Virus record (IMG/VR): IMGVR_UViG_3300049914_000058
Coordinates: 1 to 54,032 of that record
Direction: 5' to 3' (one strand)
DNA: 54,032 nt
DNA from: a virus
The position numbers and the translations under genes were made by a program. Shown here piece by piece: positions 1 through 54,032 of the stretch. Position 1 is the stretch's first letter. Each line of letters starts with the position of its first letter. The notes under the pieces are model-generated. The model had not been told where the DNA came from and did not search any database. It was given only the letters and a program-made list of their open reading frames with translations.

Positions 1-192
1 TTATGAGGTAATTGAAAAGGCCGGTTTTGTGGCAGAAACTAAAATCGGCGTAGGATTTGACCCCTCTGTGCAAAAAATAGTTGTTACCGATTTTTCTGGT
101 GAGTGCGATTGCGAAAAATTGGACAAAGATTGCGAGTGCGGCCATAAGCCAGAACTGCAAGCCTTTGCAGAACTTTGTGAGAAATATGGCAA
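1..192. repeat. Left copy of 192-bp terminal overlap (circularisation)
   Basis: Bases 1-192 equal 53841-54032 except for position 65 (T) versus 53905 (G). A coding sequence is continuous through it. The simplest reading is that a circular or circularly permuted genome was assembled past its own start; the true unit is 53,840 bp. Confidence 0.93.
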
Positions 193-283
193 TTTGATTG
201 CCGAAAGAGCCGTTGAAGCCGGTTCTGACGCCGCACAAGCCAAATCCGATGAATTTGTTAAGGAGGGAAATTTTTTGAGGTAA
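1..283 (+). CDS. Acidic Cys-containing hypothetical protein, C-terminal part (gene crosses the circle junction)
   Basis: This is the 3' part of a gene whose start lies at 53731 near the other end of the window; the reading frame enters at base 2. Joined through the 192-bp terminal overlap the product is 130 residues. The centre has a short acidic Cys-rich stretch (CDCEKLDKDCECGH) that could bind a metal. The C-terminus is helical and acidic. It ends 7 bp before the IS1595-type Zn-ribbon gene and lies inside the segment bounded by inverted repeats. I do not recognise the family. The mismatch at base 65 changes a codon from Ala (right copy) to Ser (left copy). Confidence 0.8.
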   Translation, partial: YEVIEKAGFVAETKIGVGFDPSVQKIVVTDFSGECDCEKLDKDCECGHKPELQAFAELCEKYGNLIAERAVEAGSDAAQAKSDEFVKEGNFLR

Positions 284-290
284 AATTATT

Positions 291-662
291 ATGGAAACTC
301 CAAACTTTGCCGACCTTGATATTTGCGAAAACTTTATGCGGGATATTAAATGGCACGGTGATGAGCCTGCCTGCCCGCATTGCGGCAGTAAACGAATTGG
401 CGAAGTAAAGACCCGCCGCTTGCTCCGCTGTAAAGACTGCCGCAAACAGTTTTCGTCTAAAGTCGGAACGATTTTTGAGGACAGCCCGCTTGGTTTGGAT
501 AAGTGGTTTGTGGCTGTTTGGGCTATCGCAAATTGCAAGAACGGAATCAGTAGCCACGAGCTTGGCCGTGCAATCGGCGTTACACAAAGGACGGCTTGGT
601 TTATGTTGCACAGAATCCGTGCTGCTATTGATAACGACGCAGGATTTATGGGAAAGGTTTAA
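291..662 (+). CDS. IS1595-type transposase N-terminal Zn-ribbon/HTH protein lacking the DDE domain
   Basis: The 123-residue product matches the DNA-binding half of IS1595-family transposases. A zinc ribbon has C28xxC31 and C47xxC50 with the typical RCKDCRKQFS block, followed by the VGTIFEDS motif. A helix-turn-helix region at about residues 85-112 contains the characteristic GVTQRTAWFMLHRIR. In full transposases the ISXO2-type DDE domain starts right after this helix; here the frame stops 11 residues later. It could therefore be a truncated transposase, a transposition repressor, or a domesticated phage regulator. It lies 7 bp after the upstream gene and 4 bp before the next, as in an operon. 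Confidence 0.85.
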   Translation: METPNFADLDICENFMRDIKWHGDEPACPHCGSKRIGEVKTRRLLRCKDCRKQFSSKVGTIFEDSPLGLDKWFVAVWAIANCKNGISSHELGRAIGVTQRTAWFMLHRIRAAIDNDAGFMGKV

Positions 663-666
663 AGTT

Positions 667-804
667 ATGGAAGAAAATCGCAGACCAAAAGGAATTGGCA
701 AATTTACAGAACTGCTAAGCAGATTGGTCGCTGTCCCAAAAGAAGCGGTCGAGCAGAGAATCGCCGCCAAAAAAGCAGCTCGCAAATTACGTCTTAAAAA
801 ATAA
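667..804 (+). CDS. Small basic protein downstream of the transposase fragment
   Basis: 45 residues, very rich in Lys and Arg at the C-terminus (AAKKAARKLRLKK). The central block LLSRLVAVPKEAVEQR resembles small helical proteins often found beside IS1595-type transposases, by my recollection of such pairs. The ATG at 667 lies 4 bp after the preceding stop. A longer frame from 475 would overlap the Zn-ribbon gene and is unlikely. Function unknown; it is probably a small DNA-associated partner. Confidence 0.6.
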   Translation: MEENRRPKGIGKFTELLSRLVAVPKEAVEQRIAAKKAARKLRLKK

Positions 805-805
805 C

Positions 806-814
806 TTATCCACA
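806..814 (+). promoter_or_regulatory. Consensus DnaA-box sequence
   Basis: TTATCCACA, the classic bacterial DnaA box, lies in the intergenic region just after the basic small gene and before the right inverted repeat. Only one copy is present here, so origin function is not shown. Confidence 0.25.
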
Positions 815-834
815 TTTTAAATTTAGCCTTTTTT

Positions 835-862
835 ATTTTGGTGCGTCAGGTGATTTATTACC
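835..862 (-). repeat. Right terminal inverted repeat of IS1595-like element
   Basis: Reverse complement matches 53498-53525 at 23 of 28 positions and includes the identical core TGACGCACCA. It lies in an intergenic region and is followed directly by AAAAAATA at 863-870. Confidence 0.6.
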
Positions 863-904
863 AAAAAATACTACTAATAGTATAAATTTTTAAAATCTTC
901 ACTT

Positions 905-922
905 TGTAACTATTTCGTTACA
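905..922. promoter_or_regulatory. Perfect dyad (possible operator) with -10-like box downstream
   Basis: TGTAAC, 6-bp spacer, GTTACA is a perfect palindrome 44 bp before the ATG at 966. A TATAAT lies at 944-949. The best -35 candidate (TTACAC at 918-923) overlaps the dyad, with a long 20-bp spacer, so the promoter call is weak. The arrangement would suit a repressor site. Confidence 0.35.
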
Positions 923-965
923 CACATCTTTACCAGCCCAGACTATAATACAATCAAGGTCTGTT

Positions 966-1172
966 ATGACATTTGGACCGCAAACATCATCGTCACTGGA
1001 CGAGGCCAGAAGAAGCCAAGGAAAATATCGGACAAGAAACGACAATTTGCCGAAGGAAGACCCTGAAAGTGAAAAGGCAAGACGGTTTGAAATCGACTTT
1101 ATGAATCAGATGGAAGACGACCTTATACGTGAAGGTCGGCATAATTATCAACCTGAGCCAAAGGCGGACTAA
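966..1172 (+). CDS. Hypothetical hydrophilic protein
   Basis: 68 residues, highly charged, no Cys, no membrane segment. AAGG at 956-959 gives a plausible ribosome site 6 bp before the ATG. It stops exactly one base before the next start, and is the first gene of the rightward block running into the terminase genes. Family not recognised. Confidence 0.6.
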   Translation: MTFGPQTSSSLDEARRSQGKYRTRNDNLPKEDPESEKARRFEIDFMNQMEDDLIREGRHNYQPEPKAD

Positions 1173-1364
1173 ATGGCTTATGACCAAATGCTGATTTTGC
1201 AGGACATCACAAAGGGAATTGAAAGCATTACCGCAAATTTATTCAGATTATCAATCAATCAAACACTGGAGCAAAAGAAAGTAATCCAGGCGGCACAAGT
1301 AACATTAGGCGAATTTGTTGATGATGTTGACGAAGTAAGAGAGGAATTTGATGGGACGACCTAA
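1173..1364 (+). CDS. Hypothetical helical protein
   Basis: 63 residues, predicted largely alpha-helical with an acidic C-terminus (FVDDVDEVREEFDG). The start ATG follows the upstream TAA directly, and the 3' end overlaps the next gene by 14 bp, so translation of the three is probably coupled. It resembles small phage coiled-coil proteins in composition only; no family assigned. Confidence 0.6.
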   Translation: MAYDQMLILQDITKGIESITANLFRLSINQTLEQKKVIQAAQVTLGEFVDDVDEVREEFDGTT

Positions 1365-4300
1365 AAAAACACTTGTTTTTGCAATTTTATTATTGACATA
1401 CTCCACCTGTTTTGGTGCTGCATACAGTGGTTCTGGTGCCGGTACAGAGGTTAGTCCTTATATAATAAACACTTATGCTCAACTGTTGGAATTTGGTCAG
1501 CCGGGTTACGGTTGTGATGCTAATTTAACGTCATACTGGAAGCTCGGTGCTGACGTGAACGCCCTTGCGTCTTCAACTCTCGACGGAGGAACTGGTTGGC
1601 GACCTGTCGGCACGTCAGCTACACCTTTTACCGGTGGATTTGACGGCGACTGCTGCACAATTGACCATATCACAATCGCAAGGGGAACTACCGATTATGT
1701 TGGTTTTTTCGGTAAAATAACAGGCGATGACATAAAAAATTTAGGTCTTTTGAATGTTGTAATACACGGCAAAGACTATACTGGTGGCTTAGTTGGTTAC
1801 GATGCGTTAGGTGCAAGTAATACTATCAGCAAATGCTGGACTACAGGCTCTGTTAGTGGTGAGGTTCGGACAGGGGGCCTTGTTGGTTATGAATATGTTG
1901 CTGCTATAATAACGAATTGTTATTCCCAATGTTCCGTTACGGGTACAAACAGGATAGGTGGTTTTGCAGGAATGCAATTCACAACAATAAATTGTTATTC
2001 AACAGGTGCAGTTACGGGCGATAGTAATTTGGGCGGATTTTCGGGTGTTAAGAGCGTTGGAAATATAAGCAACTGCTTTTGGGACACTCAAACATCAGGT
2101 CAAGCAACCTCTGCCGGCGGCACGGGCAAGACTACAGCGAACATGAAGAAACAAGCAACTTTTGTGAGTTGGGACTTTACGAATCTTTGGGGTATCGTAG
2201 AAAATTCGACTTATCCTTATTTCATAACGGCTGCTACGGTATGTACTGTGCCAAACATTGTAGATACAGTGCAGGCTGATGCTAACGCCGCTATTTTAGG
2301 TGCTGGTTTTGTGATAGGGACAATAACTACCGCATACCGGACAGTTGAGAATGATATTGTTGACGGCAATATCATGAGTCAAGACCCATCAACTGGCGTT
2401 AAAACCTGCGGTTCGGATGTTAATTATGTGGTGTCGCTGGGCGGGCCTGCCGTACCAGACATTGTCGGAGAAACTAAAACGGATGCTAATGCTATAATTG
2501 CCGCCGATGCTAACTTCTATTTGGGCGATATTACCACAGCATACAGCAACAGTGTTGCTTCTGGTGTGGTTATCAGTCAAGACCCAGCGGCTGGTACGAC
2601 CACTGGCTACTCAGGCGACCAGATAGATTATGTCGCTTCATTAGGCAAACCTGCCGTGCCGGATATTGTTAATCACAGCAAGACTGACGCAAACAGTCAT
2701 ATCACAGGGGTCGATAGTCTTGTTGTTGGTACGATAACCGTTGCGTGCTGTAATAACGTAACAAGCGGTCTGGTGATAAGTTCAAATCCTGTCGCTACGA
2801 CTCTGGTTGATATAGGTTCGGCTGTTGATTATGTCGTATCTACTGGCAGGCCGACAGTGCCTGATGTGGTCAATCAAACAGAAGCAAATGCAATAATACT
2901 CATAAATGCAGTTTCCTACATTAGTTATGGTACGCATACTCACGCTTACAGCGGCAGTATTGTTTCAGGTAATGTTATAAGTCAATCTTCAGTGGGTGTA
3001 CAAAACTGCGGGACTGTAGTTAATTTGGTTATATCGACTGGCACGACATACAGATATTTAACTGCTTCGTCAGGTGCAAATGGTACTGTTACTACACCAG
3101 GCATAGGCACTTACCCCTACAACGATGGCAGTTCTGCTTATATCGTTGCTACTCCAGGCGAAGCTCGGCATTTTACTATCTGGACTGGTACGGCCGCTAC
3201 TGCCGGTAAAATTACCAATGTTTATGACTATAACACTTATGTTCTGATGGACGCTGATTATACAGTTATTGCTAATTTTTATACTAATCCTGGCACTTTG
3301 ATTATAGCGGCTGGTACGACAGATTGTGCCTGTGTAGGCAGTTGTAATGGTGGTGTTGTAACAACGCCAGGTTTAGGTCTGTTTGGTTATATTACAGGTG
3401 CATCTGCCACTTTATTAGCTGTACCGAGTGCTCATTATCATTTCGTGAACTGGACTGACGCGGATGTAGGCCCTAATCTCGGCCTGCCGAGCCTGGATGT
3501 GAACGATGCCAATGCCGCTTCAACGAATATTACAATGGATGCTAACTATTCGTTATTAGCGAATTTTACAGTGGATACAAACTCACTGGTTATATCTGCG
3601 GCAGGTGGTGGGACGATAACAACACCTTCAGGAGGCGAAGGTACATACTCTTACAAATATAGTTGCGATGCGAACATCATAGCTTTAGCAGGTACTAACA
3701 GCACTTTCAGTAACTGGACAGGCACAGCGGTAACGGCTGGCAAAGTTGACGATGTCAATGCTATTCATACGCACGTCTTGATGGATAATAATTATACGGT
3801 AATAGCCAATTTCGATGTAAACGATCCAAACATTCCTATAGCTCATTGGCCGTTAGATGATAATGCTGATACTAACGTAGTTGTTGATATACAGGGTTAT
3901 GCCAACGGTATTTTGCACGGTACAAATGATTATACATCTGCACATCACGTTGCAGGCAAGGTTGGTACAGGTGCTTTTGATTTTAATGGTGTTACGGATT
4001 ATGTGGATGTAAGTAATACAATTACTGCATTGGCGAATTTAACTAAAGGTACGATTAGTCTTTGGGTAAATCCGATTATATTGGTAGCTGGACTCGACCA
4101 GTCCTATGTGGTCATAACCGATAATAATAATCTTACATTTCTTAGAATGTATTTTTATAGAGATGAGGAAACCCCGACGTATGTAATTCTTATGATGAAT
4201 TTTTATGTGGATAATGGTGAGAAATGGAACTTTATTGGTGATGCGTTACCAAGTTCATTTTTTAATGTTTGGAACCATTTTGTTTTAGTTCATAATGGTA

Positions 4301-4602
4301 CGAGACCATATTTGTATATAAACGGTCAAGAAGAATCACACGATTGGTTTTTTTCGGTAGATAGTACCAAATGGTTTAAAGCACTTTTTACTGATGCTAC
4401 GGCCAAAGCAAATATAGTATCTTTAGGGGGAACTCCATCATTAGCAAGTGTATTTTTTTCTGGTTCTCTCGACGATGTCATTATTTACGCTAAGGCATTG
4501 AGTGCTGCCGAAGTTTGGGATTTATATTGCGATGGTTGCCCTGAATGTGCAGGGTGCCTTAAAAAGAATCACGGTTGGTTAGGCGAATGGCTTGGCAAAT
4601 AA
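1351..4602 (+). CDS. Giant secreted multidomain protein: GLUG, PASTA-like, InlB-type and LamG domains
   Basis: 1083 residues. The N-terminus (about 1-23) is a sec signal peptide. Then come GLUG-type repeats (about 100-235, with YVGFFGKI, TGGLVGYD and the block NCFWDTQTSG), about four PASTA-like repeats (about 297-565, each beginning VPDIV or similar and ending in a DYVVS-type strand), InlB-B/bacterial-repeat units (about 567-825, each with a NFT/NFY ending), and a LamG/concanavalin-like domain (about 828-1060, starting HWPLDD). A Cys cluster (CDGCPECAGC) is near the end. All are adhesion or glycan-binding folds. ATG 1351 was chosen over TTG 1348 because GAGAGG lies 8-10 bp upstream. It sits beside TerS in the late block, so it may be a receptor-binding or decoration protein, yet it looks like a Planctomycete surface protein captured by the phage. 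Confidence 0.8.
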   Translation: MGRPKKTLVFAILLLTYSTCFGAAYSGSGAGTEVSPYIINTYAQLLEFGQPGYGCDANLTSYWKLGADVNALASSTLDGGTGWRPVGTSATPFTGGFDGDCCTIDHITIARGTTDYVGFFGKITGDDIKNLGLLNVVIHGKDYTGGLVGYDALGASNTISKCWTTGSVSGEVRTGGLVGYEYVAAIITNCYSQCSVTGTNRIGGFAGMQFTTINCYSTGAVTGDSNLGGFSGVKSVGNISNCFWDTQTSGQATSAGGTGKTTANMKKQATFVSWDFTNLWGIVENSTYPYFITAATVCTVPNIVDTVQADANAAILGAGFVIGTITTAYRTVENDIVDGNIMSQDPSTGVKTCGSDVNYVVSLGGPAVPDIVGETKTDANAIIAADANFYLGDITTAYSNSVASGVVISQDPAAGTTTGYSGDQIDYVASLGKPAVPDIVNHSKTDANSHITGVDSLVVGTITVACCNNVTSGLVISSNPVATTLVDIGSAVDYVVSTGRPTVPDVVNQTEANAIILINAVSYISYGTHTHAYSGSIVSGNVISQSSVGVQNCGTVVNLVISTGTTYRYLTASSGANGTVTTPGIGTYPYNDGSSAYIVATPGEARHFTIWTGTAATAGKITNVYDYNTYVLMDADYTVIANFYTNPGTLIIAAGTTDCACVGSCNGGVVTTPGLGLFGYITGASATLLAVPSAHYHFVNWTDADVGPNLGLPSLDVNDANAASTNITMDANYSLLANFTVDTNSLVISAAGGGTITTPSGGEGTYSYKYSCDANIIALAGTNSTFSNWTGTAVTAGKVDDVNAIHTHVLMDNNYTVIANFDVNDPNIPIAHWPLDDNADTNVVVDIQGYANGILHGTNDYTSAHHVAGKVGTGAFDFNGVTDYVDVSNTITALANLTKGTISLWVNPIILVAGLDQSYVVITDNNNLTFLRMYFYRDEETPTYVILMMNFYVDNGEKWNFIGDALPSSFFNVWNHFVLVHNGTRPYLYINGQEESHDWFFSVDSTKWFKALFTDATAKANIVSLGGTPSLASVFFSGSLDDVIIYAKALSAAEVWDLYCDGCPECAGCLKKNHGWLGEWLGK

Positions 4603-4628
4603 CAATTTTTCAATTACGGAGATTAAAC

Positions 4629-5090
4629 ATGAAGAATAATAACAGATTCCTGATAGTGCTTGGTATAGTATTTCTACTGATAAGTCTCGTATTGGCGAGT
4701 ACTACCATAACGGAGACGGTAGAAAATAGGGATATACACAAAGTAACTATTACTACTACGGACGCAAATTCAAGCGTGCCTGGAAGGTTGACGACTCTCG
4801 ACCTTTACGGTATATGGTTAAGATTAGGCGTGGAATTGTCAACATCTGGTACGGTAGCCAGCCCCAATAACATAGACCTGGTAATCCGCGATGAGTTTGA
4901 TACTACACTTATCAGCGATACCAACGTAACCGATGGATTGAGATATTCGCCCGTGAGTTACGGTGCAGATACAAACGATTCTGCTCTTGGTATTCCAGTA
5001 GCCGGACCGATAGATGTAAACTGGTCGCAACTCGAACCTAACCAAGTGGCTAAATTTATATTTTGGTATAAGAGTGGGCGTGGATGGTAG
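4629..5090 (+). CDS. Exported or membrane-anchored hypothetical protein
   Basis: 153 residues with a hydrophobic N-terminus (RFLIVLGIVFLLISLVLA) that is a signal peptide or membrane anchor. The rest is beta-rich (Thr/Asn/Asp) and resembles a small jelly-roll or fibre-tip domain. ATG 4629 was chosen because GGAG lies 7 bp upstream; the upstream extension overlaps the previous gene. The 3' end overlaps TerS by 7 bp. Probably works with the preceding adhesin; function unknown. Confidence 0.65.
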   Translation: MKNNNRFLIVLGIVFLLISLVLASTTITETVENRDIHKVTITTTDANSSVPGRLTTLDLYGIWLRLGVELSTSGTVASPNNIDLVIRDEFDTTLISDTNVTDGLRYSPVSYGADTNDSALGIPVAGPIDVNWSQLEPNQVAKFIFWYKSGRGW

Positions 5091-5695
5091 ATATGACTGA
5101 AAAAGCCAAAAAACAGGTCAGAGAGCAAAAATCAGCCTTGCAGGATAAGGCACGATTGAAGAAGTCTGAACAGGCCATATCAAGCATACCCTTAAAATTA
5201 ACTGCTAAACAAGAGATGTTTTGTAATGAATACCTGATAGACTTAAACGCTACGCAAGCGGCAATAAGGGCAAAATATCCTAAAAAAACCGCTCGGCAAA
5301 TGGGAACTGAAAACCTGTCAAAACCTGTCATTCAAGATAGAATAAGTCAACTTCAAAGACAACTTCAAAAAGATTGTGATGTTACTCCTGCCGATGTGAT
5401 TAACGAACTCAAAAAGATAGGCTTTGCGAATATACAAGATTGTATTTCAGATGATAATGAGATTGTTGATATATCTAAAATACCAAAGGACAAGGCCGCT
5501 GCGATAGAATCGGTTCAGTCCGACATACGCCACGATGGGGGAAAATCGAAAGGATACACCGAAAAAGTAAAAGTGAAGTTTCATAGTAAGGTACAGGCTC
5601 TTGAGAACATTGGTAAACACCTCGGAATATTTGAGAAGGATAATAAACAGAAAAGTATTGCTCTGCCTGCGATAATTATAACGAGAAGGGCATAA
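5084..5695 (+). CDS. terS: Terminase small subunit
   Basis: 203 residues. The central segment (LTAKQEMFCNEYLIDLNATQ at about 45-64) is the hallmark of the Terminase_2 small-subunit family: a helix-turn-helix DNA-binding domain that recognises packaging sites and loads TerL. The region after it (TPADVINELKKIGFANIQD) is the usual oligomerisation part. An ATG at 5093 is an alternative start. Its stop overlaps the TerL start by one base (TAATGG), the standard terS-terL order. Confidence 0.93.
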   Translation: MVDMTEKAKKQVREQKSALQDKARLKKSEQAISSIPLKLTAKQEMFCNEYLIDLNATQAAIRAKYPKKTARQMGTENLSKPVIQDRISQLQRQLQKDCDVTPADVINELKKIGFANIQDCISDDNEIVDISKIPKDKAAAIESVQSDIRHDGGKSKGYTEKVKVKFHSKVQALENIGKHLGIFEKDNKQKSIALPAIIITRRA

Positions 5696-8145
5696 TGGAA
5701 TTTGGCGATAAACAATACGAGGCAATAGACATTTTGAACGACCCTGCTGTTGATGAATTACTATTAGGTGGCGCAAAAGGTGGTTCAAAAGCAAGTCCGT
5801 TAACAGCAATAGTTTATACTCCATTCGGCCCCAAAAAAATGGGTGATATACAAATAGGAGACCGAGTAAGTAATCCAGATGGGTCGATAGCAAAAGTAGT
5901 AGGAGTGTGGCCGCAAGGAATTAAAAAGATTGCTTGTGTTGTAATGGATGACGGGGCGAGTGTTCGTGTAAGCTGGGAGCATCTTTGGTTGTATAAAATT
6001 AGGGGTAAAACGAGATTTAGAAAATTGGCCGTCTCCGACAGACCAACGCAATATAAAATTGGAACAACTAAGCAATTATTTGATTTGGTTAAAAAAGGCG
6101 TGAGGATACAGATACCAATTACGCAGCCCGTTCAATTTACAATAGCTTCAAATAATCCAGAAATTACTTGGCCGCTTGAACCTTATACATTAGGCATACT
6201 TTTAGGTGATGGGCATATAGGTAACGGTTCAGTTACGATTACATCTGCCGACCCTTCTATTGTTGAAGGAATGGCCGTAAGAAGTATCAGCAGGAAAAGC
6301 AATAACTTGGCGTGTTCTTATCGTATGCCACTTGATATTCGCGACAAATGCAAAAGTCTGGGTTTGTGTGGTAAACGCTCGTGGGAGAAGTTTATTCCAT
6401 CACAATATAAAATTTGCACTCTGTCTATGCGACAGTCGTTAATGCAAGGATTGATGGATACTGATGGTAGCGCAGACAAAAGAGGGCATTCTTCTTACAC
6501 GACCACCAGTGAACAATTATCAAAAGATGTTCAGTGGTTGGCTTGGAGTTTAGGATACAAGGCAAATATAATAAGTAGGATACCAAAATATACATACAAG
6601 GGCATTAAGAAAGAAGGTCGTCTTGCTTATACTGTATATATCAAAGGCAATAGCCACGAACAGCTTTTTAGGTTGGAGCGAAAACAGAAACGGGCAGAAC
6701 AGGCATATTTAGGTAATGGCATCAATGGGGGAAGTGATAGGGTTAGGCATATTATTTCCATTACTCCTGATGGCAAAGAAGAAGCCCAGTGTATAACTGT
6801 GGACAATCCCAATGGGTTGTACATAACGGATGACTTTATCGTAACGCATAACAGTGTAACGGGCTGTTGGTTGCTATTTACGATGTGTTATGCCATCGCC
6901 AGAGAGTTTTGGCCTGATAAACCACCTAAAGAGCCTGTGCAGATAGCGTGGATGGGGCGTAAGATAGCCGCAGATTTCAGTAAGACCACACTTGAAACGT
7001 GGCGAAGAATCATACCGCCTGAGTATTATGAGATTAAAGGCAGGCCGGAGGAAATCGTAATTGCTGATAGAGTTAAGATAATCACCGGCGGCCTTGACAG
7101 CAGGGATGAAGTAGAAAAATTCAATTCAATGGAATTGGCCGTAGCGTTCTTAGACCAAGCCGAAGAAACAAGCCGAGAGGATGTTGCCTGTTTACGAGCT
7201 ACATTCCGACTTCACATCAACGGCAAACTCATAAAAGGCAAACTGATAATGAGTTGCAATCCTCGACAATGCTGGCTTAAAGAGGAATTTATACTCAATC
7301 CTAAACCTAACCAGCGGTTTCTTCAAATGCTTTATACGGATAATCCTTTCATTGACCATGATGATTATGCCAGAAGACTTGATACGGCTTATTCTTTTAG
7401 ACCTGCACTATTAAGAGCCTACAAAGAAGGCGACTGGAACGCCGTTGAAGACCCAGAGCAGATAATCAAGTCCGAATGGCTTAATCAAGTCAAGATAAGG
7501 CCCTACTATGACCCATTTATTAAGGAATATCTGGTTATTGACTGTGCAAGGTTTGGGGACGACAACACAATCATTTTGCGGATGAAAAACGCTGAAATAG
7601 CAGAAAAAGTTGTGATGCCGTACTGTGATACTACGCAGATAGAGTCTAAAGCCGCCCAGATGAGTTTCGCCAATGGTAATCTGCCTATCGTGGTCGAAAG
7701 TATCGGTGCAGACCTCGGAGCAGGCGTGGTTGACCATTTAAGGGGAGCGGGTAAGACTATATATGAGTTCTGCCCTAATGCCGCCGCTCCGCTTATGGAG
7801 GAAGAAAACTATGGTAATTTAAGGTGTTGGGCATGGGCTAATGCGGCCAAGAAGTTGGAAAAGGGTATTCTTGACGAAGTGCATAATGTTCATTTATGCA
7901 CACACAACATAGACGAAAGGACCATAACTCAATTATGCGCGATAAGATACCAGTATAAGAACGGTAAGTTATATGTGGAAGATAAGGCGGAGATTAAGAA
8001 ACCAAAGCGATTAGGTTGTTCTCCTGATGATGCCGATACTTATGTTATAGCTTTATGGGCTTACGACCAGATACCAGTACCATTTCCGAAAAGTGAACGA
8101 GAACAAAGGCTTGAAACCAAGAGAAAAGACCCGATGTTGATGTAA
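5695..8145 (+). CDS. terL: Terminase large subunit interrupted by an intein
   Basis: 816 residues as translated, about 462 after splicing. The packaging ATPase has its Walker A loop (GGAKGGSK then SVTG) split between K32 and S387 by the intein at residues 33-386. Walker B is AFLDQAEE (484-491). The C-terminal nuclease begins with LVIDCARFGDD (about 613-623), giving the metal-binding Asp of an RNase H-like fold. The motor pumps DNA into the procapsid through the portal and cuts the concatemer. The ATPase can only become active after splicing. The following gene is a 12-codon endonuclease relic, so this locus has been hit repeatedly by homing elements. Confidence 0.95.
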   Translation: MEFGDKQYEAIDILNDPAVDELLLGGAKGGSKASPLTAIVYTPFGPKKMGDIQIGDRVSNPDGSIAKVVGVWPQGIKKIACVVMDDGASVRVSWEHLWLYKIRGKTRFRKLAVSDRPTQYKIGTTKQLFDLVKKGVRIQIPITQPVQFTIASNNPEITWPLEPYTLGILLGDGHIGNGSVTITSADPSIVEGMAVRSISRKSNNLACSYRMPLDIRDKCKSLGLCGKRSWEKFIPSQYKICTLSMRQSLMQGLMDTDGSADKRGHSSYTTTSEQLSKDVQWLAWSLGYKANIISRIPKYTYKGIKKEGRLAYTVYIKGNSHEQLFRLERKQKRAEQAYLGNGINGGSDRVRHIISITPDGKEEAQCITVDNPNGLYITDDFIVTHNSVTGCWLLFTMCYAIAREFWPDKPPKEPVQIAWMGRKIAADFSKTTLETWRRIIPPEYYEIKGRPEEIVIADRVKIITGGLDSRDEVEKFNSMELAVAFLDQAEETSREDVACLRATFRLHINGKLIKGKLIMSCNPRQCWLKEEFILNPKPNQRFLQMLYTDNPFIDHDDYARRLDTAYSFRPALLRAYKEGDWNAVEDPEQIIKSEWLNQVKIRPYYDPFIKEYLVIDCARFGDDNTIILRMKNAEIAEKVVMPYCDTTQIESKAAQMSFANGNLPIVVESIGADLGAGVVDHLRGAGKTIYEFCPNAAAPLMEEENYGNLRCWAWANAAKKLEKGILDEVHNVHLCTHNIDERTITQLCAIRYQYKNGKLYVEDKAEIKKPKRLGCSPDDADTYVIALWAYDQIPVPFPKSEREQRLETKRKDPMLM
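5791..6852 (+). other. Class 3 intein with LAGLIDADG homing endonuclease domain, inserted in the TerL P-loop
   Basis: 354 residues (33-386 of the precursor). It begins with Ala, not Cys or Ser (A33 SPLTAIVYTPFG). It has the Hint-domain block KKMGDIQIGDRV, block B EHLW (H96, W98), two LAGLIDADG motifs (LGILLGDG 166-173 and LMQGLMDTDG 249-258), block F QCITVDNPNGLYITDDF (C366), and ends VTHN followed by Ser+1. W98, C366 and T384 form the Trp-Cys-Thr triad that defines class 3 inteins, in which the block F Cys starts splicing instead of residue 1. Both endonuclease motifs keep their acidic residues, so homing activity is plausible. Confidence 0.92.
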
Positions 8146-8158
8146 AAGGTATTAAAAA

Positions 8159-8197
8159 ATGAAGAAAATTCAATTAACGCAAGGACAGGTTGCTTAA
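8159..8197 (+). pseudogene. Relic of an HNH-AP2 homing endonuclease (first 12 codons only)
   Basis: The peptide MKKIQLTQGQVA then TAA matches the N-terminus of the three full endonucleases at 34874 (MREIPLTQGKVA), 39801 (MKLIPLTQGLFA) and 44101 (MKKIPLSQEQFA). Nothing downstream resembles the rest of the family. It is best read as the scar of a deleted or degraded homing gene immediately behind terL. Confidence 0.6.
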
Positions 8198-8204
8198 TGA
8201 TGTG

Positions 8205-8432
8205 ATGTTACGAGAAAAAAGAAAATATAGACCGTGGGAAAGGCGAAATCGCAGAATTGAATTGCTTAGGCTTAGGATTATGTCGCCTATACAGCGTAAG
8301 ATTGAAAGAATTACCCAGAAGCATTGGTCGGAACAGTTGTATAAATATGCAACAAGAAGTTTAGGGGCTTTTACGGAAACGTTTATTGGCGACAATAAAT
8401 ATATAACCGTTAAATTGAAGCCGTTGATGTGA
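8205..8432 (+). CDS. Hypothetical basic protein
   Basis: 75 residues, strongly basic in the first half (REKRKYRPWERRNRRIELLRLR), then mixed. Start uncertain: ATG 8205 is preferred over TTG 8190, and no good ribosome site is seen before either. It begins 8 bp after the endonuclease relic stop. A nucleic-acid contact role is possible from charge alone; no family recognised. Confidence 0.5.
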   Translation: MLREKRKYRPWERRNRRIELLRLRIMSPIQRKIERITQKHWSEQLYKYATRSLGAFTETFIGDNKYITVKLKPLM

Positions 8433-8436
8433 GAAT

Positions 8437-8664
8437 ATGCAAGTAGAAAAACAGATAAAAATAACCATAGACAAGCCAGAAGAAATACAGGCTTTAAGTG
8501 ATATATGCGAATTAGCAAGACAACGAATAGCCATAGTTAAAGATGAAAATGTTGATAGAGTGAAGGATAAATTGGGTGGGGAAAAATGGGCAAATTTTGT
8601 TTCGTTGCCTGTTGACCGAGCCAGAAACGTAGTAGAACTCCAAGAAAAGATTTTTGAATTGTGA
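8437..8664 (+). CDS. Hypothetical protein
   Basis: 75 residues, helical and charged, beginning with a short beta segment (KQIKITIDKP). Lies 4 bp after the upstream gene and 7 bp before the next, in the gap between TerL and portal where phages keep small structural or regulatory genes. No family recognised. Confidence 0.6.
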   Translation: MQVEKQIKITIDKPEEIQALSDICELARQRIAIVKDENVDRVKDKLGGEKWANFVSLPVDRARNVVELQEKIFEL

Positions 8665-8671
8665 GGTAAAT

Positions 8672-8974
8672 ATGTCCAAGAAAATAGATTTAAAAGTTAA
8701 ACCGACTGATTGGAATAAAATCCAAAGTCCGCCCGAAACAAAACCGTATTATCCCTCACTGTATATCGACAAAGACCTGCCACTTGATGATAAGGTCGGC
8801 AAAACAGTAGAGGCGAGGGTTACATTCAAGGTTGCGAGTAGAACAGAAAACAAAAAAGGCAAAAACAAGTCTACGTGTTCATATCAGCTTGACGTTCTCG
8901 ATATTGATTTTGAGCCTGAAGGCAACAACCACGTTTCCGCCTCGCCGCAAATTGATAGGAAGATGAATTACTAA
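8672..8974 (+). CDS. Conserved-looking phage protein of unknown function
   Basis: 100 residues. Beta-rich centre (VGKTVEARVTFKVASR then a Lys-rich loop, then STCSYQLDVLDIDF) typical of small beta-barrel structural proteins. ATG 8672 was chosen because GAGG lies about 6 bp upstream; the 8654 TTG lies in the previous gene. Position between TerL and portal suggests a minor structural or decoration role; this is inference. Confidence 0.6.
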   Translation: MSKKIDLKVKPTDWNKIQSPPETKPYYPSLYIDKDLPLDDKVGKTVEARVTFKVASRTENKKGKNKSTCSYQLDVLDIDFEPEGNNHVSASPQIDRKMNY

Positions 8975-8992
8975 TTAAAAAAAAGGTGCTTT

Positions 8993-9193
8993 ATTCCCTG
9001 GACTAAAAAAGACGCTAAACGCCATACGAAGAAGGCTGATACGCCGAAGAAGCAAAGGCTATGGGCTTCCGTAGCCAATCAGGCTTTAAAATCAACTGGC
9101 GATGATGTCAGGGCCATCCGTGAGGCTAACGCGGTTGTGGCCGGAACAGTAAGTGGTTTGCACCCGAACATAAAGAGGGTTATGAGGTATTGA
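8993..9193 (+). CDS. Small phage protein with an apparent AUU start codon
   Basis: 66 residues. The stop-free frame runs from 8975 to 9193, with no ATG, GTG, TTG or CTG before the conserved-looking part. The only sensible start is ATT at 8993, placed 5 bp after AAAAGG/GGTG, giving (M)PWTKKDAKRHTKKADTP and then a block WASVANQALKSTGDDVRAIR. Small phage proteins beginning MPW/MPF plus KDAKRHTKKA are familiar, so the reading frame looks genuine. AUU initiation is known for bacterial infC. A sequencing error turning ATG into ATT is the main alternative. Basic N-terminus, no membrane segment. Confidence 0.7.
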   Translation: MPWTKKDAKRHTKKADTPKKQRLWASVANQALKSTGDDVRAIREANAVVAGTVSGLHPNIKRVMRY

Positions 9194-9194
9194 T

Positions 9195-9488
9195 ATGACA
9201 GATGCAGAAAAAAGGCAATCGGAAATCAGAGAAATGGTTTTTGAGTTAATCAAAATAAATATGAACTTGATTAAACAAATGACAATCTCAACGGTAATTA
9301 TTCCAGCAGATATAGACGAGCCGGGCTTGGTTACGATTAAAAATAACGTTTTAGATGTTCTTGTGAACTCAATAATGTCAGAATGTATTTGCAATGTCGT
9401 TGTTGAATGTAATTCCAAGATGGCACCTGAGAGGCTTAACGAAAAAGTCAATACCTATGCGAGCAAGATTATGGAGTTGTTACGATGA
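9195..9488 (+). CDS. Hypothetical protein
   Basis: 97 residues, helical, with Cys residues near position 64 (SECICNVVVEC). The start follows the upstream stop by one base. No signal peptide or known motif. Part of the small-gene cluster between TerL and portal. Confidence 0.6.
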   Translation: MTDAEKRQSEIREMVFELIKINMNLIKQMTISTVIIPADIDEPGLVTIKNNVLDVLVNSIMSECICNVVVECNSKMAPERLNEKVNTYASKIMELLR

Positions 9489-9574
9489 CGAGAAAATATG
9501 ACAACGAAACTGTAATGTTCGCACAGAAACAAGGCCAATTTGGAAGAGGTATTTGGAGAATTTGCGGTGCTTAA
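9485..9574 (+). CDS. Possible 29-residue peptide
   Basis: ATGA overlap with the upstream gene suggests translational coupling. The peptide is aromatic and Gly-rich at the end (QFGRGIWRICGA). No independent ribosome site and no recognised family, so it may be chance. Confidence 0.3.
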   Translation: MTRKYDNETVMFAQKQGQFGRGIWRICGA

Positions 9575-9608
9575 TTTTAGAAAACAAGTTGCATAAAAGG
9601 GTAATAAA

Positions 9609-11801
9609 TTGAATACCAAAGAGCAGCAGGACACAATCGATATAGTCAAAGAGTTTAGAGACACTGGCACTGCCTCGACTGACCTGTTCGACCGTATGCG
9701 TAAAGCCGAGGATAACAAAGTCGGCAAACAATGGGACGAGGCTGTTAAGGCCGCCAACAAAGCTAAAGGCAAGTTCTGTCTGACTATCCCGTTGATTAGG
9801 GCGATTATTAAGCAGATAAGTGGTGTAGAGATAGAGAATCCCCGTGATATTACCATAAGGAACGCTCGCGGTGGTACAGCGACGTTAGCCAAAATTCTCA
9901 CTTCATTGACAAAGCAGGTAACTTCTTCGGAAATGACCCGTTTTGAACTATCGCAGGAATTTGAGGCTGGCGTAACTACGGGTCAAGGTGTTATTGGTAT
10001 ATTTGTTGATAAGATGAAAGACCCTAAGCACGCGAATCTCGACATACGCAAACTCAACGAGCATAACGTATTATTCGACCCGACTTGTCTATCGTATAAT
10101 ATCAACGACCCTAAAAATGGTTGCAAATATGTTATATATGAAGAACCAGTTGATAAAGAATACCTCGAACTCGAATATCCCGATAAGAAAGGCGACCTTT
10201 CGGCCAATAGTGCAGCATCTTCTTCGTTTTGGGGTAATCTTATTGGCAATGTGAAAGGTTTTATAAAAGCGGAAACAGGAATAAGTGTAGGTAAGACAGA
10301 ATCCTCTTTTGGTTCGTTAGATGTAGATGAAATCAAAAAGAATAGGTATATCGTCAATCATACTTGGTGGAGAAAACCGAAGAAATGCGTAATGTGGTAT
10401 GATTCTCGTAAATCTGAAATGGATGCAAAACTTCTAATTAAAGATGAGGATATCAAGGCGGCGAAGAAAGGCACAAAAGACGAAGAAGAAGCGGCTAAAC
10501 TTCGCAAAGAAGGTGTTATCAGTGAACTGACAGTGGCCAATGCTAACTTGACAGACCCGAAGGTTAAGGAATTTGTCAATAAGGCAGGAACTCCAGTATT
10601 TGAGATATTTGATGTTATAATCAATGTAATGCACCATACAATCAGGGTGGATAATATATTTCTCGAAGACAGGATTGACGAACTTAACGGCGTTGACGCA
10701 TTCCCGATAGTTCCATTTTGGGCTTATTTTGATAATGGTTATAAGGCAGGTGTAGCCGAAGATTTAATCGGTACGCAGCAAGAACTTAATTACGCTCATA
10801 GTCAAAAACTTAACATCATAAAGAACATAGCCAATTCAGGGTTAATAATAGCGGGAGGGGCAAATACAGACCTTTACAAACAATGGCTCGAATCGCACGC
10901 CGGAGAAGACGGTATAATTCTCGATAAGAGTAAAGCTGGTGGCAGCATCGAAATTATCCAACCCCGCCAAGTTGCTATGGCTCACGCCGAAATGGAACAA
11001 AGTTGCATAATGAATATGCGACTTATAAGCAACCAAAGGACAGAGATACCTACGCAGGATACCGAACAGTTATCGGGTAAGGCTATTTATCTCAAACAGA
11101 AAGCCTCTCTGCAAGGTGCTGGTTCTATATTCCTAAACTGGAATTATTCGTTTACAATGTTTGCCAATTTACTTGTAAGTATCATAAGGCATAATGATAT
11201 ATTCTCTAAGGATGAGATTCTTGAGATTGTCGAGAAAGAGGAACTTATCGACCCGCAATTCTTTGCAGAGGCGAGGCAGTTAGTTATATCAACTATGCAG
11301 CAACAGGGTATTGAAATGCCCGCTGCACCAGAGTCGCCAAATATGCTTGCTCTTAAAATGGTTGCCCCTGAACTGCAAATGTCGATGATGTCTAATCTTA
11401 AGAAGGAAATGGACAATTACCAGGCAGGACAGGAATGGTTGGATGCAATGGCGTCTGAAATGGCAGAGAAAATGCTCCTTGATGAGATTCACAACATTCG
11501 TAAAGGTGAATATAATTGTGTCGTAACTTTATCTCCGGCCAGTGAGACTATGCGGGCTATAAAGATGGCCGAACTGTTTGAATTAAATAAAGTTTTGAGA
11601 GAATCGGGTGATATACCTATTGATGGCGAAATGCTTATCGAGGCAACGGATATCGACAAGAAAGAACAAATAATCGAAAAGAGAAAAGAGAAACTCAAAC
11701 AGATGTCCCTTGCCGCATCTCAAGTACAGTTGAATGTAGCCAAAGCGAAACAGATAGAAGGCAATACTAAAACCGAACCCCAACGAATAGGTATGGTGTA
11801 A
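9609..11801 (+). CDS. Portal protein, P22-like
   Basis: 730 residues, close to the P22 portal size. The first part carries the typical portal block QISGVEIENPRDITIRNA followed by a ring-forming alpha/beta core. The middle region has PIVPFWAYFDNGYKAGVAED then GTQQELNYAHSQ, which is the P22-type portal signature. The C-terminus is a long helical barrel ending in a Lys/Gln-rich coil. It forms the dodecameric DNA gate at the capsid vertex and docks TerL. The start is TTG with AAAAGGG about 7 bp upstream; no ATG is available nearby. Stop overlaps the next ATG by one base. Confidence 0.88.
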   Translation: MNTKEQQDTIDIVKEFRDTGTASTDLFDRMRKAEDNKVGKQWDEAVKAANKAKGKFCLTIPLIRAIIKQISGVEIENPRDITIRNARGGTATLAKILTSLTKQVTSSEMTRFELSQEFEAGVTTGQGVIGIFVDKMKDPKHANLDIRKLNEHNVLFDPTCLSYNINDPKNGCKYVIYEEPVDKEYLELEYPDKKGDLSANSAASSSFWGNLIGNVKGFIKAETGISVGKTESSFGSLDVDEIKKNRYIVNHTWWRKPKKCVMWYDSRKSEMDAKLLIKDEDIKAAKKGTKDEEEAAKLRKEGVISELTVANANLTDPKVKEFVNKAGTPVFEIFDVIINVMHHTIRVDNIFLEDRIDELNGVDAFPIVPFWAYFDNGYKAGVAEDLIGTQQELNYAHSQKLNIIKNIANSGLIIAGGANTDLYKQWLESHAGEDGIILDKSKAGGSIEIIQPRQVAMAHAEMEQSCIMNMRLISNQRTEIPTQDTEQLSGKAIYLKQKASLQGAGSIFLNWNYSFTMFANLLVSIIRHNDIFSKDEILEIVEKEELIDPQFFAEARQLVISTMQQQGIEMPAAPESPNMLALKMVAPELQMSMMSNLKKEMDNYQAGQEWLDAMASEMAEKMLLDEIHNIRKGEYNCVVTLSPASETMRAIKMAELFELNKVLRESGDIPIDGEMLIEATDIDKKEQIIEKRKEKLKQMSLAASQVQLNVAKAKQIEGNTKTEPQRIGMV

Positions 11802-12058
11802 TGATTGAAAGTATAATAGTGATAGGTTGTTTTATTTGTGGATTGTCGATAGGAGTCTATCTTCGAGGCAATTTAACAACGATATTGATATGGTATCGCA
11901 TAAGAAAACTATTCTGCCTTATTCTTCCTTGTAAATGGCCTAACGGTTCTGAACAATATGGAAATTATCCCACCAATATAAAAAGGTGTCTTAGGTTTTG
12001 TGGCAGAATAAAGAATGTTCCTAATCCTCATTATAGAAAACCAATGGCGGCGGTATAA
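11801..12058 (+). CDS. Small membrane-anchored hypothetical protein
   Basis: 85 residues. Residues about 4-22 form one hydrophobic segment (SIIVIGCFICGLSIGVYL), followed by a basic, Cys-containing tail. Overlaps the portal gene stop (TAATG) and the next start (TAATG). Function unknown. Confidence 0.6.
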   Translation: MIESIIVIGCFICGLSIGVYLRGNLTTILIWYRIRKLFCLILPCKWPNGSEQYGNYPTNIKRCLRFCGRIKNVPNPHYRKPMAAV

Positions 12059-12303
12059 TGGCAAAGAAAAAAGACGAAATGTACGATTTTGCGGCAAACA
12101 ATGCTATAGGGATAAGATGTGTTCCCCAAAGAAAGTTTGTTTGGAAAGTCCCAAATGGTGAAAAGATAGTCTCTATGTTGGAGTTTAAAGGTGACGTGAT
12201 TATCGCTACAGACAAATGCATTTATATTGTTGTAGGTGATACAGTTAAACCTATGAAGATGACCGATATAAAACTTAAATATCCTATTGGGTCGTCCTTA
12301 TGA
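12058..12303 (+). CDS. Hypothetical protein
   Basis: 81 residues, basic N-terminus and beta-rich remainder (VVGDTVKPMKMTDIKLKYP). A repeating pattern of short strands resembles one blade of a propeller, but the gene is too short for that fold. Coupled by overlaps to both neighbours. No family assigned. Confidence 0.55.
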   Translation: MAKKKDEMYDFAANNAIGIRCVPQRKFVWKVPNGEKIVSMLEFKGDVIIATDKCIYIVVGDTVKPMKMTDIKLKYPIGSSL

Positions 12304-12566
12304 GTATTGGTATTCGTATAAAAAACGCTATCGTTCCGAGTCGCATCCGTCAACAATGCGAAAAGAACTGGCACGATGGCGGCGGATTTGGTTTGAATCC
12401 AAAGATATGCAAGAAATTTGAAGGTATGGGTGAAGGTTCGCAGGATAAGATAAGATATGAAAAAGGTTATTCTCGAATGATGGGAACTTGCAATAAATGT
12501 GAATTCTACAAAGGCGATAATGCTCAACAAGGTCTCCACTGTAAGAAAAAAAAATGCGTAAAATGA
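12300..12566 (+). CDS. Cys-rich hypothetical protein
   Basis: 88 residues with Cys at several positions (QQCEKN, KICKK, TCNKCEFYKG, LHCKKKKC). The CxxC and later Cys residues suggest a zinc-binding knuckle. Very basic C-terminus. ATGA overlap with the previous gene; overlaps the next gene by 13 bp. Function unknown. Confidence 0.55.
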   Translation: MSIGIRIKNAIVPSRIRQQCEKNWHDGGGFGLNPKICKKFEGMGEGSQDKIRYEKGYSRMMGTCNKCEFYKGDNAQQGLHCKKKKCVK

Positions 12567-12850
12567 TGCCATTTAATAAAAGATTGATGAAATGTTATCC
12601 TGAAATTGTTTCCAATATTAGAAAAAATATACCTAATAGTGGACAGATAACAATTACTTTTTGTGATAGAAAAAAAGTTTTAGACGGGAAAAAATTTTTA
12701 GGACTTTGTGATATATTTAGTGATGGTTCCATTGAAGAAGATATTATGACATACTTTTACAGAATTGTCGGTAAATTCCAACGGGAATTATATATGTTTT
12801 ATCCCAATGGATTTTGCGAAATGCGAGAAATTGATTTTATAGGGACTTAA
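12554..12850 (+). CDS. Hypothetical protein
   Basis: 98 residues, mixed alpha/beta. The start at 12554 overlaps the upstream gene by 13 bp; ATG codons at 12563 and 12566 are equally possible. It ends 16 bp before the lipoprotein gene. No known motif seen. Confidence 0.55.
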   Translation: MRKMMPFNKRLMKCYPEIVSNIRKNIPNSGQITITFCDRKKVLDGKKFLGLCDIFSDGSIEEDIMTYFYRIVGKFQRELYMFYPNGFCEMREIDFIGT

Positions 12851-12866
12851 ATAAAAGGTGTGTAAA

Positions 12867-13526
12867 ATGAAAAAGTGGTTATTGGTGTTTGTTTTATTGT
12901 TTTCTTTGGCAGGGTGTAAGTCTAAGTCAGAATACGATGTTAATATAGCAGATTTTACAAAAGTAGGTCCTCAAACAAGTGGTACTGTAATTATAAGTCC
13001 TAATGACGGTAATTATATTGGAAAGGCAAATTTTGATAGTAATTTTTGGGACGATAAAGAACAAATACCTTGTCCTGATAGGATACCAGGTTGTTGTGTT
13101 TTGCATTGGAGGTTAAAGGAAAAAGTAAAATATGAAACTGGCAAATTAGATGTCAATTTTGTTACTATTGATTCTAATGGTGAAACCATAACCCAAGAGA
13201 TAAATGCCAATGAACCTGTTTGTGATTCTTTATCTTTTGATTGTTCTTGCGGCAATCGAATTCAAGTGGCTGGAATAGTCGGAGAAGAATTGTATGATAA
13301 ATATGATAAAATAGAAGTTGTATGTGTTAACTGTTTAAAGACGATTGTACTGGAAAAGGGTAAGTCTCCAGTTGTAAAGGTAAGTGAACCGACGAATAAT
13401 GCAGGAAACACAGATACCTACGGTGGCACAGATACTACTTCTCCTGATATAGAAATTAAAAATGAGCTGGACAAGCCAGAAATTATCGGACAGAAAGTTC
13501 CAGTAGAAAATATGCCGTCTAATTAA
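12867..13526 (+). CDS. Lipoprotein of unknown function
   Basis: 219 residues. N-terminal lipoprotein signal MKKWLLVFVLLFSLAGC with the lipid-accepting Cys at 17. The mature part has several Cys pairs (IPCPDRIPGCCVLHW, SFDCSCGN, VVCVNC) that could form a zinc site or disulfides, then a Ser/Thr-rich tail. AAAAGGTG lies about 6 bp before ATG 12867. Exported phage lipoproteins are often superinfection-exclusion or spanin-like factors; neither is shown here. Confidence 0.7.
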   Translation: MKKWLLVFVLLFSLAGCKSKSEYDVNIADFTKVGPQTSGTVIISPNDGNYIGKANFDSNFWDDKEQIPCPDRIPGCCVLHWRLKEKVKYETGKLDVNFVTIDSNGETITQEINANEPVCDSLSFDCSCGNRIQVAGIVGEELYDKYDKIEVVCVNCLKTIVLEKGKSPVVKVSEPTNNAGNTDTYGGTDTTSPDIEIKNELDKPEIIGQKVPVENMPSN

Positions 13527-13554
13527 AAAACCTTAAAAACCAGAAAGGAATTGT

Positions 13555-13851
13555 ATGAGAAAACTGATTTTTGTATTGGCACTGTCTCTGTTGTTATTGC
13601 CTATTATAGGTTGTAATGAGACTGTCAAAAAGAACGTATTAACTGTTAAACCTATCGAAAGTTTAATAGCTACTGAACCTAACGACTGGAAGACTACTTA
13701 TGGTGAAGTTGACAAAACACAGGTTTACTACAATATCGCTTTGATTGAATTTCGGTTAAGAGAATACAACGCAGTTATAAACAATCAGGGTGAAGTTATT
13801 AAGAAACTTATGGCCGATGTAAACGACTTAAAGACAGATGCAAATAAATGA
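13555..13851 (+). CDS. Small lipoprotein
   Basis: 98 residues with a clean lipobox (LLLLPIIGC, Cys 20) and a helical, coiled-coil-like C-terminus (VINNQGEVIKKLMADVNDLK). Preceded by AAAGGAA. A tandem partner of the preceding lipoprotein gene. A small lipoprotein with a coiled coil could serve as an outer-membrane spanin, but no matching inner-membrane spanin is evident beside it. Confidence 0.65.
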   Translation: MRKLIFVLALSLLLLPIIGCNETVKKNVLTVKPIESLIATEPNDWKTTYGEVDKTQVYYNIALIEFRLREYNAVINNQGEVIKKLMADVNDLKTDANK

Positions 13852-13909
13852 TTGATATCGGAATGTCATATTTTGGTAGTGGGTCAGTTTCATTTTGAAA
13901 GGTAAAAAA

Positions 13910-14050
13910 ATGAAAAACAAGCAGTTTATTACGGAAATTCATAAAAAGGAAGATGTAGCGTATGAAGGGCCGAAAATTAGCGCCTCATCTTGGGAAGCTG
14001 CAAAGAAGAAAGCTACAAAACAAGGCGCTATTTTAGTGGGGACACTTTGA
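13910..14050 (+). CDS. Small conserved-looking phage protein
   Basis: 46 residues. Pattern KQFITEIHKKEDVAYEGPKI then SWEAAKKKATKQGAILVGTL is typical of short phage proteins of unknown function with one beta-hairpin and one helix. GAAAGG lies 8 bp before the ATG. The same reading frame stays open after the TGA stop for 35 more codons, with a hydrophobic sequence (see findings). Confidence 0.6.
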   Translation: MKNKQFITEIHKKEDVAYEGPKISASSWEAAKKKATKQGAILVGTL

Positions 14051-14163
14051 TTAGCCACGATAGCCGTTTACGCGGGCATTTGCTCAGAGTTAGATGGTGT
14101 AGGAACGATATACACTTTATTATGTTATTTAATAACCGAACTCAGAGATAAAAAGGTGATAGA

Positions 14164-14436
14164 ATGATTGATATAAACGATAAAGTTGAACCTAAACTGC
14201 CGGACCCTGAGTTTACACCTGAATATCTCGAAGCGTTTCTATGCCTGTGTCTTTCAAAATTAGGTGGATACCAGGTTATTCCTCTGGAGTTACTCAAAAA
14301 ATATCCGGCAGGCGGAGTGAATCTGCCAAAGTGGATTGAAGAAAAACAGTCTTTCGTGATGTCAGTAGCGGAATACGCTACACCGTTTATAAAAATCGCA
14401 AGGATAGTACCGAAGATTAAACTGAGTAAAAATTGA
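14164..14436 (+). CDS. Hypothetical protein
   Basis: 90 residues. N-terminal acidic, Pro-rich segment followed by two amphipathic helices. AAAAGGTG about 8 bp upstream of the ATG. It belongs to a cluster of small genes between portal and scaffold. No family recognised. Confidence 0.6.
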   Translation: MIDINDKVEPKLPDPEFTPEYLEAFLCLCLSKLGGYQVIPLELLKKYPAGGVNLPKWIEEKQSFVMSVAEYATPFIKIARIVPKIKLSKN

Positions 14437-14437
14437 T

Positions 14438-14653
14438 ATGGTATCTACTGAAACAGAGAAACCCAAAAATCCAATGCGAGATATACACGGATTTTGTTTA
14501 AATTTTAAACCGGATAATCCTAAAGATTTGAACGGTGTGCCAAGATGCCAGTTAGGAAACAATGTTAATCAATGTGGCACTGATATTTGTAAAAAGTGGG
14601 CAAATAAAACTTGGAATGATATAACTTCATATCAAGAGATTGTGATGTTTTGA
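14438..14653 (+). CDS. Small Cys-containing hypothetical protein
   Basis: 71 residues with Cys in HGFCLNF, RCQLGN, QCGTDICKKW. Four Cys could form one zinc site. The style is shared with the 14789 gene (CxxCxxC plus WC). Starts one base after the upstream stop. Function unknown. Confidence 0.6.
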   Translation: MVSTETEKPKNPMRDIHGFCLNFKPDNPKDLNGVPRCQLGNNVNQCGTDICKKWANKTWNDITSYQEIVMF

Positions 14654-14657
14654 TATT

Positions 14658-14789
14658 ATGATACAGAAGGTAATTGAATATCTTGAAAAACTACTTAAAG
14701 AAAAACCTTGTTTTACGGGTTCTGTGGAGTTAAACTGGAAAGATGGAGTGTTAATGGATATAGTGGAACGTAAAAGGACAAAACTTTAA
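14658..14789 (+). CDS. Small hypothetical protein
   Basis: 43 residues: an N-terminal helix (IQKVIEYLEKLLKE) and a beta-hairpin (SVELNWKDGVLMDIVERK). This helix-plus-hairpin layout resembles DUF2292-like small proteins, a tentative likeness only. It starts 4 bp after one gene and shares its last base with the next start. Confidence 0.5.
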   Translation: MIQKVIEYLEKLLKEKPCFTGSVELNWKDGVLMDIVERKRTKL

Positions 14790-14974
14790 TGGAATGTAAA
14801 GATTGTAAATTTTGCGAAATGTCTATCGGTAACAAAGTGGGGTGGTGCAAACGATTTCCGCCCGTGTTTAACACTAATAACTTTACTGGCAAAGCCGAAG
14901 ACTGTTTGTATGCGTGGCAAAGTCCAAGAATTGGTGCAAAAGATTGGTGTGGTGAATTTGAAGCAAAAATTTAG
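14789..14974 (+). CDS. Small Zn-knuckle-like protein
   Basis: 61 residues with ECKDCKFCEM, VGWCKRFPP, EDCLYAW and DWCGEF. This Cys spacing, with WCGEF near the end, is a common small phage/bacterial metal-binding pattern. Overlaps the upstream stop by one base. No function known. Confidence 0.6.
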   Translation: MECKDCKFCEMSIGNKVGWCKRFPPVFNTNNFTGKAEDCLYAWQSPRIGAKDWCGEFEAKI

Positions 14975-15029
14975 TGCTTAAAAGTTAATAGAAAAAGCTG
15001 AAAGAAGTTCTATTACGAAAGGAAATAGT

Positions 15030-15437
15030 ATGTTATTTATCGGCAAAAATAAGAAGTTGCAGGAAATTATTGATAGTTTTTTGGTTCAAAATACCAAAAA
15101 GCTGGAAGAGGTTATCAGGAATGTTTTGTCAGATGATACCAAAGTGCTTACATTGAACGCAGCAATTCGGAAACTCAAAGACGAACTTGCTGACTTGCAA
15201 ACCACTAAAAAGCAGGAACAAAAAGAAGAAAAACTTAACATTGAACACCAAAAATCCGAATTAACCTTGAAAGATGAATACAAAAACAAAGAAATGGTAT
15301 TACAACAGGAGTATTTCAATAAGGCTATCAACCAATTAAAAGAACATGGTAATAAATTACAGGAAATCTACGGTCAGATACTTACACGATTACCTAACCT
15401 TAATGCTTCTTTGGAAATCAAGAAAAGAGTTAAATAA
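15030..15437 (+). CDS. Coiled-coil protein
   Basis: 135 residues, almost entirely helical with heptad-like Leu/Lys/Glu pattern from about 35 to 115 (LKDELADLQTTKKQEQKEEK and following). GAAAGGA lies 8 bp before the ATG. It overlaps the next gene by one base. Could be a minor scaffold or assembly factor given its position upstream of scaffold and capsid genes; this is inference. Confidence 0.65.
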   Translation: MLFIGKNKKLQEIIDSFLVQNTKKLEEVIRNVLSDDTKVLTLNAAIRKLKDELADLQTTKKQEQKEEKLNIEHQKSELTLKDEYKNKEMVLQQEYFNKAINQLKEHGNKLQEIYGQILTRLPNLNASLEIKKRVK

Positions 15438-15721
15438 TGTTATTACCTTTGAATGAATCAGAATTGACTCAAATGGCTAACATTGCCAGACGGGCTAATG
15501 ATGGTTGTAATCCACCGGACGTTTACCAAATGCTTATGCTTAGCAAATTAAGGACAAGGGCGGCTGGAGTAATTAGTGCAATGAAGGAAGAACAAAGGGT
15601 AGGATTTATTGCAAGAATACAACAACAAATGATAGAACAATTTATGCCGCACAAAGATATTGATGATAATTTTTACTTGAGATTAAAAACGGAAATTGAC
15701 GACTGGCTTGAATTAGAATAG
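15437..15721 (+). CDS. Small helical protein, paralogue of the 15833 gene
   Basis: 94 residues. The N-terminal 40 residues (LLPLNESELTQMANIARRAN then DGCNPPDVYQMLMLSKLRTRA) align with residues about 29-68 of the product at 15833, so the two genes share a domain by duplication. The C-terminal half is an additional helix bundle. An intrinsic terminator follows at 15771. Function unknown. Confidence 0.65.
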   Translation: MLLPLNESELTQMANIARRANDGCNPPDVYQMLMLSKLRTRAAGVISAMKEEQRVGFIARIQQQMIEQFMPHKDIDDNFYLRLKTEIDDWLELE

Positions 15722-15770
15722 TTTTAGCTCTTTGTAATTAAATAACGTAGTAACGGAAAAAAGTTGGAAG

Positions 15771-15815
15771 AAACTCCCGTATTGGACTTTTTGAGTCTAT
15801 GCGGGAGTTTTTTTA
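15771..15815 (+). terminator. Intrinsic terminator
   Basis: AAACTCCCG (15771-15779) pairs with CGGGAGTTT (15802-15810). An inner GACT/AGTC stem extends the hairpin, and the T run continues to 15815. It separates the two paralogous genes and sits just before the ribosome site of 15833. Confidence 0.8.
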
Positions 15816-15832
15816 TTGAAAGGACAAAAGCA

Positions 15833-16066
15833 ATGCCAAAAAAGGGAAAAACGAATGAAGTAGTAGCAACGGAAGTAACAACCGAAGTTACTGAAGCAGT
15901 AACCGAGGCTCCAAAATTGTTACCTTTGAGTGATTTGGAGTTGGTCGAAATAGTTCACCTCGCAAAACGCAGCAATGACGGCACTCATCCGCCATCTCCT
16001 TATGAAATGCTGTGTTTGGGAAGATTGCGAGTACGAGCAAAGGAAAACAATCAAAAAGTAGTGTAG
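15833..16066 (+). CDS. Small helical protein, paralogue of the 15437 gene
   Basis: 77 residues. A low-complexity Thr/Val/Glu N-terminus (ATEVTTEVTEAVTEA) precedes the shared domain (LLPLSDLELVEIVHLAKRSN then DGTHPPSPYEMLCLGRLRVRA). AAAGG lies about 9 bp before the ATG at 15833; the longer frame from 15764 would run through the terminator hairpin and is rejected. Function unknown. Confidence 0.65.
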   Translation: MPKKGKTNEVVATEVTTEVTEAVTEAPKLLPLSDLELVEIVHLAKRSNDGTHPPSPYEMLCLGRLRVRAKENNQKVV

Positions 16067-16112
16067 TTTTTTACATACGTTTTGATAGCAACGGAAAAAA
16101 ACTATCTCTTAA

Positions 16113-16127
16113 CGGTAAGAATTACCG
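16113..16127. promoter_or_regulatory. Perfect dyad, possible operator
   Basis: CGGTAA, 3-bp spacer, TTACCG in the 160-bp gap before the scaffold gene; flanking TTAA/TTA bases extend the symmetry. The gap holds no gene I can support. Confidence 0.3.
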
Positions 16128-16226
16128 GCGTTACGCTTTGATGGAAGCTGAAAAAATCCATCCCTTTACGATAAGGTTTATCGGTTTACGGCTGCTCAGC
16201 CGGTTAAAAAGGAGTTGTGTATTGTT

Positions 16227-16982
16227 ATGGAAAATTTAGAAACAGAAAACAAAGGATTGAACGGATTGGAACAACCAACAACAGAACAACAGGGAAACGA
16301 GACTTCTGAACTGGATACCCCGGTAGTGGAAGTATCGGCAGTAGAGACTCCCGAAAAATCGGCTGAGATTCCGGTTATTAAAGAACCCGAATTTGCTCCT
16401 ATGCACGTTGTTAAGGAACTGCGTACAGACAGAGCAGAATTAAGGGAACAACTTGCTAAAAAGGATGGCATTATTGAAACTTTGCAACGAGAAAAAACAA
16501 CTCAAGTTGCCGTACAGCAGAAATCTCCTATGCAAATTGCGGCTGAAGACCAAGGTGTGGATGTAACACAACCTGATTGGCGAAAGCAAGTTGTTGTGGA
16601 TGGCGAACTTGAAGAACAACAGTATTTTTGGCGTGAAAACCAAAAAGTTCTGCAATCAAGAGTCGAATCCACAGCAGATGCCGCACAACAACATAGTGAT
16701 TTCAAGGAAATCTGCCGGCAGGGTGAACAACATTTGACTCTATTAGAAGTCAATGAACTTAGAAAATGCACTTCTAATTTTGGTCAGAAGGCATACGAAC
16801 TATGTACCAAAGCTCTGTTACGGGCAGGCATTAAAACTGTTCCTGAAGTTCCGAAGGTTATACCAACAGCTCAATCCGCAACTAACAAGGGAAGTGAGCT
16901 GCCTAAAAAGCCAATAATCCCTACACAGGACGAGATACTTTCGGGTATCAGTCCTGCTATTCAGAAGATTATGACTTTTTAG
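16227..16982 (+). CDS. Capsid scaffolding protein
   Basis: 251 residues: acidic, Gln/Glu/Thr-rich N-terminus, a central coiled coil (VVKELRTDRAELREQLAKKD at about 69-88), and a helical C-terminus after a Pro-rich linker. This layout and the place immediately before the major capsid gene are those of tailed-phage scaffolds, which template coat assembly and leave the procapsid. ATG 16227 has AAGGAG 13 bp upstream, longer than ideal. Sequence identity to any known scaffold is not evident; the call rests on position and composition. Confidence 0.75.
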   Translation: MENLETENKGLNGLEQPTTEQQGNETSELDTPVVEVSAVETPEKSAEIPVIKEPEFAPMHVVKELRTDRAELREQLAKKDGIIETLQREKTTQVAVQQKSPMQIAAEDQGVDVTQPDWRKQVVVDGELEEQQYFWRENQKVLQSRVESTADAAQQHSDFKEICRQGEQHLTLLEVNELRKCTSNFGQKAYELCTKALLRAGIKTVPEVPKVIPTAQSATNKGSELPKKPIIPTQDEILSGISPAIQKIMTF

Positions 16983-16998
16983 GATAATAGACAGGCTC

Positions 16999-17019
16999 GC
17001 TCCTTTAAAAGAAAGGAGC
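16999..17019 (+). promoter_or_regulatory. Hairpin that sequesters the capsid gene ribosome site
   Basis: GCTCCTTT (16999-17006) pairs perfectly with AAAGGAGC (17012-17019) around a 5-base loop. The 3' arm is the Shine-Dalgarno sequence for the ATG at 17026. Folding would block initiation until a trailing ribosome or a factor opens it. Confidence 0.55.
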
Positions 17020-17025
17020 GGTCTA

Positions 17026-18276
17026 ATGACTGCTACAAGTTTTGCATTTGGCGACCCAAGAGCGCAATCGGTATGGTCGCCGCAAGTATATGCTTATGCG
17101 CTACAAAACATCTTCTTTACGAAGATGATGGGTAATGATGGTAATGCCGCTGTATTTGTGAATACCGACCTTACCGTAAAAAAAGGCGGAACTGTTGTTG
17201 TTGAGGAAGATGACCCGTTGACAAACAACGGTGTTGGTGATGATGGTAATACGACCACCACTGGCGAAGGACAACTTACAGTAAGGAATATGTCTGTAAC
17301 TGTTCACGAAAGAGCTAATGCCGTTGTATCAAACGGTAAATTGTCTGAGCAACTGACAGCTACCAATATCCGAGAGAAGGCCAGAAAACAACTTGGCCTA
17401 TGGCTCGGAGAAGTGTTGGAGAAAGACATTCTTACCGCCGCTTATGGCGGATATAACGAGAACTCCGGTGGTTCCACTATTGATACTGTTAATGACGCTG
17501 CCCCTGCGGGTTATCCGTCAACTAACCGTATATTTTACGGTGGTCAGAACGCTGCCGGTACTATTGGCAACAGTGGTGCGAGTTATGGCACAGATGCGCT
17601 TTTGACGGCTGGTGGTGTAACGACAGCTAATGTACTTTGCGGTACGTTGATGTTAGAAGCGATTAAGCGGCGTTGTATGGCCGCAACACCGAGGTTTAGA
17701 CCTGTAACGGTTTATAACCTTAACGGTATTAACGATGACGATGTAAGGTCAGGTAAGAATCTTGGCGAAGCAATCGCAAAGGTTCTTATTGTTCTGTTAC
17801 ATCCTCTCCAGATTAAAGCCATAAAAGCTGAAACTGGAGCTACTGGCTGGGCTGCTATGACTGCCGCTGCACAGGTAAGAGGAAACCAAAACCCGATATT
17901 CCAAGGCGCATCGTTCTATTGGGATGGAATGCTCTGTTTTGAGTATGACCGAGTTCCTACAAGAACGGGAGCTGGTGCAACTGCAATAACGGAAGGTTTC
18001 CATCTTAATACCGCAACGCCAAAGATATGTGATGATGTCTGCGCTAACGGCAAGACCGTCGCAAGGGCGATGTTCCTCGGCGGACAGGCTCTATCATTCT
18101 GCTGGGCGCAAAAGCCGGAATGGTCTGAGGATATGGTTGATAACAACAAACCGAAGGTCAAGTGCGATATGCTCTACGGAGTAAAGAGGACTATTTTCAA
18201 CGCACACGGTGGAACTACCCCTGATGAGACTGAGGCTATTTACTGCCTTGATACCCAAGTTGTTGTTGACGCTTAA
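17026..18276 (+). CDS. Major capsid protein, N4-gp56 family (DUF4043-like)
   Basis: 416 residues. Begins TSFAFGDPRAQSVWSPQVYA, followed by DLTVKKGGTVVVEEDDPLTN, VTVHERANAVVSNG, and helices REKARKQLGLWLGEVLEKDI. The second half carries VLLHPLQIKAIK, NPIFQGASFYWDG and ARAMFLGGQALSFCW. This order of blocks fits the N4-gp56 major capsid family (HK97 fold). It builds the icosahedral shell on the upstream scaffold. Codon use here is less A+T-rich than in flanking small genes, as expected of a highly expressed gene. Confidence 0.85.
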   Translation: MTATSFAFGDPRAQSVWSPQVYAYALQNIFFTKMMGNDGNAAVFVNTDLTVKKGGTVVVEEDDPLTNNGVGDDGNTTTTGEGQLTVRNMSVTVHERANAVVSNGKLSEQLTATNIREKARKQLGLWLGEVLEKDILTAAYGGYNENSGGSTIDTVNDAAPAGYPSTNRIFYGGQNAAGTIGNSGASYGTDALLTAGGVTTANVLCGTLMLEAIKRRCMAATPRFRPVTVYNLNGINDDDVRSGKNLGEAIAKVLIVLLHPLQIKAIKAETGATGWAAMTAAAQVRGNQNPIFQGASFYWDGMLCFEYDRVPTRTGAGATAITEGFHLNTATPKICDDVCANGKTVARAMFLGGQALSFCWAQKPEWSEDMVDNNKPKVKCDMLYGVKRTIFNAHGGTTPDETEAIYCLDTQVVVDA

Positions 18277-18310
18277 AGAACCGTCAGAAATTAGAACGTA
18301 AACCGATGGG

Positions 18311-18334
18311 GGAGCGGCAATATGAAGTCGCTCC
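18311..18334 (+). terminator. Hairpin after the capsid gene
   Basis: GGAGCG (18311-18316) pairs with CGCTCC (18329-18334), with a 12-base loop. No T run follows, so it may stabilise capsid mRNA or act as a weak terminator. Confidence 0.3.
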
Positions 18335-18361
18335 TCTATCTTGAAAAGTAAAGGACAGCAA

Positions 18362-21300
18362 ATGAGAAAAATTATAGTCTTTATAGCCTTGCTGGTAATG
18401 ATTTCTCCGGCATTGGCTCTTGATATGGGGTATTTACACCATAATTTACAGATTGTAGATGAACTTGACCGACCGAGAACTGATATAAACTCAGTTACAA
18501 TTCGTACAGCAGGTTCTACTGTTACCCAGACTATCTACAAAGGCAGGACTTCGGATACGAATATGGTTCAGCCAATGACCAAGTACACCACGAACACAAC
18601 ACTTGATAGAACAAATGGTACGGCAAAATGGTATGGTGCAGACCTATGGGATTTTTTAATCACACTCGATAGTGGGATAAATTACACCAATAACGGGCAC
18701 ATGTCAATGAACGCATCGTCTGGTCGTGTGATATTCCCATCATACATAGGTGCATCAGCCTCACTTTCTCTTACAGACGCAAATACCTTAACGTTTGGTA
18801 CTGGTGCGGACTGGGTTATGAGAAGTGCTACGGCTAAACTCTTGGAGTTCCGGCCCGCTCTTGATGATTCATCAATAAGAGTAGGTTTATCTGATGGCAC
18901 AAAGTCATCAGACCTTGATTGGTACACTGGTTCTGGTACAGGGATATTCCTCGATGAGAGTGCAAATACCCTTGCGATAACAGGCGTTGCAACAACATTT
19001 AGTTCATTAGTTACAGGAACAGCAGGACTTACTATTACTGGCGCTGCGGTAAATCTGAATGCAAGTTCAAATTTCGCCACAAACATCGGAACAGGTACTA
19101 CGACTACAGCAGTAACTATCGGCGGGACTACTACACAAACAGTAAATGTTGGTGCGAGTGGTACTACGACTGGTGTAAAAACCGTTACACTTGGTTCTAA
19201 CAGTGATGCTTCTATAACTAATCTTGTAGGAGGCACTGCCGGTATAAACATCGGCGTTGGAACTGTTACCACGCCTGTTACCGTAGGCGGTTCAAGTGGC
19301 GCACAGACTATCGCCGTTGGCGATGGTGCTGGTGTAAAAACGGTGTCTTTGGGAAGTTCTACAGGTGCATCTTCTACTGCTATTAAAGCTGGTACTGGCA
19401 AGATGACAATAATATCTTCAAGTACGGCAACCGATGGTTTGATTATTCAGGCGAATGGTGCGGCTGGTGGTATTGACATAATCTCCCTTGAAGACATTGA
19501 TATTTCAACTACAGGTGCGGCAGGTGAAGATATTAGTCTTACGAATACAGGCGGTTCAATAAACCTGTCCGCTACTGAAAATGCTACCGGTGCGATTACC
19601 TTGCTTTCTAATGGCGGTGTTTTAGAAACTATTACAGTTACCAATACGCAGGGTACAAGTGCGGATGCTATTACTTTGGCGGCTACGGCAGGTGGTGTCA
19701 ATATAGATGCTGCCGCTGCTTTGGATGTTACTATTGATGGCGGGCAGGTACTTCTTACGTCTAAACAAGATGTCGCATCTGCGATTTCTCTTTATACAGG
19801 TATTGGTTCTTCCGAAACAATAGCAATTAAGAACAATGCAGGTACTGGTACTGATTCGATTAACATAGATTCTACCGTAGGCGGTTTTGACCTCGACACT
19901 GTTAAAGATATAGCTCTTACCTGTGCTTCAGGAGCAGTCGCTGGCGAGGATATTCTTATTACCCAAACTGGTGCTGTCGATGCGTCTATTATACTTACCG
20001 CAGCAGGGACCGGTTTGGATGCAATACAGTTATCAGCTACAGCCGGAACTATTGATATTCAGGGTGATAAATTAGCAGTTGATTCTACGGACGATACGAT
20101 ATTGACTGTAACTTCATCTACAGATGGTGAGGATTTACTTCTCGTTCAATCCGGCGTTAATAATTCGAGTATCACTTTAACTGCCGCAGGTAATGGTACA
20201 GACGCTATTGGTCTTCAGGCTGGCGCAGGTGGTATTGATATTGACGGTGGGGCTGGCGGTGATATTGCAATTACCTCAACTGCGAAATCTGTTGTAGTAA
20301 CTGCTACTGAAGCTGTTGCTGATGCTATCGCTCTTGTTGCGACTACAGGTGCAGGTGGAATTACAGAAACATCTGGAAGTGGTGGTATCAACTTAAATGC
20401 AAGTGTTAGTCAACCAGTTAATATCGCTTCAGGCACATCGACTGGAACACTAACTATTGGCGATGGTGCAGTTACGCAGGCCGTAACTATCAATGCCGGT
20501 GCAGGTGCCAAAACAACTACACTTGGCAGTACGAATACTACTTCTGCCACTACTATCAATTTTGGTTCAGGCAACCTCGCATTAACTGGCGCTGGTGTAA
20601 GTGCCGACTTTACGGCAGATTGCGACTTATTCAGTATTGACGGTACTGGTTTGTCGAATATCACTGTTACAAGTAATGCTGGTTCAGAGAATTTTACAGT
20701 AGCTCTTGCCGGTGCAACGGCTTCAAGTTTAATTTTAAGTTCGACAGGAACAGGCGCGGACGCATTACAGATAACGACATCTGCTGGCGGTATCGACATT
20801 ACAAACGGCGGTGCTGCAAGTGGCGAGGATATTGATATAGCGGGACAACTTGCTTCTGTTAATCTCACTTCCGCAGAGGCGGTAACTGATGCGATAACTT
20901 TAAATGCTTCTGCTGGTGGTATTACACTAATAGCCGGTAGTGGTGTACTCGTTAATGACCCGATTACTCTCGGCAACGCTATTGGCGATACCGTAACTGT
21001 TACGGGTAAAATTGCAGGTGCGAGTCCGTTAAGTTTTGACGGTTCAACGGCCAATACAGCATATACGACATTAGCGGTTGCCGATGTAGGTAGTACCATT
21101 ACGGTAACAATGCCGAATAGTACAAGTGCTTTAATTGGTTCGACCTTAACTACGAATAACGCTGATGCTGCCAATTCTATTTGGGGCGGAACGAATAGTC
21201 TTATATTTGAAGGCTCAACCGCAAACGATTTTGAGACTAATTTTAAGTCTGTAGATGCGGCGATAGACTCCAACATTATTCTGCCTGCTCCAGCTACTGC

Positions 21301-21961
21301 TACTGATTTTTATGTTGTTTTATCAACATTAGTCAATAACAAACCTGATTTGGCAAATGGCGTATGGCTCGCATCTAACGGAATAGTGTACGAAGGTTCG
21401 GGTGCGGATGAATACGAAACCACTATATCTGCCACTAATCCTACTGCTGATAGGGCGATTGCTTATCCTGATGCAGCGGGAACTGTTTTACTTACAGGTA
21501 GAACAGGTCAGCAATTTACCCAAAGTATTGTTGGTGCGAAATTGGGTTCTACTGGTTCAGGTTGGGTATTGGCGGCTGCCGATGATGTTTTGTTGGCAAC
21601 TTTACCAGCCTCGCAAACTACTGAAAAATTGATAATTCCGGTAACCGTGCCGTTAAAAGTAGGTTCTATAATTACTGGGTTTTCAATAAATGGTCAGATA
21701 GAAAGTGGAGGTAATGCTGTTGATGTTAGTGCAACTATGAACAAAATGACTGCTGCTGCCACTGATTTTACTACCGTTGCGATAGGCACAATAACTGTTG
21801 CACAAAAAACAGCAGATTACAAAATTGCCGATGCCAATTCAACTATTACGGCTGATACGGTTGCGGCAGACGAAACATTCTTTGTTATTGTTACAGGAAA
21901 TACTACTGCTAATACAGATGTAGCGATTGGTGGTATTACGGTAACTGTAACAGAACCATAA
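18362..21961 (+). CDS. Large repetitive fibre-like protein with signal peptide
   Basis: 1199 residues. The N-terminus (MRKIIVFIALLVMISPALAL) is a sec signal peptide, unexpected for a virion protein. Most of the chain is a degenerate beta-repeat rich in Gly, Thr, Ala and Ile (units such as ITLTAAGTGLDAIQLSATAG), consistent with a long trimeric beta-helix fibre. The first 120 residues and the last 250 are less repetitive and may be the attachment and tip domains. ATG 18362 has AAAGGA about 6 bp upstream. Probably a host-recognition fibre; family not identified. Confidence 0.75.
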   Translation: MRKIIVFIALLVMISPALALDMGYLHHNLQIVDELDRPRTDINSVTIRTAGSTVTQTIYKGRTSDTNMVQPMTKYTTNTTLDRTNGTAKWYGADLWDFLITLDSGINYTNNGHMSMNASSGRVIFPSYIGASASLSLTDANTLTFGTGADWVMRSATAKLLEFRPALDDSSIRVGLSDGTKSSDLDWYTGSGTGIFLDESANTLAITGVATTFSSLVTGTAGLTITGAAVNLNASSNFATNIGTGTTTTAVTIGGTTTQTVNVGASGTTTGVKTVTLGSNSDASITNLVGGTAGINIGVGTVTTPVTVGGSSGAQTIAVGDGAGVKTVSLGSSTGASSTAIKAGTGKMTIISSSTATDGLIIQANGAAGGIDIISLEDIDISTTGAAGEDISLTNTGGSINLSATENATGAITLLSNGGVLETITVTNTQGTSADAITLAATAGGVNIDAAAALDVTIDGGQVLLTSKQDVASAISLYTGIGSSETIAIKNNAGTGTDSINIDSTVGGFDLDTVKDIALTCASGAVAGEDILITQTGAVDASIILTAAGTGLDAIQLSATAGTIDIQGDKLAVDSTDDTILTVTSSTDGEDLLLVQSGVNNSSITLTAAGNGTDAIGLQAGAGGIDIDGGAGGDIAITSTAKSVVVTATEAVADAIALVATTGAGGITETSGSGGINLNASVSQPVNIASGTSTGTLTIGDGAVTQAVTINAGAGAKTTTLGSTNTTSATTINFGSGNLALTGAGVSADFTADCDLFSIDGTGLSNITVTSNAGSENFTVALAGATASSLILSSTGTGADALQITTSAGGIDITNGGAASGEDIDIAGQLASVNLTSAEAVTDAITLNASAGGITLIAGSGVLVNDPITLGNAIGDTVTVTGKIAGASPLSFDGSTANTAYTTLAVADVGSTITVTMPNSTSALIGSTLTTNNADAANSIWGGTNSLIFEGSTANDFETNFKSVDAAIDSNIILPAPATATDFYVVLSTLVNNKPDLANGVWLASNGIVYEGSGADEYETTISATNPTADRAIAYPDAAGTVLLTGRTGQQFTQSIVGAKLGSTGSGWVLAAADDVLLATLPASQTTEKLIIPVTVPLKVGSIITGFSINGQIESGGNAVDVSATMNKMTAAATDFTTVAIGTITVAQKTADYKIADANSTITADTVAADETFFVIVTGNTTANTDVAIGGITVTVTEP

Positions 21962-21965
21962 TTTA

Positions 21966-22012
21966 ACGGGGCAGGAATAGGGTTTTTCTATACCCTGCCC
22001 TGTTAGTTTTTT
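21966..22012 (+). terminator. Intrinsic terminator
   Basis: GGGCAGG (21969-21975) pairs with CCTGCCC (21994-22000), with an inner TAGGG/CCCTA stem, and is followed by a T run ending at 22012. Placed between the fibre and adaptor genes. Confidence 0.75.
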
Positions 22013-22027
22013 GAAAAGGTGGTGTAT

Positions 22028-22633
22028 ATGGCTGTAACCAAAGCCGCGGTCATCTTGTTCGTCAACGAGGTCCTGCGCGAAAGTTATTCTGGCACTCAAT
22101 TAGACGAGGCGGTTAAAGCCTGTCTTGCAGATTTGTCAAAGGCAAATCTCCTGACGGCTCAAGATGTTGAAGTATTAAGTATTGGAAGTAAGTCTTTTGC
22201 CTTGCCTGCCGATTTCAAGCAGGAGGTATCAATAGTACCGAGTCTCAGTGGCATTGATTATACGCCGTTAATTCCATTTCCAGGCGGTTATAAAGCATAT
22301 AAAAGTGCAATGGCAACTTATGAAGAAGCATCATCGACTCCGGCAGGACTACCTTCTCATTACGTTATCTACAAAAAGTATATGTTCATTTGGCCAGGGG
22401 CAGGTTCGGCTTATACGATTACTACTGAGTATTACAAACATCACGCAAAAACAGCAGATTCCATCGAATTTAGTGATGATTTTACTAATGCTATCAACTT
22501 TGGTTCTGCTTATTTTGCAGCGTTATTTAGAAAGAAAACGAGTTACGTTCAAATCTGGCGGTCTATCTATATGGAAGAAAAAGCGGCAATGGTAGCCCTT
22601 ACGCCGGAAGAACCGCATATTGTGAGAGGGTAA
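22028..22633 (+). CDS. Head-tail adaptor protein
   Basis: 201 residues. Central blocks SKSFALPADFKQEVSIVP, LPSHYVIYKKYMFIWPGAG and ITTEYYKHHAK are typical of the phage adaptor (gp4/SU10-adaptor-like) family, which forms the ring between portal and tail nozzle. The C-terminal helix (AAMVAL) would reach the portal. AAAAGGTGG lies just before ATG 22028; the GTG at 22019 is rejected. Lies upstream of the nozzle gene at 24097, consistent with a podovirus tail block. Confidence 0.75.
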   Translation: MAVTKAAVILFVNEVLRESYSGTQLDEAVKACLADLSKANLLTAQDVEVLSIGSKSFALPADFKQEVSIVPSLSGIDYTPLIPFPGGYKAYKSAMATYEEASSTPAGLPSHYVIYKKYMFIWPGAGSAYTITTEYYKHHAKTADSIEFSDDFTNAINFGSAYFAALFRKKTSYVQIWRSIYMEEKAAMVALTPEEPHIVRG

Positions 22634-22638
22634 TAAAA

Positions 22639-22905
22639 ATGGATAAACACGTTTTAAAATCGAAAACAATCAACGCCTTGCTGATACTGGCAATACTCTT
22701 GATGTTCAATGTATTTGACATCTTGCCGGTAAAACTTGGAAGCACTTACGACACAATAAATATTCCCAGCCACGATATACTCGTAAGGGCAAAAGAGGTT
22801 GCTACTTTTGTCGTTATTATTATCGCAATCTACGGACGATGGACGGCAAAAACGGGACTTAGGATTAGAAAAGGAAAGGACAAATCAAATGAAATCCAGA
22901 ATTGA
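22639..22905 (+). CDS. Holin candidate, two membrane helices
   Basis: 88 residues. Two hydrophobic segments (TINALLILAILLMFNVFDIL at about 10-29 and VATFVVIIIAIYGRW at about 54-68) and a short basic tail (GLRIRKGKDK). The motif KSKTINALLIL then YGRWTAKT resembles small phage holins. It would form the hole that releases the muralytic enzyme. Separated from the transglycosylase gene at 38258, so the lysis genes are not clustered. Confidence 0.6.
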   Translation: MDKHVLKSKTINALLILAILLMFNVFDILPVKLGSTYDTINIPSHDILVRAKEVATFVVIIIAIYGRWTAKTGLRIRKGKDKSNEIQN

Positions 22906-23842
22906 TAAAACTTTTGATAGGATTTCGAGTGTAACATTATTTTCGATATATTGTTTCCTGATTGTTTCTCTACTTTCTGGATGGAGTTCAGTTTTTAATG
23001 TAAGCACACCTGCCTCCCAAGACAACCCTGCAGAAGCTGATGACCGCATGAGAGAAATTAAGGCTGCCGTTCAGGAACGAGAAGACGTTGACCATTACTG
23101 GCCTTTGACTTTAACATTAAGCAGCGACCCTTGCACCGGAGAACACAGAAAACTTACCTTGAATGATGTGAACTCTACTGAAATAGCCGCACTTACATCA
23201 AGCAAGGCATATCTCTATCGTTACGTTACGGAACTTTACTATAAAGATTCCAATGGTACGGACACCACGCAGATTACAAGATTAGGATATTTGAATCTCG
23301 ATGATTCAAGGTTAGGTAACAATACATACTTACTCGGCAGAAATGCCGCAAGCAACGCAAATATAAATATAATTAAAGTCAATGCAAGTAACACCTTGAC
23401 TTTAGGTGCAATAACTACCTTGCCCGATGGTTCTTCTCTTACTACAAGTGCCGCACCTGTCGATGCTTGCGATATTGCCCCTAAGAAATATGTCGATGAC
23501 CAAGATGCGGCAACATTAGCTTCTGTTCCGAGTTTTGGAACGTGGACAAATAAAAATTCAGCTAATGGAACTTTGGTACAAGATGCCGTTTATAAAGTCG
23601 GCTCTGACGGATTTGTTCTGTCTGTGAATAGTGCTACTAATGGTGGAACGGGAGAAATACTTTCTGACGGTTCAAACCCACCTACAACCGTTAGATTTAT
23701 TATGTCTGGTGGCAATGCAAATTATAAACATTCGGGTATGATTCCTGTCAAAAAAGACGATTATTGGAAAATAACAACAGAAGTAGGCACTGAAGTTATT
23801 TACTGGTTACCTCTTGGTAGTGGAACTTGTGTACTTCAATAA
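22889..23842 (+). CDS. Tail-associated protein with N-terminal hydrophobic segment
   Basis: 317 residues. A hydrophobic segment (about 17-32) is followed by NVSTPASQDNPAEADDRMRE, a motif often seen at the start of phage tail-fibre proteins, usually ending IQERxxVDH; here QEREDVDHYW is present. The middle is a beta-repeat stretch with the chaperone-like APKKYVDDQDAAT motif common in fibres. ATG 22889 overlaps the holin gene by 17 bp. Probably a tail fibre or spike. Confidence 0.7.
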   Translation: MKSRIDKTFDRISSVTLFSIYCFLIVSLLSGWSSVFNVSTPASQDNPAEADDRMREIKAAVQEREDVDHYWPLTLTLSSDPCTGEHRKLTLNDVNSTEIAALTSSKAYLYRYVTELYYKDSNGTDTTQITRLGYLNLDDSRLGNNTYLLGRNAASNANINIIKVNASNTLTLGAITTLPDGSSLTTSAAPVDACDIAPKKYVDDQDAATLASVPSFGTWTNKNSANGTLVQDAVYKVGSDGFVLSVNSATNGGTGEILSDGSNPPTTVRFIMSGGNANYKHSGMIPVKKDDYWKITTEVGTEVIYWLPLGSGTCVLQ

Positions 23843-23878
23843 AGGATATTAAATAATGGATTTAGTAGGAATAACAAT

Positions 23879-24091
23879 ATGATAAAATTTGGAATAACAA
23901 ATACGAACATTGTGGCAATTCTTACTCCAACTGAATTTACAATGCTAACCGGAGAAGTCCCCGACAAAATACCAGATAACACGACTTTTGACTTAACTGG
24001 AATACAGGCGGCAATAGACCTTAGAGATAAGAATATGCCAGTAATACGAGAATTAGTAACGGCAGCCAATAAACTTCAAAACAAAGGCTAA
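23879..24091 (+). CDS. Hypothetical small protein
   Basis: 70 residues. Short strands then a helix (IQAAIDLRDKNMPVIRELVT). Lies 5 bp before the nozzle gene. No known family; a tail-assembly partner is possible from position alone. Confidence 0.55.
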   Translation: MIKFGITNTNIVAILTPTEFTMLTGEVPDKIPDNTTFDLTGIQAAIDLRDKNMPVIRELVTAANKLQNKG

Positions 24092-24096
24092 AAAGA

Positions 24097-25938
24097 ATGG
24101 CAGATTTCGCAATAGTCAGCCCAAAATTAGGACAGTTTGAAAAGGTATCCAAGATACTTCTCAACTCTGCTTTTCTTGCCGACGAGTCAACTAACGTGCA
24201 GGAATGGAAGGGGGAATACCATAAACTAAAAGGCAGGTTGCCTGAAATTTATGATGCCGATTATGCAACTATTATAGTGCCGAAATATACTTATCCGATA
24301 ACAGGAGTAAATACAGGCACTAAAACTTTCACTATACTCGGCGATTATGCTGCGATAATAGCTTCCAATGTTTATACCGGCAGTAAAATCAGGATTAACA
24401 GTTCTACCGGAAATGACAAACTCTATACGCTTGTTAGTGCAACGTATAGTGCGCCGAATACCAATGTAATAGTAACCGAGACGATTGCAAGTGCTGCTGT
24501 TGATGGTAATTTATTCGTAGGTTATGAACCTGTTCTAAAAATTCATCTTCACGTCAAGCAATTAACCTCTGCGGAATATATTCTATTTGCAACAGCTTAT
24601 CATATATGGTTATGGACTTCAACCGACAAAACTCTTGCAGTTAAATTCACCTGCGGAACTCCGGCAAGTGTAACCCGATGGGAGATAGTAACTCATAACG
24701 ATAATGTCTATGCTACCAATAATGTGGACAAGGTTTTAAAATGGGACGTACACGAAAGTACCGGAAATGATTTTGTTGCGTCTGGCGACCTTGTAAGTGG
24801 CATAAAAGTCGATGGCACGAATTATATCACTAAAGCAAAACATATTTTTTCACATGAAGGTTATCTGTTTTTGGGTTATGTTACCTATGCTACAAATGAT
24901 ATTTTTCCGCAAAGCATTTTCTGGTCTGATTATGGTACGGATACTTTTGACCAGACTGGAGCGGGTGATACAGGCCAAAAGGATTTTAATAGTACACCTG
25001 ATTTCCTTATGGGATTTGGCAAGTGGAATAATTACATAGTGGTTTTCAAAGAAGAATATCATCACGTCGGCCAACTTGTAACCGAAGACGATGTTTTTGC
25101 ATGGGAGGAGCAACCTATTAAAGTCGGTACAATTTCTGCCGATTCTATCGTGAATAATAAAGAAGGGCAGTTGTTCTGGATAGCGTCAGACCTTACCATA
25201 AGAGAAATAAGAAGTACGGTAGAAATTTCAAAGCCTGTATTCGATACTTTACGAATAATAAATCCCGAATATGCAGAGTACATTCAGTCTATCTATATTG
25301 ACGAATACAACAAAATCTATTGGGCTATTCCCACAGGAGCAAGTGAAACCAACAATAAGATAATATCTCACGATGTAGAGACTGGTAATGAATTTATCTA
25401 CGATATTCCGGTAAGGGCTTTTGCCAAATTCAAGAGGCAGGAACGATATACTTATGAATCGCTTAGGGTTTATGGTAATTACGCCAATTGGGGCGCTGCC
25501 TGGTTAATATACGATGCCGGAAAGAACAAGATAGGTTATCCAGTAGAACTTGCTTCCGATTATGCGGGGAATGTTTACACACTTCATTCGGCTACAAATG
25601 ATGCCGGAGCTGCTTTTACAGGCGATATTGTTCTTCATACCACCCTTACGGATTCAATGTCTCTTAACTTATATAAAAGAGTTAATAACGGCGCTACTTT
25701 TATTTTCAATCGAAAGAGTACAGGTACAGTAACGGTATCAATTAAAAGAGATACATCTACCACTTGGGAAGAACTCGGTACTATTACTCTTATAAGTGCC
25801 GATGGTGAGGATGTACTTTTTCAGTTTTTGCCTTTTGATAAGAGATTTAAGACGGCGAAGTTTAAAATCAGCAGTCCTGACGAAATGGAGCTTATAGGTA
25901 TTTTATTTAACGATTTTGAAATGGACGATGAGCGATGA
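24097..25938 (+). CDS. Tail nozzle/stabilisation protein (P22 gp10-like)
   Basis: 613 residues. The chain is a series of beta strands with propeller-type signatures (KIHLHVKQLTSAEYILFATA, NVYATNNVDKVLKWDV, GYLFLGYVT, NNYIVVFKEEYHHVGQL, GQLFWIASDLTIREI). Long, beta-rich proteins of this size after the adaptor are the tail nozzle in P22/T7-like phages, forming the hexameric tube to which fibres attach. ATGA overlap with the next gene. The assignment rests on size, place and pattern. Confidence 0.72.
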   Translation: MADFAIVSPKLGQFEKVSKILLNSAFLADESTNVQEWKGEYHKLKGRLPEIYDADYATIIVPKYTYPITGVNTGTKTFTILGDYAAIIASNVYTGSKIRINSSTGNDKLYTLVSATYSAPNTNVIVTETIASAAVDGNLFVGYEPVLKIHLHVKQLTSAEYILFATAYHIWLWTSTDKTLAVKFTCGTPASVTRWEIVTHNDNVYATNNVDKVLKWDVHESTGNDFVASGDLVSGIKVDGTNYITKAKHIFSHEGYLFLGYVTYATNDIFPQSIFWSDYGTDTFDQTGAGDTGQKDFNSTPDFLMGFGKWNNYIVVFKEEYHHVGQLVTEDDVFAWEEQPIKVGTISADSIVNNKEGQLFWIASDLTIREIRSTVEISKPVFDTLRIINPEYAEYIQSIYIDEYNKIYWAIPTGASETNNKIISHDVETGNEFIYDIPVRAFAKFKRQERYTYESLRVYGNYANWGAAWLIYDAGKNKIGYPVELASDYAGNVYTLHSATNDAGAAFTGDIVLHTTLTDSMSLNLYKRVNNGATFIFNRKSTGTVTVSIKRDTSTTWEELGTITLISADGEDVLFQFLPFDKRFKTAKFKISSPDEMELIGILFNDFEMDDER

Positions 25939-26189
25939 GTTTACTGCCGAAACAACTGCCGTTTGATAAAATCGGACTTGCAAGGGCGAAGAGCCCTGAA
26001 GAAATAAAAAAATGGTTAGACCAGTTTATAAATGATTTTCAGATGTTTTATTCAAGGTTATACGACCAGATTGAGAATAACGGATTTGAAACCCAAAACT
26101 GGAAAGTAAAAGAAAGCGATGACGGCAGCAAACTTGGTTTTTTCCATAGTTCAGCCCCAGATACTTCAAAGGGAAGTTTTAAAGTATGA
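25935..26189 (+). CDS. Hypothetical protein in the tail block
   Basis: 84 residues. An N-terminal helical part (SPEEIKKWLDQFINDFQMFY) and a polar C-terminus. Overlaps the nozzle gene stop and the next start by four bases each. May be an adaptor for the fibre encoded next; not recognised. Confidence 0.6.
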   Translation: MSLLPKQLPFDKIGLARAKSPEEIKKWLDQFINDFQMFYSRLYDQIENNGFETQNWKVKESDDGSKLGFFHSSAPDTSKGSFKV

Positions 26190-27733
26190 GATATTTATTG
26201 GTTATTTTGTTTTGTTATTCTCTGACTTTTGCAAGTATAGATGCTGAAGGCGGCAAGATTACAAATGTCGGTTATCCGAGTGATAATAACGATGCCGCAA
26301 ATTATAAATACGTCAATGATATTTTTGCTACATTACTGTATGTTAATGACCCGAATTACTATGTTTTCAATGTAAATAACAAGAGCGGTAATGTGATTCT
26401 CACGACTTCGGATGTCAACGAAGGCACTAATTTATATTATACTGATGCAAGGGCGAGAGCCAGTATTTCAGAAACCGTTACAGGTCTTAGTTATTCTTCA
26501 GGCGTTTTTAGTCTGACAACTGGTTATGTAATCCCGACAACGGTACAAGAGGCGAATTGGTCTGATTTTATTACTTGGTTTGGTACTTTTGATAATAACG
26601 ATAATGACCCTTGTTTTTATGCATCTATTGCTGCCGATATAAACCAAAACGATGTTAATAATTGGAATGGCAAAATATCCGATTTTGACGAAACAGACCC
26701 CTGTTTTGCGGAATGGTATTTGACCTTTGACAATAACGAAACAGACCCATGTTTCGTTGACTGGTATGATTCCAATAATTATCTCGTTAATAATGCCAAT
26801 GACGTTACGACAGGCGCATTACAGGCGTCCAATTTCACAGTAGATTCTTTTACTGATACTATCAGCTCAAAGTTCTCATATAAAGTAAATACAATAACTC
26901 CGACTTTTACGGGTATTTATGAGATGGTTTCAGACACATCATACCCTCTACCTGATACAATACATACAGGTTTTAATTCAATAGCCTGTTTTAATCCTGA
27001 TGTTAGTATTGCAGGTAGTTTTCAATTTGCAGGCTACTTTTCAAATCAGAGTTCTCATACCCTTGCCGGTACTATGAATAATCAACGAGGATTGTATGGT
27101 TCCTGCCTGACTACTATCGCTAATAATGGCAGGAGTATGGGTAGTGATTCTGGCATTGCTATTGCCGGTTTGGATTTTCAAGCCGGCAATCAGGAAGATT
27201 TTGTCGGGCAGAATGGAAAAGGAGGCTACTATCTAACAACGGCAGGTATTAGCGTTTTCAGCACACTCGGTTGGACTGGTAAGACAATATCAAACTATAC
27301 TAAAACCAGAAATTACGGTGGTTATTTCACAGCTACGATGGATGGTACTTATAATAATGCTTTAACCACCGGAGTTAATTATGGAGTCTATACCAAGACT
27401 ACGAACTCTATCGTATCAGGCACAGGCAGTTTAAATTCTTATGCCTTGTATCTTGACGCTTGTAGTGGTTCGACATTTGCTACAGGCGGCGGAGTATTGA
27501 CCTCTTGGAATCTCTACGCTCCGACATCAGTTAATAGTGCGATAAACGGGATGGTTCGGATAGGTTCTACGACAGTCCCGACAGTCCCTCTTGATGTAAC
27601 AGGAGATGTAAACGCAACAGGAACGGTAAAATCAACGGGTTTAATAGTTGACGGGAACACAGGCGTTGATAGTAACTTCCTCGATAGAAACGGCGTAAAC
27701 CACATTATAAAAGGCGGAATTATTGTAAATTAA
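26186..27733 (+). CDS. Tail fibre-like protein with signal peptide
   Basis: 515 residues. Residues 1-17 are hydrophobic and end in FAS, a signal-peptide pattern. Then KSGNVILTTSDVNEGTNLYY is a well-known tail-fibre motif. A run of ETDPCF-type repeats (NDNDPCF, DETDPCF, NETDPCF at about 140-195) follows. The C-terminal domain (about 220-515) contains a Gly-rich head and VPLDVTGDVNATGTVK, seen near the ends of phage fibres. Probably the second host-recognition protein. Confidence 0.75.
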   Translation: MRYLLVILFCYSLTFASIDAEGGKITNVGYPSDNNDAANYKYVNDIFATLLYVNDPNYYVFNVNNKSGNVILTTSDVNEGTNLYYTDARARASISETVTGLSYSSGVFSLTTGYVIPTTVQEANWSDFITWFGTFDNNDNDPCFYASIAADINQNDVNNWNGKISDFDETDPCFAEWYLTFDNNETDPCFVDWYDSNNYLVNNANDVTTGALQASNFTVDSFTDTISSKFSYKVNTITPTFTGIYEMVSDTSYPLPDTIHTGFNSIACFNPDVSIAGSFQFAGYFSNQSSHTLAGTMNNQRGLYGSCLTTIANNGRSMGSDSGIAIAGLDFQAGNQEDFVGQNGKGGYYLTTAGISVFSTLGWTGKTISNYTKTRNYGGYFTATMDGTYNNALTTGVNYGVYTKTTNSIVSGTGSLNSYALYLDACSGSTFATGGGVLTSWNLYAPTSVNSAINGMVRIGSTTVPTVPLDVTGDVNATGTVKSTGLIVDGNTGVDSNFLDRNGVNHIIKGGIIVN

Positions 27734-27744
27734 GGAATATAGCG

Positions 27745-28635
27745 ATGGGACTTTTTGATTTTTTTAGCAGTAGTCCGAAGACGAGTGAAGTTAGTATTTA
27801 CGAACCGGATACGAGTGTTGCGTCAAGGGCAGAATTGCTCAAGAGAGGCACTGAAGCAACACCTAACTTTCCCTTGCAACAAACAGCGGGAATGACATCA
27901 CTTGAAGAATACATTCAAGGATTACTTGGTAACTATGTAAAATCTCCGGCTTCCGCAACCAGACAAAATGCTATTGACCTTGCTACGAAAACTGCTAATG
28001 AACCTTACGATGTAACGCAGTTTCCTGAAGTGCAGGGACTTATGAAGAGGATTACAGAAGCCGGACAGACAGAAGGAAACCGACTTATGCGAGGTATGCA
28101 ACTTCGAGGTTCTTCTTCGTCCTCAAGGGGCAGGGATATACTCGGAAGAAACGTAACTGATATGCAACAAAAAATAGCTTCTGGTTTATCTCCATATCTT
28201 GAAAGTGAAAGGCAACGACAATTTGGCGCGATAGGTCTAATGAGCGACCTTGAAAATGCACAGACAGCCGATTTACTTCAAAAACTATCAACAGGAAGTC
28301 AATTTGGTGCGTTACCTCGCCAGATACTGCAAGATATATACGATAAACAATACGCTCAGCAAAATGCACCGATAAACTTCCGATATAGTACACAACCAGG
28401 TATTCTTCAGTCTATGCTTCAGCCTTATCAAGTGCTTCAAGGTGGTTCTGGGCAAAGTGAAAGCGGGTTTAGCCAGATTGCACCGCTTATCGGCCCTGCT
28501 CTTAGTATTTTAGGGCCTATATTAAGTGGCGGTTTAATGGGCAGCGGTGCTACAACTGCTGCCGATGTTGATATGTCGAATATGTTCTCACCTTCATCAT
28601 TTTATAATACTGGTAGATTAGCATATCCAGGATAA
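27745..28635 (+). CDS. Internal virion (ejection) protein candidate
   Basis: 296 residues. N-terminus MGLFDFFSSSP is typical of small ejection proteins. The middle is helical, Arg/Gln-rich (KRITEAGQTEGNRLMRGMQL). The C-terminus has a hydrophobic Gly-rich stretch (PLIGPALSILGPILSGGLMG) able to insert in a membrane. In P22-like phages such proteins form part of the trans-envelope channel. Assigned from position after the tail genes and composition. Confidence 0.6.
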   Translation: MGLFDFFSSSPKTSEVSIYEPDTSVASRAELLKRGTEATPNFPLQQTAGMTSLEEYIQGLLGNYVKSPASATRQNAIDLATKTANEPYDVTQFPEVQGLMKRITEAGQTEGNRLMRGMQLRGSSSSSRGRDILGRNVTDMQQKIASGLSPYLESERQRQFGAIGLMSDLENAQTADLLQKLSTGSQFGALPRQILQDIYDKQYAQQNAPINFRYSTQPGILQSMLQPYQVLQGGSGQSESGFSQIAPLIGPALSILGPILSGGLMGSGATTAADVDMSNMFSPSSFYNTGRLAYPG

Positions 28636-28641
28636 AAATAT

Positions 28642-29088
28642 ATGATAACAAACCTTCCAGTTAGCGGTGGCGGACAATCAGGCGGATTTTTACAATCCCT
28701 GTTAAGTCCACTTGAAAGTTTAGCACCTGTTCTACCTACGTCAATGTTGTCGGAAATACTTGGTTCCATTGATACTCTTAATCCATTAGGCGGTTTATCC
28801 GGTGGACCTGGAATGATACAAGGTTTATTTGATGAAAGTGTACCTAATACAGGATTAACTGGAATACTTGATATGCTTAACTTGAAAGGCAGATTGCCAA
28901 AGGGTTGGCTTGCTACTGGCAGAGATGCCGCCCCTATAGTCGGTTCTGCTTTTGGTAATGTATTTATGCCTGGATTTGGCGGCCCGTTAGGTTCTGCCGC
29001 AGGTAGTATCGGTTCGTCAATAGCATTTGGAAATGCAGGTGATTCGTGGAAACATCCCATTACTCCTACTATTAACTATATCCATTAA
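28642..29088 (+). CDS. Gly-rich putative internal virion protein
   Basis: 148 residues, rich in Gly, Leu and Pro, with weak hydrophobic segments (APIVGSAFGNVFMPGFGGPL and SAAGSIGSSIAFG). Gly-zipper segments resemble phage ejection or membrane-pore components. 6 bp after the previous gene. No family assigned. Confidence 0.55.
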   Translation: MITNLPVSGGGQSGGFLQSLLSPLESLAPVLPTSMLSEILGSIDTLNPLGGLSGGPGMIQGLFDESVPNTGLTGILDMLNLKGRLPKGWLATGRDAAPIVGSAFGNVFMPGFGGPLGSAAGSIGSSIAFGNAGDSWKHPITPTINYIH

Positions 29089-29102
29089 GAAAGGTTTAAA
29101 AG

Positions 29103-29723
29103 ATGATTACTAATACGGGTGTTAAAAGCGTTGATTATGGTTCGGCTGGTAAATACGGCGGTTCTGCTATGGCTGGAGCGGAGATTCTGGATTATCTCAA
29201 AAAGTCCCAGGAATTGAAGAAACAGAATAGCACTCTGAATCGTTTTATAGAACTGTCTGCACAGGGATATAGACCAGACCAAGCATATTCTGTACTCCAA
29301 AACGAAAATGCAACTCAACAAAGACAAGGATTGTTACAAATAGTACTTCAAATGATTCAAGGATTATCTGGTCAGGCAAATACTGGTGGTCAAGGTGCGC
29401 CAAATCAACAAATGCAAGCTCCTATAAATCCTGATTGGGCAAAAGCTACTGGCGGTGCTATAGGTGGTTCACAATTTACTATAAATCCATCAACATCTCC
29501 TGTTCGTCGAACTGCTCCTACATATCTTCCGCAACTATCGAGGAAGATTGCAGAAGGTGGATATAAACCTACTGGTGCAAAAAGTACAACCGGAACATCA
29601 ACTCAAATGGGAAACAATTCATTAGAAGGAATAAGTGATTTGCCACAGGAAATTCAAGATAAATTAAGTAGAGGAATACCACCTACATCAGCCGACTGGA
29701 AAGTTATATTTAACAAAGGATAA
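29103..29723 (+). CDS. Putative internal virion protein
   Basis: 206 residues. Begins MITNTGVK, similar to the upstream MITNLPVS start. A helical coiled part (EILDYLKKSQELKKQNSTLN) is followed by a Gln/Gly/Pro/Thr-rich low-complexity tail. Preceded by AAAGG. Place between the ejection candidates suggests a virion role; function not recognised. Confidence 0.55.
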   Translation: MITNTGVKSVDYGSAGKYGGSAMAGAEILDYLKKSQELKKQNSTLNRFIELSAQGYRPDQAYSVLQNENATQQRQGLLQIVLQMIQGLSGQANTGGQGAPNQQMQAPINPDWAKATGGAIGGSQFTINPSTSPVRRTAPTYLPQLSRKIAEGGYKPTGAKSTTGTSTQMGNNSLEGISDLPQEIQDKLSRGIPPTSADWKVIFNKG

Positions 29724-29727
29724 GAAT

Positions 29728-31071
29728 ATGAGTGAAAACAGCATATTAGACTTTATGAGATATAAAAACGAAGCATTGCAAAACCAGATACTTTCTCCGA
29801 TTGAAATGGAGAATATGGCAATATCAAGAGAGAACAGGTCTGTATCGAGAGAGGAGTTATCTGTTAAAAGACAGGAAAGATTGGACGAGACAGAAGATGC
29901 TCGGAAATTCTCTGGTTTGCTCAATGACTTGCAAAATAAAGACCCAAGCATGATAGATTATCCTGAATTTAAGACACGAAATTATAATGCACTGGCCGCA
30001 CAGTTGGCTATAAACCGAAATAAAGCAAAAAAGACGAAAATTGAAACTATACAAGACCCGCAAACCGGAGAAAATGTAGACCAACTTGTAGATATGAATT
30101 CTGGTGAAGTTATAAGGTTTTTAGGTAGGTCAAAGAAGCCCCCAGAAAAACCATTAACTCCAAGTGCGCAAATAACTCAATTGGAATTAGACCAATTGGG
30201 CAAAATGGGTCCAGAAAAACAAAAGGCTTTCTGGGACAGGAAAATGCTGGGAGTAACTCCTACAAAACTTAATGCTACGCAAAATGATATTAAGAATACT
30301 ATTGCTGAGGAACAAAAGATTAGCCCTGACGATGTAACTTGGCCCCAAATTCACGAAAGAGAAATGTTGGATTTTGAGAAGAAGGCTAAAATTACTGGTG
30401 AGGCAAGAGGTGAAGCGTATGGTGTATCCAGAAAAGTAAATGTCTATGATACCAAAACCAGCGGAATGAAAACTATGAATATGAACGATTTTAATAAACT
30501 TAACAAGGCCGAACCCGACAGGTATCTTGATGAAGCAACAGCAGCACCGATACTTGAAAAAACTGCAAACTTTAATGAAATGTTAGGTTCAAGTGGAAAT
30601 GTTCGTAAGGCATTAGATAAAATGCCGGAATTTACTACTATGCAAAGAATACAACTTTCTATGATATTAAGGTCAAGAGATTCTTCATCTGCCGTATCTT
30701 CGTTTCTTGCAGGTTCCATCGGCCAAACCTTATCTCCCGAACAACAGGATTATGTAATAAATCTTCAAAACTTAATTGAAAGTGCAGTGAGAATAGCAAG
30801 GACAGGTCAAGGTTCTGATACATTGAGAGGGGTTATTTGGGATATGATACCAAGTGCGGCAACGTGGAGTAAAGAAGCGGCATATAAATATCTTGACGCT
30901 TTTGATGCAGAAGTGGCAAGACTTAAAAAGGGTCTTCCGAAAATTAAGTTACCGGAAGAAGTTGAAGGTTTAATCGGTAATGAACCAAATATACCAACAG
31001 TTTCTACAACTCGTACTCCAGAACAGGAACAAAGGTATCAGGAATTACTTAAAAAGGCAGGAGGTAAATAA
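29728..31071 (+). CDS. Putative ejection protein (P22 gp20-like position)
   Basis: 447 residues, mostly helical with long charged coils (about 20-65, ENMAISRENRSVSREELSVK) and several Lys-rich segments; the C-terminal half has more compact helices (MQRIQLSMILRSRDSSSA). Lies directly before the 1083-residue ejection protein, the order gp7/gp20/gp16 in P22. Stop codon overlaps the next ATG by one base. Assignment is by position and composition only. Confidence 0.55.
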   Translation: MSENSILDFMRYKNEALQNQILSPIEMENMAISRENRSVSREELSVKRQERLDETEDARKFSGLLNDLQNKDPSMIDYPEFKTRNYNALAAQLAINRNKAKKTKIETIQDPQTGENVDQLVDMNSGEVIRFLGRSKKPPEKPLTPSAQITQLELDQLGKMGPEKQKAFWDRKMLGVTPTKLNATQNDIKNTIAEEQKISPDDVTWPQIHEREMLDFEKKAKITGEARGEAYGVSRKVNVYDTKTSGMKTMNMNDFNKLNKAEPDRYLDEATAAPILEKTANFNEMLGSSGNVRKALDKMPEFTTMQRIQLSMILRSRDSSSAVSSFLAGSIGQTLSPEQQDYVINLQNLIESAVRIARTGQGSDTLRGVIWDMIPSAATWSKEAAYKYLDAFDAEVARLKKGLPKIKLPEEVEGLIGNEPNIPTVSTTRTPEQEQRYQELLKKAGGK

Positions 31072-34000
31072 TGCTGACTCCGGCTGAACAAAAAGAATTA
31101 GAACAATTACAAGGTATGAGTTCTCCAGATGTAAACCAAGAACAATGGCAACCAAACCAGAATGATTTACGAGTAGACGGAACACAAAAAGGTAAGGGCT
31201 TTTTAGGTGTTTTACGAAGACCTGATGGTAGGGTATCTTCTGAGTTATCTATAGGTGTAAAATTGGGCGGTAAGGAAACAGAGATACCTTCCCTTGTACC
31301 GACTCTTGATGATAAAGAGAAACAATATCTTTTGAATACGCCAGAGGACAAAATCTTTACTGCCAACCCTGCATTATACAAATCTATAGAACAAAAAGCG
31401 ACTAACCACGCAAAAAAACGAATTGCAGAGGGCAAAAGTCCTTTTGCTCAAGAGGGTGAACAATTACATCCTAATCTTACTACTGCCGAACAACAGGAAT
31501 TAACAAGTTTACAACAAATGAGTCCTGTAACTACTCCATCCCGTGTTCGTCCTAAGCCGATAACAACCGAAGAATATCAAATGGAACTGGCAGGAAAAGA
31601 TTCCGGCAATCCTTATGCAAGAAAATTGGCCGTTGAGGAACTATCAAAAACTTTACCTACAACTGCGATATCTACGGTAAGTGTAGGTGCGATTAAATCG
31701 GTTGGTGGACTGGCAAGAAGTGTAAATACTATCGGTAGCGCCGTTGCGGATTATATGCACATACCAGATTCTTACAGACCTGAATTTATGAATATGGTAG
31801 CTAATAGATTGGCAGGCAGAGGTGAGTTCTGGAGTCAAGTTTCAGATGAAATGGGTGCAAGTAAGATTCAAAAGATTGCAGGTGAGGTTGTAGGTAGTCT
31901 TCCGGTGGCAAGTAAAATTTGGAGTCCTTATGGTACAGGAGGATTAGGTACTGTAACTGGAGTTGGTCTGGCTGCAACATTAGGGGCGGCAGAACAGAAA
32001 AAGAAAAGTGGTACTATTGGATTTGGTGGTATTAAAGAAGAAGCTAAAGTATTGGGAATGGGTACAGTTAAAGGTATAGAACGTTTTGTATTAGGAAAAG
32101 TTCTTGATAAATTATCTGGTATTAAGAGTCCTATTGCCCGCAGGACTCTTGGTGCAGCAACATTGGCAACATCGGCGGCTATGAGAGGTGGTAAGTTAGA
32201 AGAAGTATTAACTCAAGCGGCATTAGGCGGTATCTTAACTGGTTATAATTCCAGATACAATAAACCTTTATCTGAAGTTAAACAAATGGCTGCAAACCAA
32301 AAAGCAGAAGCTTTAAAATCCGGCGATACTGTAAGGGCAGAAAGGTTAGGCCAGATAGAACAGCAGATTGGAGAAGAAATAACTTTACAGAAGGCAGGAG
32401 GACGTTCCGATAGAGGACAATTGACTGGTAAACCTACAACAATAAAGACGGTAAAGGATATTTCTGGTTTGATAGGTGGTACTAAACTTAATACTTTAGA
32501 GACTGTAACTAATCCTATGGCCTTGCAGAAAATAGGGAAAAACATTGTCGAACAACCGTTGGCAGGTGCAAAGGCACAAGAACTTGCAAATGTCGCAAAA
32601 TCTGCGACTGGTACGATAAAACAAAAGTTAGCACAAGGTCAACAGAATATAACTAATCTGTCAGAAAGAGCAACCGGAATAACAGAGAAGACTTCACAAG
32701 TAGTAAATGAAAAGATTAAACAAACATCTGCTAATGTTGCCAATACGATAGACAGTATCAGGGCTGACGCTTCTGTAAAATTAGGAACTGAAATACCTGC
32801 CGACCCTTATGAGCGGTCGATAATGTTCGAGGGTAAATATCAACCATTATTTGAGGCTATAAATGCTACCGGACAGAAGGTAGATGTAAAACCTGTCAGG
32901 GTGGCGGCGGGAATTGTAAAAGGTGCAGTTGAAGAAAATCCGATAAATTATAAATACATTAAAGATTCTTCTGTGCCAGGAGGCATTAGAGTAGAAAGAA
33001 CAAATATAACTGATATGGAAACTATTATACAAACGGGAATTAAAGACGGTTTTACTACCAATCAGGCAAAACAAATAGTTTCTATGATACCGGAAAATCC
33101 GACTATTGATATTGCGCACGCCGCTAAATCTGCTTTAGGCAGGGCAGCGGTAAATGCTAAAAATGCAGATGCGTCAAGAATACTTAACAAGGCCAAATTT
33201 GCATTAGAAAACCAGATGAACAGAACTGCGGCAGCGGCAGGTAAATCTGGTGAATTACAGAAAATAGACAGTGCAAACAATCAGGCAAAACTATTTGATG
33301 AATTGACCACAAAATATAATCAATATACTAATCTTGACCCAACTACTGGAGAACGTATATTAAGAGGTGAGGATTTTGCAAAATTCCTAAAGGACAACTA
33401 CAGAGACTTAGTAAATATAAGTAAACTTCACCCAAACAAATCACAGGAAATGGTCAAGATGGGATTACAGACTGAAACTCTAAAGGGTTTATCTGGTGCT
33501 AAAACTATTGAAAAATTAACACAACTCGGCAAAGACAATCCTAAATTACTTAAAGAATTATATCCTGATAGTCCTCAAATAATAGACACATTAACAAAAA
33601 TTCAAACAAGAATAGATAGAATTGATAAGTCGCCACTCCGAAAGCAAATGGGCGATTTTGCAGAAGGTTTGAAAACTAATTCATCAAAGGCCGCTTCTGA
33701 TTTACTGGAGAATCCTGATATTACTCAACCTGCTAAAATAAGAGCCGTATACAAAACAATAGGTGCAGAAGATTCTGCACAATTACAGGCAAGAATGATT
33801 GAAAATTTTCTTACCGAATCGGGAAAACCTAATCAAAGAATAGGTGGCAGGGTGGCTAAAGGATTTACTCTTGCTGAAAGAATTGACTCAATACCAGAAA
33901 CTAACTGGAGAACGGCATTTCCTAATAATCCAAACATTAAAGAAAATTTACAAGAATTAAGTCGTATCGCTGCAAGGCAACAAAAACCTTCTGATGTCGG

Positions 34001-34322
34001 TGGTTTACCCAGAATAACATATCTTTTGGAACGCTCACCCTTAATTATAGGAACATATAGTATTTTAAGAGGCAAGGGTGTCGGGGTATTGTCAAGAGCA
34101 GGAGCAGAAATAGCTACAATACTGGGCATAGAAAGACTTGCAGCAAATTATCTGGCTAATCCTGATGCTGCCAAATTATTCTTAAAGAATATAGAAGCAA
34201 CTAATCCGAATACAGGTGTAATTAGAAAATTGGTTTCTTTTGTAAATATCCCTCGACAAACCCAAATGGCCAATGAAGATAAGTTAAACAACTACCCTGA
34301 TATTATTTATAGAAAGAAATGA
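31071..34322 (+). CDS. Large internal virion/ejection protein
   Basis: 1083 residues. Near the N-terminus is a phage module RRPDGRVSSELSIGVKLGGK, PSLVPTLDDKEKQYLLNTPE, and AKKRIAEGKSPFAQEGE (about 49-125), often seen in large virion proteins. A hydrophobic Gly/Ala region (about 190-330) could insert in a membrane. The rest is a long series of helices with many Gln, Lys and Asn, like P22 gp16 or T7 gp16 ejection proteins. No peptidoglycan-cleaving motif was found in it. Confidence 0.68.
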   Translation: MLTPAEQKELEQLQGMSSPDVNQEQWQPNQNDLRVDGTQKGKGFLGVLRRPDGRVSSELSIGVKLGGKETEIPSLVPTLDDKEKQYLLNTPEDKIFTANPALYKSIEQKATNHAKKRIAEGKSPFAQEGEQLHPNLTTAEQQELTSLQQMSPVTTPSRVRPKPITTEEYQMELAGKDSGNPYARKLAVEELSKTLPTTAISTVSVGAIKSVGGLARSVNTIGSAVADYMHIPDSYRPEFMNMVANRLAGRGEFWSQVSDEMGASKIQKIAGEVVGSLPVASKIWSPYGTGGLGTVTGVGLAATLGAAEQKKKSGTIGFGGIKEEAKVLGMGTVKGIERFVLGKVLDKLSGIKSPIARRTLGAATLATSAAMRGGKLEEVLTQAALGGILTGYNSRYNKPLSEVKQMAANQKAEALKSGDTVRAERLGQIEQQIGEEITLQKAGGRSDRGQLTGKPTTIKTVKDISGLIGGTKLNTLETVTNPMALQKIGKNIVEQPLAGAKAQELANVAKSATGTIKQKLAQGQQNITNLSERATGITEKTSQVVNEKIKQTSANVANTIDSIRADASVKLGTEIPADPYERSIMFEGKYQPLFEAINATGQKVDVKPVRVAAGIVKGAVEENPINYKYIKDSSVPGGIRVERTNITDMETIIQTGIKDGFTTNQAKQIVSMIPENPTIDIAHAAKSALGRAAVNAKNADASRILNKAKFALENQMNRTAAAAGKSGELQKIDSANNQAKLFDELTTKYNQYTNLDPTTGERILRGEDFAKFLKDNYRDLVNISKLHPNKSQEMVKMGLQTETLKGLSGAKTIEKLTQLGKDNPKLLKELYPDSPQIIDTLTKIQTRIDRIDKSPLRKQMGDFAEGLKTNSSKAASDLLENPDITQPAKIRAVYKTIGAEDSAQLQARMIENFLTESGKPNQRIGGRVAKGFTLAERIDSIPETNWRTAFPNNPNIKENLQELSRIAARQQKPSDVGGLPRITYLLERSPLIIGTYSILRGKGVGVLSRAGAEIATILGIERLAANYLANPDAAKLFLKNIEATNPNTGVIRKLVSFVNIPRQTQMANEDKLNNYPDIIYRKK

Positions 34323-34362
34323 CCGGACTCACAGCCGATAACTCAAATATAAGGAAAGTTTT

Positions 34363-34677
34363 ATGACAACAACGTTTCAAATGAATGGTACATTTAAGTT
34401 CATCATCAGTCATATTGTAATTATCGGCGGTGTAGTCGGCGCACTTATCACCGTAGGTCGATGGCTTGAATCGACGAGAGGGGATATAACTTATCTGAAA
34501 GAATGTGCTATTAAAGTTGAGAGCAGGATAGAACCACAGGTAATTAAACACGATTTGGATATAGCCGTTATGAAAGAAAGTTTTGTAAATTTAAGGCAGG
34601 GTCAACAGGAAATCAACGATACGCTCAAGGAACTGAACCGCAATATCCAAAGGCATATAAACAAAAATGGCCCGTAA
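34363..34677 (+). CDS. Membrane-anchored coiled-coil protein (second holin/XhlA-like candidate)
   Basis: 104 residues. One hydrophobic segment (FIISHIVIIGGVVGALITVG at about 13-32), then a helix with coiled-coil pattern (LRQGQQEINDTLKELNRNIQ). This layout occurs in XhlA-type hemolysin/holin partners and in spanin-like proteins. It ends the late block; the strong terminator at 34699 follows 22 bp later. Confidence 0.55.
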   Translation: MTTTFQMNGTFKFIISHIVIIGGVVGALITVGRWLESTRGDITYLKECAIKVESRIEPQVIKHDLDIAVMKESFVNLRQGQQEINDTLKELNRNIQRHINKNGP

Positions 34678-34698
34678 TCTTCTTCTCCTCTCCTCCTG

Positions 34699-34734
34699 CG
34701 GCGGATAACCTAAAAAATTATCCGCCGTTTTTTT
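34699..34734 (+). terminator. Strong intrinsic terminator ending the late block
   Basis: CGGCGGATAA (34699-34708) and TTATCCGCCG (34718-34727) form a perfect 10-bp stem with a 9-base loop, followed by T7. It closes the long rightward late transcript. Confidence 0.9.
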
Positions 34735-34735
34735 A

Positions 34736-34763
34736 TTGACTTATTATTGGAACAGACTAATAT
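34736..34763 (+). promoter_or_regulatory. Sigma70-type promoter for structured RNA and HNH gene
   Basis: TTGACT (34736-34741), 16-bp spacer, TAATAT (34758-34763). It starts 2 bp after the T run of the preceding terminator, so it begins a new transcription unit. Confidence 0.65.
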
Positions 34764-34769
34764 ATAAAT

Positions 34770-34860
34770 ATGCGTCAAGATATAAAACAATTAAAGCTGG
34801 ATAGGCTCAATTCTTGGCAGGTACTCTGCCGGTCTTGGCGCAGGCCTATCCGGCTTTTTT
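34770..34860 (+). ncRNA. Small structured RNA / attenuator before HNH endonuclease
   Basis: Starting where the upstream promoter would initiate, AAAGCTGGATAGGC (34793-34806) pairs over 14 bp (one G-U) with GCCTATCCGGCTTT (34844-34857). An inner hairpin GGCAG/CTGCC lies at 34816-34830, and a T run reaches 34860. The transcript could end here as a free RNA of about 90 nt, or read through into the endonuclease gene 14 bp later. The same promoter-hairpin-T-run-HNH arrangement recurs at 43940-44101. Confidence 0.65.
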
Positions 34861-34873
34861 ATTGAGATGATTT

Positions 34874-35377
34874 ATGAGAGAAATTCCATTAACACAAGGT
34901 AAAGTAGCGTTAGTTGATGATGAGGATTTTGAGAGAATAAATCAGCATAAATGGTATTTGCGTAAATTTAAAGGTCGTTTATATGCGGAAAGAGATACTC
35001 GTCCAAAAAGACAAAAAATAAAAATGCACCGTGAAGTTTTAAGGCTTAAATATGGTGAAGATAAAATAATTGACCATCGCAATCATAATGGCCTCGATAA
35101 CCGGCGATGCAATCTACGCATTTGCACAAATGCCGAAAATACTCACAACCAAAGAGCGCAAACAAGGCAAAAAACCTCAAAATACAAAGGTGTTCATTGG
35201 AACAAAAAAGACCATAGATGGCACGCACAAATTAAATATAATAACAAAATATATCATTTGGGAACTTTTATTTACGAAGTTGATGCCGCCAAAATATATG
35301 ATAGAAGGGCCATAGAGTTATTTGGTGATTATGCCTGTCCAAATTTCCCCATTGAGAATTATCGGCAAATTGCGTAA
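34874..35377 (+). CDS. HNH homing endonuclease with AP2-type DNA-binding domain (copy A)
   Basis: 167 residues. N-terminal block IPLTQGKVALVDDEDFERIN and HKWY are the typical NUMOD-like start. The HNH core is KMHREVLR then IIDHRNHNGLDNRRCNLRIC. The C-terminal AP2/ERF-like domain is YKGVHWNKKDHRWHAQIKYN followed by HLGTFIYEVDAAKIYD and ELFGDYACPNFP. It would nick or cut a target site so that its own gene spreads by recombination. It stands alone between two units, not inside an intron I can see. Related copies lie at 39801 and 44101. Confidence 0.92.
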   Translation: MREIPLTQGKVALVDDEDFERINQHKWYLRKFKGRLYAERDTRPKRQKIKMHREVLRLKYGEDKIIDHRNHNGLDNRRCNLRICTNAENTHNQRAQTRQKTSKYKGVHWNKKDHRWHAQIKYNNKIYHLGTFIYEVDAAKIYDRRAIELFGDYACPNFPIENYRQIA

Positions 35378-35867
35378 ATAGTGTTTCTTACCGCTGGACG
35401 GTATCAGGTATAATTGGCGAAGCCTTAAAGTGCTATGCAACCAAAATTGGCGTTAAATAGTATCTCATAGAATATACACAAATCCATAGTTGCTATCGAA
35501 ATGGCCTTTTGTGATAGGCAGATTCTCCCAAGAGGCCGCGTTGCCAACACGACCTACACGGTCGCTACGAAGCCTGCCAAGCCCTTTGTTTGCCTTTTAA
35601 ATCGATGAACGTTCTGCCGTTGGGGTAATTTCACCCAGACGCGCCATATTGCAAAAACACACCCAGTTTTTAAACAAATAACAAGGAAATGTTCGTTTTT
35701 AAGTTAAAAACATTAACGCTGTATAACCCCGCGCAAAATGAAACATATTAAATGGAATAATTCACTTTTCGCAAAGAGGCGAAATGCGCAAATAGGCCAA
35801 AGGGAAAAGAGCGATAATACAAGACTTTATGGAAAAATAAATCTTGTTTAAAATAGCAATTTTTCTA
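35378..35867. other. Non-coding region with a GC-rich structured patch
   Basis: No open frame above about 40 codons on either strand. The middle contains a G+C-rich patch with hairpins, such as CGACC/GGTCG (35550-35564). Two AATTGGCG direct repeats lie upstream near 35416 and 35445. Downstream is TTCGC/GCGAA around 35776. No group I intron core or tRNA could be recognised. It may encode an unknown RNA or regulatory sites for the early promoter that follows at 35868. Confidence 0.4.
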
Positions 35868-35895
35868 TTGACAGCTAAAGTTTACTTGCTATACT
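35868..35895 (+). promoter_or_regulatory. Strong early-type sigma70 promoter
   Basis: TTGACA (35868-35873), 16-bp spacer, TATACT (35890-35895), about 40 bp before the ribbon-helix-helix gene at 35936. It is the best match to consensus in the window and probably drives the early/middle rightward genes. Confidence 0.75.
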
Positions 35896-35935
35896 TGCCG
35901 ATGTATTGATTAACCAATTTTTAGGAAATAGACCA

Positions 35936-36070
35936 ATGGCTAACATATATGTTGATAATGACACAAAAGTAAATCTTGACAAACTCATCGAACGAGAATG
36001 TAGGTCAATAAGCGATGAAATAAAATTTCTTATTGATAATAGGTTGGCAGAATTGGAGAAGGTAAAATGA
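35936..36070 (+). CDS. Ribbon-helix-helix (Arc/CopG-type) regulator
   Basis: 44 residues: a short beta strand (NIYVDNDTKVNL) followed by two helices (DKLIERECRSISDEIKFLID and beyond), the size and pattern of a minimal RHH DNA-binding protein that acts as a dimer. First gene after the strong promoter at 35868, so autoregulation through an operator in the leader is plausible. Overlaps the next start (ATGA). Confidence 0.7.
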   Translation: MANIYVDNDTKVNLDKLIERECRSISDEIKFLIDNRLAELEKVK

Positions 36071-36222
36071 TAACATTAGCTTTTGGTGTAACTGTTTATT
36101 TGATTCTTAAAAAAGGTGCAACGTATTTCGATATACCAGTGGCCTTATGGGTTATTTCCTTTATTTGCGATACTATTGTATTTTTTGGAACGGCTTATTT
36201 TATTTGGGGACAAGGAAAATGA
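36067..36222 (+). CDS. Small two-helix membrane protein
   Basis: 51 residues, with hydrophobic segments at about 2-14 (ITLAFGVTVYLIL) and about 26-47 (ALWVISFICDTIVFFGTAYF). ATGA overlap to the RHH gene. Inner-membrane location likely; early phage membrane peptides may affect host or exclusion functions, unproven here. Confidence 0.6.
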   Translation: MITLAFGVTVYLILKKGATYFDIPVALWVISFICDTIVFFGTAYFIWGQGK

Positions 36223-36329
36223 ATATCGAACTGATAAATAATATATTTGCAAAAAAATTTTCTTCCTCCTCCGCGAGCAGGTGCGTTTCTTCACCGGGCG
36301 CAACTGCTCGTTTGAAATCAGAAAGTTAA
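36219..36329 (+). CDS. Possible small Ser-rich peptide
   Basis: 36 residues in an ATGA overlap with the previous gene. Ser/Ala-rich, no motif. The DNA here folds well: CGAGCAG (36274-36280) pairs with CTGCTCG (36304-36310), with TGCG/CGCA inside, so this may instead be an untranslated leader of the 36356 gene. Confidence 0.3.
   Translation: MNIELINNIFAKKFSSSSASRCVSSPGATARLKSES
36274..36310 (+). promoter_or_regulatory. Leader hairpin before the repeat-protein gene
   Basis: Outer 7-bp stem CGAGCAG/CTGCTCG and inner 4-bp stem TGCG/CGCA. It lies about 46 bp before ATG 36356 in a locally G+C-rich patch preceded by CCTCCTCC, which resembles an anti-Shine-Dalgarno sequence. Confidence 0.35.
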
Positions 36330-36355
36330 AACTTTTAAAAATAAAGGAGTGTTCA

Positions 36356-37426
36356 ATGTGTCAACCAGCCGCCTTCGTAGTAGATTTTAAGGAGAAAGTT
36401 ATGAGCGAGCCTGCAAGTTTTGCCGTTACCAAAGCAAACGGAGATTATATTGCGTATTGGTCTGAAAATTCCGACAGCCACGAAGTTATCAAAAAAGAAA
36501 ACGGCCTCGATAAAATAGACATCCCGAATGTTCGGGGTGAGGCAAGACTTATTCCTTGCGAAATTACTCCGCCGAAAAACGACTTTAGACTGCCACTCGA
36601 CCAATGGATTTTTACATCGGATATATCGCCGGAATGGGCGGACATGACAGAGGTAGAAAAAGTATGCAGAAAGGTTCTACCGGACTGGCTGGCGGCAAAT
36701 GTGATATTGCCGAAACAAAAATACGACACTACGAATAAGTATTATGCTGCAATTTGCGGCACGATTAACTATGTCTCTGGCGGCACGATTAACTATGTCT
36801 CTGGCGGCACGATTAACGAAGTCTCTGGCGGCACGATTAACAAAGTCTATGGCGGCACGATTGACTATGTCTCTGGCGGCACGATTGACTATGTCTCTGG
36901 CGGCACGATTAACGAAGTCTCTGGCGGCACGATTAACAAAGTCTCTGGCGGCACGATTAACGAAGTCTATAGCGGCACGATTAACTATGTCTATGGCGGC
37001 ACGATTAACTATGTCTATAGCGGCACGATTGACAAAGTCTCTGGCGGCACGATTAACTATGTCTCTGGCGGCACGATTAACGAAGTCTCTGGCGGCACGA
37101 TTAACTATGTCTATGGCGGCACGATTAACTATGTCTATAGCGGCACGATTGACGAAGTCTATAGCGGCACGATTAACTATGTCTATGGCGGCACGATTAA
37201 CTATGTCTATAGCGGCACGATTGACGAAGTCTCTGGCGGCACGATTAACAAAGTCTATGGCGGCACGATTGACTATGTCTCTGGCGATTTCCCTAAAAAA
37301 ATTACCGGTCATACGACGATTGTGAATTACGGTAGTTTAACTCCTGATATTCTCAAATCTTCAAAAGCCGTAATGATAGACCGTTCAAAAGATACGGTCG
37401 TCTGTTATGTGGGGAAAGACGAATAG
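36356..37426 (+). CDS. Beta-helix-like protein with 22 tandem octapeptide repeats
   Basis: 356 residues. The N-terminal domain (MCQPAAFVV, then SENSDSHEVIKKENGL, IPCEITPPKNDFRLPLDQW) matches a recurring phage protein type. From residue about 135 come 22 copies of an octapeptide of the form GTI(N/D)(Y/E/K)V(S/Y)(G/S), then a 45-residue C-terminal cap. Such regular short repeats should form a beta-solenoid with polar faces. AAAGGAG lies 6 bp before ATG 36356; a shorter start at 36401 is possible. Could be a scaffolded binding surface or host-protein decoy; function unknown. Confidence 0.75.
   Translation: MCQPAAFVVDFKEKVMSEPASFAVTKANGDYIAYWSENSDSHEVIKKENGLDKIDIPNVRGEARLIPCEITPPKNDFRLPLDQWIFTSDISPEWADMTEVEKVCRKVLPDWLAANVILPKQKYDTTNKYYAAICGTINYVSGGTINYVSGGTINEVSGGTINKVYGGTIDYVSGGTIDYVSGGTINEVSGGTINKVSGGTINEVYSGTINYVYGGTINYVYSGTIDKVSGGTINYVSGGTINEVSGGTINYVYGGTINYVYSGTIDEVYSGTINYVYGGTINYVYSGTIDEVSGGTINKVYGGTIDYVSGDFPKKITGHTTIVNYGSLTPDILKSSKAVMIDRSKDTVVCYVGKDE
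36758..37285 (+). repeat. 24-bp tandem repeat, 22 units, in-frame
   Basis: Unit GGCACGATTAACTATGTCTC plus four bases, varying only at N/D, Y/E/K, S/Y and G/S codons. Length 528 bp is an exact multiple of 24. Slippage or recombination can change copy number without frameshift. Confidence 0.95.
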
Positions 37427-37497
37427 TTGTAAATAACAGAGCAAGTTCTTTAAAATATAAATATGCCCCCAAAGCAGTTCAATCACGAATTGCTTAA

Positions 37498-37620
37498 ACT
37501 GGCCTGTGCATCACCGGCAGTACCGTTTCTCTCCTCGGCGGTATTGCTAAAACTTCTTCAAACTCCAAAAAAGACGTTTACCCATTTTGTTGAAAATCCA
37601 AAAAACAGGCCAGTATTTTT
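37498..37620 (+). ncRNA. Nested hairpin RNA element A
   Basis: ACTGGCCTGT (37498-37507) pairs with ACAGGCCAGT (37604-37613), enclosing GCAGTACCG/CGGTATTGC (37517-37547), and T6 follows. The pairing and the codon-poor open frame across it (37463-37648) favour RNA over protein. A weak promoter-like TTGTAA (37427-37432), 18-bp spacer, TAAAAT precedes it. Confidence 0.45.
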
Positions 37621-37648
37621 TAAAATTACTTTGTGGCTTTCATGGTGA

Positions 37649-37699
37649 GACTGGCCGGAGAAATTTACAAGGAAAGATAATGGCTCCGGCAGTCTTTTT
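37649..37699 (+). terminator. Hairpin element B with T run (intrinsic terminator)
   Basis: GACTGGCCGGAG (37649-37660) pairs with CTCCGGCAGTC (37684-37694) with one bulged G; T5 follows. Second of three consecutive stems that share an ACTGGC-type base. Confidence 0.7.
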
Positions 37700-37706
37700 G
37701 AAAAGT

Positions 37707-37800
37707 AAATACTGGCAACTGGCGTTTAACATACACGAACACTCCAGATTTTAAAAAATAAGCTGATGTTCGGTGCTTATTTATTTGCCAGTATTTTTAA
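37707..37800 (+). ncRNA. Nested hairpin RNA element C
   Basis: AAATACTGGCAA (37707-37718) pairs perfectly over 12 bp with TTGCCAGTATTT (37785-37796). Inside is a perfect 8-bp hairpin AAATAAGC/GCTTATTT (37756-37782). Its 3' arm GCCAGTATTTTT repeats the end of element A. Confidence 0.5.
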
Positions 37801-37918
37801 AAAATTAAAGTCCCGCGAAGGCTCGCCAGAATCGGAAGACACGCAAGCGGATTAGTTACACGACCTTAAGACCTTTGGCTGGTGGGACGGTAAACCGGCT
37901 ATTTTGAGAAGAAAGGAA
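37801..37918 (+). other. Non-coding stretch with a fourth possible stem
   Basis: GTCC(C) (37810-37814) can pair with GGGAC (37884-37888), and CGCCAG (37824-37829) with CTGGTG (37879-37884); the two compete in part. It ends at the ribosome site AAGGAAAG of the 37928 gene. No coding frame is convincing. Confidence 0.35.
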
Positions 37919-37927
37919 AGATTAAAA

Positions 37928-38128
37928 ATGCCAGGTGATTTTATTTATTGTTGTTCAAAGTGTTTGCAGAGGAAAATCCATCAGGACTGTTGTTTTCACG
38001 GAAAGGATAGTGAAATTTGTCCTGCCTATACTGAACAATGTAAAAATTTAACATCGAATATTCTACCGCCAGAGGAATACAGTATAGCAAAAGAATCACT
38101 GAAAAGAGCGGAAAGCAAAAAAATATGA
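37928..38128 (+). CDS. Small Cys-rich protein
   Basis: 66 residues. Cys in YCCSKCLQRK, QDCCFHG, EICPAY and EQCKNL suggest zinc or iron binding. AAGGAAAG lies about 8 bp before ATG 37928; the longer 37904 start is rejected. Overlaps the following membrane peptide gene (ATATGA). Function unknown. Confidence 0.6.
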   Translation: MPGDFIYCCSKCLQRKIHQDCCFHGKDSEICPAYTEQCKNLTSNILPPEEYSIAKESLKRAESKKI

Positions 38129-38253
38129 AAAAGTTTTTTTCGACTATTATAAATTTTATGTTAGGCACGATTATCTTTCTGTTTTTCGTGGGACTTATTT
38201 TGTTCGTTGCATATTACAAATATAGAAAATTTATGTTTTTTTTGAATTATTAA
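38125..38253 (+). CDS. Single-pass membrane peptide
   Basis: 42 residues, hydrophobic at about 8-30 (INFMLGTIIFLFFVGLILFV), basic at both ends. Its stop is 4 bp before the transglycosylase gene, so it could be the holin or signal-arrest partner of that enzyme. Confidence 0.6.
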   Translation: MKKFFSTIINFMLGTIIFLFFVGLILFVAYYKYRKFMFFLNY

Positions 38254-38257
38254 ACCT

Positions 38258-38707
38258 ATGAAAATCCTAAAAGCCATCCTGTTGTCGCTTGCCGTTTTAA
38301 TCGGCTATCAACCGGACTGCGAAGCTGTTGAAGTGCAGCCAGATAGTAATTCTCTGTTGAAACTAATTGATGCTATCGCACAAAAGGAATCGGGCGGAAA
38401 TCCTGATGCGGTAAATTGGCAGGAGAATGCTGTCGGCCTGTTACAGATACGACCCATAATGGTTTTAGAAGTCAACCGAATCTGCTCTTTGCTAAAAATC
38501 GATTATGACTTTGAACTTGCTGACCGCAAAAATCCGGCAATGTCAAGACGTATGGCACTTATTTATTTTTCTTTCTGCCAGCAATATTTCAATCTGGACT
38601 TTGAACAACTGGCAAGAAACTGGCAGGGGGGAATTTACGGTTATCGGAAAGTCTGCACTCGGCAATACGCAAAAGACGTTATGAAGATTTACGAGGCGAC
38701 AAAATGA
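38258..38707 (+). CDS. Lytic transglycosylase-like endolysin with signal peptide
   Basis: 149 residues. N-terminal signal (about 1-24, KILKAILLSLAVLIGY then EAVE). The catalytic motif AIAQKESGGNPDAVNWQ (E44 S45 G46) and AVGLLQI (58-64) are those of SLT/lysozyme-fold transglycosylases, which cleave the glycan chain of peptidoglycan. The final residues NWQGGIYGYRKV fit the usual ending of this fold. It is likely exported by Sec for lysis. Overlaps the next ATG by four bases. Confidence 0.8.
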   Translation: MKILKAILLSLAVLIGYQPDCEAVEVQPDSNSLLKLIDAIAQKESGGNPDAVNWQENAVGLLQIRPIMVLEVNRICSLLKIDYDFELADRKNPAMSRRMALIYFSFCQQYFNLDFEQLARNWQGGIYGYRKVCTRQYAKDVMKIYEATK

Positions 38708-39021
38708 ACAAGCGATTAAAGATTGAGAAACCTAAATTTACTTGGGCTGAATTAGGACTACTTGAAATCGAAATTGGCAAAATAATAGATTTTTATCACA
38801 AGGAATCTAATCCGATATCAAGTCAAGGAATTGAGGCGTTAGTAGATATTCATTTTAGAATCAGGCAATCAACATATTTTCACACCTTCCCTTCGATTCC
38901 TTTTATGACTAAAGAAAAATATCTAAAATCATTTCCAGAACACACCAAACTTATAGCGATGGCAGACCAGAGGAATGCGGCAATAAGGGATATAGAGAAA
39001 GGTGCTAAAAATGGGTTATAG
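38704..39021 (+). CDS. Hypothetical protein
   Basis: 105 residues, helical, with His and Phe in the centre (IRQSTYFHTFPSIPF). ATGA overlap with the transglycosylase gene. No recognised motif. Confidence 0.6.
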   Translation: MNKRLKIEKPKFTWAELGLLEIEIGKIIDFYHKESNPISSQGIEALVDIHFRIRQSTYFHTFPSIPFMTKEKYLKSFPEHTKLIAMADQRNAAIRDIEKGAKNGL

Positions 39022-39370
39022 AGAAAGAATCGAAAAAGTAGTAATCGCAATGTTTAACGCCGACAGATTATTAACTTCTATTTTAGATGAGGATGCCCTG
39101 ACTTTGGCTGATGGCAGTATGAGGTTTAGTAGTGAATGGAATGGTCTATGTGATATAGCTATGGATTTACTTGGAATGCCAAAAGACAATACCACTGACT
39201 ATGATTATTCACTTAGCGTAAATTGGCCTAAGGGGTGTTTCTGTAGAGATTTTTATATAGAGGGTTGGATAGATGGATTCAAAAATGGTCAAGAATTTAT
39301 AGATTCTTGTTATTCCGCATTAAAAGAAGTTGCCGATAACAACGAAACTTTTACAGAACCAAAAATTTGA
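39011..39370 (+). CDS. Hypothetical protein
   Basis: 119 residues, acidic, with GCFCRDFYIEGWIDGF in the second half. ATG 39011 was chosen since AAAGGTG lies 6 bp upstream; overlaps the previous gene by 11 bp. No known family. Confidence 0.6.
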   Translation: MGYRERIEKVVIAMFNADRLLTSILDEDALTLADGSMRFSSEWNGLCDIAMDLLGMPKDNTTDYDYSLSVNWPKGCFCRDFYIEGWIDGFKNGQEFIDSCYSALKEVADNNETFTEPKI

Positions 39371-39379
39371 GAGGGCAAA

Positions 39380-39493
39380 ATGAAATCACAAAAGACCCTT
39401 AAAAGAATAGCACAGCGAGACCAAGAATTAGCACGGAGGAAATACGGCAAATCGGTAGACAAAATTGAAAAGATTTATAAGGCGAAAATGTAA
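39380..39493 (+). CDS. Small basic peptide
   Basis: 37 residues, very Lys/Arg-rich (LKRIAQRDQELARRKYGKSV). GAGGG precedes the ATG by 5 bp. Its last base is the first of the next gene's ATG. Function unknown. Confidence 0.5.
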   Translation: MKSQKTLKRIAQRDQELARRKYGKSVDKIEKIYKAKM

Positions 39494-39801
39494 TGCCGGA
39501 TAAGCAAGGCCAGTTAGTAATGGACTTTACGCAGAACTGGCGAAGGTCTGACCCGAAAACTTCCGAGGATGCCGGTAAGAAAATTGAGGCAATTGGCAAA
39601 GCGGAAAGAGACAGACGAATAATCTTGGCTTGTCTGCGACAACACAATGGCTCGACCGACAAGGAACTGGCAGTATATCTTAAAGGTATTTTAACCTATG
39701 ATGAAATTCACAAACGTATGAGGGAATTGGAATACAAAAGTCTTATTAAAAAAAATGTCAATATCAGACGTGAGCATTGTTGCACAAGGTGGATACTTTA
39801 A
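39493..39801 (+). CDS. Winged-helix DNA-binding protein
   Basis: 102 residues. N-terminal RRSDPKTSEDAGKKIE is followed by a winged-helix pattern (IILACLRQHNGSTDKELAVY, then YDEIHKRMRELEYKSLI). Typical of small phage regulators or of subunits that guide recombination genes. The endonuclease gene B begins at its last base, so that insertion may have trimmed it. Confidence 0.65.
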   Translation: MPDKQGQLVMDFTQNWRRSDPKTSEDAGKKIEAIGKAERDRRIILACLRQHNGSTDKELAVYLKGILTYDEIHKRMRELEYKSLIKKNVNIRREHCCTRWIL

Positions 39802-40295
39802 TGAAGCTAATCCCATTAACGCAAGGATTATTTGCTAAAGTCGATGATGCCGATTTTGAATGGCTAAATGAAATGAAATGGCGAGCAATGGGCAAAAAAT
39901 CAAATCATAATTGCTATTATGCGATTACAGGCGATTGCAATCCCAAAAGAGGGCAAAAAACAATTTTAATGCACAGACTTATTATGAAAGCTACTGATGG
40001 CGTAGAGGTTGACCACAGAGACAATAACGGACTGAACAATCAGCGTTATAACTTAAGAGTTAGCACTCACGCGGAAAATTTGCGAAATCAAAAAATTCAA
40101 GCAAATAATAAATCTTCAAAATTTAAGGGCGTAAGCTTTTTCGGTGCAAACAAAAGCAATCCTTGGACGGCACAAATTCATTTTCACAAAAAGAAAATTC
40201 ACTTGGGTTATTTCAAATTTGAATCTGACGCCGCGAAAGCTTATGACGAGAAAGCAAAAGAGTTGTTTGGGGAATTTGCTCATACCAATTTTTAA
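39801..40295 (+). CDS. HNH homing endonuclease with AP2-type domain (copy B)
   Basis: 164 residues. Start block MKLIPLTQGLFAKVDDADFE; HNH core LMHRLIMKA then VEVDHRDNNGLNNQRYNLRV; AP2-like part FKGVSFF, PWTAQIHFH, LGYFKFESDAAKAYDEKAKE and ELFGEFAHTNF. Closest in the window to copy C at 44101 (shared NNQRYNLRV). No promoter-hairpin precedes this copy, unlike A and C; it is read from the upstream gene through a one-base overlap. Confidence 0.92.
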   Translation: MKLIPLTQGLFAKVDDADFEWLNEMKWRAMGKKSNHNCYYAITGDCNPKRGQKTILMHRLIMKATDGVEVDHRDNNGLNNQRYNLRVSTHAENLRNQKIQANNKSSKFKGVSFFGANKSNPWTAQIHFHKKKIHLGYFKFESDAAKAYDEKAKELFGEFAHTNF

Positions 40296-40306
40296 GGAAA
40301 CCTAAA

Positions 40307-42310
40307 ATGGAAATTAAAATTATTAGTTTGAAAGGTGAAGATTTCAAAGGTTTAAAATATTTTGAAATGAATCTTGACGGTGGAAGTGCAGTTATCAAAG
40401 CTCAAAACGGAGCCGGAAAAACAACTGTTTACGATATGTTTCTCTGGTTGTTATTCAACAAAGACTCTACCGGCTCGACAGATTTTAACCTGCGGCCTCT
40501 GGACGAAAGCAATCAGCCGATTAAAGGGCTTGTATTGTCGGTTACGGCAGAGCTTGAACTTGATGGTGTATCTCATATTTTCAAGAAGGAACATCACGAA
40601 AGAATAGTCAAAGACCAAATCAAGGGTTACGAGACTTTATGCTCCATAGATGAAGTGCCTAAACTCGCCAAAGAATACGCAGATTACATCAAAGAGATTG
40701 TTCCAGAAACTACCTTTAAAGTGCTGACAAACCTGCGACATTTCAACGAGGGTATAACGTGGAAAGAACGCAGAATGGTTCTTCTTGATATTGCCGGTGA
40801 AATAGGAAATCCGGACGGCTTTGACGATTTACTTGCCGCTCTTAACGGCAGGTCAATGGATGATTACAAAAAAGTTTTAGCCACGCAGAAAACAAAACTC
40901 AAAGATGAACAGGCCGAAATCAACCCGCGTATCGATGAACTCCAAAAAAGCTTAACGGCTTATGCCGGGACCGACAAGAAGAAACTCGAAAAGAAACGGC
41001 TTGACGTTCAGGCGGATATTACACGACTCAATGAGCAGCAACGAATATTATTGACACACGAAAAAGACAGGCAGGAGCAAATCGAGAACATCAACGCGGT
41101 AAAACTCCAACGGCAACAGCGGGAACTGGAACTCAAAAACGATACGTCCGGCTCGGCAAAACTGCTCGAGGAAAAAGGAAGTCTTGAAAGTGCCGTTTCG
41201 GAACGCAAAAATGCAGTTATGGCGGCACAGTCCGTTATCTCGAGCGCGAAAGCCGAACTCATTAGCAAGCAAAATGAACTCAGCAGGCTTACGGCAAACA
41301 TAAACGAAATCCGTGATAGATACAACAAAGCGTCTGATGCTCCTACAGATAATACCTGTTATGCCTGTAAACAAAAATTACCAGCCGACAAGATAGAACA
41401 ACTTGAGAAAAAGCGAAAAGCGGACCTTGCTAAAATTATCACCGAAGGCAATAAGATTAAAGAAGAAGTTGATACTTGCACATCTACTATTGCAGACCTT
41501 GAGACTGAACTTGCAAACCAACAGAAAGAACTCGAAAAAGCTCAAATCACCTTAAAGGAAGCAGAAACAACTAAGACAGAACGCTTTGCAGAGATTGATA
41601 AGCTTATCAAAAATAAACAACCGAAAAATCCTAAAGCCGACCCGGCATGGCAGGACCTCGGCGTTGAAATATCAAGGCTTGAAAAAGAACTCGGTGAATC
41701 TGTTGCAGTTCAACTACAGAAAATTGAAGCCGACCGCAAAACGAAACAGGATGAGTTGGCCGTCCTCAATAAATCTCTGGCTCAGGCAGATCAGGCTAAA
41801 CAGGCAGGAGAGAGAATAGCCGAACTTGAGCAGCAGGAAAAAGACCTGGCACAAAAAATAGCAGACATTGAAAAGCAGCTTGCAGATATAGCTAATTACA
41901 ATATGGCCGAAAGCAAACTGATTGAATCATCGGTAAACGGCAAATTCAAACATGTCAAGTTTAAGCTCTTTAATTTTCTGCTTAATGGTGAAATAGAGCC
42001 TTGTTGTGAAGCAATACTGAACGGCGTGCCTTACCCTGATATGAGTTATGGACAGAGGATATTTGTCGGCATTGATATTATCAACATATTGTCGGCTCAT
42101 TACGGCATGAGCGTTCCTTTGTTCATCGACAACAGCGAAGGTATGACATTGCCTATCGAAGCTGAAAGCCAAACCATAGAACTGTTCGCACAAAAAGGCA
42201 TATCAACTTTGACGGTAGAGAAAATTGAAGCACCCGTCAAGTCGGTAAAAACAGCAAAATCAAATTCTAAATCCAGCAAGAAGGGAGAATTATTTAATGT
42301 CAACGCTTAA
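40307..42310 (+). CDS. SbcC/Rad50-like SMC-family ATPase
   Basis: 667 residues. Walker A (KAQNGAGKTT, 31-40) in an AAA_23-type N-terminal half, a long coiled coil (about 205-530) with a zinc-hook-like CYAC at 351-354, and a C-terminal half with SYGQRIFVGIDII and Walker B-like LFIDNSE (D608, E611). Such proteins tether DNA ends and power an end-processing nuclease (SbcD/Mre11); no SbcD-like gene was found beside it, so a host or other phage nuclease may partner it. Directly followed by RecT with a 14-bp overlap, so it is likely part of the recombination module. Confidence 0.88.
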   Translation: MEIKIISLKGEDFKGLKYFEMNLDGGSAVIKAQNGAGKTTVYDMFLWLLFNKDSTGSTDFNLRPLDESNQPIKGLVLSVTAELELDGVSHIFKKEHHERIVKDQIKGYETLCSIDEVPKLAKEYADYIKEIVPETTFKVLTNLRHFNEGITWKERRMVLLDIAGEIGNPDGFDDLLAALNGRSMDDYKKVLATQKTKLKDEQAEINPRIDELQKSLTAYAGTDKKKLEKKRLDVQADITRLNEQQRILLTHEKDRQEQIENINAVKLQRQQRELELKNDTSGSAKLLEEKGSLESAVSERKNAVMAAQSVISSAKAELISKQNELSRLTANINEIRDRYNKASDAPTDNTCYACKQKLPADKIEQLEKKRKADLAKIITEGNKIKEEVDTCTSTIADLETELANQQKELEKAQITLKEAETTKTERFAEIDKLIKNKQPKNPKADPAWQDLGVEISRLEKELGESVAVQLQKIEADRKTKQDELAVLNKSLAQADQAKQAGERIAELEQQEKDLAQKIADIEKQLADIANYNMAESKLIESSVNGKFKHVKFKLFNFLLNGEIEPCCEAILNGVPYPDMSYGQRIFVGIDIINILSAHYGMSVPLFIDNSEGMTLPIEAESQTIELFAQKGISTLTVEKIEAPVKSVKTAKSNSKSSKKGELFNVNA

Positions 42311-43220
42311 TCAAAATCAGTTAGCCCCAAAAACTAAACTTGAAACAATCAAAGACGGTCTTATGTCGCAAGGTGCGATCGCCTTGTTCAAGGACAATCT
42401 GCCCAATGCGACGGGCAAGCAAGCAGAGGAAATGGCAAGGCGATTTGCGAAAATGACCTATACCGCTATTTGTCAGAATCCGTCTTTGCAGGATTGCAGC
42501 ATTAGCAGTATCGTTAGAGCCGCAAGCATATCTGCCAGCCTCGACCTTGACATCGACCCACGCGGCCTTGCTTATCTTGTGCCTTACAAAAACAACAAAA
42601 CCAATAGCATAGAGGCTCAATTCCAAATTGGCTATCTCGGCCTTATGGAATTAGCCTACCGTTCCGGCAAAATTAAAGCTATCTCTGCTCATTGTGTTTA
42701 TGAGTCCGAAAAAGGCAAAATCGAAATAATGAGAATTGATGGTAGATACACCGTTAAGCATCCATTCAGTTATGAACCGCCAACTGGCAAGATTATCGCC
42801 GTCTATGCTTCTGCTGAAATTGAAGGGCTTGGACCGCAAACAATAGTTCTGCGAACTGATGAGGTAGAAAAATTCAGGAAATCTTCAAAAGCTCCGAACT
42901 CTCCTGCATGGACGAACTTTCCAGAGGCTATGTATAAAAAAACTGCTATCCGGCAACTGGCAAAATTCCTGCCAAAATCCATCCTTGAGGATTTCTCAAA
43001 GGGTGCTGCCATTGATGAACAGGAAACCTTTGTTGAAGCAGCGACGGCAACCCAAAGCGTAATTGAGGGTCAGGCGGGTAGCCAAGTAATAAACGCAGAC
43101 TTTGAGAAAAAAATAGAGAAACCCAAAAAGGGCGGTAAAAAGCAAGTAGCATCGGAAGATAAGACGATTGCTGCACCGTCCAGTAATCAAAAAGAACAGC
43201 CAAAGCCGAACTTTCTATAG
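42297..43220 (+). CDS. recT: RecT-family ssDNA annealing protein
   Basis: 307 residues. Residues about 45-210 carry the RecT core: FAKMTYTAICQNPSLQDCSI, SIVRAASISASLDLDIDPRG, AYLVPYKN and FQIGYLGLMELAYRSGKIKA. The C-terminus is a charged low-complexity tail (KKIEKPKKGGKKQVASED). It anneals complementary single strands in phage recombination. It overlaps the SbcC-like gene by 14 bp, forming a two-gene module. Confidence 0.93.
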   Translation: MSTLNQNQLAPKTKLETIKDGLMSQGAIALFKDNLPNATGKQAEEMARRFAKMTYTAICQNPSLQDCSISSIVRAASISASLDLDIDPRGLAYLVPYKNNKTNSIEAQFQIGYLGLMELAYRSGKIKAISAHCVYESEKGKIEIMRIDGRYTVKHPFSYEPPTGKIIAVYASAEIEGLGPQTIVLRTDEVEKFRKSSKAPNSPAWTNFPEAMYKKTAIRQLAKFLPKSILEDFSKGAAIDEQETFVEAATATQSVIEGQAGSQVINADFEKKIEKPKKGGKKQVASEDKTIAAPSSNQKEQPKPNFL

Positions 43221-43226
43221 GATGTT

Positions 43227-43943
43227 ATGAAATTTGAACAACTATATTCCAGCTCAAGCGGCAATTTGTATATTGTCGAATCGTCCAATAACAAACGTCT
43301 CTTATTAGAGGCGGGCATTACTTGGAAGAAGCTCCAAAAGGCCTTGAAATACGACCTGTCAAATATAGAAGCGTGCTTCGTTACGCACAGCCACGCAGAC
43401 CACAGCAAGGCTATATATGATGTGGTCGGTGCGGGTATTGAGGTATATGCCAGTGAGGAAACTTTATCCTTTATGGGTCTGAATATGCACCGCAGGACGA
43501 AGATAATTAAAGATAAAGACTTAATCCGGCTCAAGGATTTTCAAGTATTTGCTTTTTCGCTCAACCATGATGCAGATGGTACTTTAGGTTTTATAGTCCG
43601 GGCAGTTGAAGAAAACGAATATCTGCTTTTTGCACCGGATACCAGCTTTATTACTCAAAGATTTAGCCAGAAGTTCAATATCATTGCCTTGGAGTGCTCC
43701 TTTGATAAAACCATTCTGCAGAACAGAGTAGATACAAACGACATAAACGAAACTCTTGCTAAAAGACTTCTAACATCACACTTAGAAAAATCTGAAACAA
43801 TGCGATACATCGAGAAATTCTGCGACATAAGCAAGTTAACCCAGATCAACCTTCTTCATTTAAGCAAAAATAATATTGATGCCAAAAAGGTACAAAAAGA
43901 GTTTCAAGATAAATTTTTAATTGAAACGATTATTTGTTCTTGA
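43227..43943 (+). CDS. Metallo-beta-lactamase-fold hydrolase (YycJ-like)
   Basis: 238 residues. The metal site THSHADHSK (H54, H56, D58, H59) is near the N-terminus, followed by LNHDADG and APDTS blocks. The pattern FEQLYSSSSGNLYIVES is that of the YycJ/phage MBL group, often annotated as nucleases. It may act as the exonuclease or nuclease of the RecT module; this is inference. The substrate cannot be told from sequence. Confidence 0.85.
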   Translation: MKFEQLYSSSSGNLYIVESSNNKRLLLEAGITWKKLQKALKYDLSNIEACFVTHSHADHSKAIYDVVGAGIEVYASEETLSFMGLNMHRRTKIIKDKDLIRLKDFQVFAFSLNHDADGTLGFIVRAVEENEYLLFAPDTSFITQRFSQKFNIIALECSFDKTILQNRVDTNDINETLAKRLLTSHLEKSETMRYIEKFCDISKLTQINLLHLSKNNIDAKKVQKEFQDKFLIETIICS

Positions 43944-43968
43944 CAACCTTATTTTTTCATAGGATAAT
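43940..43968 (+). promoter_or_regulatory. Sigma70-type promoter before structured RNA and HNH copy C
   Basis: TTGACA (43940-43945), 17-bp spacer, GATAAT (43963-43968), overlapping the stop of the metallohydrolase gene. Near-consensus. Confidence 0.75.
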
Positions 43969-43974
43969 AAGGGC

Positions 43975-44088
43975 GTGAATAGTAACAGTAACAATTCGAC
44001 TCCTAATAATTATGGCGGGTTTGGTCTGTCTGTAAGGACGACCGCACTTCCTGTTACTGGAACTGTTCACAAAACCCGCCAATTTTTT
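43975..44088 (+). ncRNA. Structured RNA / attenuator before HNH endonuclease copy C
   Basis: GGCGGGTTT (44014-44022) pairs with AAACCCGCC (44072-44080), with AGGA/TCCT possible inside; T6 (44083-44088) follows. It lies between the promoter at 43940 and ATG 44101, and the endonuclease ribosome site GGAG is just past the T run. It has the same order of parts as 34736-34874 but no obvious primary-sequence similarity. Confidence 0.6.
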
Positions 44089-44100
44089 GGAGACAATCCT

Positions 44101-44601
44101 ATGAAGAAAATCCCACTCTCACAAGAACAGTTTGCTTTGGTTGACGATGAGGATTTCGCAGAATTGTCAAAGCATAAATGGTACGCCTTCCGGCGAAATA
44201 AAGAATATTCCTATTATGCTATTAGAAATATTGGCATAAAACCTAATCGTGGCAGTGAGAGGATGCACAATGTAATTATGAAGCCCCCAAAAGGGTTTGA
44301 GGTCGACCACAAAGACGGCAATGGGTTAAATAATCAAAGATACAATTTAAGAGTTTGTTCGCGTTCGCAAAATATGGGTAACACAAGAGGACAACGCAGA
44401 AATTCATCAAGATATAAAGGTGTTCACTGGGATTCTCGAAACAATAATTGGAGACCTATGATTTGTAAAAATTATAAAATATTAAATTTGGGTTCATTCA
44501 AAAGCGAAGTTGAAGCCGCCAAAGCCTACGATGCAAAAGCCAAAGAATTATATGGTGAATTTGCTTGTTTAAATTTCCCCATTAAGGTGGTGATTAAATG
44601 A
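44101..44601 (+). CDS. HNH homing endonuclease with AP2-type domain (copy C)
   Basis: 166 residues. IPLSQEQFALVDDEDFAEL; HNH core MHNVIMKP then FEVDHKDGNGLNNQRYNLRV; AP2 part YKGVHWDSRNNNWRPMICKN, LGSFKSEVEAAKAYDAKAKE, LYGEFACLNFP. ATG 44101 has GGAGA about 8 bp upstream; the GTG 43975 extension would translate the structured leader and is rejected. Similar to copies A and B. Confidence 0.92.
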   Translation: MKKIPLSQEQFALVDDEDFAELSKHKWYAFRRNKEYSYYAIRNIGIKPNRGSERMHNVIMKPPKGFEVDHKDGNGLNNQRYNLRVCSRSQNMGNTRGQRRNSSRYKGVHWDSRNNNWRPMICKNYKILNLGSFKSEVEAAKAYDAKAKELYGEFACLNFPIKVVIK

Positions 44602-44660
44602 CCTGCCCCTTTTGCCAAAAATCCGAACCTGCTTTACCAGACAAGGTGATAGTGAAATGA
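44598..44660 (+). CDS. Possible 20-residue Zn-knuckle peptide
   Basis: MTCPFCQK start with CxxC, overlapping copy C (ATGA) and the next start. Could be the relic of a longer Zn-ribbon gene truncated by the endonuclease insertion. Confidence 0.3.
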   Translation: MTCPFCQKSEPALPDKVIVK

Positions 44661-44842
44661 GTATCTTTGAAAAACTTGCAAAACGATATAATGATATAGT
44701 TGGACAATCTCCGGATGAATCTTTCTTATCTTGGTTGGCAGGTTTTGGAATACCAGATACCGATGAGGCTTTGCATGAACTCTGGGATAATAAGGAACTA
44801 TGGAACGATTTAAAAGAAGAATACAACAATGAAACCTTGTGA
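44657..44842 (+). CDS. Small acidic hypothetical protein
   Basis: 61 residues, acidic (DTDEALHELWDNKELWNDLK), helical. AAGGTG lies about 7 bp before ATG 44657. The TTG 44612 extension is rejected. Function unknown. Confidence 0.6.
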   Translation: MSIFEKLAKRYNDIVGQSPDESFLSWLAGFGIPDTDEALHELWDNKELWNDLKEEYNNETL

Positions 44843-44972
44843 TACTTGCGCAAAGAAAAAATACGGCTGTTGGTGTAAAGCCTATTCTGAATGGCTTTAT
44901 GATGATAGTTTGCCAGAACCGATTTTAGAAAAGAAAGGCAATGAATCATTTGACGCACCAAAGGGAAATTGA
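44829..44972 (+). CDS. Small Cys-rich protein containing a copy of the inverted-repeat core
   Basis: 47 residues: CDTCAKKKYGCWCKAY at the N-terminus resembles a small zinc motif. The C-terminal codons (ESFDAPKGN) contain the same 17 bases, at 44944-44960, as in the left end of the IS1595-like element (53505-53521). The next gene starts at its last base. Confidence 0.6.
   Translation: MKPCDTCAKKKYGCWCKAYSEWLYDDSLPEPILEKKGNESFDAPKGN
44944..44963 (+). repeat. Third copy of the IS1595-like terminal repeat core
   Basis: 17 identical bases to 53505-53521, containing TGACGCACCA, and further bases matching the right end. It is inside a coding sequence and no partner end is nearby. Confidence 0.4.
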
Positions 44973-45721
44973 TGGCTGGAATAGATAAATATATAAATAC
45001 GACAATACGGGCCGACTGCAATATCTTAAATTTGTATGCCGGAATAGGCGGTAATCGCAAATTATGGGGAGACAACCATAAGATAACCGCAATAGAAATA
45101 GACAGCAATATTGCTAAAGCGTATCAGCGATTATACCCCAATGACACGGTTGTAATTGGGGACGCGCACGAATATCTATTGAACCATTACGCAGAATTTG
45201 ATTTTATTTGGAGTAGCCCGCCCTGTCCGAGCCATAGTAGGGCGAGATTTGGCTTTGGCGTTTGTGGACATGGATATAAGTATATTTATCCTGATATGAC
45301 ATTGTATCAAGAAGTTATTTTATTAAAACATATATTCAAAGGCTTGTTTTGTGTTGAAAATGTAATCCCGTACTATAATTATCTTATCAATCCCAGTGTG
45401 GTTATAGGTCGCCACGCCTATTGGAGTAATTTTTTTATACCATTCAAGAAAATTAGCACTAATAATATGATTGCTGGAAATACAAAGCCACCACACAAAT
45501 TATCTTCATTTTATGTAACGGGGGAGAGGCCTTATTTGGAAGAATTGTATGGACTTAATTTGGGAGAATGTGCCGGATTTGACAAAAGAAAAGTTTTAAG
45601 AAATGCGGTTGACCCAGAAATAGGAAAATATATTTTAGACGCAGCAATGAATGTTCCCGTTAAAGAAGCAAGAAAAGGACAAAAGGCGTTATTTGAATTA
45701 ACGGAAAAAGGAAAGACTTAA
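44972..45721 (+). CDS. DNA cytosine-C5 methyltransferase
   Basis: 249 residues, shorter than typical. Motif I ILNLYAGIGGNRKLWG, IEID motif II, SSPPCPSHSR motif IV (catalytic C85) and VENV motif VI (129-131). The target-recognition region (about 150-220) is short. An orphan enzyme: no cognate endonuclease gene beside it. It probably protects phage DNA from host restriction or alters host regulation. Start ATG 44972. Confidence 0.88.
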   Translation: MAGIDKYINTTIRADCNILNLYAGIGGNRKLWGDNHKITAIEIDSNIAKAYQRLYPNDTVVIGDAHEYLLNHYAEFDFIWSSPPCPSHSRARFGFGVCGHGYKYIYPDMTLYQEVILLKHIFKGLFCVENVIPYYNYLINPSVVIGRHAYWSNFFIPFKKISTNNMIAGNTKPPHKLSSFYVTGERPYLEELYGLNLGECAGFDKRKVLRNAVDPEIGKYILDAAMNVPVKEARKGQKALFELTEKGKT

Positions 45722-45737
45722 AAGGATTTATTCACGG

Positions 45738-46226
45738 ATGAACAAAATAACTTATTATATTCAAAAACTTGACGGGCAACCGCCAGTAAAAGAGTGGGGG
45801 TCAAATAAGCCGATTGATGATTTTTGGAATACCGCACCGGCAGGGCGGTACACAGTCGAAATCAAACGCATCCCTAAAAAGAAAACGTGGAAACAATGTA
45901 AGGCTATTTTTGGTGTTGCCTTTCAAAATATAATCGCACAGGCAAATGATTTGGGGATTGATGTGTCATACTTACTGAAATATCTATTGCAGGATAATAT
46001 CCCGAAAGGGCAGGGATTAACAACAGATTTCCTTATCGAATTGGCATATATAATCTGCCCGACAAATGACGAAGAAGGCCACAGAATAACTTTAAGCAAA
46101 ATGAGTACGGTTCAGGCGATGAAACTTTATGAGGGTTTGCAAAATATTTTTGCGCCGATAGGAATAAACATACCAGACCCCGACCCTGAATGGTTCAAGA
46201 AACAAAGCAAGGAAACTGTAAAATGA
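45738..46226 (+). CDS. Hypothetical protein, possible NinB-like recombination protein
   Basis: 162 residues. TVEIKRIPKKKTWKQCKAIF is a basic segment similar in layout to NinB-type proteins with a TxxQ/R start, then a helix-rich region (FLIELAYIICP) and Pro-rich tail (NIPDPDPEW). The resemblance is weak. Placed before the replication genes; overlaps the next start. Confidence 0.4.
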   Translation: MNKITYYIQKLDGQPPVKEWGSNKPIDDFWNTAPAGRYTVEIKRIPKKKTWKQCKAIFGVAFQNIIAQANDLGIDVSYLLKYLLQDNIPKGQGLTTDFLIELAYIICPTNDEEGHRITLSKMSTVQAMKLYEGLQNIFAPIGINIPDPDPEWFKKQSKETVK

Positions 46227-46903
46227 GTAAAGAGCCTATGCACTTTGATTTGGTTCCGGCAGATTTTACCGGCGATATTGACTTCCAGATGATGACTGCC
46301 GAGCAACGGGGAATATACTGCACTGTCATTTTTTATATGTATCAGAACCGAGGCTATTGCAACCTTGATAGGGTAGCTATAGCCACCCTATGTAGGTGCA
46401 ATGGAAGTGCCGAAAACTTTGAAAACATTTGGCCTTGTGTTGAAAAAAAGTTTTTAAAAACTCAAAAAGGTTTGACGCACTCAAGAGTTCAAAAAGAATA
46501 TACACAAGCAAAACGGCGTATGCAAGTGGCTGTAAATGCTGGAATTAAAGGGGCAAAAGAAAGATGGGGTAGCCATAGCGACCCTAATGGGGAGCCTGTA
46601 GCTAAACAAAGTAAAGTAAAGGTAAGTAAAGTAAAGGTAAGTAAAGTATTCATTGCGCCTACTATTGAACAAATAAAAAACTATATCAAACAGAACAACT
46701 ACGACGTGGATGCAGAGAAGTTTTTAAAGTATTTCACCGAAAGCAACTGGGTAGATTCTAAAGGTAATAAGGTTAAAAACTGGAAACAAAAAATTATTAC
46801 TTGGAGTGGTAATCATGCAGGCAATAGAAAAAATGCAAACACCAGTGAATCTCGGCGAAGTTCTTTTGCCGAGCAAGAGTCAAGTGTCGGCAAGACAATC
46901 TAA
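46223..46903 (+). CDS. Replication initiator-like protein (DUF1376-like N-terminus)
   Basis: 226 residues. The N-terminal domain (FDLVPADFTGDIDFQMMTAE then QRGIYCTVIFYMYQNRGYC) resembles DUF1376/DnaD-like phage replication proteins. Then basic linkers, including a KVKVS repeat (46611-46648), and a C-terminal helix region (IEQIKNYIKQNNYDV, then FLKYFTESNW). It would mark the origin and recruit helicase via the DnaC-like loader next door, like lambda O. An 89-bp overlap with the loader gene. Confidence 0.7.
   Translation: MSKEPMHFDLVPADFTGDIDFQMMTAEQRGIYCTVIFYMYQNRGYCNLDRVAIATLCRCNGSAENFENIWPCVEKKFLKTQKGLTHSRVQKEYTQAKRRMQVAVNAGIKGAKERWGSHSDPNGEPVAKQSKVKVSKVKVSKVFIAPTIEQIKNYIKQNNYDVDAEKFLKYFTESNWVDSKGNKVKNWKQKIITWSGNHAGNRKNANTSESRRSSFAEQESSVGKTI
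46611..46648 (+). repeat. Iteron-like 15-bp direct repeats inside the replication gene
   Basis: GTAAAGTAAAGGTAA at 46611-46625 and again at 46626-46640, then a partial GTAAAGTA at 46641-46648, 2.5 units. Translated as KVKVSKVKVSKV. In lambda, origin iterons also lie inside the initiator gene O. Confidence 0.55.
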
Positions 46904-47543
46904 TTTTATTTGTGAGATATGTAAAATCAGATTTGCCGATGGTCTGCTTGGTAAAATTTGTTTAGTTTGCCAGCATAAAATCTCTTTTGAAAAACTACCA
47001 CCAGAAGAACAAAAAAAACAACTTTTGGTGATTGTGCCGGAAAGATATATCAATGCTGAGATTAAAGATTTAAAACCTGACCTGCAAAAAGCATTTGCGG
47101 CAGAAAACGACACAGGCATTTTACTTTGGGGTGAGCCAGGCAGAGGCAAAACTTATGCGATGTGTGCTTTGGTTAAAAAGTATATGGCCGATGGATTCCT
47201 TGTCCGGCGTGTTCATTACGAAGAACTTTGTTTCCGATTACGGGACACTTTTAATCCTAAAGCGACACAAACTGAATGGGGTATTATCGAACCGCTTTTA
47301 AACTGCGACAAGTTATTTATCGAAGATGTCGGCACAAGCAAGAGTCTTGGCAGTCAAGAATCAGATTTTAGTCTTCGGACATTTATTGTTTTGCTGGATA
47401 TGCGACTTGAAAGATTAAGACCGACGTTTATTACGACCAACAAAAGCGTGGAAAACTTAGGTAAGAGCTTTGACGATAGGGTCGGCGACAGGTTGAGAAT
47501 GTTTCAGGTGTTTAAGATGAGCGGAGATAGTTTGAGAAAATAA
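46815..47543 (+). CDS. DnaC-like helicase loader (AAA+ ATPase)
   Basis: 242 residues. N-terminal Zn finger (CEIC at 33-36 and CLVC at 49-52), Walker A GEPGRGKT (106-113), Walker B LFIED (167-171), then sensor I FITTNKS and a terminal RVGDRLRMFQV arginine-finger region. This is the DnaC/IstB helicase-loader pattern, loading host DnaB on the phage origin. Start ATG 46815 with GGAG 8 bp upstream. No phage helicase gene is present. Confidence 0.85.
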   Translation: MQAIEKMQTPVNLGEVLLPSKSQVSARQSNFICEICKIRFADGLLGKICLVCQHKISFEKLPPEEQKKQLLVIVPERYINAEIKDLKPDLQKAFAAENDTGILLWGEPGRGKTYAMCALVKKYMADGFLVRRVHYEELCFRLRDTFNPKATQTEWGIIEPLLNCDKLFIEDVGTSKSLGSQESDFSLRTFIVLLDMRLERLRPTFITTNKSVENLGKSFDDRVGDRLRMFQVFKMSGDSLRK

Positions 47544-47938
47544 TGGAAACGGTTGAATTTTTAAAAAATCTGACTTATGCCCAATACTTAGAAACAAAAT
47601 GGTGGCAGTTTACAAGGCAACGGCGATTGGAGTTTGATAAATATAAATGTTGCAAATGTCAAACTTCGCACGAATTAGAAGCCCATCATTTAACCTATGA
47701 AAGATTGGGCGATGAAAATGTCAAGACAGATTTGATTACATTGTGCGATAGATGTCATAATGACACGCATTATTTTGAAGAACTTAAAAAATCTACCGCA
47801 ACGGAAATTATGATAAAGCGTCAATTGCCGATAACACGGCAAGATTATGAATATGTCAAAACAATAGTCAAAGGCGGACTTTCGATAATAAAATTTAACG
47901 GTGAAGATATGCGATTAAAGCAGAAAGCCACAAGATGA
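47543..47938 (+). CDS. HNH nuclease
   Basis: 131 residues. YAQYLETKWWQFTRQRRLEF, then C36xxC39, ELEAHHLTY (H48, H49), and C68xxCHN with LITL before it: a classic zinc-supported HNH nuclease. Not of the AP2 family above. Start overlaps the loader stop (TAATG). May process DNA in replication or packaging or be a homing enzyme. Confidence 0.82.
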   Translation: METVEFLKNLTYAQYLETKWWQFTRQRRLEFDKYKCCKCQTSHELEAHHLTYERLGDENVKTDLITLCDRCHNDTHYFEELKKSTATEIMIKRQLPITRQDYEYVKTIVKGGLSIIKFNGEDMRLKQKATR

Positions 47939-47954
47939 AAATAAGGAATAGGGA

Positions 47955-48206
47955 ATGAGAAAAGACAAAACGGTAAAATTTCTTAATAATTACGAGAAAT
48001 ACAGAAACGCAATCCGCGACCTTATTCTTGGAAATGTGAATATATCAGTTCGAGAGGGCGAGCGTGAACTCTGGAATTGCAATACCGGCGAATGGAAGGA
48101 TAAAAAATTTCAACATTTTAAGGTCGTGCAAGAATTTAATGTAGAAACATTTTTGGCCGACTTATTACCATTACTTAACAAAATCTCGGAGATACTTGAA
48201 AAATGA
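47955..48206 (+). CDS. Hypothetical protein
   Basis: 83 residues, mostly helical with a beta-hairpin in the middle (VNISVREGERELWNC). ATGA overlap to the next gene. No family recognised. Confidence 0.55.
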   Translation: MRKDKTVKFLNNYEKYRNAIRDLILGNVNISVREGERELWNCNTGEWKDKKFQHFKVVQEFNVETFLADLLPLLNKISEILEK

Positions 48207-48286
48207 AAGCGATATTAGAAAAAGTGGACTTCAACAAAGTACTGCAAAACCTCATTTGCGATAACTGTGAGAGAGGCAAAAAATGA
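48203..48286 (+). CDS. Possible 27-residue peptide
   Basis: Short, with a CDNCERGKK end (CxxC). ATGA overlaps on both sides are the main support. Confidence 0.4.
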   Translation: MKAILEKVDFNKVLQNLICDNCERGKK

Positions 48287-48441
48287 GTAAGATAAAATTA
48301 AGAATTTATTGGGCAGGATTTTCTGATGGAAAATTTCACCGATGGCCTGATGGCGAATTAAACATTTATAGTTCAAGAAAAAAAGCCCGAAGATGCTATC
48401 AAGATGTTCGGCCCGTAAAGATTATTGAGGTGAAAAAATGA
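48283..48441 (+). CDS. Small hypothetical protein
   Basis: 52 residues, basic and aromatic (YWAGFSDGKFHRWPDGELNI), then RKKARRCY. Coupled by ATGA overlaps to both neighbours. Not recognised. Confidence 0.55.
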   Translation: MSKIKLRIYWAGFSDGKFHRWPDGELNIYSSRKKARRCYQDVRPVKIIEVKK

Positions 48442-48614
48442 AAAAGATTTTAAAATCTGAAATTAAATTATTAGCAAAGTGGTCTGCCGAAGCGAGGTAT
48501 TGTCTTAAAACGGCCCTGGATACGGAGAAACCAGAACGAAAGCGAATGGTTGCCTCTTTGATGTGTGATAAATTTTTACGCTCAATTCAGATGTTTGCAG
48601 AGGAGAACAGTTAA
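48438..48614 (+). CDS. Small helical protein
   Basis: 58 residues, helical, Lys/Arg-rich (EKPERKRMVASLMCDKFLRS). Overlaps the previous gene, followed directly by ATG 48616. Unknown function. Confidence 0.55.
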   Translation: MKKILKSEIKLLAKWSAEARYCLKTALDTEKPERKRMVASLMCDKFLRSIQMFAEENS

Positions 48615-48615
48615 A

Positions 48616-49065
48616 ATGAAACTGCCTGACCACGCTAAAATGCCGGATATGCGAATACGAAAAAAGTATGGCAATCAATTAACGCACGCCACTGTTGGTG
48701 GCAAGGAATATGACTTTAGAAGCAAAGCCGAATTGAAACTTGCGAAATTTTTACAGCTTTTAAAAGAGATGAAATATCACAAGGACTGGTCTTATGAGAG
48801 TATGAATTTTAAGTTTCCTGATAGTTCTTGGCTCATAGATTTTACCGTCCGAAACAATGATGATACTTTTGAACATTATGAATATAAAGGTTACGTTGAA
48901 CAGAATACCAGAAAAAAATTACAGTTATTAAATAAGTATTTTCCGCAAGCCCAGGTAACAATGGTCTTTGCAAGTAAAAAGCAACTAAAACGGCTCGGCG
49001 CAAGAGCGATAAGTTTTTGTAAAAGAGTATGTTTATTATCAGAACTTACTCACGGTATAATTTAA
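48616..49065 (+). CDS. DUF1064-like PD-(D/E)XK endonuclease
   Basis: 149 residues. EYDFRSKAELKLAKFLQLLK, then SWLIDFTVRN and HYEYKGYVEQNTRKKLQLLN match the DUF1064 phage nuclease pattern: E39, D75 and E89xK91 supply the metal site. Typically a Holliday-junction or packaging-linked resolvase-like enzyme. Start ATG 48616 preferred to 48565, which would overlap the previous gene. Confidence 0.72.
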   Translation: MKLPDHAKMPDMRIRKKYGNQLTHATVGGKEYDFRSKAELKLAKFLQLLKEMKYHKDWSYESMNFKFPDSSWLIDFTVRNNDDTFEHYEYKGYVEQNTRKKLQLLNKYFPQAQVTMVFASKKQLKRLGARAISFCKRVCLLSELTHGII

Positions 49066-49092
49066 AACTCTAATTTAGAAAGGTGATTTATT

Positions 49093-49359
49093 ATGAAAAA
49101 GTTAATTATAATTTTGTTTGTATTGTTTCTGATTGGTTGCGAAGACGAGCAACAACAGGCTAATTTTATCAACAACAACGAGGTGAATAACACAGATAAT
49201 GAAATGAGTTATTTAGTAACCCCTATTTGGACGCAGACTCCTGAGATAATAGCCAAAAAAGCGGAATTAAAAAAGCAAGGGGTGAAGCGCTACAGAATAT
49301 ACAAAGATGGAACAGTCGTAACCGCAGATGTAAATACTCGCCGAGGATTAAACAAGTGA
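49093..49359 (+). CDS. Small lipoprotein
   Basis: 88 residues with a lipobox FLIGC (Cys 16). The mature part begins with a polar Gln/Asn linker and ends in a basic beta-hairpin (KRYRIYKDGTVVTADVNTRR). AAAGGTGA lies 7 bp upstream of the ATG. Function unknown; phage lipoproteins often alter the host envelope. Confidence 0.65.
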   Translation: MKKLIIILFVLFLIGCEDEQQQANFINNNEVNNTDNEMSYLVTPIWTQTPEIIAKKAELKKQGVKRYRIYKDGTVVTADVNTRRGLNK

Positions 49360-49892
49360 GTTGGGCCAAAAGACTTGGTGTAATAAAAGTACGGAGTAAC
49401 TATTGGTCTGATGGCCATAGGCACATATTGTACTACTGCGCAAAGAGTATCATTCGACAGTTTCCCTTTGTTATGGAAATAAATGAACTGGTTAATGAGG
49501 CTTGGTTGCATTATATGAGATACAGAGAAGAAACGCAACCAATAGACATTAAACGATGCAAAAGTATTATGTTCAGGTATGTAAAGTCGCATCTTGAACA
49601 CGGAGAAGCATCTTTAGACTCTTTAATAGCAGAAATGAAAGTAGCAAGGTTTAATGAAGATTGTAGTGGGGAAACACCAGAGTTGGCCGTCGAGGAATTT
49701 GACAACTTTCAGGAATTATACGATTACTGTTTTAATTTCGCACCAGCGGTCAAACATTACAGGGAAATCTTTGAACTGAAATTTAAAGACCTGAAAAGTG
49801 ACCGTCGAATAAGTAAAGAAGTCGGCATGGCAAGAGAAACCGTAGCGGCTGAACTTCAAGGTCTGATGACAGAAATAGGAAAAGCGGGATAA
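49356..49892 (+). CDS. Sigma-factor-like protein
   Basis: 178 residues. EINELVNEAWLHYMRY (41-56) resembles sigma region 2; the C-terminal half (DRRISKEVGMARETVAAELQ) is a helix-turn-helix like region 4. Phage-encoded sigma-like proteins redirect host RNA polymerase, often to late promoters. Start is GTG (49356), overlapping the lipoprotein stop; no ATG fits. Confidence 0.6.
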   Translation: MSWAKRLGVIKVRSNYWSDGHRHILYYCAKSIIRQFPFVMEINELVNEAWLHYMRYREETQPIDIKRCKSIMFRYVKSHLEHGEASLDSLIAEMKVARFNEDCSGETPELAVEEFDNFQELYDYCFNFAPAVKHYREIFELKFKDLKSDRRISKEVGMARETVAAELQGLMTEIGKAG

Positions 49893-49913
49893 CTAAATTT
49901 GAAAGGTGATTTT

Positions 49914-50090
49914 ATGGAGATAAAAAGTACAATGCCGTTAGGTGATTGGAAGATATTGAAAGGACAGTTGGACGACAACAAATGGCCGGAATGTGATTTG
50001 CGCAGAAAAATATGCGATATAATTTATGTGTTAGCTAAAACTTTCACACCAGATCTGTATTATTCAGGGGAAGAAAGGACTAATTTATGA
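49914..50090 (+). CDS. Small hypothetical protein
   Basis: 58 residues, mixed charged, with PLGDWKILKGQLDDNKWPEC at the front. AAAGGTGAT precedes ATG 49914. Overlaps the next start (ATGA). Not recognised. Confidence 0.55.
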   Translation: MEIKSTMPLGDWKILKGQLDDNKWPECDLRRKICDIIYVLAKTFTPDLYYSGEERTNL

Positions 50091-50521
50091 AAAGTGCAGC
50101 GATTTTAACGATTGAAGATGCAGGTAAAATGACAACAGCAGAGAAAAAGAGAATAGCATATTGGCTTCGTCAACAGGCAAAAGGGTTGATTAAGGACGGA
50201 CACCTTTACGCAAAGAAAACAACGATAAGATATTTATATTGTCTTGTAATGTTGGTTATGTTGTTTGTGGCTGGGTGTGTAAGTGCCTATTACGGCCACA
50301 AGATGAAATATGTAATAGTTAATAACAAACCTGTTTTATTGAGCGATGAAAAAGTTATCAAGTATTCTTCCTGCAACGTAAACATTCAAGGCACTGGACT
50401 GGACATATCTTCTCCGAATGATGTAAAAATTACAATGAAAAGCAGAGATATGGTTGCGGACCCGAATTCGGGTTATGCTGAAGCAGAGATGATAAAAGGA
50501 TTCTTCTGGCCTATGCCGTAA
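50087..50521 (+). CDS. Membrane-anchored hypothetical protein
   Basis: 144 residues. One hydrophobic segment at about 51-70 (YCLVMLVMLFVAGCVSAYYG) with the N-terminal 50 residues basic, then a beta-rich outside domain. The VAGC could be a lipobox but the long N-terminus argues against it. Function unknown. Confidence 0.55.
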   Translation: MKSAAILTIEDAGKMTTAEKKRIAYWLRQQAKGLIKDGHLYAKKTTIRYLYCLVMLVMLFVAGCVSAYYGHKMKYVIVNNKPVLLSDEKVIKYSSCNVNIQGTGLDISSPNDVKITMKSRDMVADPNSGYAEAEMIKGFFWPMP

Positions 50522-50528
50522 GGAAAAA

Positions 50529-51023
50529 ATGACTGAATACGATTTGCAATATGTGATTATACAAAATTGGCATACTACCAATAATTTGCTTGTACCCAAT
50601 ATCGAAGGCGGCTATGGCGAAATGGATGTATTACGACTAACGAAATCTGGCTATGCTTATGAGTATGAAGTGAAAATATCTAATGCCGATTTTAATGCAG
50701 ACAAGAAAAAAGAAGTAAAACATAGGTCATACCAAACGGTTTTTGAAAATAAACCACTCCTTAATTATTTTGGTCAGCCGAAAAGTAAAAAAGGAATACC
50801 GAATTATTTTATATATGTTGCACCGAAAGGGGTCTTGTTGGCTGATAAAATACCAAAATATGCAGGGTTTTACGAGGTGGGTGATGGTCATATTCGTTGT
50901 ACCATCGACGCACCAAAAATCCATAGTGAAAAATTTCAAGATTACTGGAAGGCAAAAGTGCTTTATTCGCTACATACCAAATATCTTTATCATTATTGGT
51001 TTAAACTTAAACCTGTGCCGTAA
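50529..51023 (+). CDS. PD-(D/E)XK nuclease, MmcB-like
   Basis: 164 residues. GGYGEMDVLRLTKSGYAYEY then EVKISNADFNADKKKEVKH: E31xD33 and E47xK49 form the nuclease site, and the ADFNADKK stretch is typical of MmcB/phage nucleases. Later GIPNYFIYVAPKG is a core strand. A DNA repair/recombination enzyme. Confidence 0.72.
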   Translation: MTEYDLQYVIIQNWHTTNNLLVPNIEGGYGEMDVLRLTKSGYAYEYEVKISNADFNADKKKEVKHRSYQTVFENKPLLNYFGQPKSKKGIPNYFIYVAPKGVLLADKIPKYAGFYEVGDGHIRCTIDAPKIHSEKFQDYWKAKVLYSLHTKYLYHYWFKLKPVP

Positions 51024-51034
51024 GGAGTAGAAAA

Positions 51035-51613
51035 ATGGAAATATGGACACAAAAGGATGTAGACGCTGTAAAGCCAGATAGTGTTGGCGTTAGACATTAT
51101 CCAGCAGATAGCAGCTTTGCGAAGTGGTGCAGCTTTGCGAAGGGGTGTAGCTTTGCGGAGTGGTGCAGCTTTGCGGAGTGGTGCAGCTTTGCGGAGGGGT
51201 GCAGCTTTGCGGAGGGGTGCAGCTTTGCGGAGTGGTGCAGCTTTGCGGAGGGGTGCAGCTTTGCGGAGTGGTGCAGCTTTGCGAAGGGGTGCAGCTTTGC
51301 GGAGTGGTGCAGCTTTGCGAAGGGGTGCAGCTTTGCGGAGTGGTGCAACTTTAAGGAGAGGTGTGAAGCCATTTCTCCATTTTGGAGTTTTGTTTATGAA
51401 CCATCTTTCAAAACGAAAGGTATGATATTACCTCCGCGTGCCTGTCGTGAATTCTGGCAGGAAAAACTTGCGAAATTTAACCTTGATATCATAACGGATA
51501 ATCCTTGTTATGAAGAAATAGCTTCAATAATAAAACCGAAGTTGGCAGAAATTCTTAAAGATAAAAACTGGACAAAATGTGAAAGAAGAATCCTCGAAAG
51601 CTGGAGTAAATAA
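51035..51613 (+). CDS. Tandem hexapeptide-repeat protein
   Basis: 192 residues. From residue 27 come 13 units SFA(E/K)(W/G)C and one degenerate NFKERC. Flanks are a short N-terminal cap and a C-terminal domain (PPRACREFWQEKLAKFNLDI) with helices. A 6-residue periodicity suggests a beta-solenoid with a Cys-lined ladder. AAGGAG lies 8 bp before the ATG. Function unknown. Confidence 0.7.
   Translation: MEIWTQKDVDAVKPDSVGVRHYPADSSFAKWCSFAKGCSFAEWCSFAEWCSFAEGCSFAEGCSFAEWCSFAEGCSFAEWCSFAKGCSFAEWCSFAKGCSFAEWCNFKERCEAISPFWSFVYEPSFKTKGMILPPRACREFWQEKLAKFNLDIITDNPCYEEIASIIKPKLAEILKDKNWTKCERRILESWSK
51113..51346 (+). repeat. 18-bp tandem repeat, 13 units, in-frame
   Basis: Unit AGCTTTGCGGAGTGGTGC, with W/G and E/K variants; in-frame and 234 bp long, then one diverged unit (51347-51364). 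Not a CRISPR array. Confidence 0.93.
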
Positions 51614-51614
51614 A

Positions 51615-51788
51615 ATGAAAGCTAAAAAGAAAGCTAAATTTGTAATCTGCCCCGTGGCTCGGTTTTGCAAAGTCTGCGACAGCGGCCACAAAAAGCCTCA
51701 CAAGAAAGAGTGGGGTTGTATTATGACTAATTGCGGTAAAAATTTGCAACATATAAGATGTATTCCATATAAAGGGAGGAATAAATGA
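51615..51788 (+). CDS. Small Cys-rich protein
   Basis: 57 residues, basic, with ICPVARFCKVCDSGHKKPHK and CIMTNCGKNLQHIRC, consistent with two zinc-binding sites. ATG 51615 was chosen over a GTG at 51579. Overlaps the next ATG by four bases. Confidence 0.6.
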   Translation: MKAKKKAKFVICPVARFCKVCDSGHKKPHKKEWGCIMTNCGKNLQHIRCIPYKGRNK

Positions 51789-52294
51789 GTAATTGTATTT
51801 TGTGGAGTTACGATGCCAGGCAGGCGGCAAAGTACGGTAAACCTTTAACGCCCGAAGAATGGATTATCTTGAGAGTATCAGACCCGTTAATACACGATGA
51901 ATTTCAGTTTTCGGAAAGATATAATAAGATTAGTTTTTCTTCTACTTTGAGGGATGGGGCAAAAGGCTGCCGATTCAAACTGATTGACTATACTATCCAC
52001 CCCGAAAGATGGTTGCCTTTGATTTTGCCAATGACAGACGATGAAGAAGACAGAGCATATATAGAGGCAGAGAGGATTGAAGGCAGACCTTACGATTTTA
52101 TTGGGCTTGGTTCATTGTCTGATTTGCCTATTACATTGCCGCCAGCCAAAAATGGTTATTGGTGTTCAGAAAGTTTAGGCACAGTTATTAAGGCGGCGTA
52201 TCAATGGGGTTATAGTTTCAGACCTGACCATTATCATCCCGTTAGTTTATACTTTGCAACGGTTCGTTATCAATTGGGAATAAATAATTTTTAG
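51785..52294 (+). CDS. YiiX-like/permuted NlpC/P60 cysteine peptidase-fold protein
   Basis: 169 residues. HDEFQFSERYNKISFSSTLR, then RPYDFIGLGS, WCSESLG (Cys near 145) and PVSLYFA are the layout of the YiiX/YebB-like cysteine hydrolases seen in phages. May act on peptidoglycan or lipid-linked bonds, or be inactive; the full triad could not be proven. Confidence 0.65.
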   Translation: MSNCILWSYDARQAAKYGKPLTPEEWIILRVSDPLIHDEFQFSERYNKISFSSTLRDGAKGCRFKLIDYTIHPERWLPLILPMTDDEEDRAYIEAERIEGRPYDFIGLGSLSDLPITLPPAKNGYWCSESLGTVIKAAYQWGYSFRPDHYHPVSLYFATVRYQLGINNF

Positions 52295-52302
52295 AAAGGA
52301 AA

Positions 52303-52476
52303 ATGATTATGGCAATAAAATTACCGAAGCAAGTTTTTATAATTTGGGAAGAAAATGCAGATAAACCTTTTCTTTCACCTGCGACAAATATCAATGACTT
52401 GAAATGCCCCGATTCAGAAGTTGGTATCTATGAATTGAAGAAGATTCGCCGGTTTAAACTAATTGAAGTTAAATAA
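52303..52476 (+). CDS. Small hypothetical protein
   Basis: 57 residues. Beta-rich (KLPKQVFIIWEENADKPFLS). GAAAGG lies about 4 bp before ATG 52303; ATG 52309 is an alternative. Two Lys/Arg-rich end segments. Unknown. Confidence 0.6.
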   Translation: MIMAIKLPKQVFIIWEENADKPFLSPATNINDLKCPDSEVGIYELKKIRRFKLIEVK

Positions 52477-52551
52477 GTTTTGGTTTGGTTGGCGGACGGC
52501 AGATTTTAAATGGTATGGCCATCCCATAGGGACTGAAAGGTGGTGATGTGT

Positions 52552-52647
52552 ATGCAAGACCGTTGCAACTGTAAGGATGGAACCTTCACCGGATGTAAAC
52601 CGCCGTGTCCAGTTCACGGAGTTTGGCAACCTATGCCGGTGGGATAG
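52552..52647 (+). CDS. 31-residue Cys-rich peptide
   Basis: MQDRCNCKDGTFTGCKPPC; four or five Cys as in miniature Zn-binding peptides. GAAAGGTGG about 9 bp upstream. A GCCGGT/ACCGGC hairpin (52635-52658) covers its end. Confidence 0.5.
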   Translation: MQDRCNCKDGTFTGCKPPCPVHGVWQPMPVG

Positions 52648-52687
52648 CGCATACCGGCTTGAATCAATAACGCTGAAAGGGTGAAAA

Positions 52688-52870
52688 ATGAGTAGAACCT
52701 GCAATCAGTGTTCAAAAGAAATGACTTATCTATTTATCACAAGAGAAAAACCAATAGCCCAAACATTTTGTTTTTGCGTCAACCCTGTTTGCCCCAATTA
52801 TGCTCTTGTGCAAATTCCGTTAGAAGAAATGCTGAAGAAAAACCGGAGGTTAAAAAATGACAGCGATTGA
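52688..52870 (+). CDS. Zn-ribbon protein
   Basis: 60 residues: SRTCNQCSKEM and FCFCVNPVCPNY, two CxxC-type pairs giving one zinc ribbon. GAAAGGGTG precedes the ATG. Overlaps the next gene by 14 bp. Confidence 0.6.
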   Translation: MSRTCNQCSKEMTYLFITREKPIAQTFCFCVNPVCPNYALVQIPLEEMLKKNRRLKNDSD

Positions 52871-53324
52871 AAAAATAAAAGAGATACTTACATGCCCTCG
52901 ATTCAAAAATCGTCCTGAATTCATAAGTTCGGATTTTACACAAGAACTTAGAGCTACAATGTCCATGGACGATTGGGATTGGCTCGTTGGTTCTTTATAC
53001 GAAGTCCTTGCTTCTCTTGAGGCCGAGCAAAAGCCTGTCTGCAAAAAGTGCGGAGGAAATGGACGATTAGATTTGTCCTGCACTTCAGAAGGTGTTGGTC
53101 GAACCGTTCCTTGTCCAGACTGCCAGAAACCAGAGTTTGAAGGTGAACACATCGCCAATGCGATGTTTGGTACTACTATTAACTCGCAGGAGGAGCAATT
53201 AAATGCTCTTGCTGATAGGCGGAAAAGAGATATTGCAACTATGAAATTACAGGCCGAGCAGATTGCCAAGTTGCAAGCAGAAATAAAAATCCTGTTATAC
53301 AATGAAAATGCAGGTGAAAAATGA
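52857..53324 (+). CDS. Zn-finger plus coiled-coil protein
   Basis: 155 residues. VCKKCGGNGRLDLSC then VPCPDCQKP is a DnaJ-like CxxCxGxG zinc site (about 61-90). The C-terminal 45 residues are a coiled coil (AEQIAKLQAEIKILL). N-terminal part acidic and helical. ATGA overlap to the next gene. Function unknown; may bind other proteins or nucleic acid. Confidence 0.65.
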   Translation: MTAIEKIKEILTCPRFKNRPEFISSDFTQELRATMSMDDWDWLVGSLYEVLASLEAEQKPVCKKCGGNGRLDLSCTSEGVGRTVPCPDCQKPEFEGEHIANAMFGTTINSQEEQLNALADRRKRDIATMKLQAEQIAKLQAEIKILLYNENAGEK

Positions 53325-53491
53325 ACCCATCGCCTGAGAATCCGGAAGGGATTAAGTGTCCGAAGTGTAAGGGGGATAAGTCTGCTGTATATTGCACTGT
53401 CAAAAGTATGGATAAAATAGTGCGGCATCGCAAATGCTTAAATTGCAGAAAGATGTTTTCAACAATAGAAAAATTAGCGGGTCAAACCTAA
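53321..53491 (+). CDS. Stand-alone NrdR-type Zn-ribbon protein
   Basis: 56 residues. IKCPKCKGDKSAVYC (C13, C16), then RHRKCLNCRKMFSTIE (C39, C42) is the zinc ribbon of NrdR (pattern CPxC ... RRRxCxxCxxxFTTxE). The ATP-cone domain is absent. It might bind DNA or act as a decoy against host NrdR control of ribonucleotide reductase. Last gene before the left inverted repeat. Confidence 0.7.
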   Translation: MNPSPENPEGIKCPKCKGDKSAVYCTVKSMDKIVRHRKCLNCRKMFSTIEKLAGQT

Positions 53492-53497
53492 AAAATA

Positions 53498-53525
53498 TGT
53501 AACAAATCATTTGACGCACCATAAT
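53498..53525 (+). repeat. Left terminal inverted repeat of IS1595-like element
   Basis: Matches the reverse complement of 835-862 at 23 of 28 positions with identical core TGACGCACCA. AAAAAATA (53490-53497) directly precedes it and recurs at 863-870 after the right repeat. Confidence 0.6.
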
Positions 53526-53634
53526 TTTGTTTATTTTCTTGATTTTGGACTAAAATACCCATATATTTAACTCCTGAAATAATAACGAGTTATAACAATT
53601 ATTAAAAACGAATATAAAATTGCGAACTTTGCAC

Positions 53635-53663
53635 TTGACACACCGTATATAATAATAGATAAG
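53635..53663 (+). promoter_or_regulatory. Candidate promoter for the element's operon
   Basis: TTGACA (53635-53640), 17-bp spacer, GATAAG (53658-53663); a TATAAT at 53648-53653 is an alternative -10 without a good -35. A GCCC-GAAA-GGGC tetraloop hairpin lies downstream (53698-53709) just before the ribosome site. Confidence 0.45.
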
Positions 53664-53730
53664 GAGTAATTAACAAGTTAATAACAAATTTTGAAACGCC
53701 CGAAAGGGCAAAAATTGAAAGGGTAAAAAA

Positions 53731-54032
53731 ATGGAAGCAACAATTCAAATTAAGACGAATCGTATTTATTTTGAGCAATTTGAAGCTCCGTGCGGTGAGC
53801 CGGAAGTAACTGAAATCAAGCAGGCTTGGGCGGCTGCAATTTATGAGGTAATTGAAAAGGCCGGTTTTGTGGCAGAAACTAAAATCGGCGTAGGATTTGA
53901 CCCCGCTGTGCAAAAAATAGTTGTTACCGATTTTTCTGGTGAGTGCGATTGCGAAAAATTGGACAAAGATTGCGAGTGCGGCCATAAGCCAGAACTGCAA
54001 GCCTTTGCAGAACTTTGTGAGAAATATGGCAA
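53731..54032 (+). CDS. Acidic Cys-containing hypothetical protein, N-terminal part (continues at 1)
   Basis: ATG 53731 with GAAAGGG 5-11 bp upstream; the frame is open to the window end. It is the 5' part of the 130-residue gene that finishes at 283. The N-terminal 40 residues contain YFEQFEAPCGEPEVTEIK and a helix, then GFDPAVQKIVVTDFSGE. Function unknown. Confidence 0.8.
   Translation, partial: MEATIQIKTNRIYFEQFEAPCGEPEVTEIKQAWAAAIYEVIEKAGFVAETKIGVGFDPAVQKIVVTDFSGECDCEKLDKDCECGHKPELQAFAELCEKYG
53841..54032. repeat. Right copy of 192-bp terminal overlap
   Basis: Identical to 1-192 except 53905 (G) versus 65 (T); a frame-preserving Ala/Ser change. Shows the contig closes on itself. Confidence 0.93.

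Follow-up and report, generated by a model that had tools for sequence, protein, structure and literature searches.

A candidate attenuator leader of phage homing endonuclease genes in which the terminator is knotted to the RNA 5′ end

Why should a phage gene for a homing endonuclease be preceded by a promoter, a structured RNA and a T run of its own, and why twice in the same genome? The question is raised by a 54,032-base virus record (the whole stretch of DNA analyzed, hereafter the window). Its 192-nt terminal direct repeat (positions 1–192 and 53841–54032, 99% identical) makes it probable that the record represents a whole phage genome, either circular or terminally redundant. A preliminary description of one of the two loci left the choice between a free small RNA and an attenuated nuclease. 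This pair of options was well chosen; the data discussed below favor attenuation, and the short terminated RNA would then be a by-product. With a probability of roughly 55%, judged from sequence analysis, the element is a cis-acting attenuator in the 5′ leader of a mobile phage homing-endonuclease cassette, with a terminator that is knotted to the 5′ end of the RNA and that, in one subgroup, is opened by translation of a leaderless ORF.

The first cassette (copy A; all features of both cassettes are on the plus strand) lies behind the intrinsic terminator of the upstream gene (34700–34734), in which a 9-bp stem with the arms GGCGGATAA and TTATCCGCC and a 9-nt loop is followed by G and T7. As had been described, a sigma70-type promoter (34736–34763; TTGACT-16-TAATAT, 9/12 consensus matches) begins right behind it, the terminator ending at 34734 and TTGACT starting at 34736. 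Six nt behind the -10 box, an ATG opens a predicted leaderless ORF of 31 codons (34770–34865, stop codon 34863–34865), which encodes MRQDIKQLKLDRLNSWQVLCRSWRRPIRLFY and whose stop codon begins 11 nt upstream of the nuclease start. The predicted transcript start coincides with the 5′ arm of a helix, P1 (34771–34781). Then follow the 5′ arm of the terminator stem P2 (34793–34807), an inner hairpin P3 (34816–34830) and the 3′ arm of P1 (34832–34842), which abuts the 3′ arm of P2 with a gap of 0 nt. The latter arm and the T run occupy 34843–34860, the predicted 3′ end of a short RNA. P2 comprises 15 bp (34793–34807 with 34843–34857, then T residues) in place of the 14 bp initially claimed; the order of promoter, structured RNA, T run and HNH-AP2 gene is confirmed. 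The gene encodes an HNH_3-AP2 homing endonuclease of 167 amino acids (34874–35377), and the fold of its leader beats 200 of 200 dinucleotide shuffles (z -4.4).

The same order had been reported to recur at 43940–44101, and it does, with promoter, P2, T run and ORF all in place. Promoter B (43940–43968) reads TTGACA-17-GATAAT, with 11/12 consensus matches, and a GTG 6 nt behind its -10 box opens an ORF of 208 amino acids (43975–44601) that is in frame with the HNH_3-AP2 gene (44101–44601, 166 amino acids from an internal ATG). In the fold, the 5′ arm of P1 (43975–43993) forms 17 pairs with a 2x2 internal loop, the 5′ arm of P2 (44013–44022) is followed by a P3 hairpin with a GUAA tetraloop (44023–44043), and the 3′ arm of P1 (44052–44070) ends 1 nt before the 3′ arm of P2. 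This arm (to 44081) and the T run (44083–44088) together span 44072–44088. A Shine–Dalgarno sequence, GGAG, is located at 44089–44092, behind the T run and outside P2. The leader fold again beats 200/200 dinucleotide shuffles (z -4.5). Copies A and B thus have the same helix order and unrelated sequences.

The two proteins score 29.6 and 36.2 bits for HNH_3 (cut-off 24.8) and 33.1 and 26.9 bits for AP2, below the cut-off of 33.3; Pfam finds no domains in them beyond these two. Genes A and B show the HNH-AP2 (IPA-HNH) homing endonuclease architecture. Free-standing phage genes that join an HNH_3 domain to a C-terminal AP2 domain are a known homing family, according to the relevant part of PMC10448857. 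A third intact HNH-AP2 gene in the window (39801–40295) abuts the preceding gene and has no such leader. At 8159–8196, directly behind a large gene, there is an HNH-AP2 gene start (MKKIQLTQGQVA, then a stop), which is the remnant of a lost HNH-AP2 copy. The window also contains 23 tandem 24-nt units at 36636–37427, which encode a GGTINYVS-type repeat protein with several frames open, and 13 tandem 18-nt units at 51057–51398 with a core that is 90–94% alike. SbcC-like, RecT-like and metal-dependent hydrolase genes follow one another at 40307–43943, with HNH-AP2 genes flanking both sides. A search for empty sites of copy B yielded two distant relatives (36–37% identity) of the metallo-hydrolase gene that lies upstream of it, and in both another gene follows 2 nt behind and HNH is absent. 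This arrangement would fit an insertion of copy B, short of proving homing.

Individual signals carry little of the argument. Promoter-like sites in the region number 33, relative to 32.6 in shuffles, and terminator-like sites 12, relative to 10.1, so neither is enriched as a class and the case depends on arrangement and comparison. BLAST of copy A against phage records returned no match, and the protein of copy A found no relatives as an IMG/VR query, the relatives having come through profile queries. A sub-threshold MicC match at 35864–35972 was treated as chance. With an RNA gene immediately preceding an HNH nuclease gene, the layout recalls an OMEGA/HEARO-like guide RNA of the nuclease, a reading that is improbable in the extreme. 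Rfam gives no relevant match in the window at gathering or relaxed thresholds and no family matching the leaders of 18 related loci (the single hit is a tRNA on L038); the proteins show HNH_3 and AP2 only; and when 11 leaders were compared with the rest of their own phage contigs, exact matches reached no more than 11–13 nt, as they do in shuffles. On this last ground the guide reading was rejected.

What sets the leaders apart is the helix that crosses the terminator. In both copies, P1 pairs the 5′ end of the RNA with the segment directly before the 3′ arm of the terminator, and the 5′ arm of P2 sits between the two arms of P1, giving the order P1-P2-P3-P3′-P1′-P2′-T run. P1 and P2 cross but share no bases. 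Such an order makes a pseudoknot if both helices form together, and otherwise sets them in competition; in two of the other leaders (L186 and L277), coexistence looks sterically impossible, judged from loop lengths only. P1 was absent from the preliminary description, as were the ORF 6 nt behind each -10 box, the gene at 39801 that lacks the cassette leader, and the spread over unrelated nucleases.

To place the crossing helix on a statistical footing, HNH-AP2 genes were gathered from IMG/VR, GTDB contigs and phage records; 312 had usable upstream sequence, which reduced to 225 non-redundant genes by upstream similarity. A stem with a T run ending 3–45 nt before the start codon precedes 67 of the 225. 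A first-pass loose score separated real from shuffled leaders poorly (48/128 at -20, relative to 36.2 expected), and separation emerges only at strong scores or in conditional tests. When the terminator stem was held fixed and the loop and upstream sequence were shuffled, a crossing P1 reached p≤0.01 in 14 of the 67 candidate leaders, where 0.7 are expected, and p≤0.003 in nine, where 0.2 are expected. Copy A has p 0.010 in this test; the value for copy B is 0.197, with only part of its P1 scored. Shuffling the entire upstream region gave p≤0.01 before 30 of the 225 genes relative to 2.25 expected, the other 195 missing this level, and for both window copies 0/200 shuffles scored as well. In a genome-wide scan, scores of -42 or lower were found for nine HNH leaders and at five places elsewhere, one of which is a ParB-like leader; of 108 hits at -30 or lower, 82 overlap coding sequence, so strong chance hits do occur inside genes.

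The leader architecture is associated with nuclease genes. A scan of 38 pieces (676 kb) of 19 contigs, window included, gave 26 hits at -30 or lower outside coding regions, and those with a long ORF 3–26 nt downstream mostly precede HNH-AP2 genes. The other genes behind such hits are an HNH gene (Pfam HNH 53.9 bits), a zinc-finger/HNH-like gene (unnamed by Pfam; the label is a reading by eye), a ParB-like gene (a phrog_1033 match) and one hypothetical gene. Among genes on the same 38 pieces with an upstream gap of at least 80 nt, p≤0.005 was reached by 10/20 HNH-AP2-like genes relative to 9/292 others, and four of these nine, namely the HNH, zinc-finger HNH-like, ParB-like and one hypothetical gene, score -40 or lower. 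The ParB-like gene (L026:590–1504), with its leader of the same type, overlaps the start of an HNH-AP2 gene. The architecture probably also precedes a GIY-YIG gene, with a weaker leader (score -29.5, 0/200 shuffles) and a Pfam GIY-YIG score of 20.3 bits, below the cut-off of 22.6. Only one of 39 non-redundant relatives of the zinc-finger HNH family has a strong leader, a second reaching p 0.047, and the leader therefore seems to track the homing-gene set of a phage and not one protein family. A possible further crossing-terminator leader was seen before a "YKFRAWD" gene of phage G001 (L313:5640–5870; -39.5, 0/200 shuffles).

This spread bears on the idea that the RNA acts in trans, being made in excess of the nuclease mRNA and both binding and restraining the enzyme, in the manner of type III toxin-antitoxin and AbiF/RCd22 systems. 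The gene order of promoter, structured RNA, terminator and nuclease gene matches, and the RNA upstream of AbiF directly neutralizes the AbiF protein, as described in the relevant part of PMC12373285. However, the architecture precedes unrelated folds (HNH-AP2, HNH, zinc-finger HNH-like and ParB-like), the leaders share topology and not sequence, and neither of the two window leaders contains a tandem repeat of RNA. A trans-acting RNA is therefore quite improbable here.

The preliminary description had named a lack of covariation in homologs as an outcome that would refute its reading; P1, P2 and P3 covary strongly in the leaders. Three groups of five leaders each, hand-picked after scanning, were compared; MAFFT alignments match sequence and not helices and were left out of the pair counts. 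In group S (copy A, L025, L166, a second G002 leader, located on L315, and the ParB-like leader L026), double changes occur in 8/10 columns of P1, 9/10 of P2 and 3/4 of P3. All cells are paired in this group (50/50, 50/50 and 20/20, respectively), and 48/50 P1 and 68/70 P2 cells are in group B (L002, L064, L052, L162 and G020a), but the arms came from the scanner, so these percentages are true by construction and the weight lies on the double changes alone. The two invariant P1 columns of group S are the U and G of the start codon AUG. The double-changed columns of group B are 3/10 in P1 and 9/14 in P2. In group K, a kissing form (L140, L175, L135, L037 and L208), they are 5/7 in P1, 8/10 in P2 and 4/7 in H1. 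L025 and L166 share a phage contig, and their proteins are 65% identical; the sequences of their leader helices differ and the fold is the same. Read by eye, the P3 loop of copy B, L025, L166 and the G002 leader is a GNRA tetraloop.

These features also bear on whether the element might work as DNA, its overlapping inverted repeats serving nuclease binding or recombination. I-TevI binds a homing-site-like operator upstream of its own gene, as the relevant part of PMC2988022 reports. The strand-specific T run, the G-U pairs and the GNRA loops of P3 argue instead for RNA, as does a P1 that begins at the predicted transcript start, and a DNA-level role is very improbable.

A further regularity links P1 to translation. 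The distance from the -10 hexamer to a start codon (ATG or GTG) is exactly 6 nt in copies A and B, L025, L166, the G002 leader and L186, as found in a check on a wider stretch that was made after the pattern had been noticed. In L003, the start codon is 4 nt behind the -10 box, L260 has none, and no promoter passed the filter in L026, L277, L348, L091 and L323. In L166, P1 begins 7 nt further in, and for this reason a promoter score tied to the start of P1 had overlooked the promoter of this leader. In leaders of the Bacteroidetes type, a TAnnTTT box, which we take to be the Bacteroidetes promoter box, starts 12 nt before P1 in 5/7. An ORF running from a start near P1 through P2′ is present in 13 of 20 leaders, relative to 4.6 expected from shuffles, in a set hand-picked after scanning, and absent from the other seven. 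Copies A and B both have such an ORF spanning the attenuator. In the six cases with the exact spacing, the ORF extends over the entire RNA and either stops close to the nuclease gene or is fused with it; the leader ORFs of G002 and L026 overlap the next start codon at their ends. The leader ORF was rejected as a universal feature, since it is present in part of the class only. Across the class, the leader peptides lack conservation, suggesting that what matters is the act of translation.

How might such a leader work? The cassette would consist of its own host-type promoter, a pseudoknotted RNA of ~90–115 nt with an intrinsic terminator, and the nuclease gene, and its transcript would begin at the 5′ arm of P1. 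Because P1′ lies 0–1 nt before P2′ and the 5′ arm of P2 lies in the P1 loop, P1 could close once P1′ has left RNA polymerase, just when P2 must form, so that the helices would either knot together or compete. P1 would thus be in position, at the critical point, either to rival the terminator or to seat it. The default would be for most transcripts to end at the T run, as a short RNA in which P1 encloses the 5′ end. The terminator ends 16–19 nt before the nuclease start codon in both copies, which leaves no space for a second promoter; the nuclease must then come from read-through alone, and this favors attenuation over a free small RNA. In the subgroup to which the window belongs, the transcript itself would start at the start codon of the short leader-crossing ORF. 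A ribosome loaded before P1 closes would keep P1 and P2 open, let the polymerase pass and be handed over to the nuclease gene; with P1 closed, the start codon would be hidden and transcription would stop. In copy A, prefix folding gives an RNA ending at P1′ in which P1 is formed (-25.9 kcal/mol), and with P2′ added the terminator is preferred (-33.5 kcal/mol). In nested folding of copy B, P1 is retained at every length tried, and the default states of the two copies may therefore differ. No classical antiterminator that shares bases with a terminator arm was seen.

As the ORF is absent from seven of 20 leaders and, by eye, from the kissing-loop leaders (L140, L175, L135, L037 and L208), ribosome gating cannot be a universal mechanism, and the kissing group must function without this step. 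The same leaders suit a simpler proposal, in which a plain intrinsic terminator lowers nuclease expression, and P1 merely stabilizes the fold without sensing anything. A weak internal terminator of T4 mobE ends ~30% of transcripts, according to the relevant part of PMC2988022, in keeping with this idea. However, the covariation of P1, its constant position at the very start of the transcript and the gap of 0–1 nt to P2′ exceed what a plain terminator needs, and the six start codons with leader-crossing ORFs are left unexplained; we regard a purely passive terminator as rather unlikely. The attenuator reading also has a wider form, which is offered tentatively. In this form, a widespread and as yet undescribed class of phage leader RNAs would control selfish homing nucleases of several unrelated folds through a terminator stem interlocked with the 5′ end; in a subgroup the RNA would start at its own start codon, and the ribosome would have to load before P1′ is transcribed, which would amount to a kinetic test of leaderless translation.

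The restraint of their nucleases by selfish homing genes has been studied mainly in T4-like phages. If the attenuator reading is correct, a compact leader that is reused by unrelated nucleases, its topology kept and its sequence free, would represent a general solution, and it would provide a clean model for the effect of a pseudoknot on intrinsic termination. Through the start codon caught inside P1, a connection of leaderless translation with transcription termination could be tested directly. Moreover, an architecture free of sequence constraint shows why family-based RNA searches would miss the leader.

Several known systems invite comparison. The preQ1, fluoride and ZTP riboswitches combine a pseudoknot and a terminator in one leader, as the window leaders do. 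Here, in contrast, no conserved binding-pocket sequence was seen, the terminator stem is itself a pseudoknot helix, and the genes downstream are mobile nucleases. Ribosome-mediated transcription attenuation of the trp and pyrBI type relies on a leader ORF, a terminator before the structural gene and coupling to transcription, and in trp superattenuation the leader start is hidden after passage. The short leader ORF and the terminator are shared, as would be the tight coupling to transcription and a start hidden after passage, whereas the leaders described here show no arm-sharing antiterminator, have a 5′ end that crosses the terminator in pseudoknot fashion, and carry an ORF that is predicted to be leaderless and is missing in part of the class. 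Leader hairpins of T4-type homing genes (I-TevI, I-TevII, I-TevIII, segB and Aeh1 mobE) cover the ribosome-binding site (RBS) in early transcripts, and transcription from a late promoter within the leader exposes it, as described in the relevant part of PMC2988022. The likeness is that an RNA structure ahead of a phage homing gene limits its expression. However, control of the I-TevI type, which the preliminary description mentioned, does not apply to the two cassettes, where the promoter lies upstream of the whole structure, none inside the leader frees the RBS, and the stem forms a terminator that leaves the RBS of the nuclease outside. In type III toxin-antitoxin loci, too, a structured RNA and a terminator precede the gene for a nuclease or toxin, and AbiF/RCd22 loci have a comparable layout with an RNA antitoxin, as far as the pertinent part of PMC12373285 describes them; the window RNA differs in being single, unrepeated, unconserved in sequence and common to unrelated nucleases. 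Searches of the open-licence PMC literature turned up no paper that, judged by its title and the start of its abstract, describes such a leader. Collectively, since none of these systems, within the parts of the sources cited, has a terminator knotted to the 5′ end of its RNA, and no Rfam family matches, the element is best described as a candidate homing-gene attenuator leader with a new architecture.

Follow-up and report, generated by a model that had tools for sequence, protein, structure and literature searches.

The 1205-bp unit that straddles the junction of this circular phage genome is best read, at a probability of roughly 0.7, as a non-autonomous deletion derivative of the IS1595 family, a cassette moved in trans whose remaining product would be InsA-like. 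In the scheme we propose, ordinary DDE transposition would have brought an IS1595-family element into the phage, and an internal deletion joined the DNA-binding N-terminus of its transposase to the last ten codons, removing the catalytic domain; a passenger gene and a small basic gene were retained after that deletion. Movement would be possible only with a full-length IS1595 transposase acting in trans, now or before the left terminal base changed, with an element of a Phycisphaerae/Sedimentisphaerales host as the most plausible source. The surviving zinc-ribbon/helix-turn-helix (Zn-ribbon/HTH) protein would bind the two ends as well as an end-like sequence inside the element, ahead of the operon that encodes it, and, once bound, would lower transcription and block full-length transposase. 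Coordinates are those of the window, the whole 54,032-nucleotide stretch of viral DNA analysed (IMG/VR record IMGVR_UViG_3300049914_000058).

The two ends of the contig overlap by 192 bp with a single mismatch (T at 65, G at 53905), and this overlap closes a circle of ~53.84 kb in which, as the initial annotation had proposed, a 1205-bp unit runs from 53498 across the junction to 862. Its left terminal inverted repeat (TGTAACAAATCATTTGACGCACCATAAT, 53498–53525, plus strand) has T as first base where G is usual, and it matches the right one, read inward (GGTAATAAATCACCTGACGCACCAAAAT, 835–862, minus strand), at 23 of 28 positions. The terminal dinucleotide is thus GG on the right and TG on the left; nearly all relatives start with GG. 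Both flanks carry AAAAAATA, at 53490–53497 and 863–870 (8/8 identical), the left copy overlapping the stop codon of an upstream small Zn-ribbon gene. When 8-bp repeats 0.3–3 kb apart were searched for inverted ends matching at 23/28 or better, the real circle yielded one pair of exact direct repeats, and 15 Markov shuffles yielded none (best 17/28). The inverted ends and the 8-bp duplication claimed at the outset therefore both stand, and in combination they are unique against these shuffles. Searches for an empty site gave no counterpart: none of 29 relatives reached via the terminase was syntenic at the element's place, and neither a joined query of four flanking genes nor a DNA comparison with phage records returned a match. 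It is from the ends and the duplication only that we infer an insertion. No integrase was seen among the ~20 larger open reading frames (ORFs) scanned in the phage; the lytic lifestyle mentioned in the initial annotation is at most presumptive.

Within these ends lie three intact ORFs, each of which had been anticipated. The first, a Cys-rich passenger of 130 aa, starts at 53731 on the plus strand, reaches the contig end at 54032 and continues from 1 to 283, where positions 1–192 repeat 53841–54032; it has no relatives in Pfam, PHROGs, NCBIfam, viral contigs or phage records. The mismatch between 65 and 53905 falls in this ORF and exchanges Ser for Ala, through either population variation or sequencing error. 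The second ORF (291–662, plus strand) encodes a 123-aa protein whose IS1595-type Zn ribbon is recognised by PF12760 (Zn_ribbon_IS1595; 1.2e-9, 38.4 bits against a cut-off of 25.4). It aligns with only positions 3–54 of the 215 in NF033547 (48.5 bits, below the cut-off of 75) and does not match PF12762 (DDE_Tnp_IS1595). Every invariant column of the N-terminal domain is retained, and the structure is predicted with a pLDDT of 88.7, the last residues being of low confidence or disordered; a PDB fold search with the DNA-binding model gave no significant matches. The third ORF (667–804, plus strand) is the small basic gene, of 45 aa, which a profile now identifies as a standard part of this IS group. 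Promoter and terminator scans and an Rfam search returned nothing convincing. With 1205 bp and three intact ORFs, the unit is not a MITE, i.e. a short element devoid of coding capacity.

The 123-aa protein had been described as stopping where the DDE domain should begin. The domain is indeed absent, but the protein does not simply stop: residues 1–113 (to HRIRAAI), which hold the Zn ribbon and the HTH, are followed in frame by DNDAGFMGKV and the stop codon (630–662), the last ten residues of a normal transposase (compare IDDAGFMGKV in L021 and IDNAGFMGKI in the full-length relative L108). Aligned with L108, the unit lacks ~570 bp, and at the sequence level its transposase gene is shown by these comparisons to carry an internal in-frame deletion of the DDE region. 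Among the four deletions that retain C-terminal codons, this one alone is fused in frame, where chance would predict one in three, and the fusion is hence no evidence of selection. A low Ka/Ks was obtained for the N-terminus; with synonymous sites saturated and much of the divergence, perhaps most, older than the deletion, the ratio is silent on selection after it. A second copy of this exact derivative was sought and not found.

The IS1595 family is said, in the classification of Siguier et al. from 2009, to comprise the groups ISPna2, ISH4, IS1595, ISSod11, ISNwi, ISNha5 and IS1016. Relatives of the 123-aa protein were collected from 54 viral loci and from 282 genome loci, 80 of which were kept; cultured-phage records gave only three matches, all distant. 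Most relatives are full-length transposases of ~320 aa, the nearest having C-termini such as ..AGIDDAGFMGI. At 73 of 152 loci the gene lies between GG..GG inverted ends flanked by exact 8-bp duplications, under a filter that demands GG ends; a looser scan merely favouring GG adds L130 and L173 as plausible elements with another left terminus. The consensus end is GGCAATAATATACTTGACTCACCA. The full IS1595 elements with matching ends that the initial annotation had looked to for comparison thus exist, and their 8-bp duplications are exact. Among the full-length relatives the closest is L108, from a Phycisphaerae MAG; it is 85% identical in the N-terminus, measures 1760 bp, is flanked by TTCCCTTA, carries PF12760 and PF12762 in a normal single chain and has the gene order of the unit. 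The published features of the family are 8-bp duplications, a zinc ribbon and a DDE domain (PMC8101967), and the duplications of ISEc69 are A/T-rich (PMC7835479); the ends and duplications of the 73 elements agree with these features, hence the IS1595-type assignment. The unit itself is, judged by its sequence, an IS1595-type insertion that derives from the family without being autonomous.

The unit is not alone in having lost its catalytic region: four further deletion copies were found, three in phages (L005, L014, L038) and one in a bacterial MAG (L107). L107, a close relative from the Sedimentisphaerales, is a 1448-bp element with ends matching at 24/24, a duplication of ATCATTTT (8/8) and no DDE domain. 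Its deletion borders differ from those of the unit, with MQCE retained after the HTH and the sequence resuming at the stop codon. A shared ancestral deletion can be rejected, since each of the two retains codons absent from the other, which requires at least two deletion events. In L014 (1557 bp, duplication of AAAGCAAG) the beginning of the DDE region survives, and VGDSGFMGIN-stop follows it out of frame; L038, with both ends and no exact duplication, resumes out of frame at VSGKRLTYARAKG-stop; L005 retains ~32 positions of the DDE region ahead of LLAGIDDAGFMTLT, again out of frame. L003 and L005 represent one phage locus, with flanks 99.97% and 100% identical; what separates them is a stretch of 373 bp in the DDE region, cleanly deleted from L005. 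L003 already lacks part of that domain, and this before/after pair indicates that DDE loss can occur in place inside phages. In two other elements the DDE slot holds an HNH_3 endonuclease. One is L226 (495–2624), of the same order as L107, which spans 2130 bp with duplication CAAAAAAA and has a transposase C-terminal relic and the small gene behind HNH_3. The other is the phage locus L037 (3001–3840), where HNH_3 is fused in frame to the HTH and followed by the small basic gene; a right end of L037 was not found. The pattern that recurs is that the DNA-binding half, the small basic protein and the ends stay, with the slot either deleted (five cases) or occupied by HNH. The idea that DDE loss is commoner in phages than in bacterial genomes was considered and set aside: raw phage counts are higher but include many one-ended remnants, and among two-ended copies we claim no such enrichment. 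It is conceivable, if rather unlikely, that DDE-less IS1595 elements form a recurrent functional class of self-limiting repressors, carried by phages and dependent on transposase from other elements, in which the DNA-binding half would have the small protein as its functional partner.

That small protein, with its core F..LL..VV.VPK.E...K and a basic tail, is recovered by a profile built from nine seeds at 95 of 152 loci and in 52 of the 73 verified elements. It is 40–50 aa long, and its gene follows the transposase in nearly all cases and may lie on either strand (e.g. L108 3923–4054 and L107 3386–3514); Pfam and NCBIfam hold no match. Members of the IS1595 family have been described with a single transposase gene (PMC8101967), so the small gene seems to be a partner that has been overlooked, and it may be an accessory gene general to the group.

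A further shared feature lies between the left end and the first gene. At 53632–53644 (plus strand) the unit carries CACTTGACACACC, an internal copy of the terminal-repeat core that contains TTGACA (53635–53640). The unit shares with L107, L108 and L226 such a sequence close to the core of the ends (CACTTGACACACC in the unit, compared with CACTTGACGCACC); it precedes the first gene and lies 131–134 bp inward of the left end. Scored at 12 or more within ~170 bp of the left end (shuffled rate <0.5%), such a copy is present in 16 of 23 passenger-first elements versus none of 48 transposase-first elements (p = 8e-11, an optimistic value given shared ancestry). Downstream of this TTGACA, simple scans did not reveal a convincing -10 box. 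The copy is possibly an operator or promoter element.

How such elements would move without a catalytic domain is suggested by other cassettes. Viral contigs were scanned twice by pattern for ends of the window type, which gave 71 loci, among which only two are two-ended with exact duplications, both lacking a transposase: L072 (8446–8934), of 489 bp, with an ASCH-domain gene and ATTCATTT duplicated 8/8, and L104 (700–1440), of 741 bp, with an N6/N4 DNA methylase and ATAAAAAA duplicated 8/8. The intact ends and duplication of L107 fit mobility in trans, and L107, L104 and L072, all DDE-less with good ends and 8/8 duplications, may together point to such movement, albeit only indirectly. For the unit itself, transposition may already be impaired by the T at its left terminus. 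The same phage also holds, in the region 44929–45721, a solo IS1595-type terminus (GGCAATGAATCATTTGACGCACCA, 44937–44960, plus strand), which agrees with the right end of L108 at 24/24 positions and scores 29.0 versus at most 15.7 in shuffled windows. Directly behind it is a C5-type DNA methylase gene (44972–45721, plus strand; PF00145, 2e-7), possibly the cargo of a one-ended cassette; neither a right end nor a duplication was found downstream, and methylase relatives in other phages lack such an end. Elsewhere in the window, 51035–51613 encodes a 192-aa ORF with many SFAEWC-like pentapeptide-type repeats.

The solo terminus is also what one would expect if the unit were an inert relic, its truncated transposase and small gene functionless and the copy decaying in the phage. 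The altered TG end, the commonness of one-ended DDE-less remnants in phage contigs (L018, L022, L029, L050) and an in-frame fusion that chance would produce one time in three all sit comfortably with decay, and we regard it as a substantial possibility, if somewhat short of an even chance. What a decaying copy would not lead one to expect is three intact reading frames and a DNA-binding domain with all its invariant residues. Nor does it explain why the right breakpoints in all five deletion elements (the unit, L005, L014, L038, L107) fall at a distance of 0–14 codons from the stop of the transposase gene, immediately ahead of the small gene, which suggests that the downstream part is worth keeping.

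The initial annotation had also entertained domestication, in which the Zn-ribbon/HTH protein would serve the phage's own gene control. In its favour, the predicted DNA-binding fold is intact and the operon has been retained in a compact phage genome; but a domesticated gene is one kept without mobile ends, and here both ends and a perfect duplication are present, so that the element looks recent. The phage has no strong end-like site elsewhere other than the solo one at 44937, and no other phage was found with the gene at this locus without the ends. Domestication is accordingly improbable. Still less probable is an assembly artefact, in which the 192-bp overlap would have joined two IS copies into a chimera. 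The overlap lies wholly inside the element and contains one mismatch, the classic site for such an error, yet AAAAAATA is identical on both sides, which independent insertions would rarely share, and the ends agree at 23/28; the matching duplication, taken with an overlap located inside the element, argues that the circle is genuine. A bipartite transposase, with a DDE half encoded elsewhere in the phage to cooperate with the DNA-binding half, is barely credible: the N-terminal and catalytic domains are separable in principle, but tblastn of the DDE domain against the window matched only the ten-residue C-terminal relic, and L108 has the normal single-chain arrangement, which largely refutes the idea for this phage; a stand-alone DDE protein would have to come from the host. 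As a DDE domain is missing from the unit and from the rest of the window alike, the unit's proposed non-autonomous status is borne out, as is, by its IS1595-type ends and 8-bp duplication, its origin as a mobile module.

The preferred reading, a non-autonomous IS1595 derivative, finds its parts in three known systems. Passenger genes are known in the IS1595 family (PMC8101967, PMC3129680, PMC7835479), with which the unit shares an 8-bp A/T-rich duplication, inverted ends and an N-terminal zinc ribbon plus HTH; it differs in lacking the catalytic DDE domain, in its TG left end and in its second conserved small gene. Mobile insertion cassettes (MICs, e.g. MIC231) consist of IS ends around passengers, and their movement is ascribed to a related transposase (PMC3129680). 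Like these and transporter IS, the unit has IS ends around genes without a functional transposase, whereas a MIC normally lacks transposase sequence and the unit retains the DNA-binding half and the C-terminal codons. Its architecture places it midway between an IS and a MIC. As their ends and duplications show, catalytically dead IS1595-type cassettes circulate in environmental phages, some with cargo such as DNA methylases, and the L003/L005 pair means that the catalytic region can be lost in place; the comparison also brings to light a second IS1595-group gene that had gone unannotated, as well as a candidate operator resembling the ends.

The third system is IS1, whose InsA protein has a zinc finger and an HTH and no DDE domain, represses a promoter overlapping the left end, and acts as a competitor of the transposase at both ends, lowering transposition ~1000-fold (PMC12428005). 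The 123-aa protein likewise combines a zinc finger and HTH without DDE and would be expected to recognise the ends, and the unit has an end-like sequence upstream of its operon (compare PMC12428005). As the same parts are present and the same part is absent, InsA-like binding and repression would be its likeliest function, although by analogy we hold a role as repressor or competitor tentatively, at a little under even odds. InsA is made from an intact IS1 alongside InsAB', which arises by frameshifting, whereas the 123-aa protein is the product of a deletion and the unit can give no full-length product. The parallel to the IS1 InsA repressor would thus have been reached by deletion instead of frameshifting.
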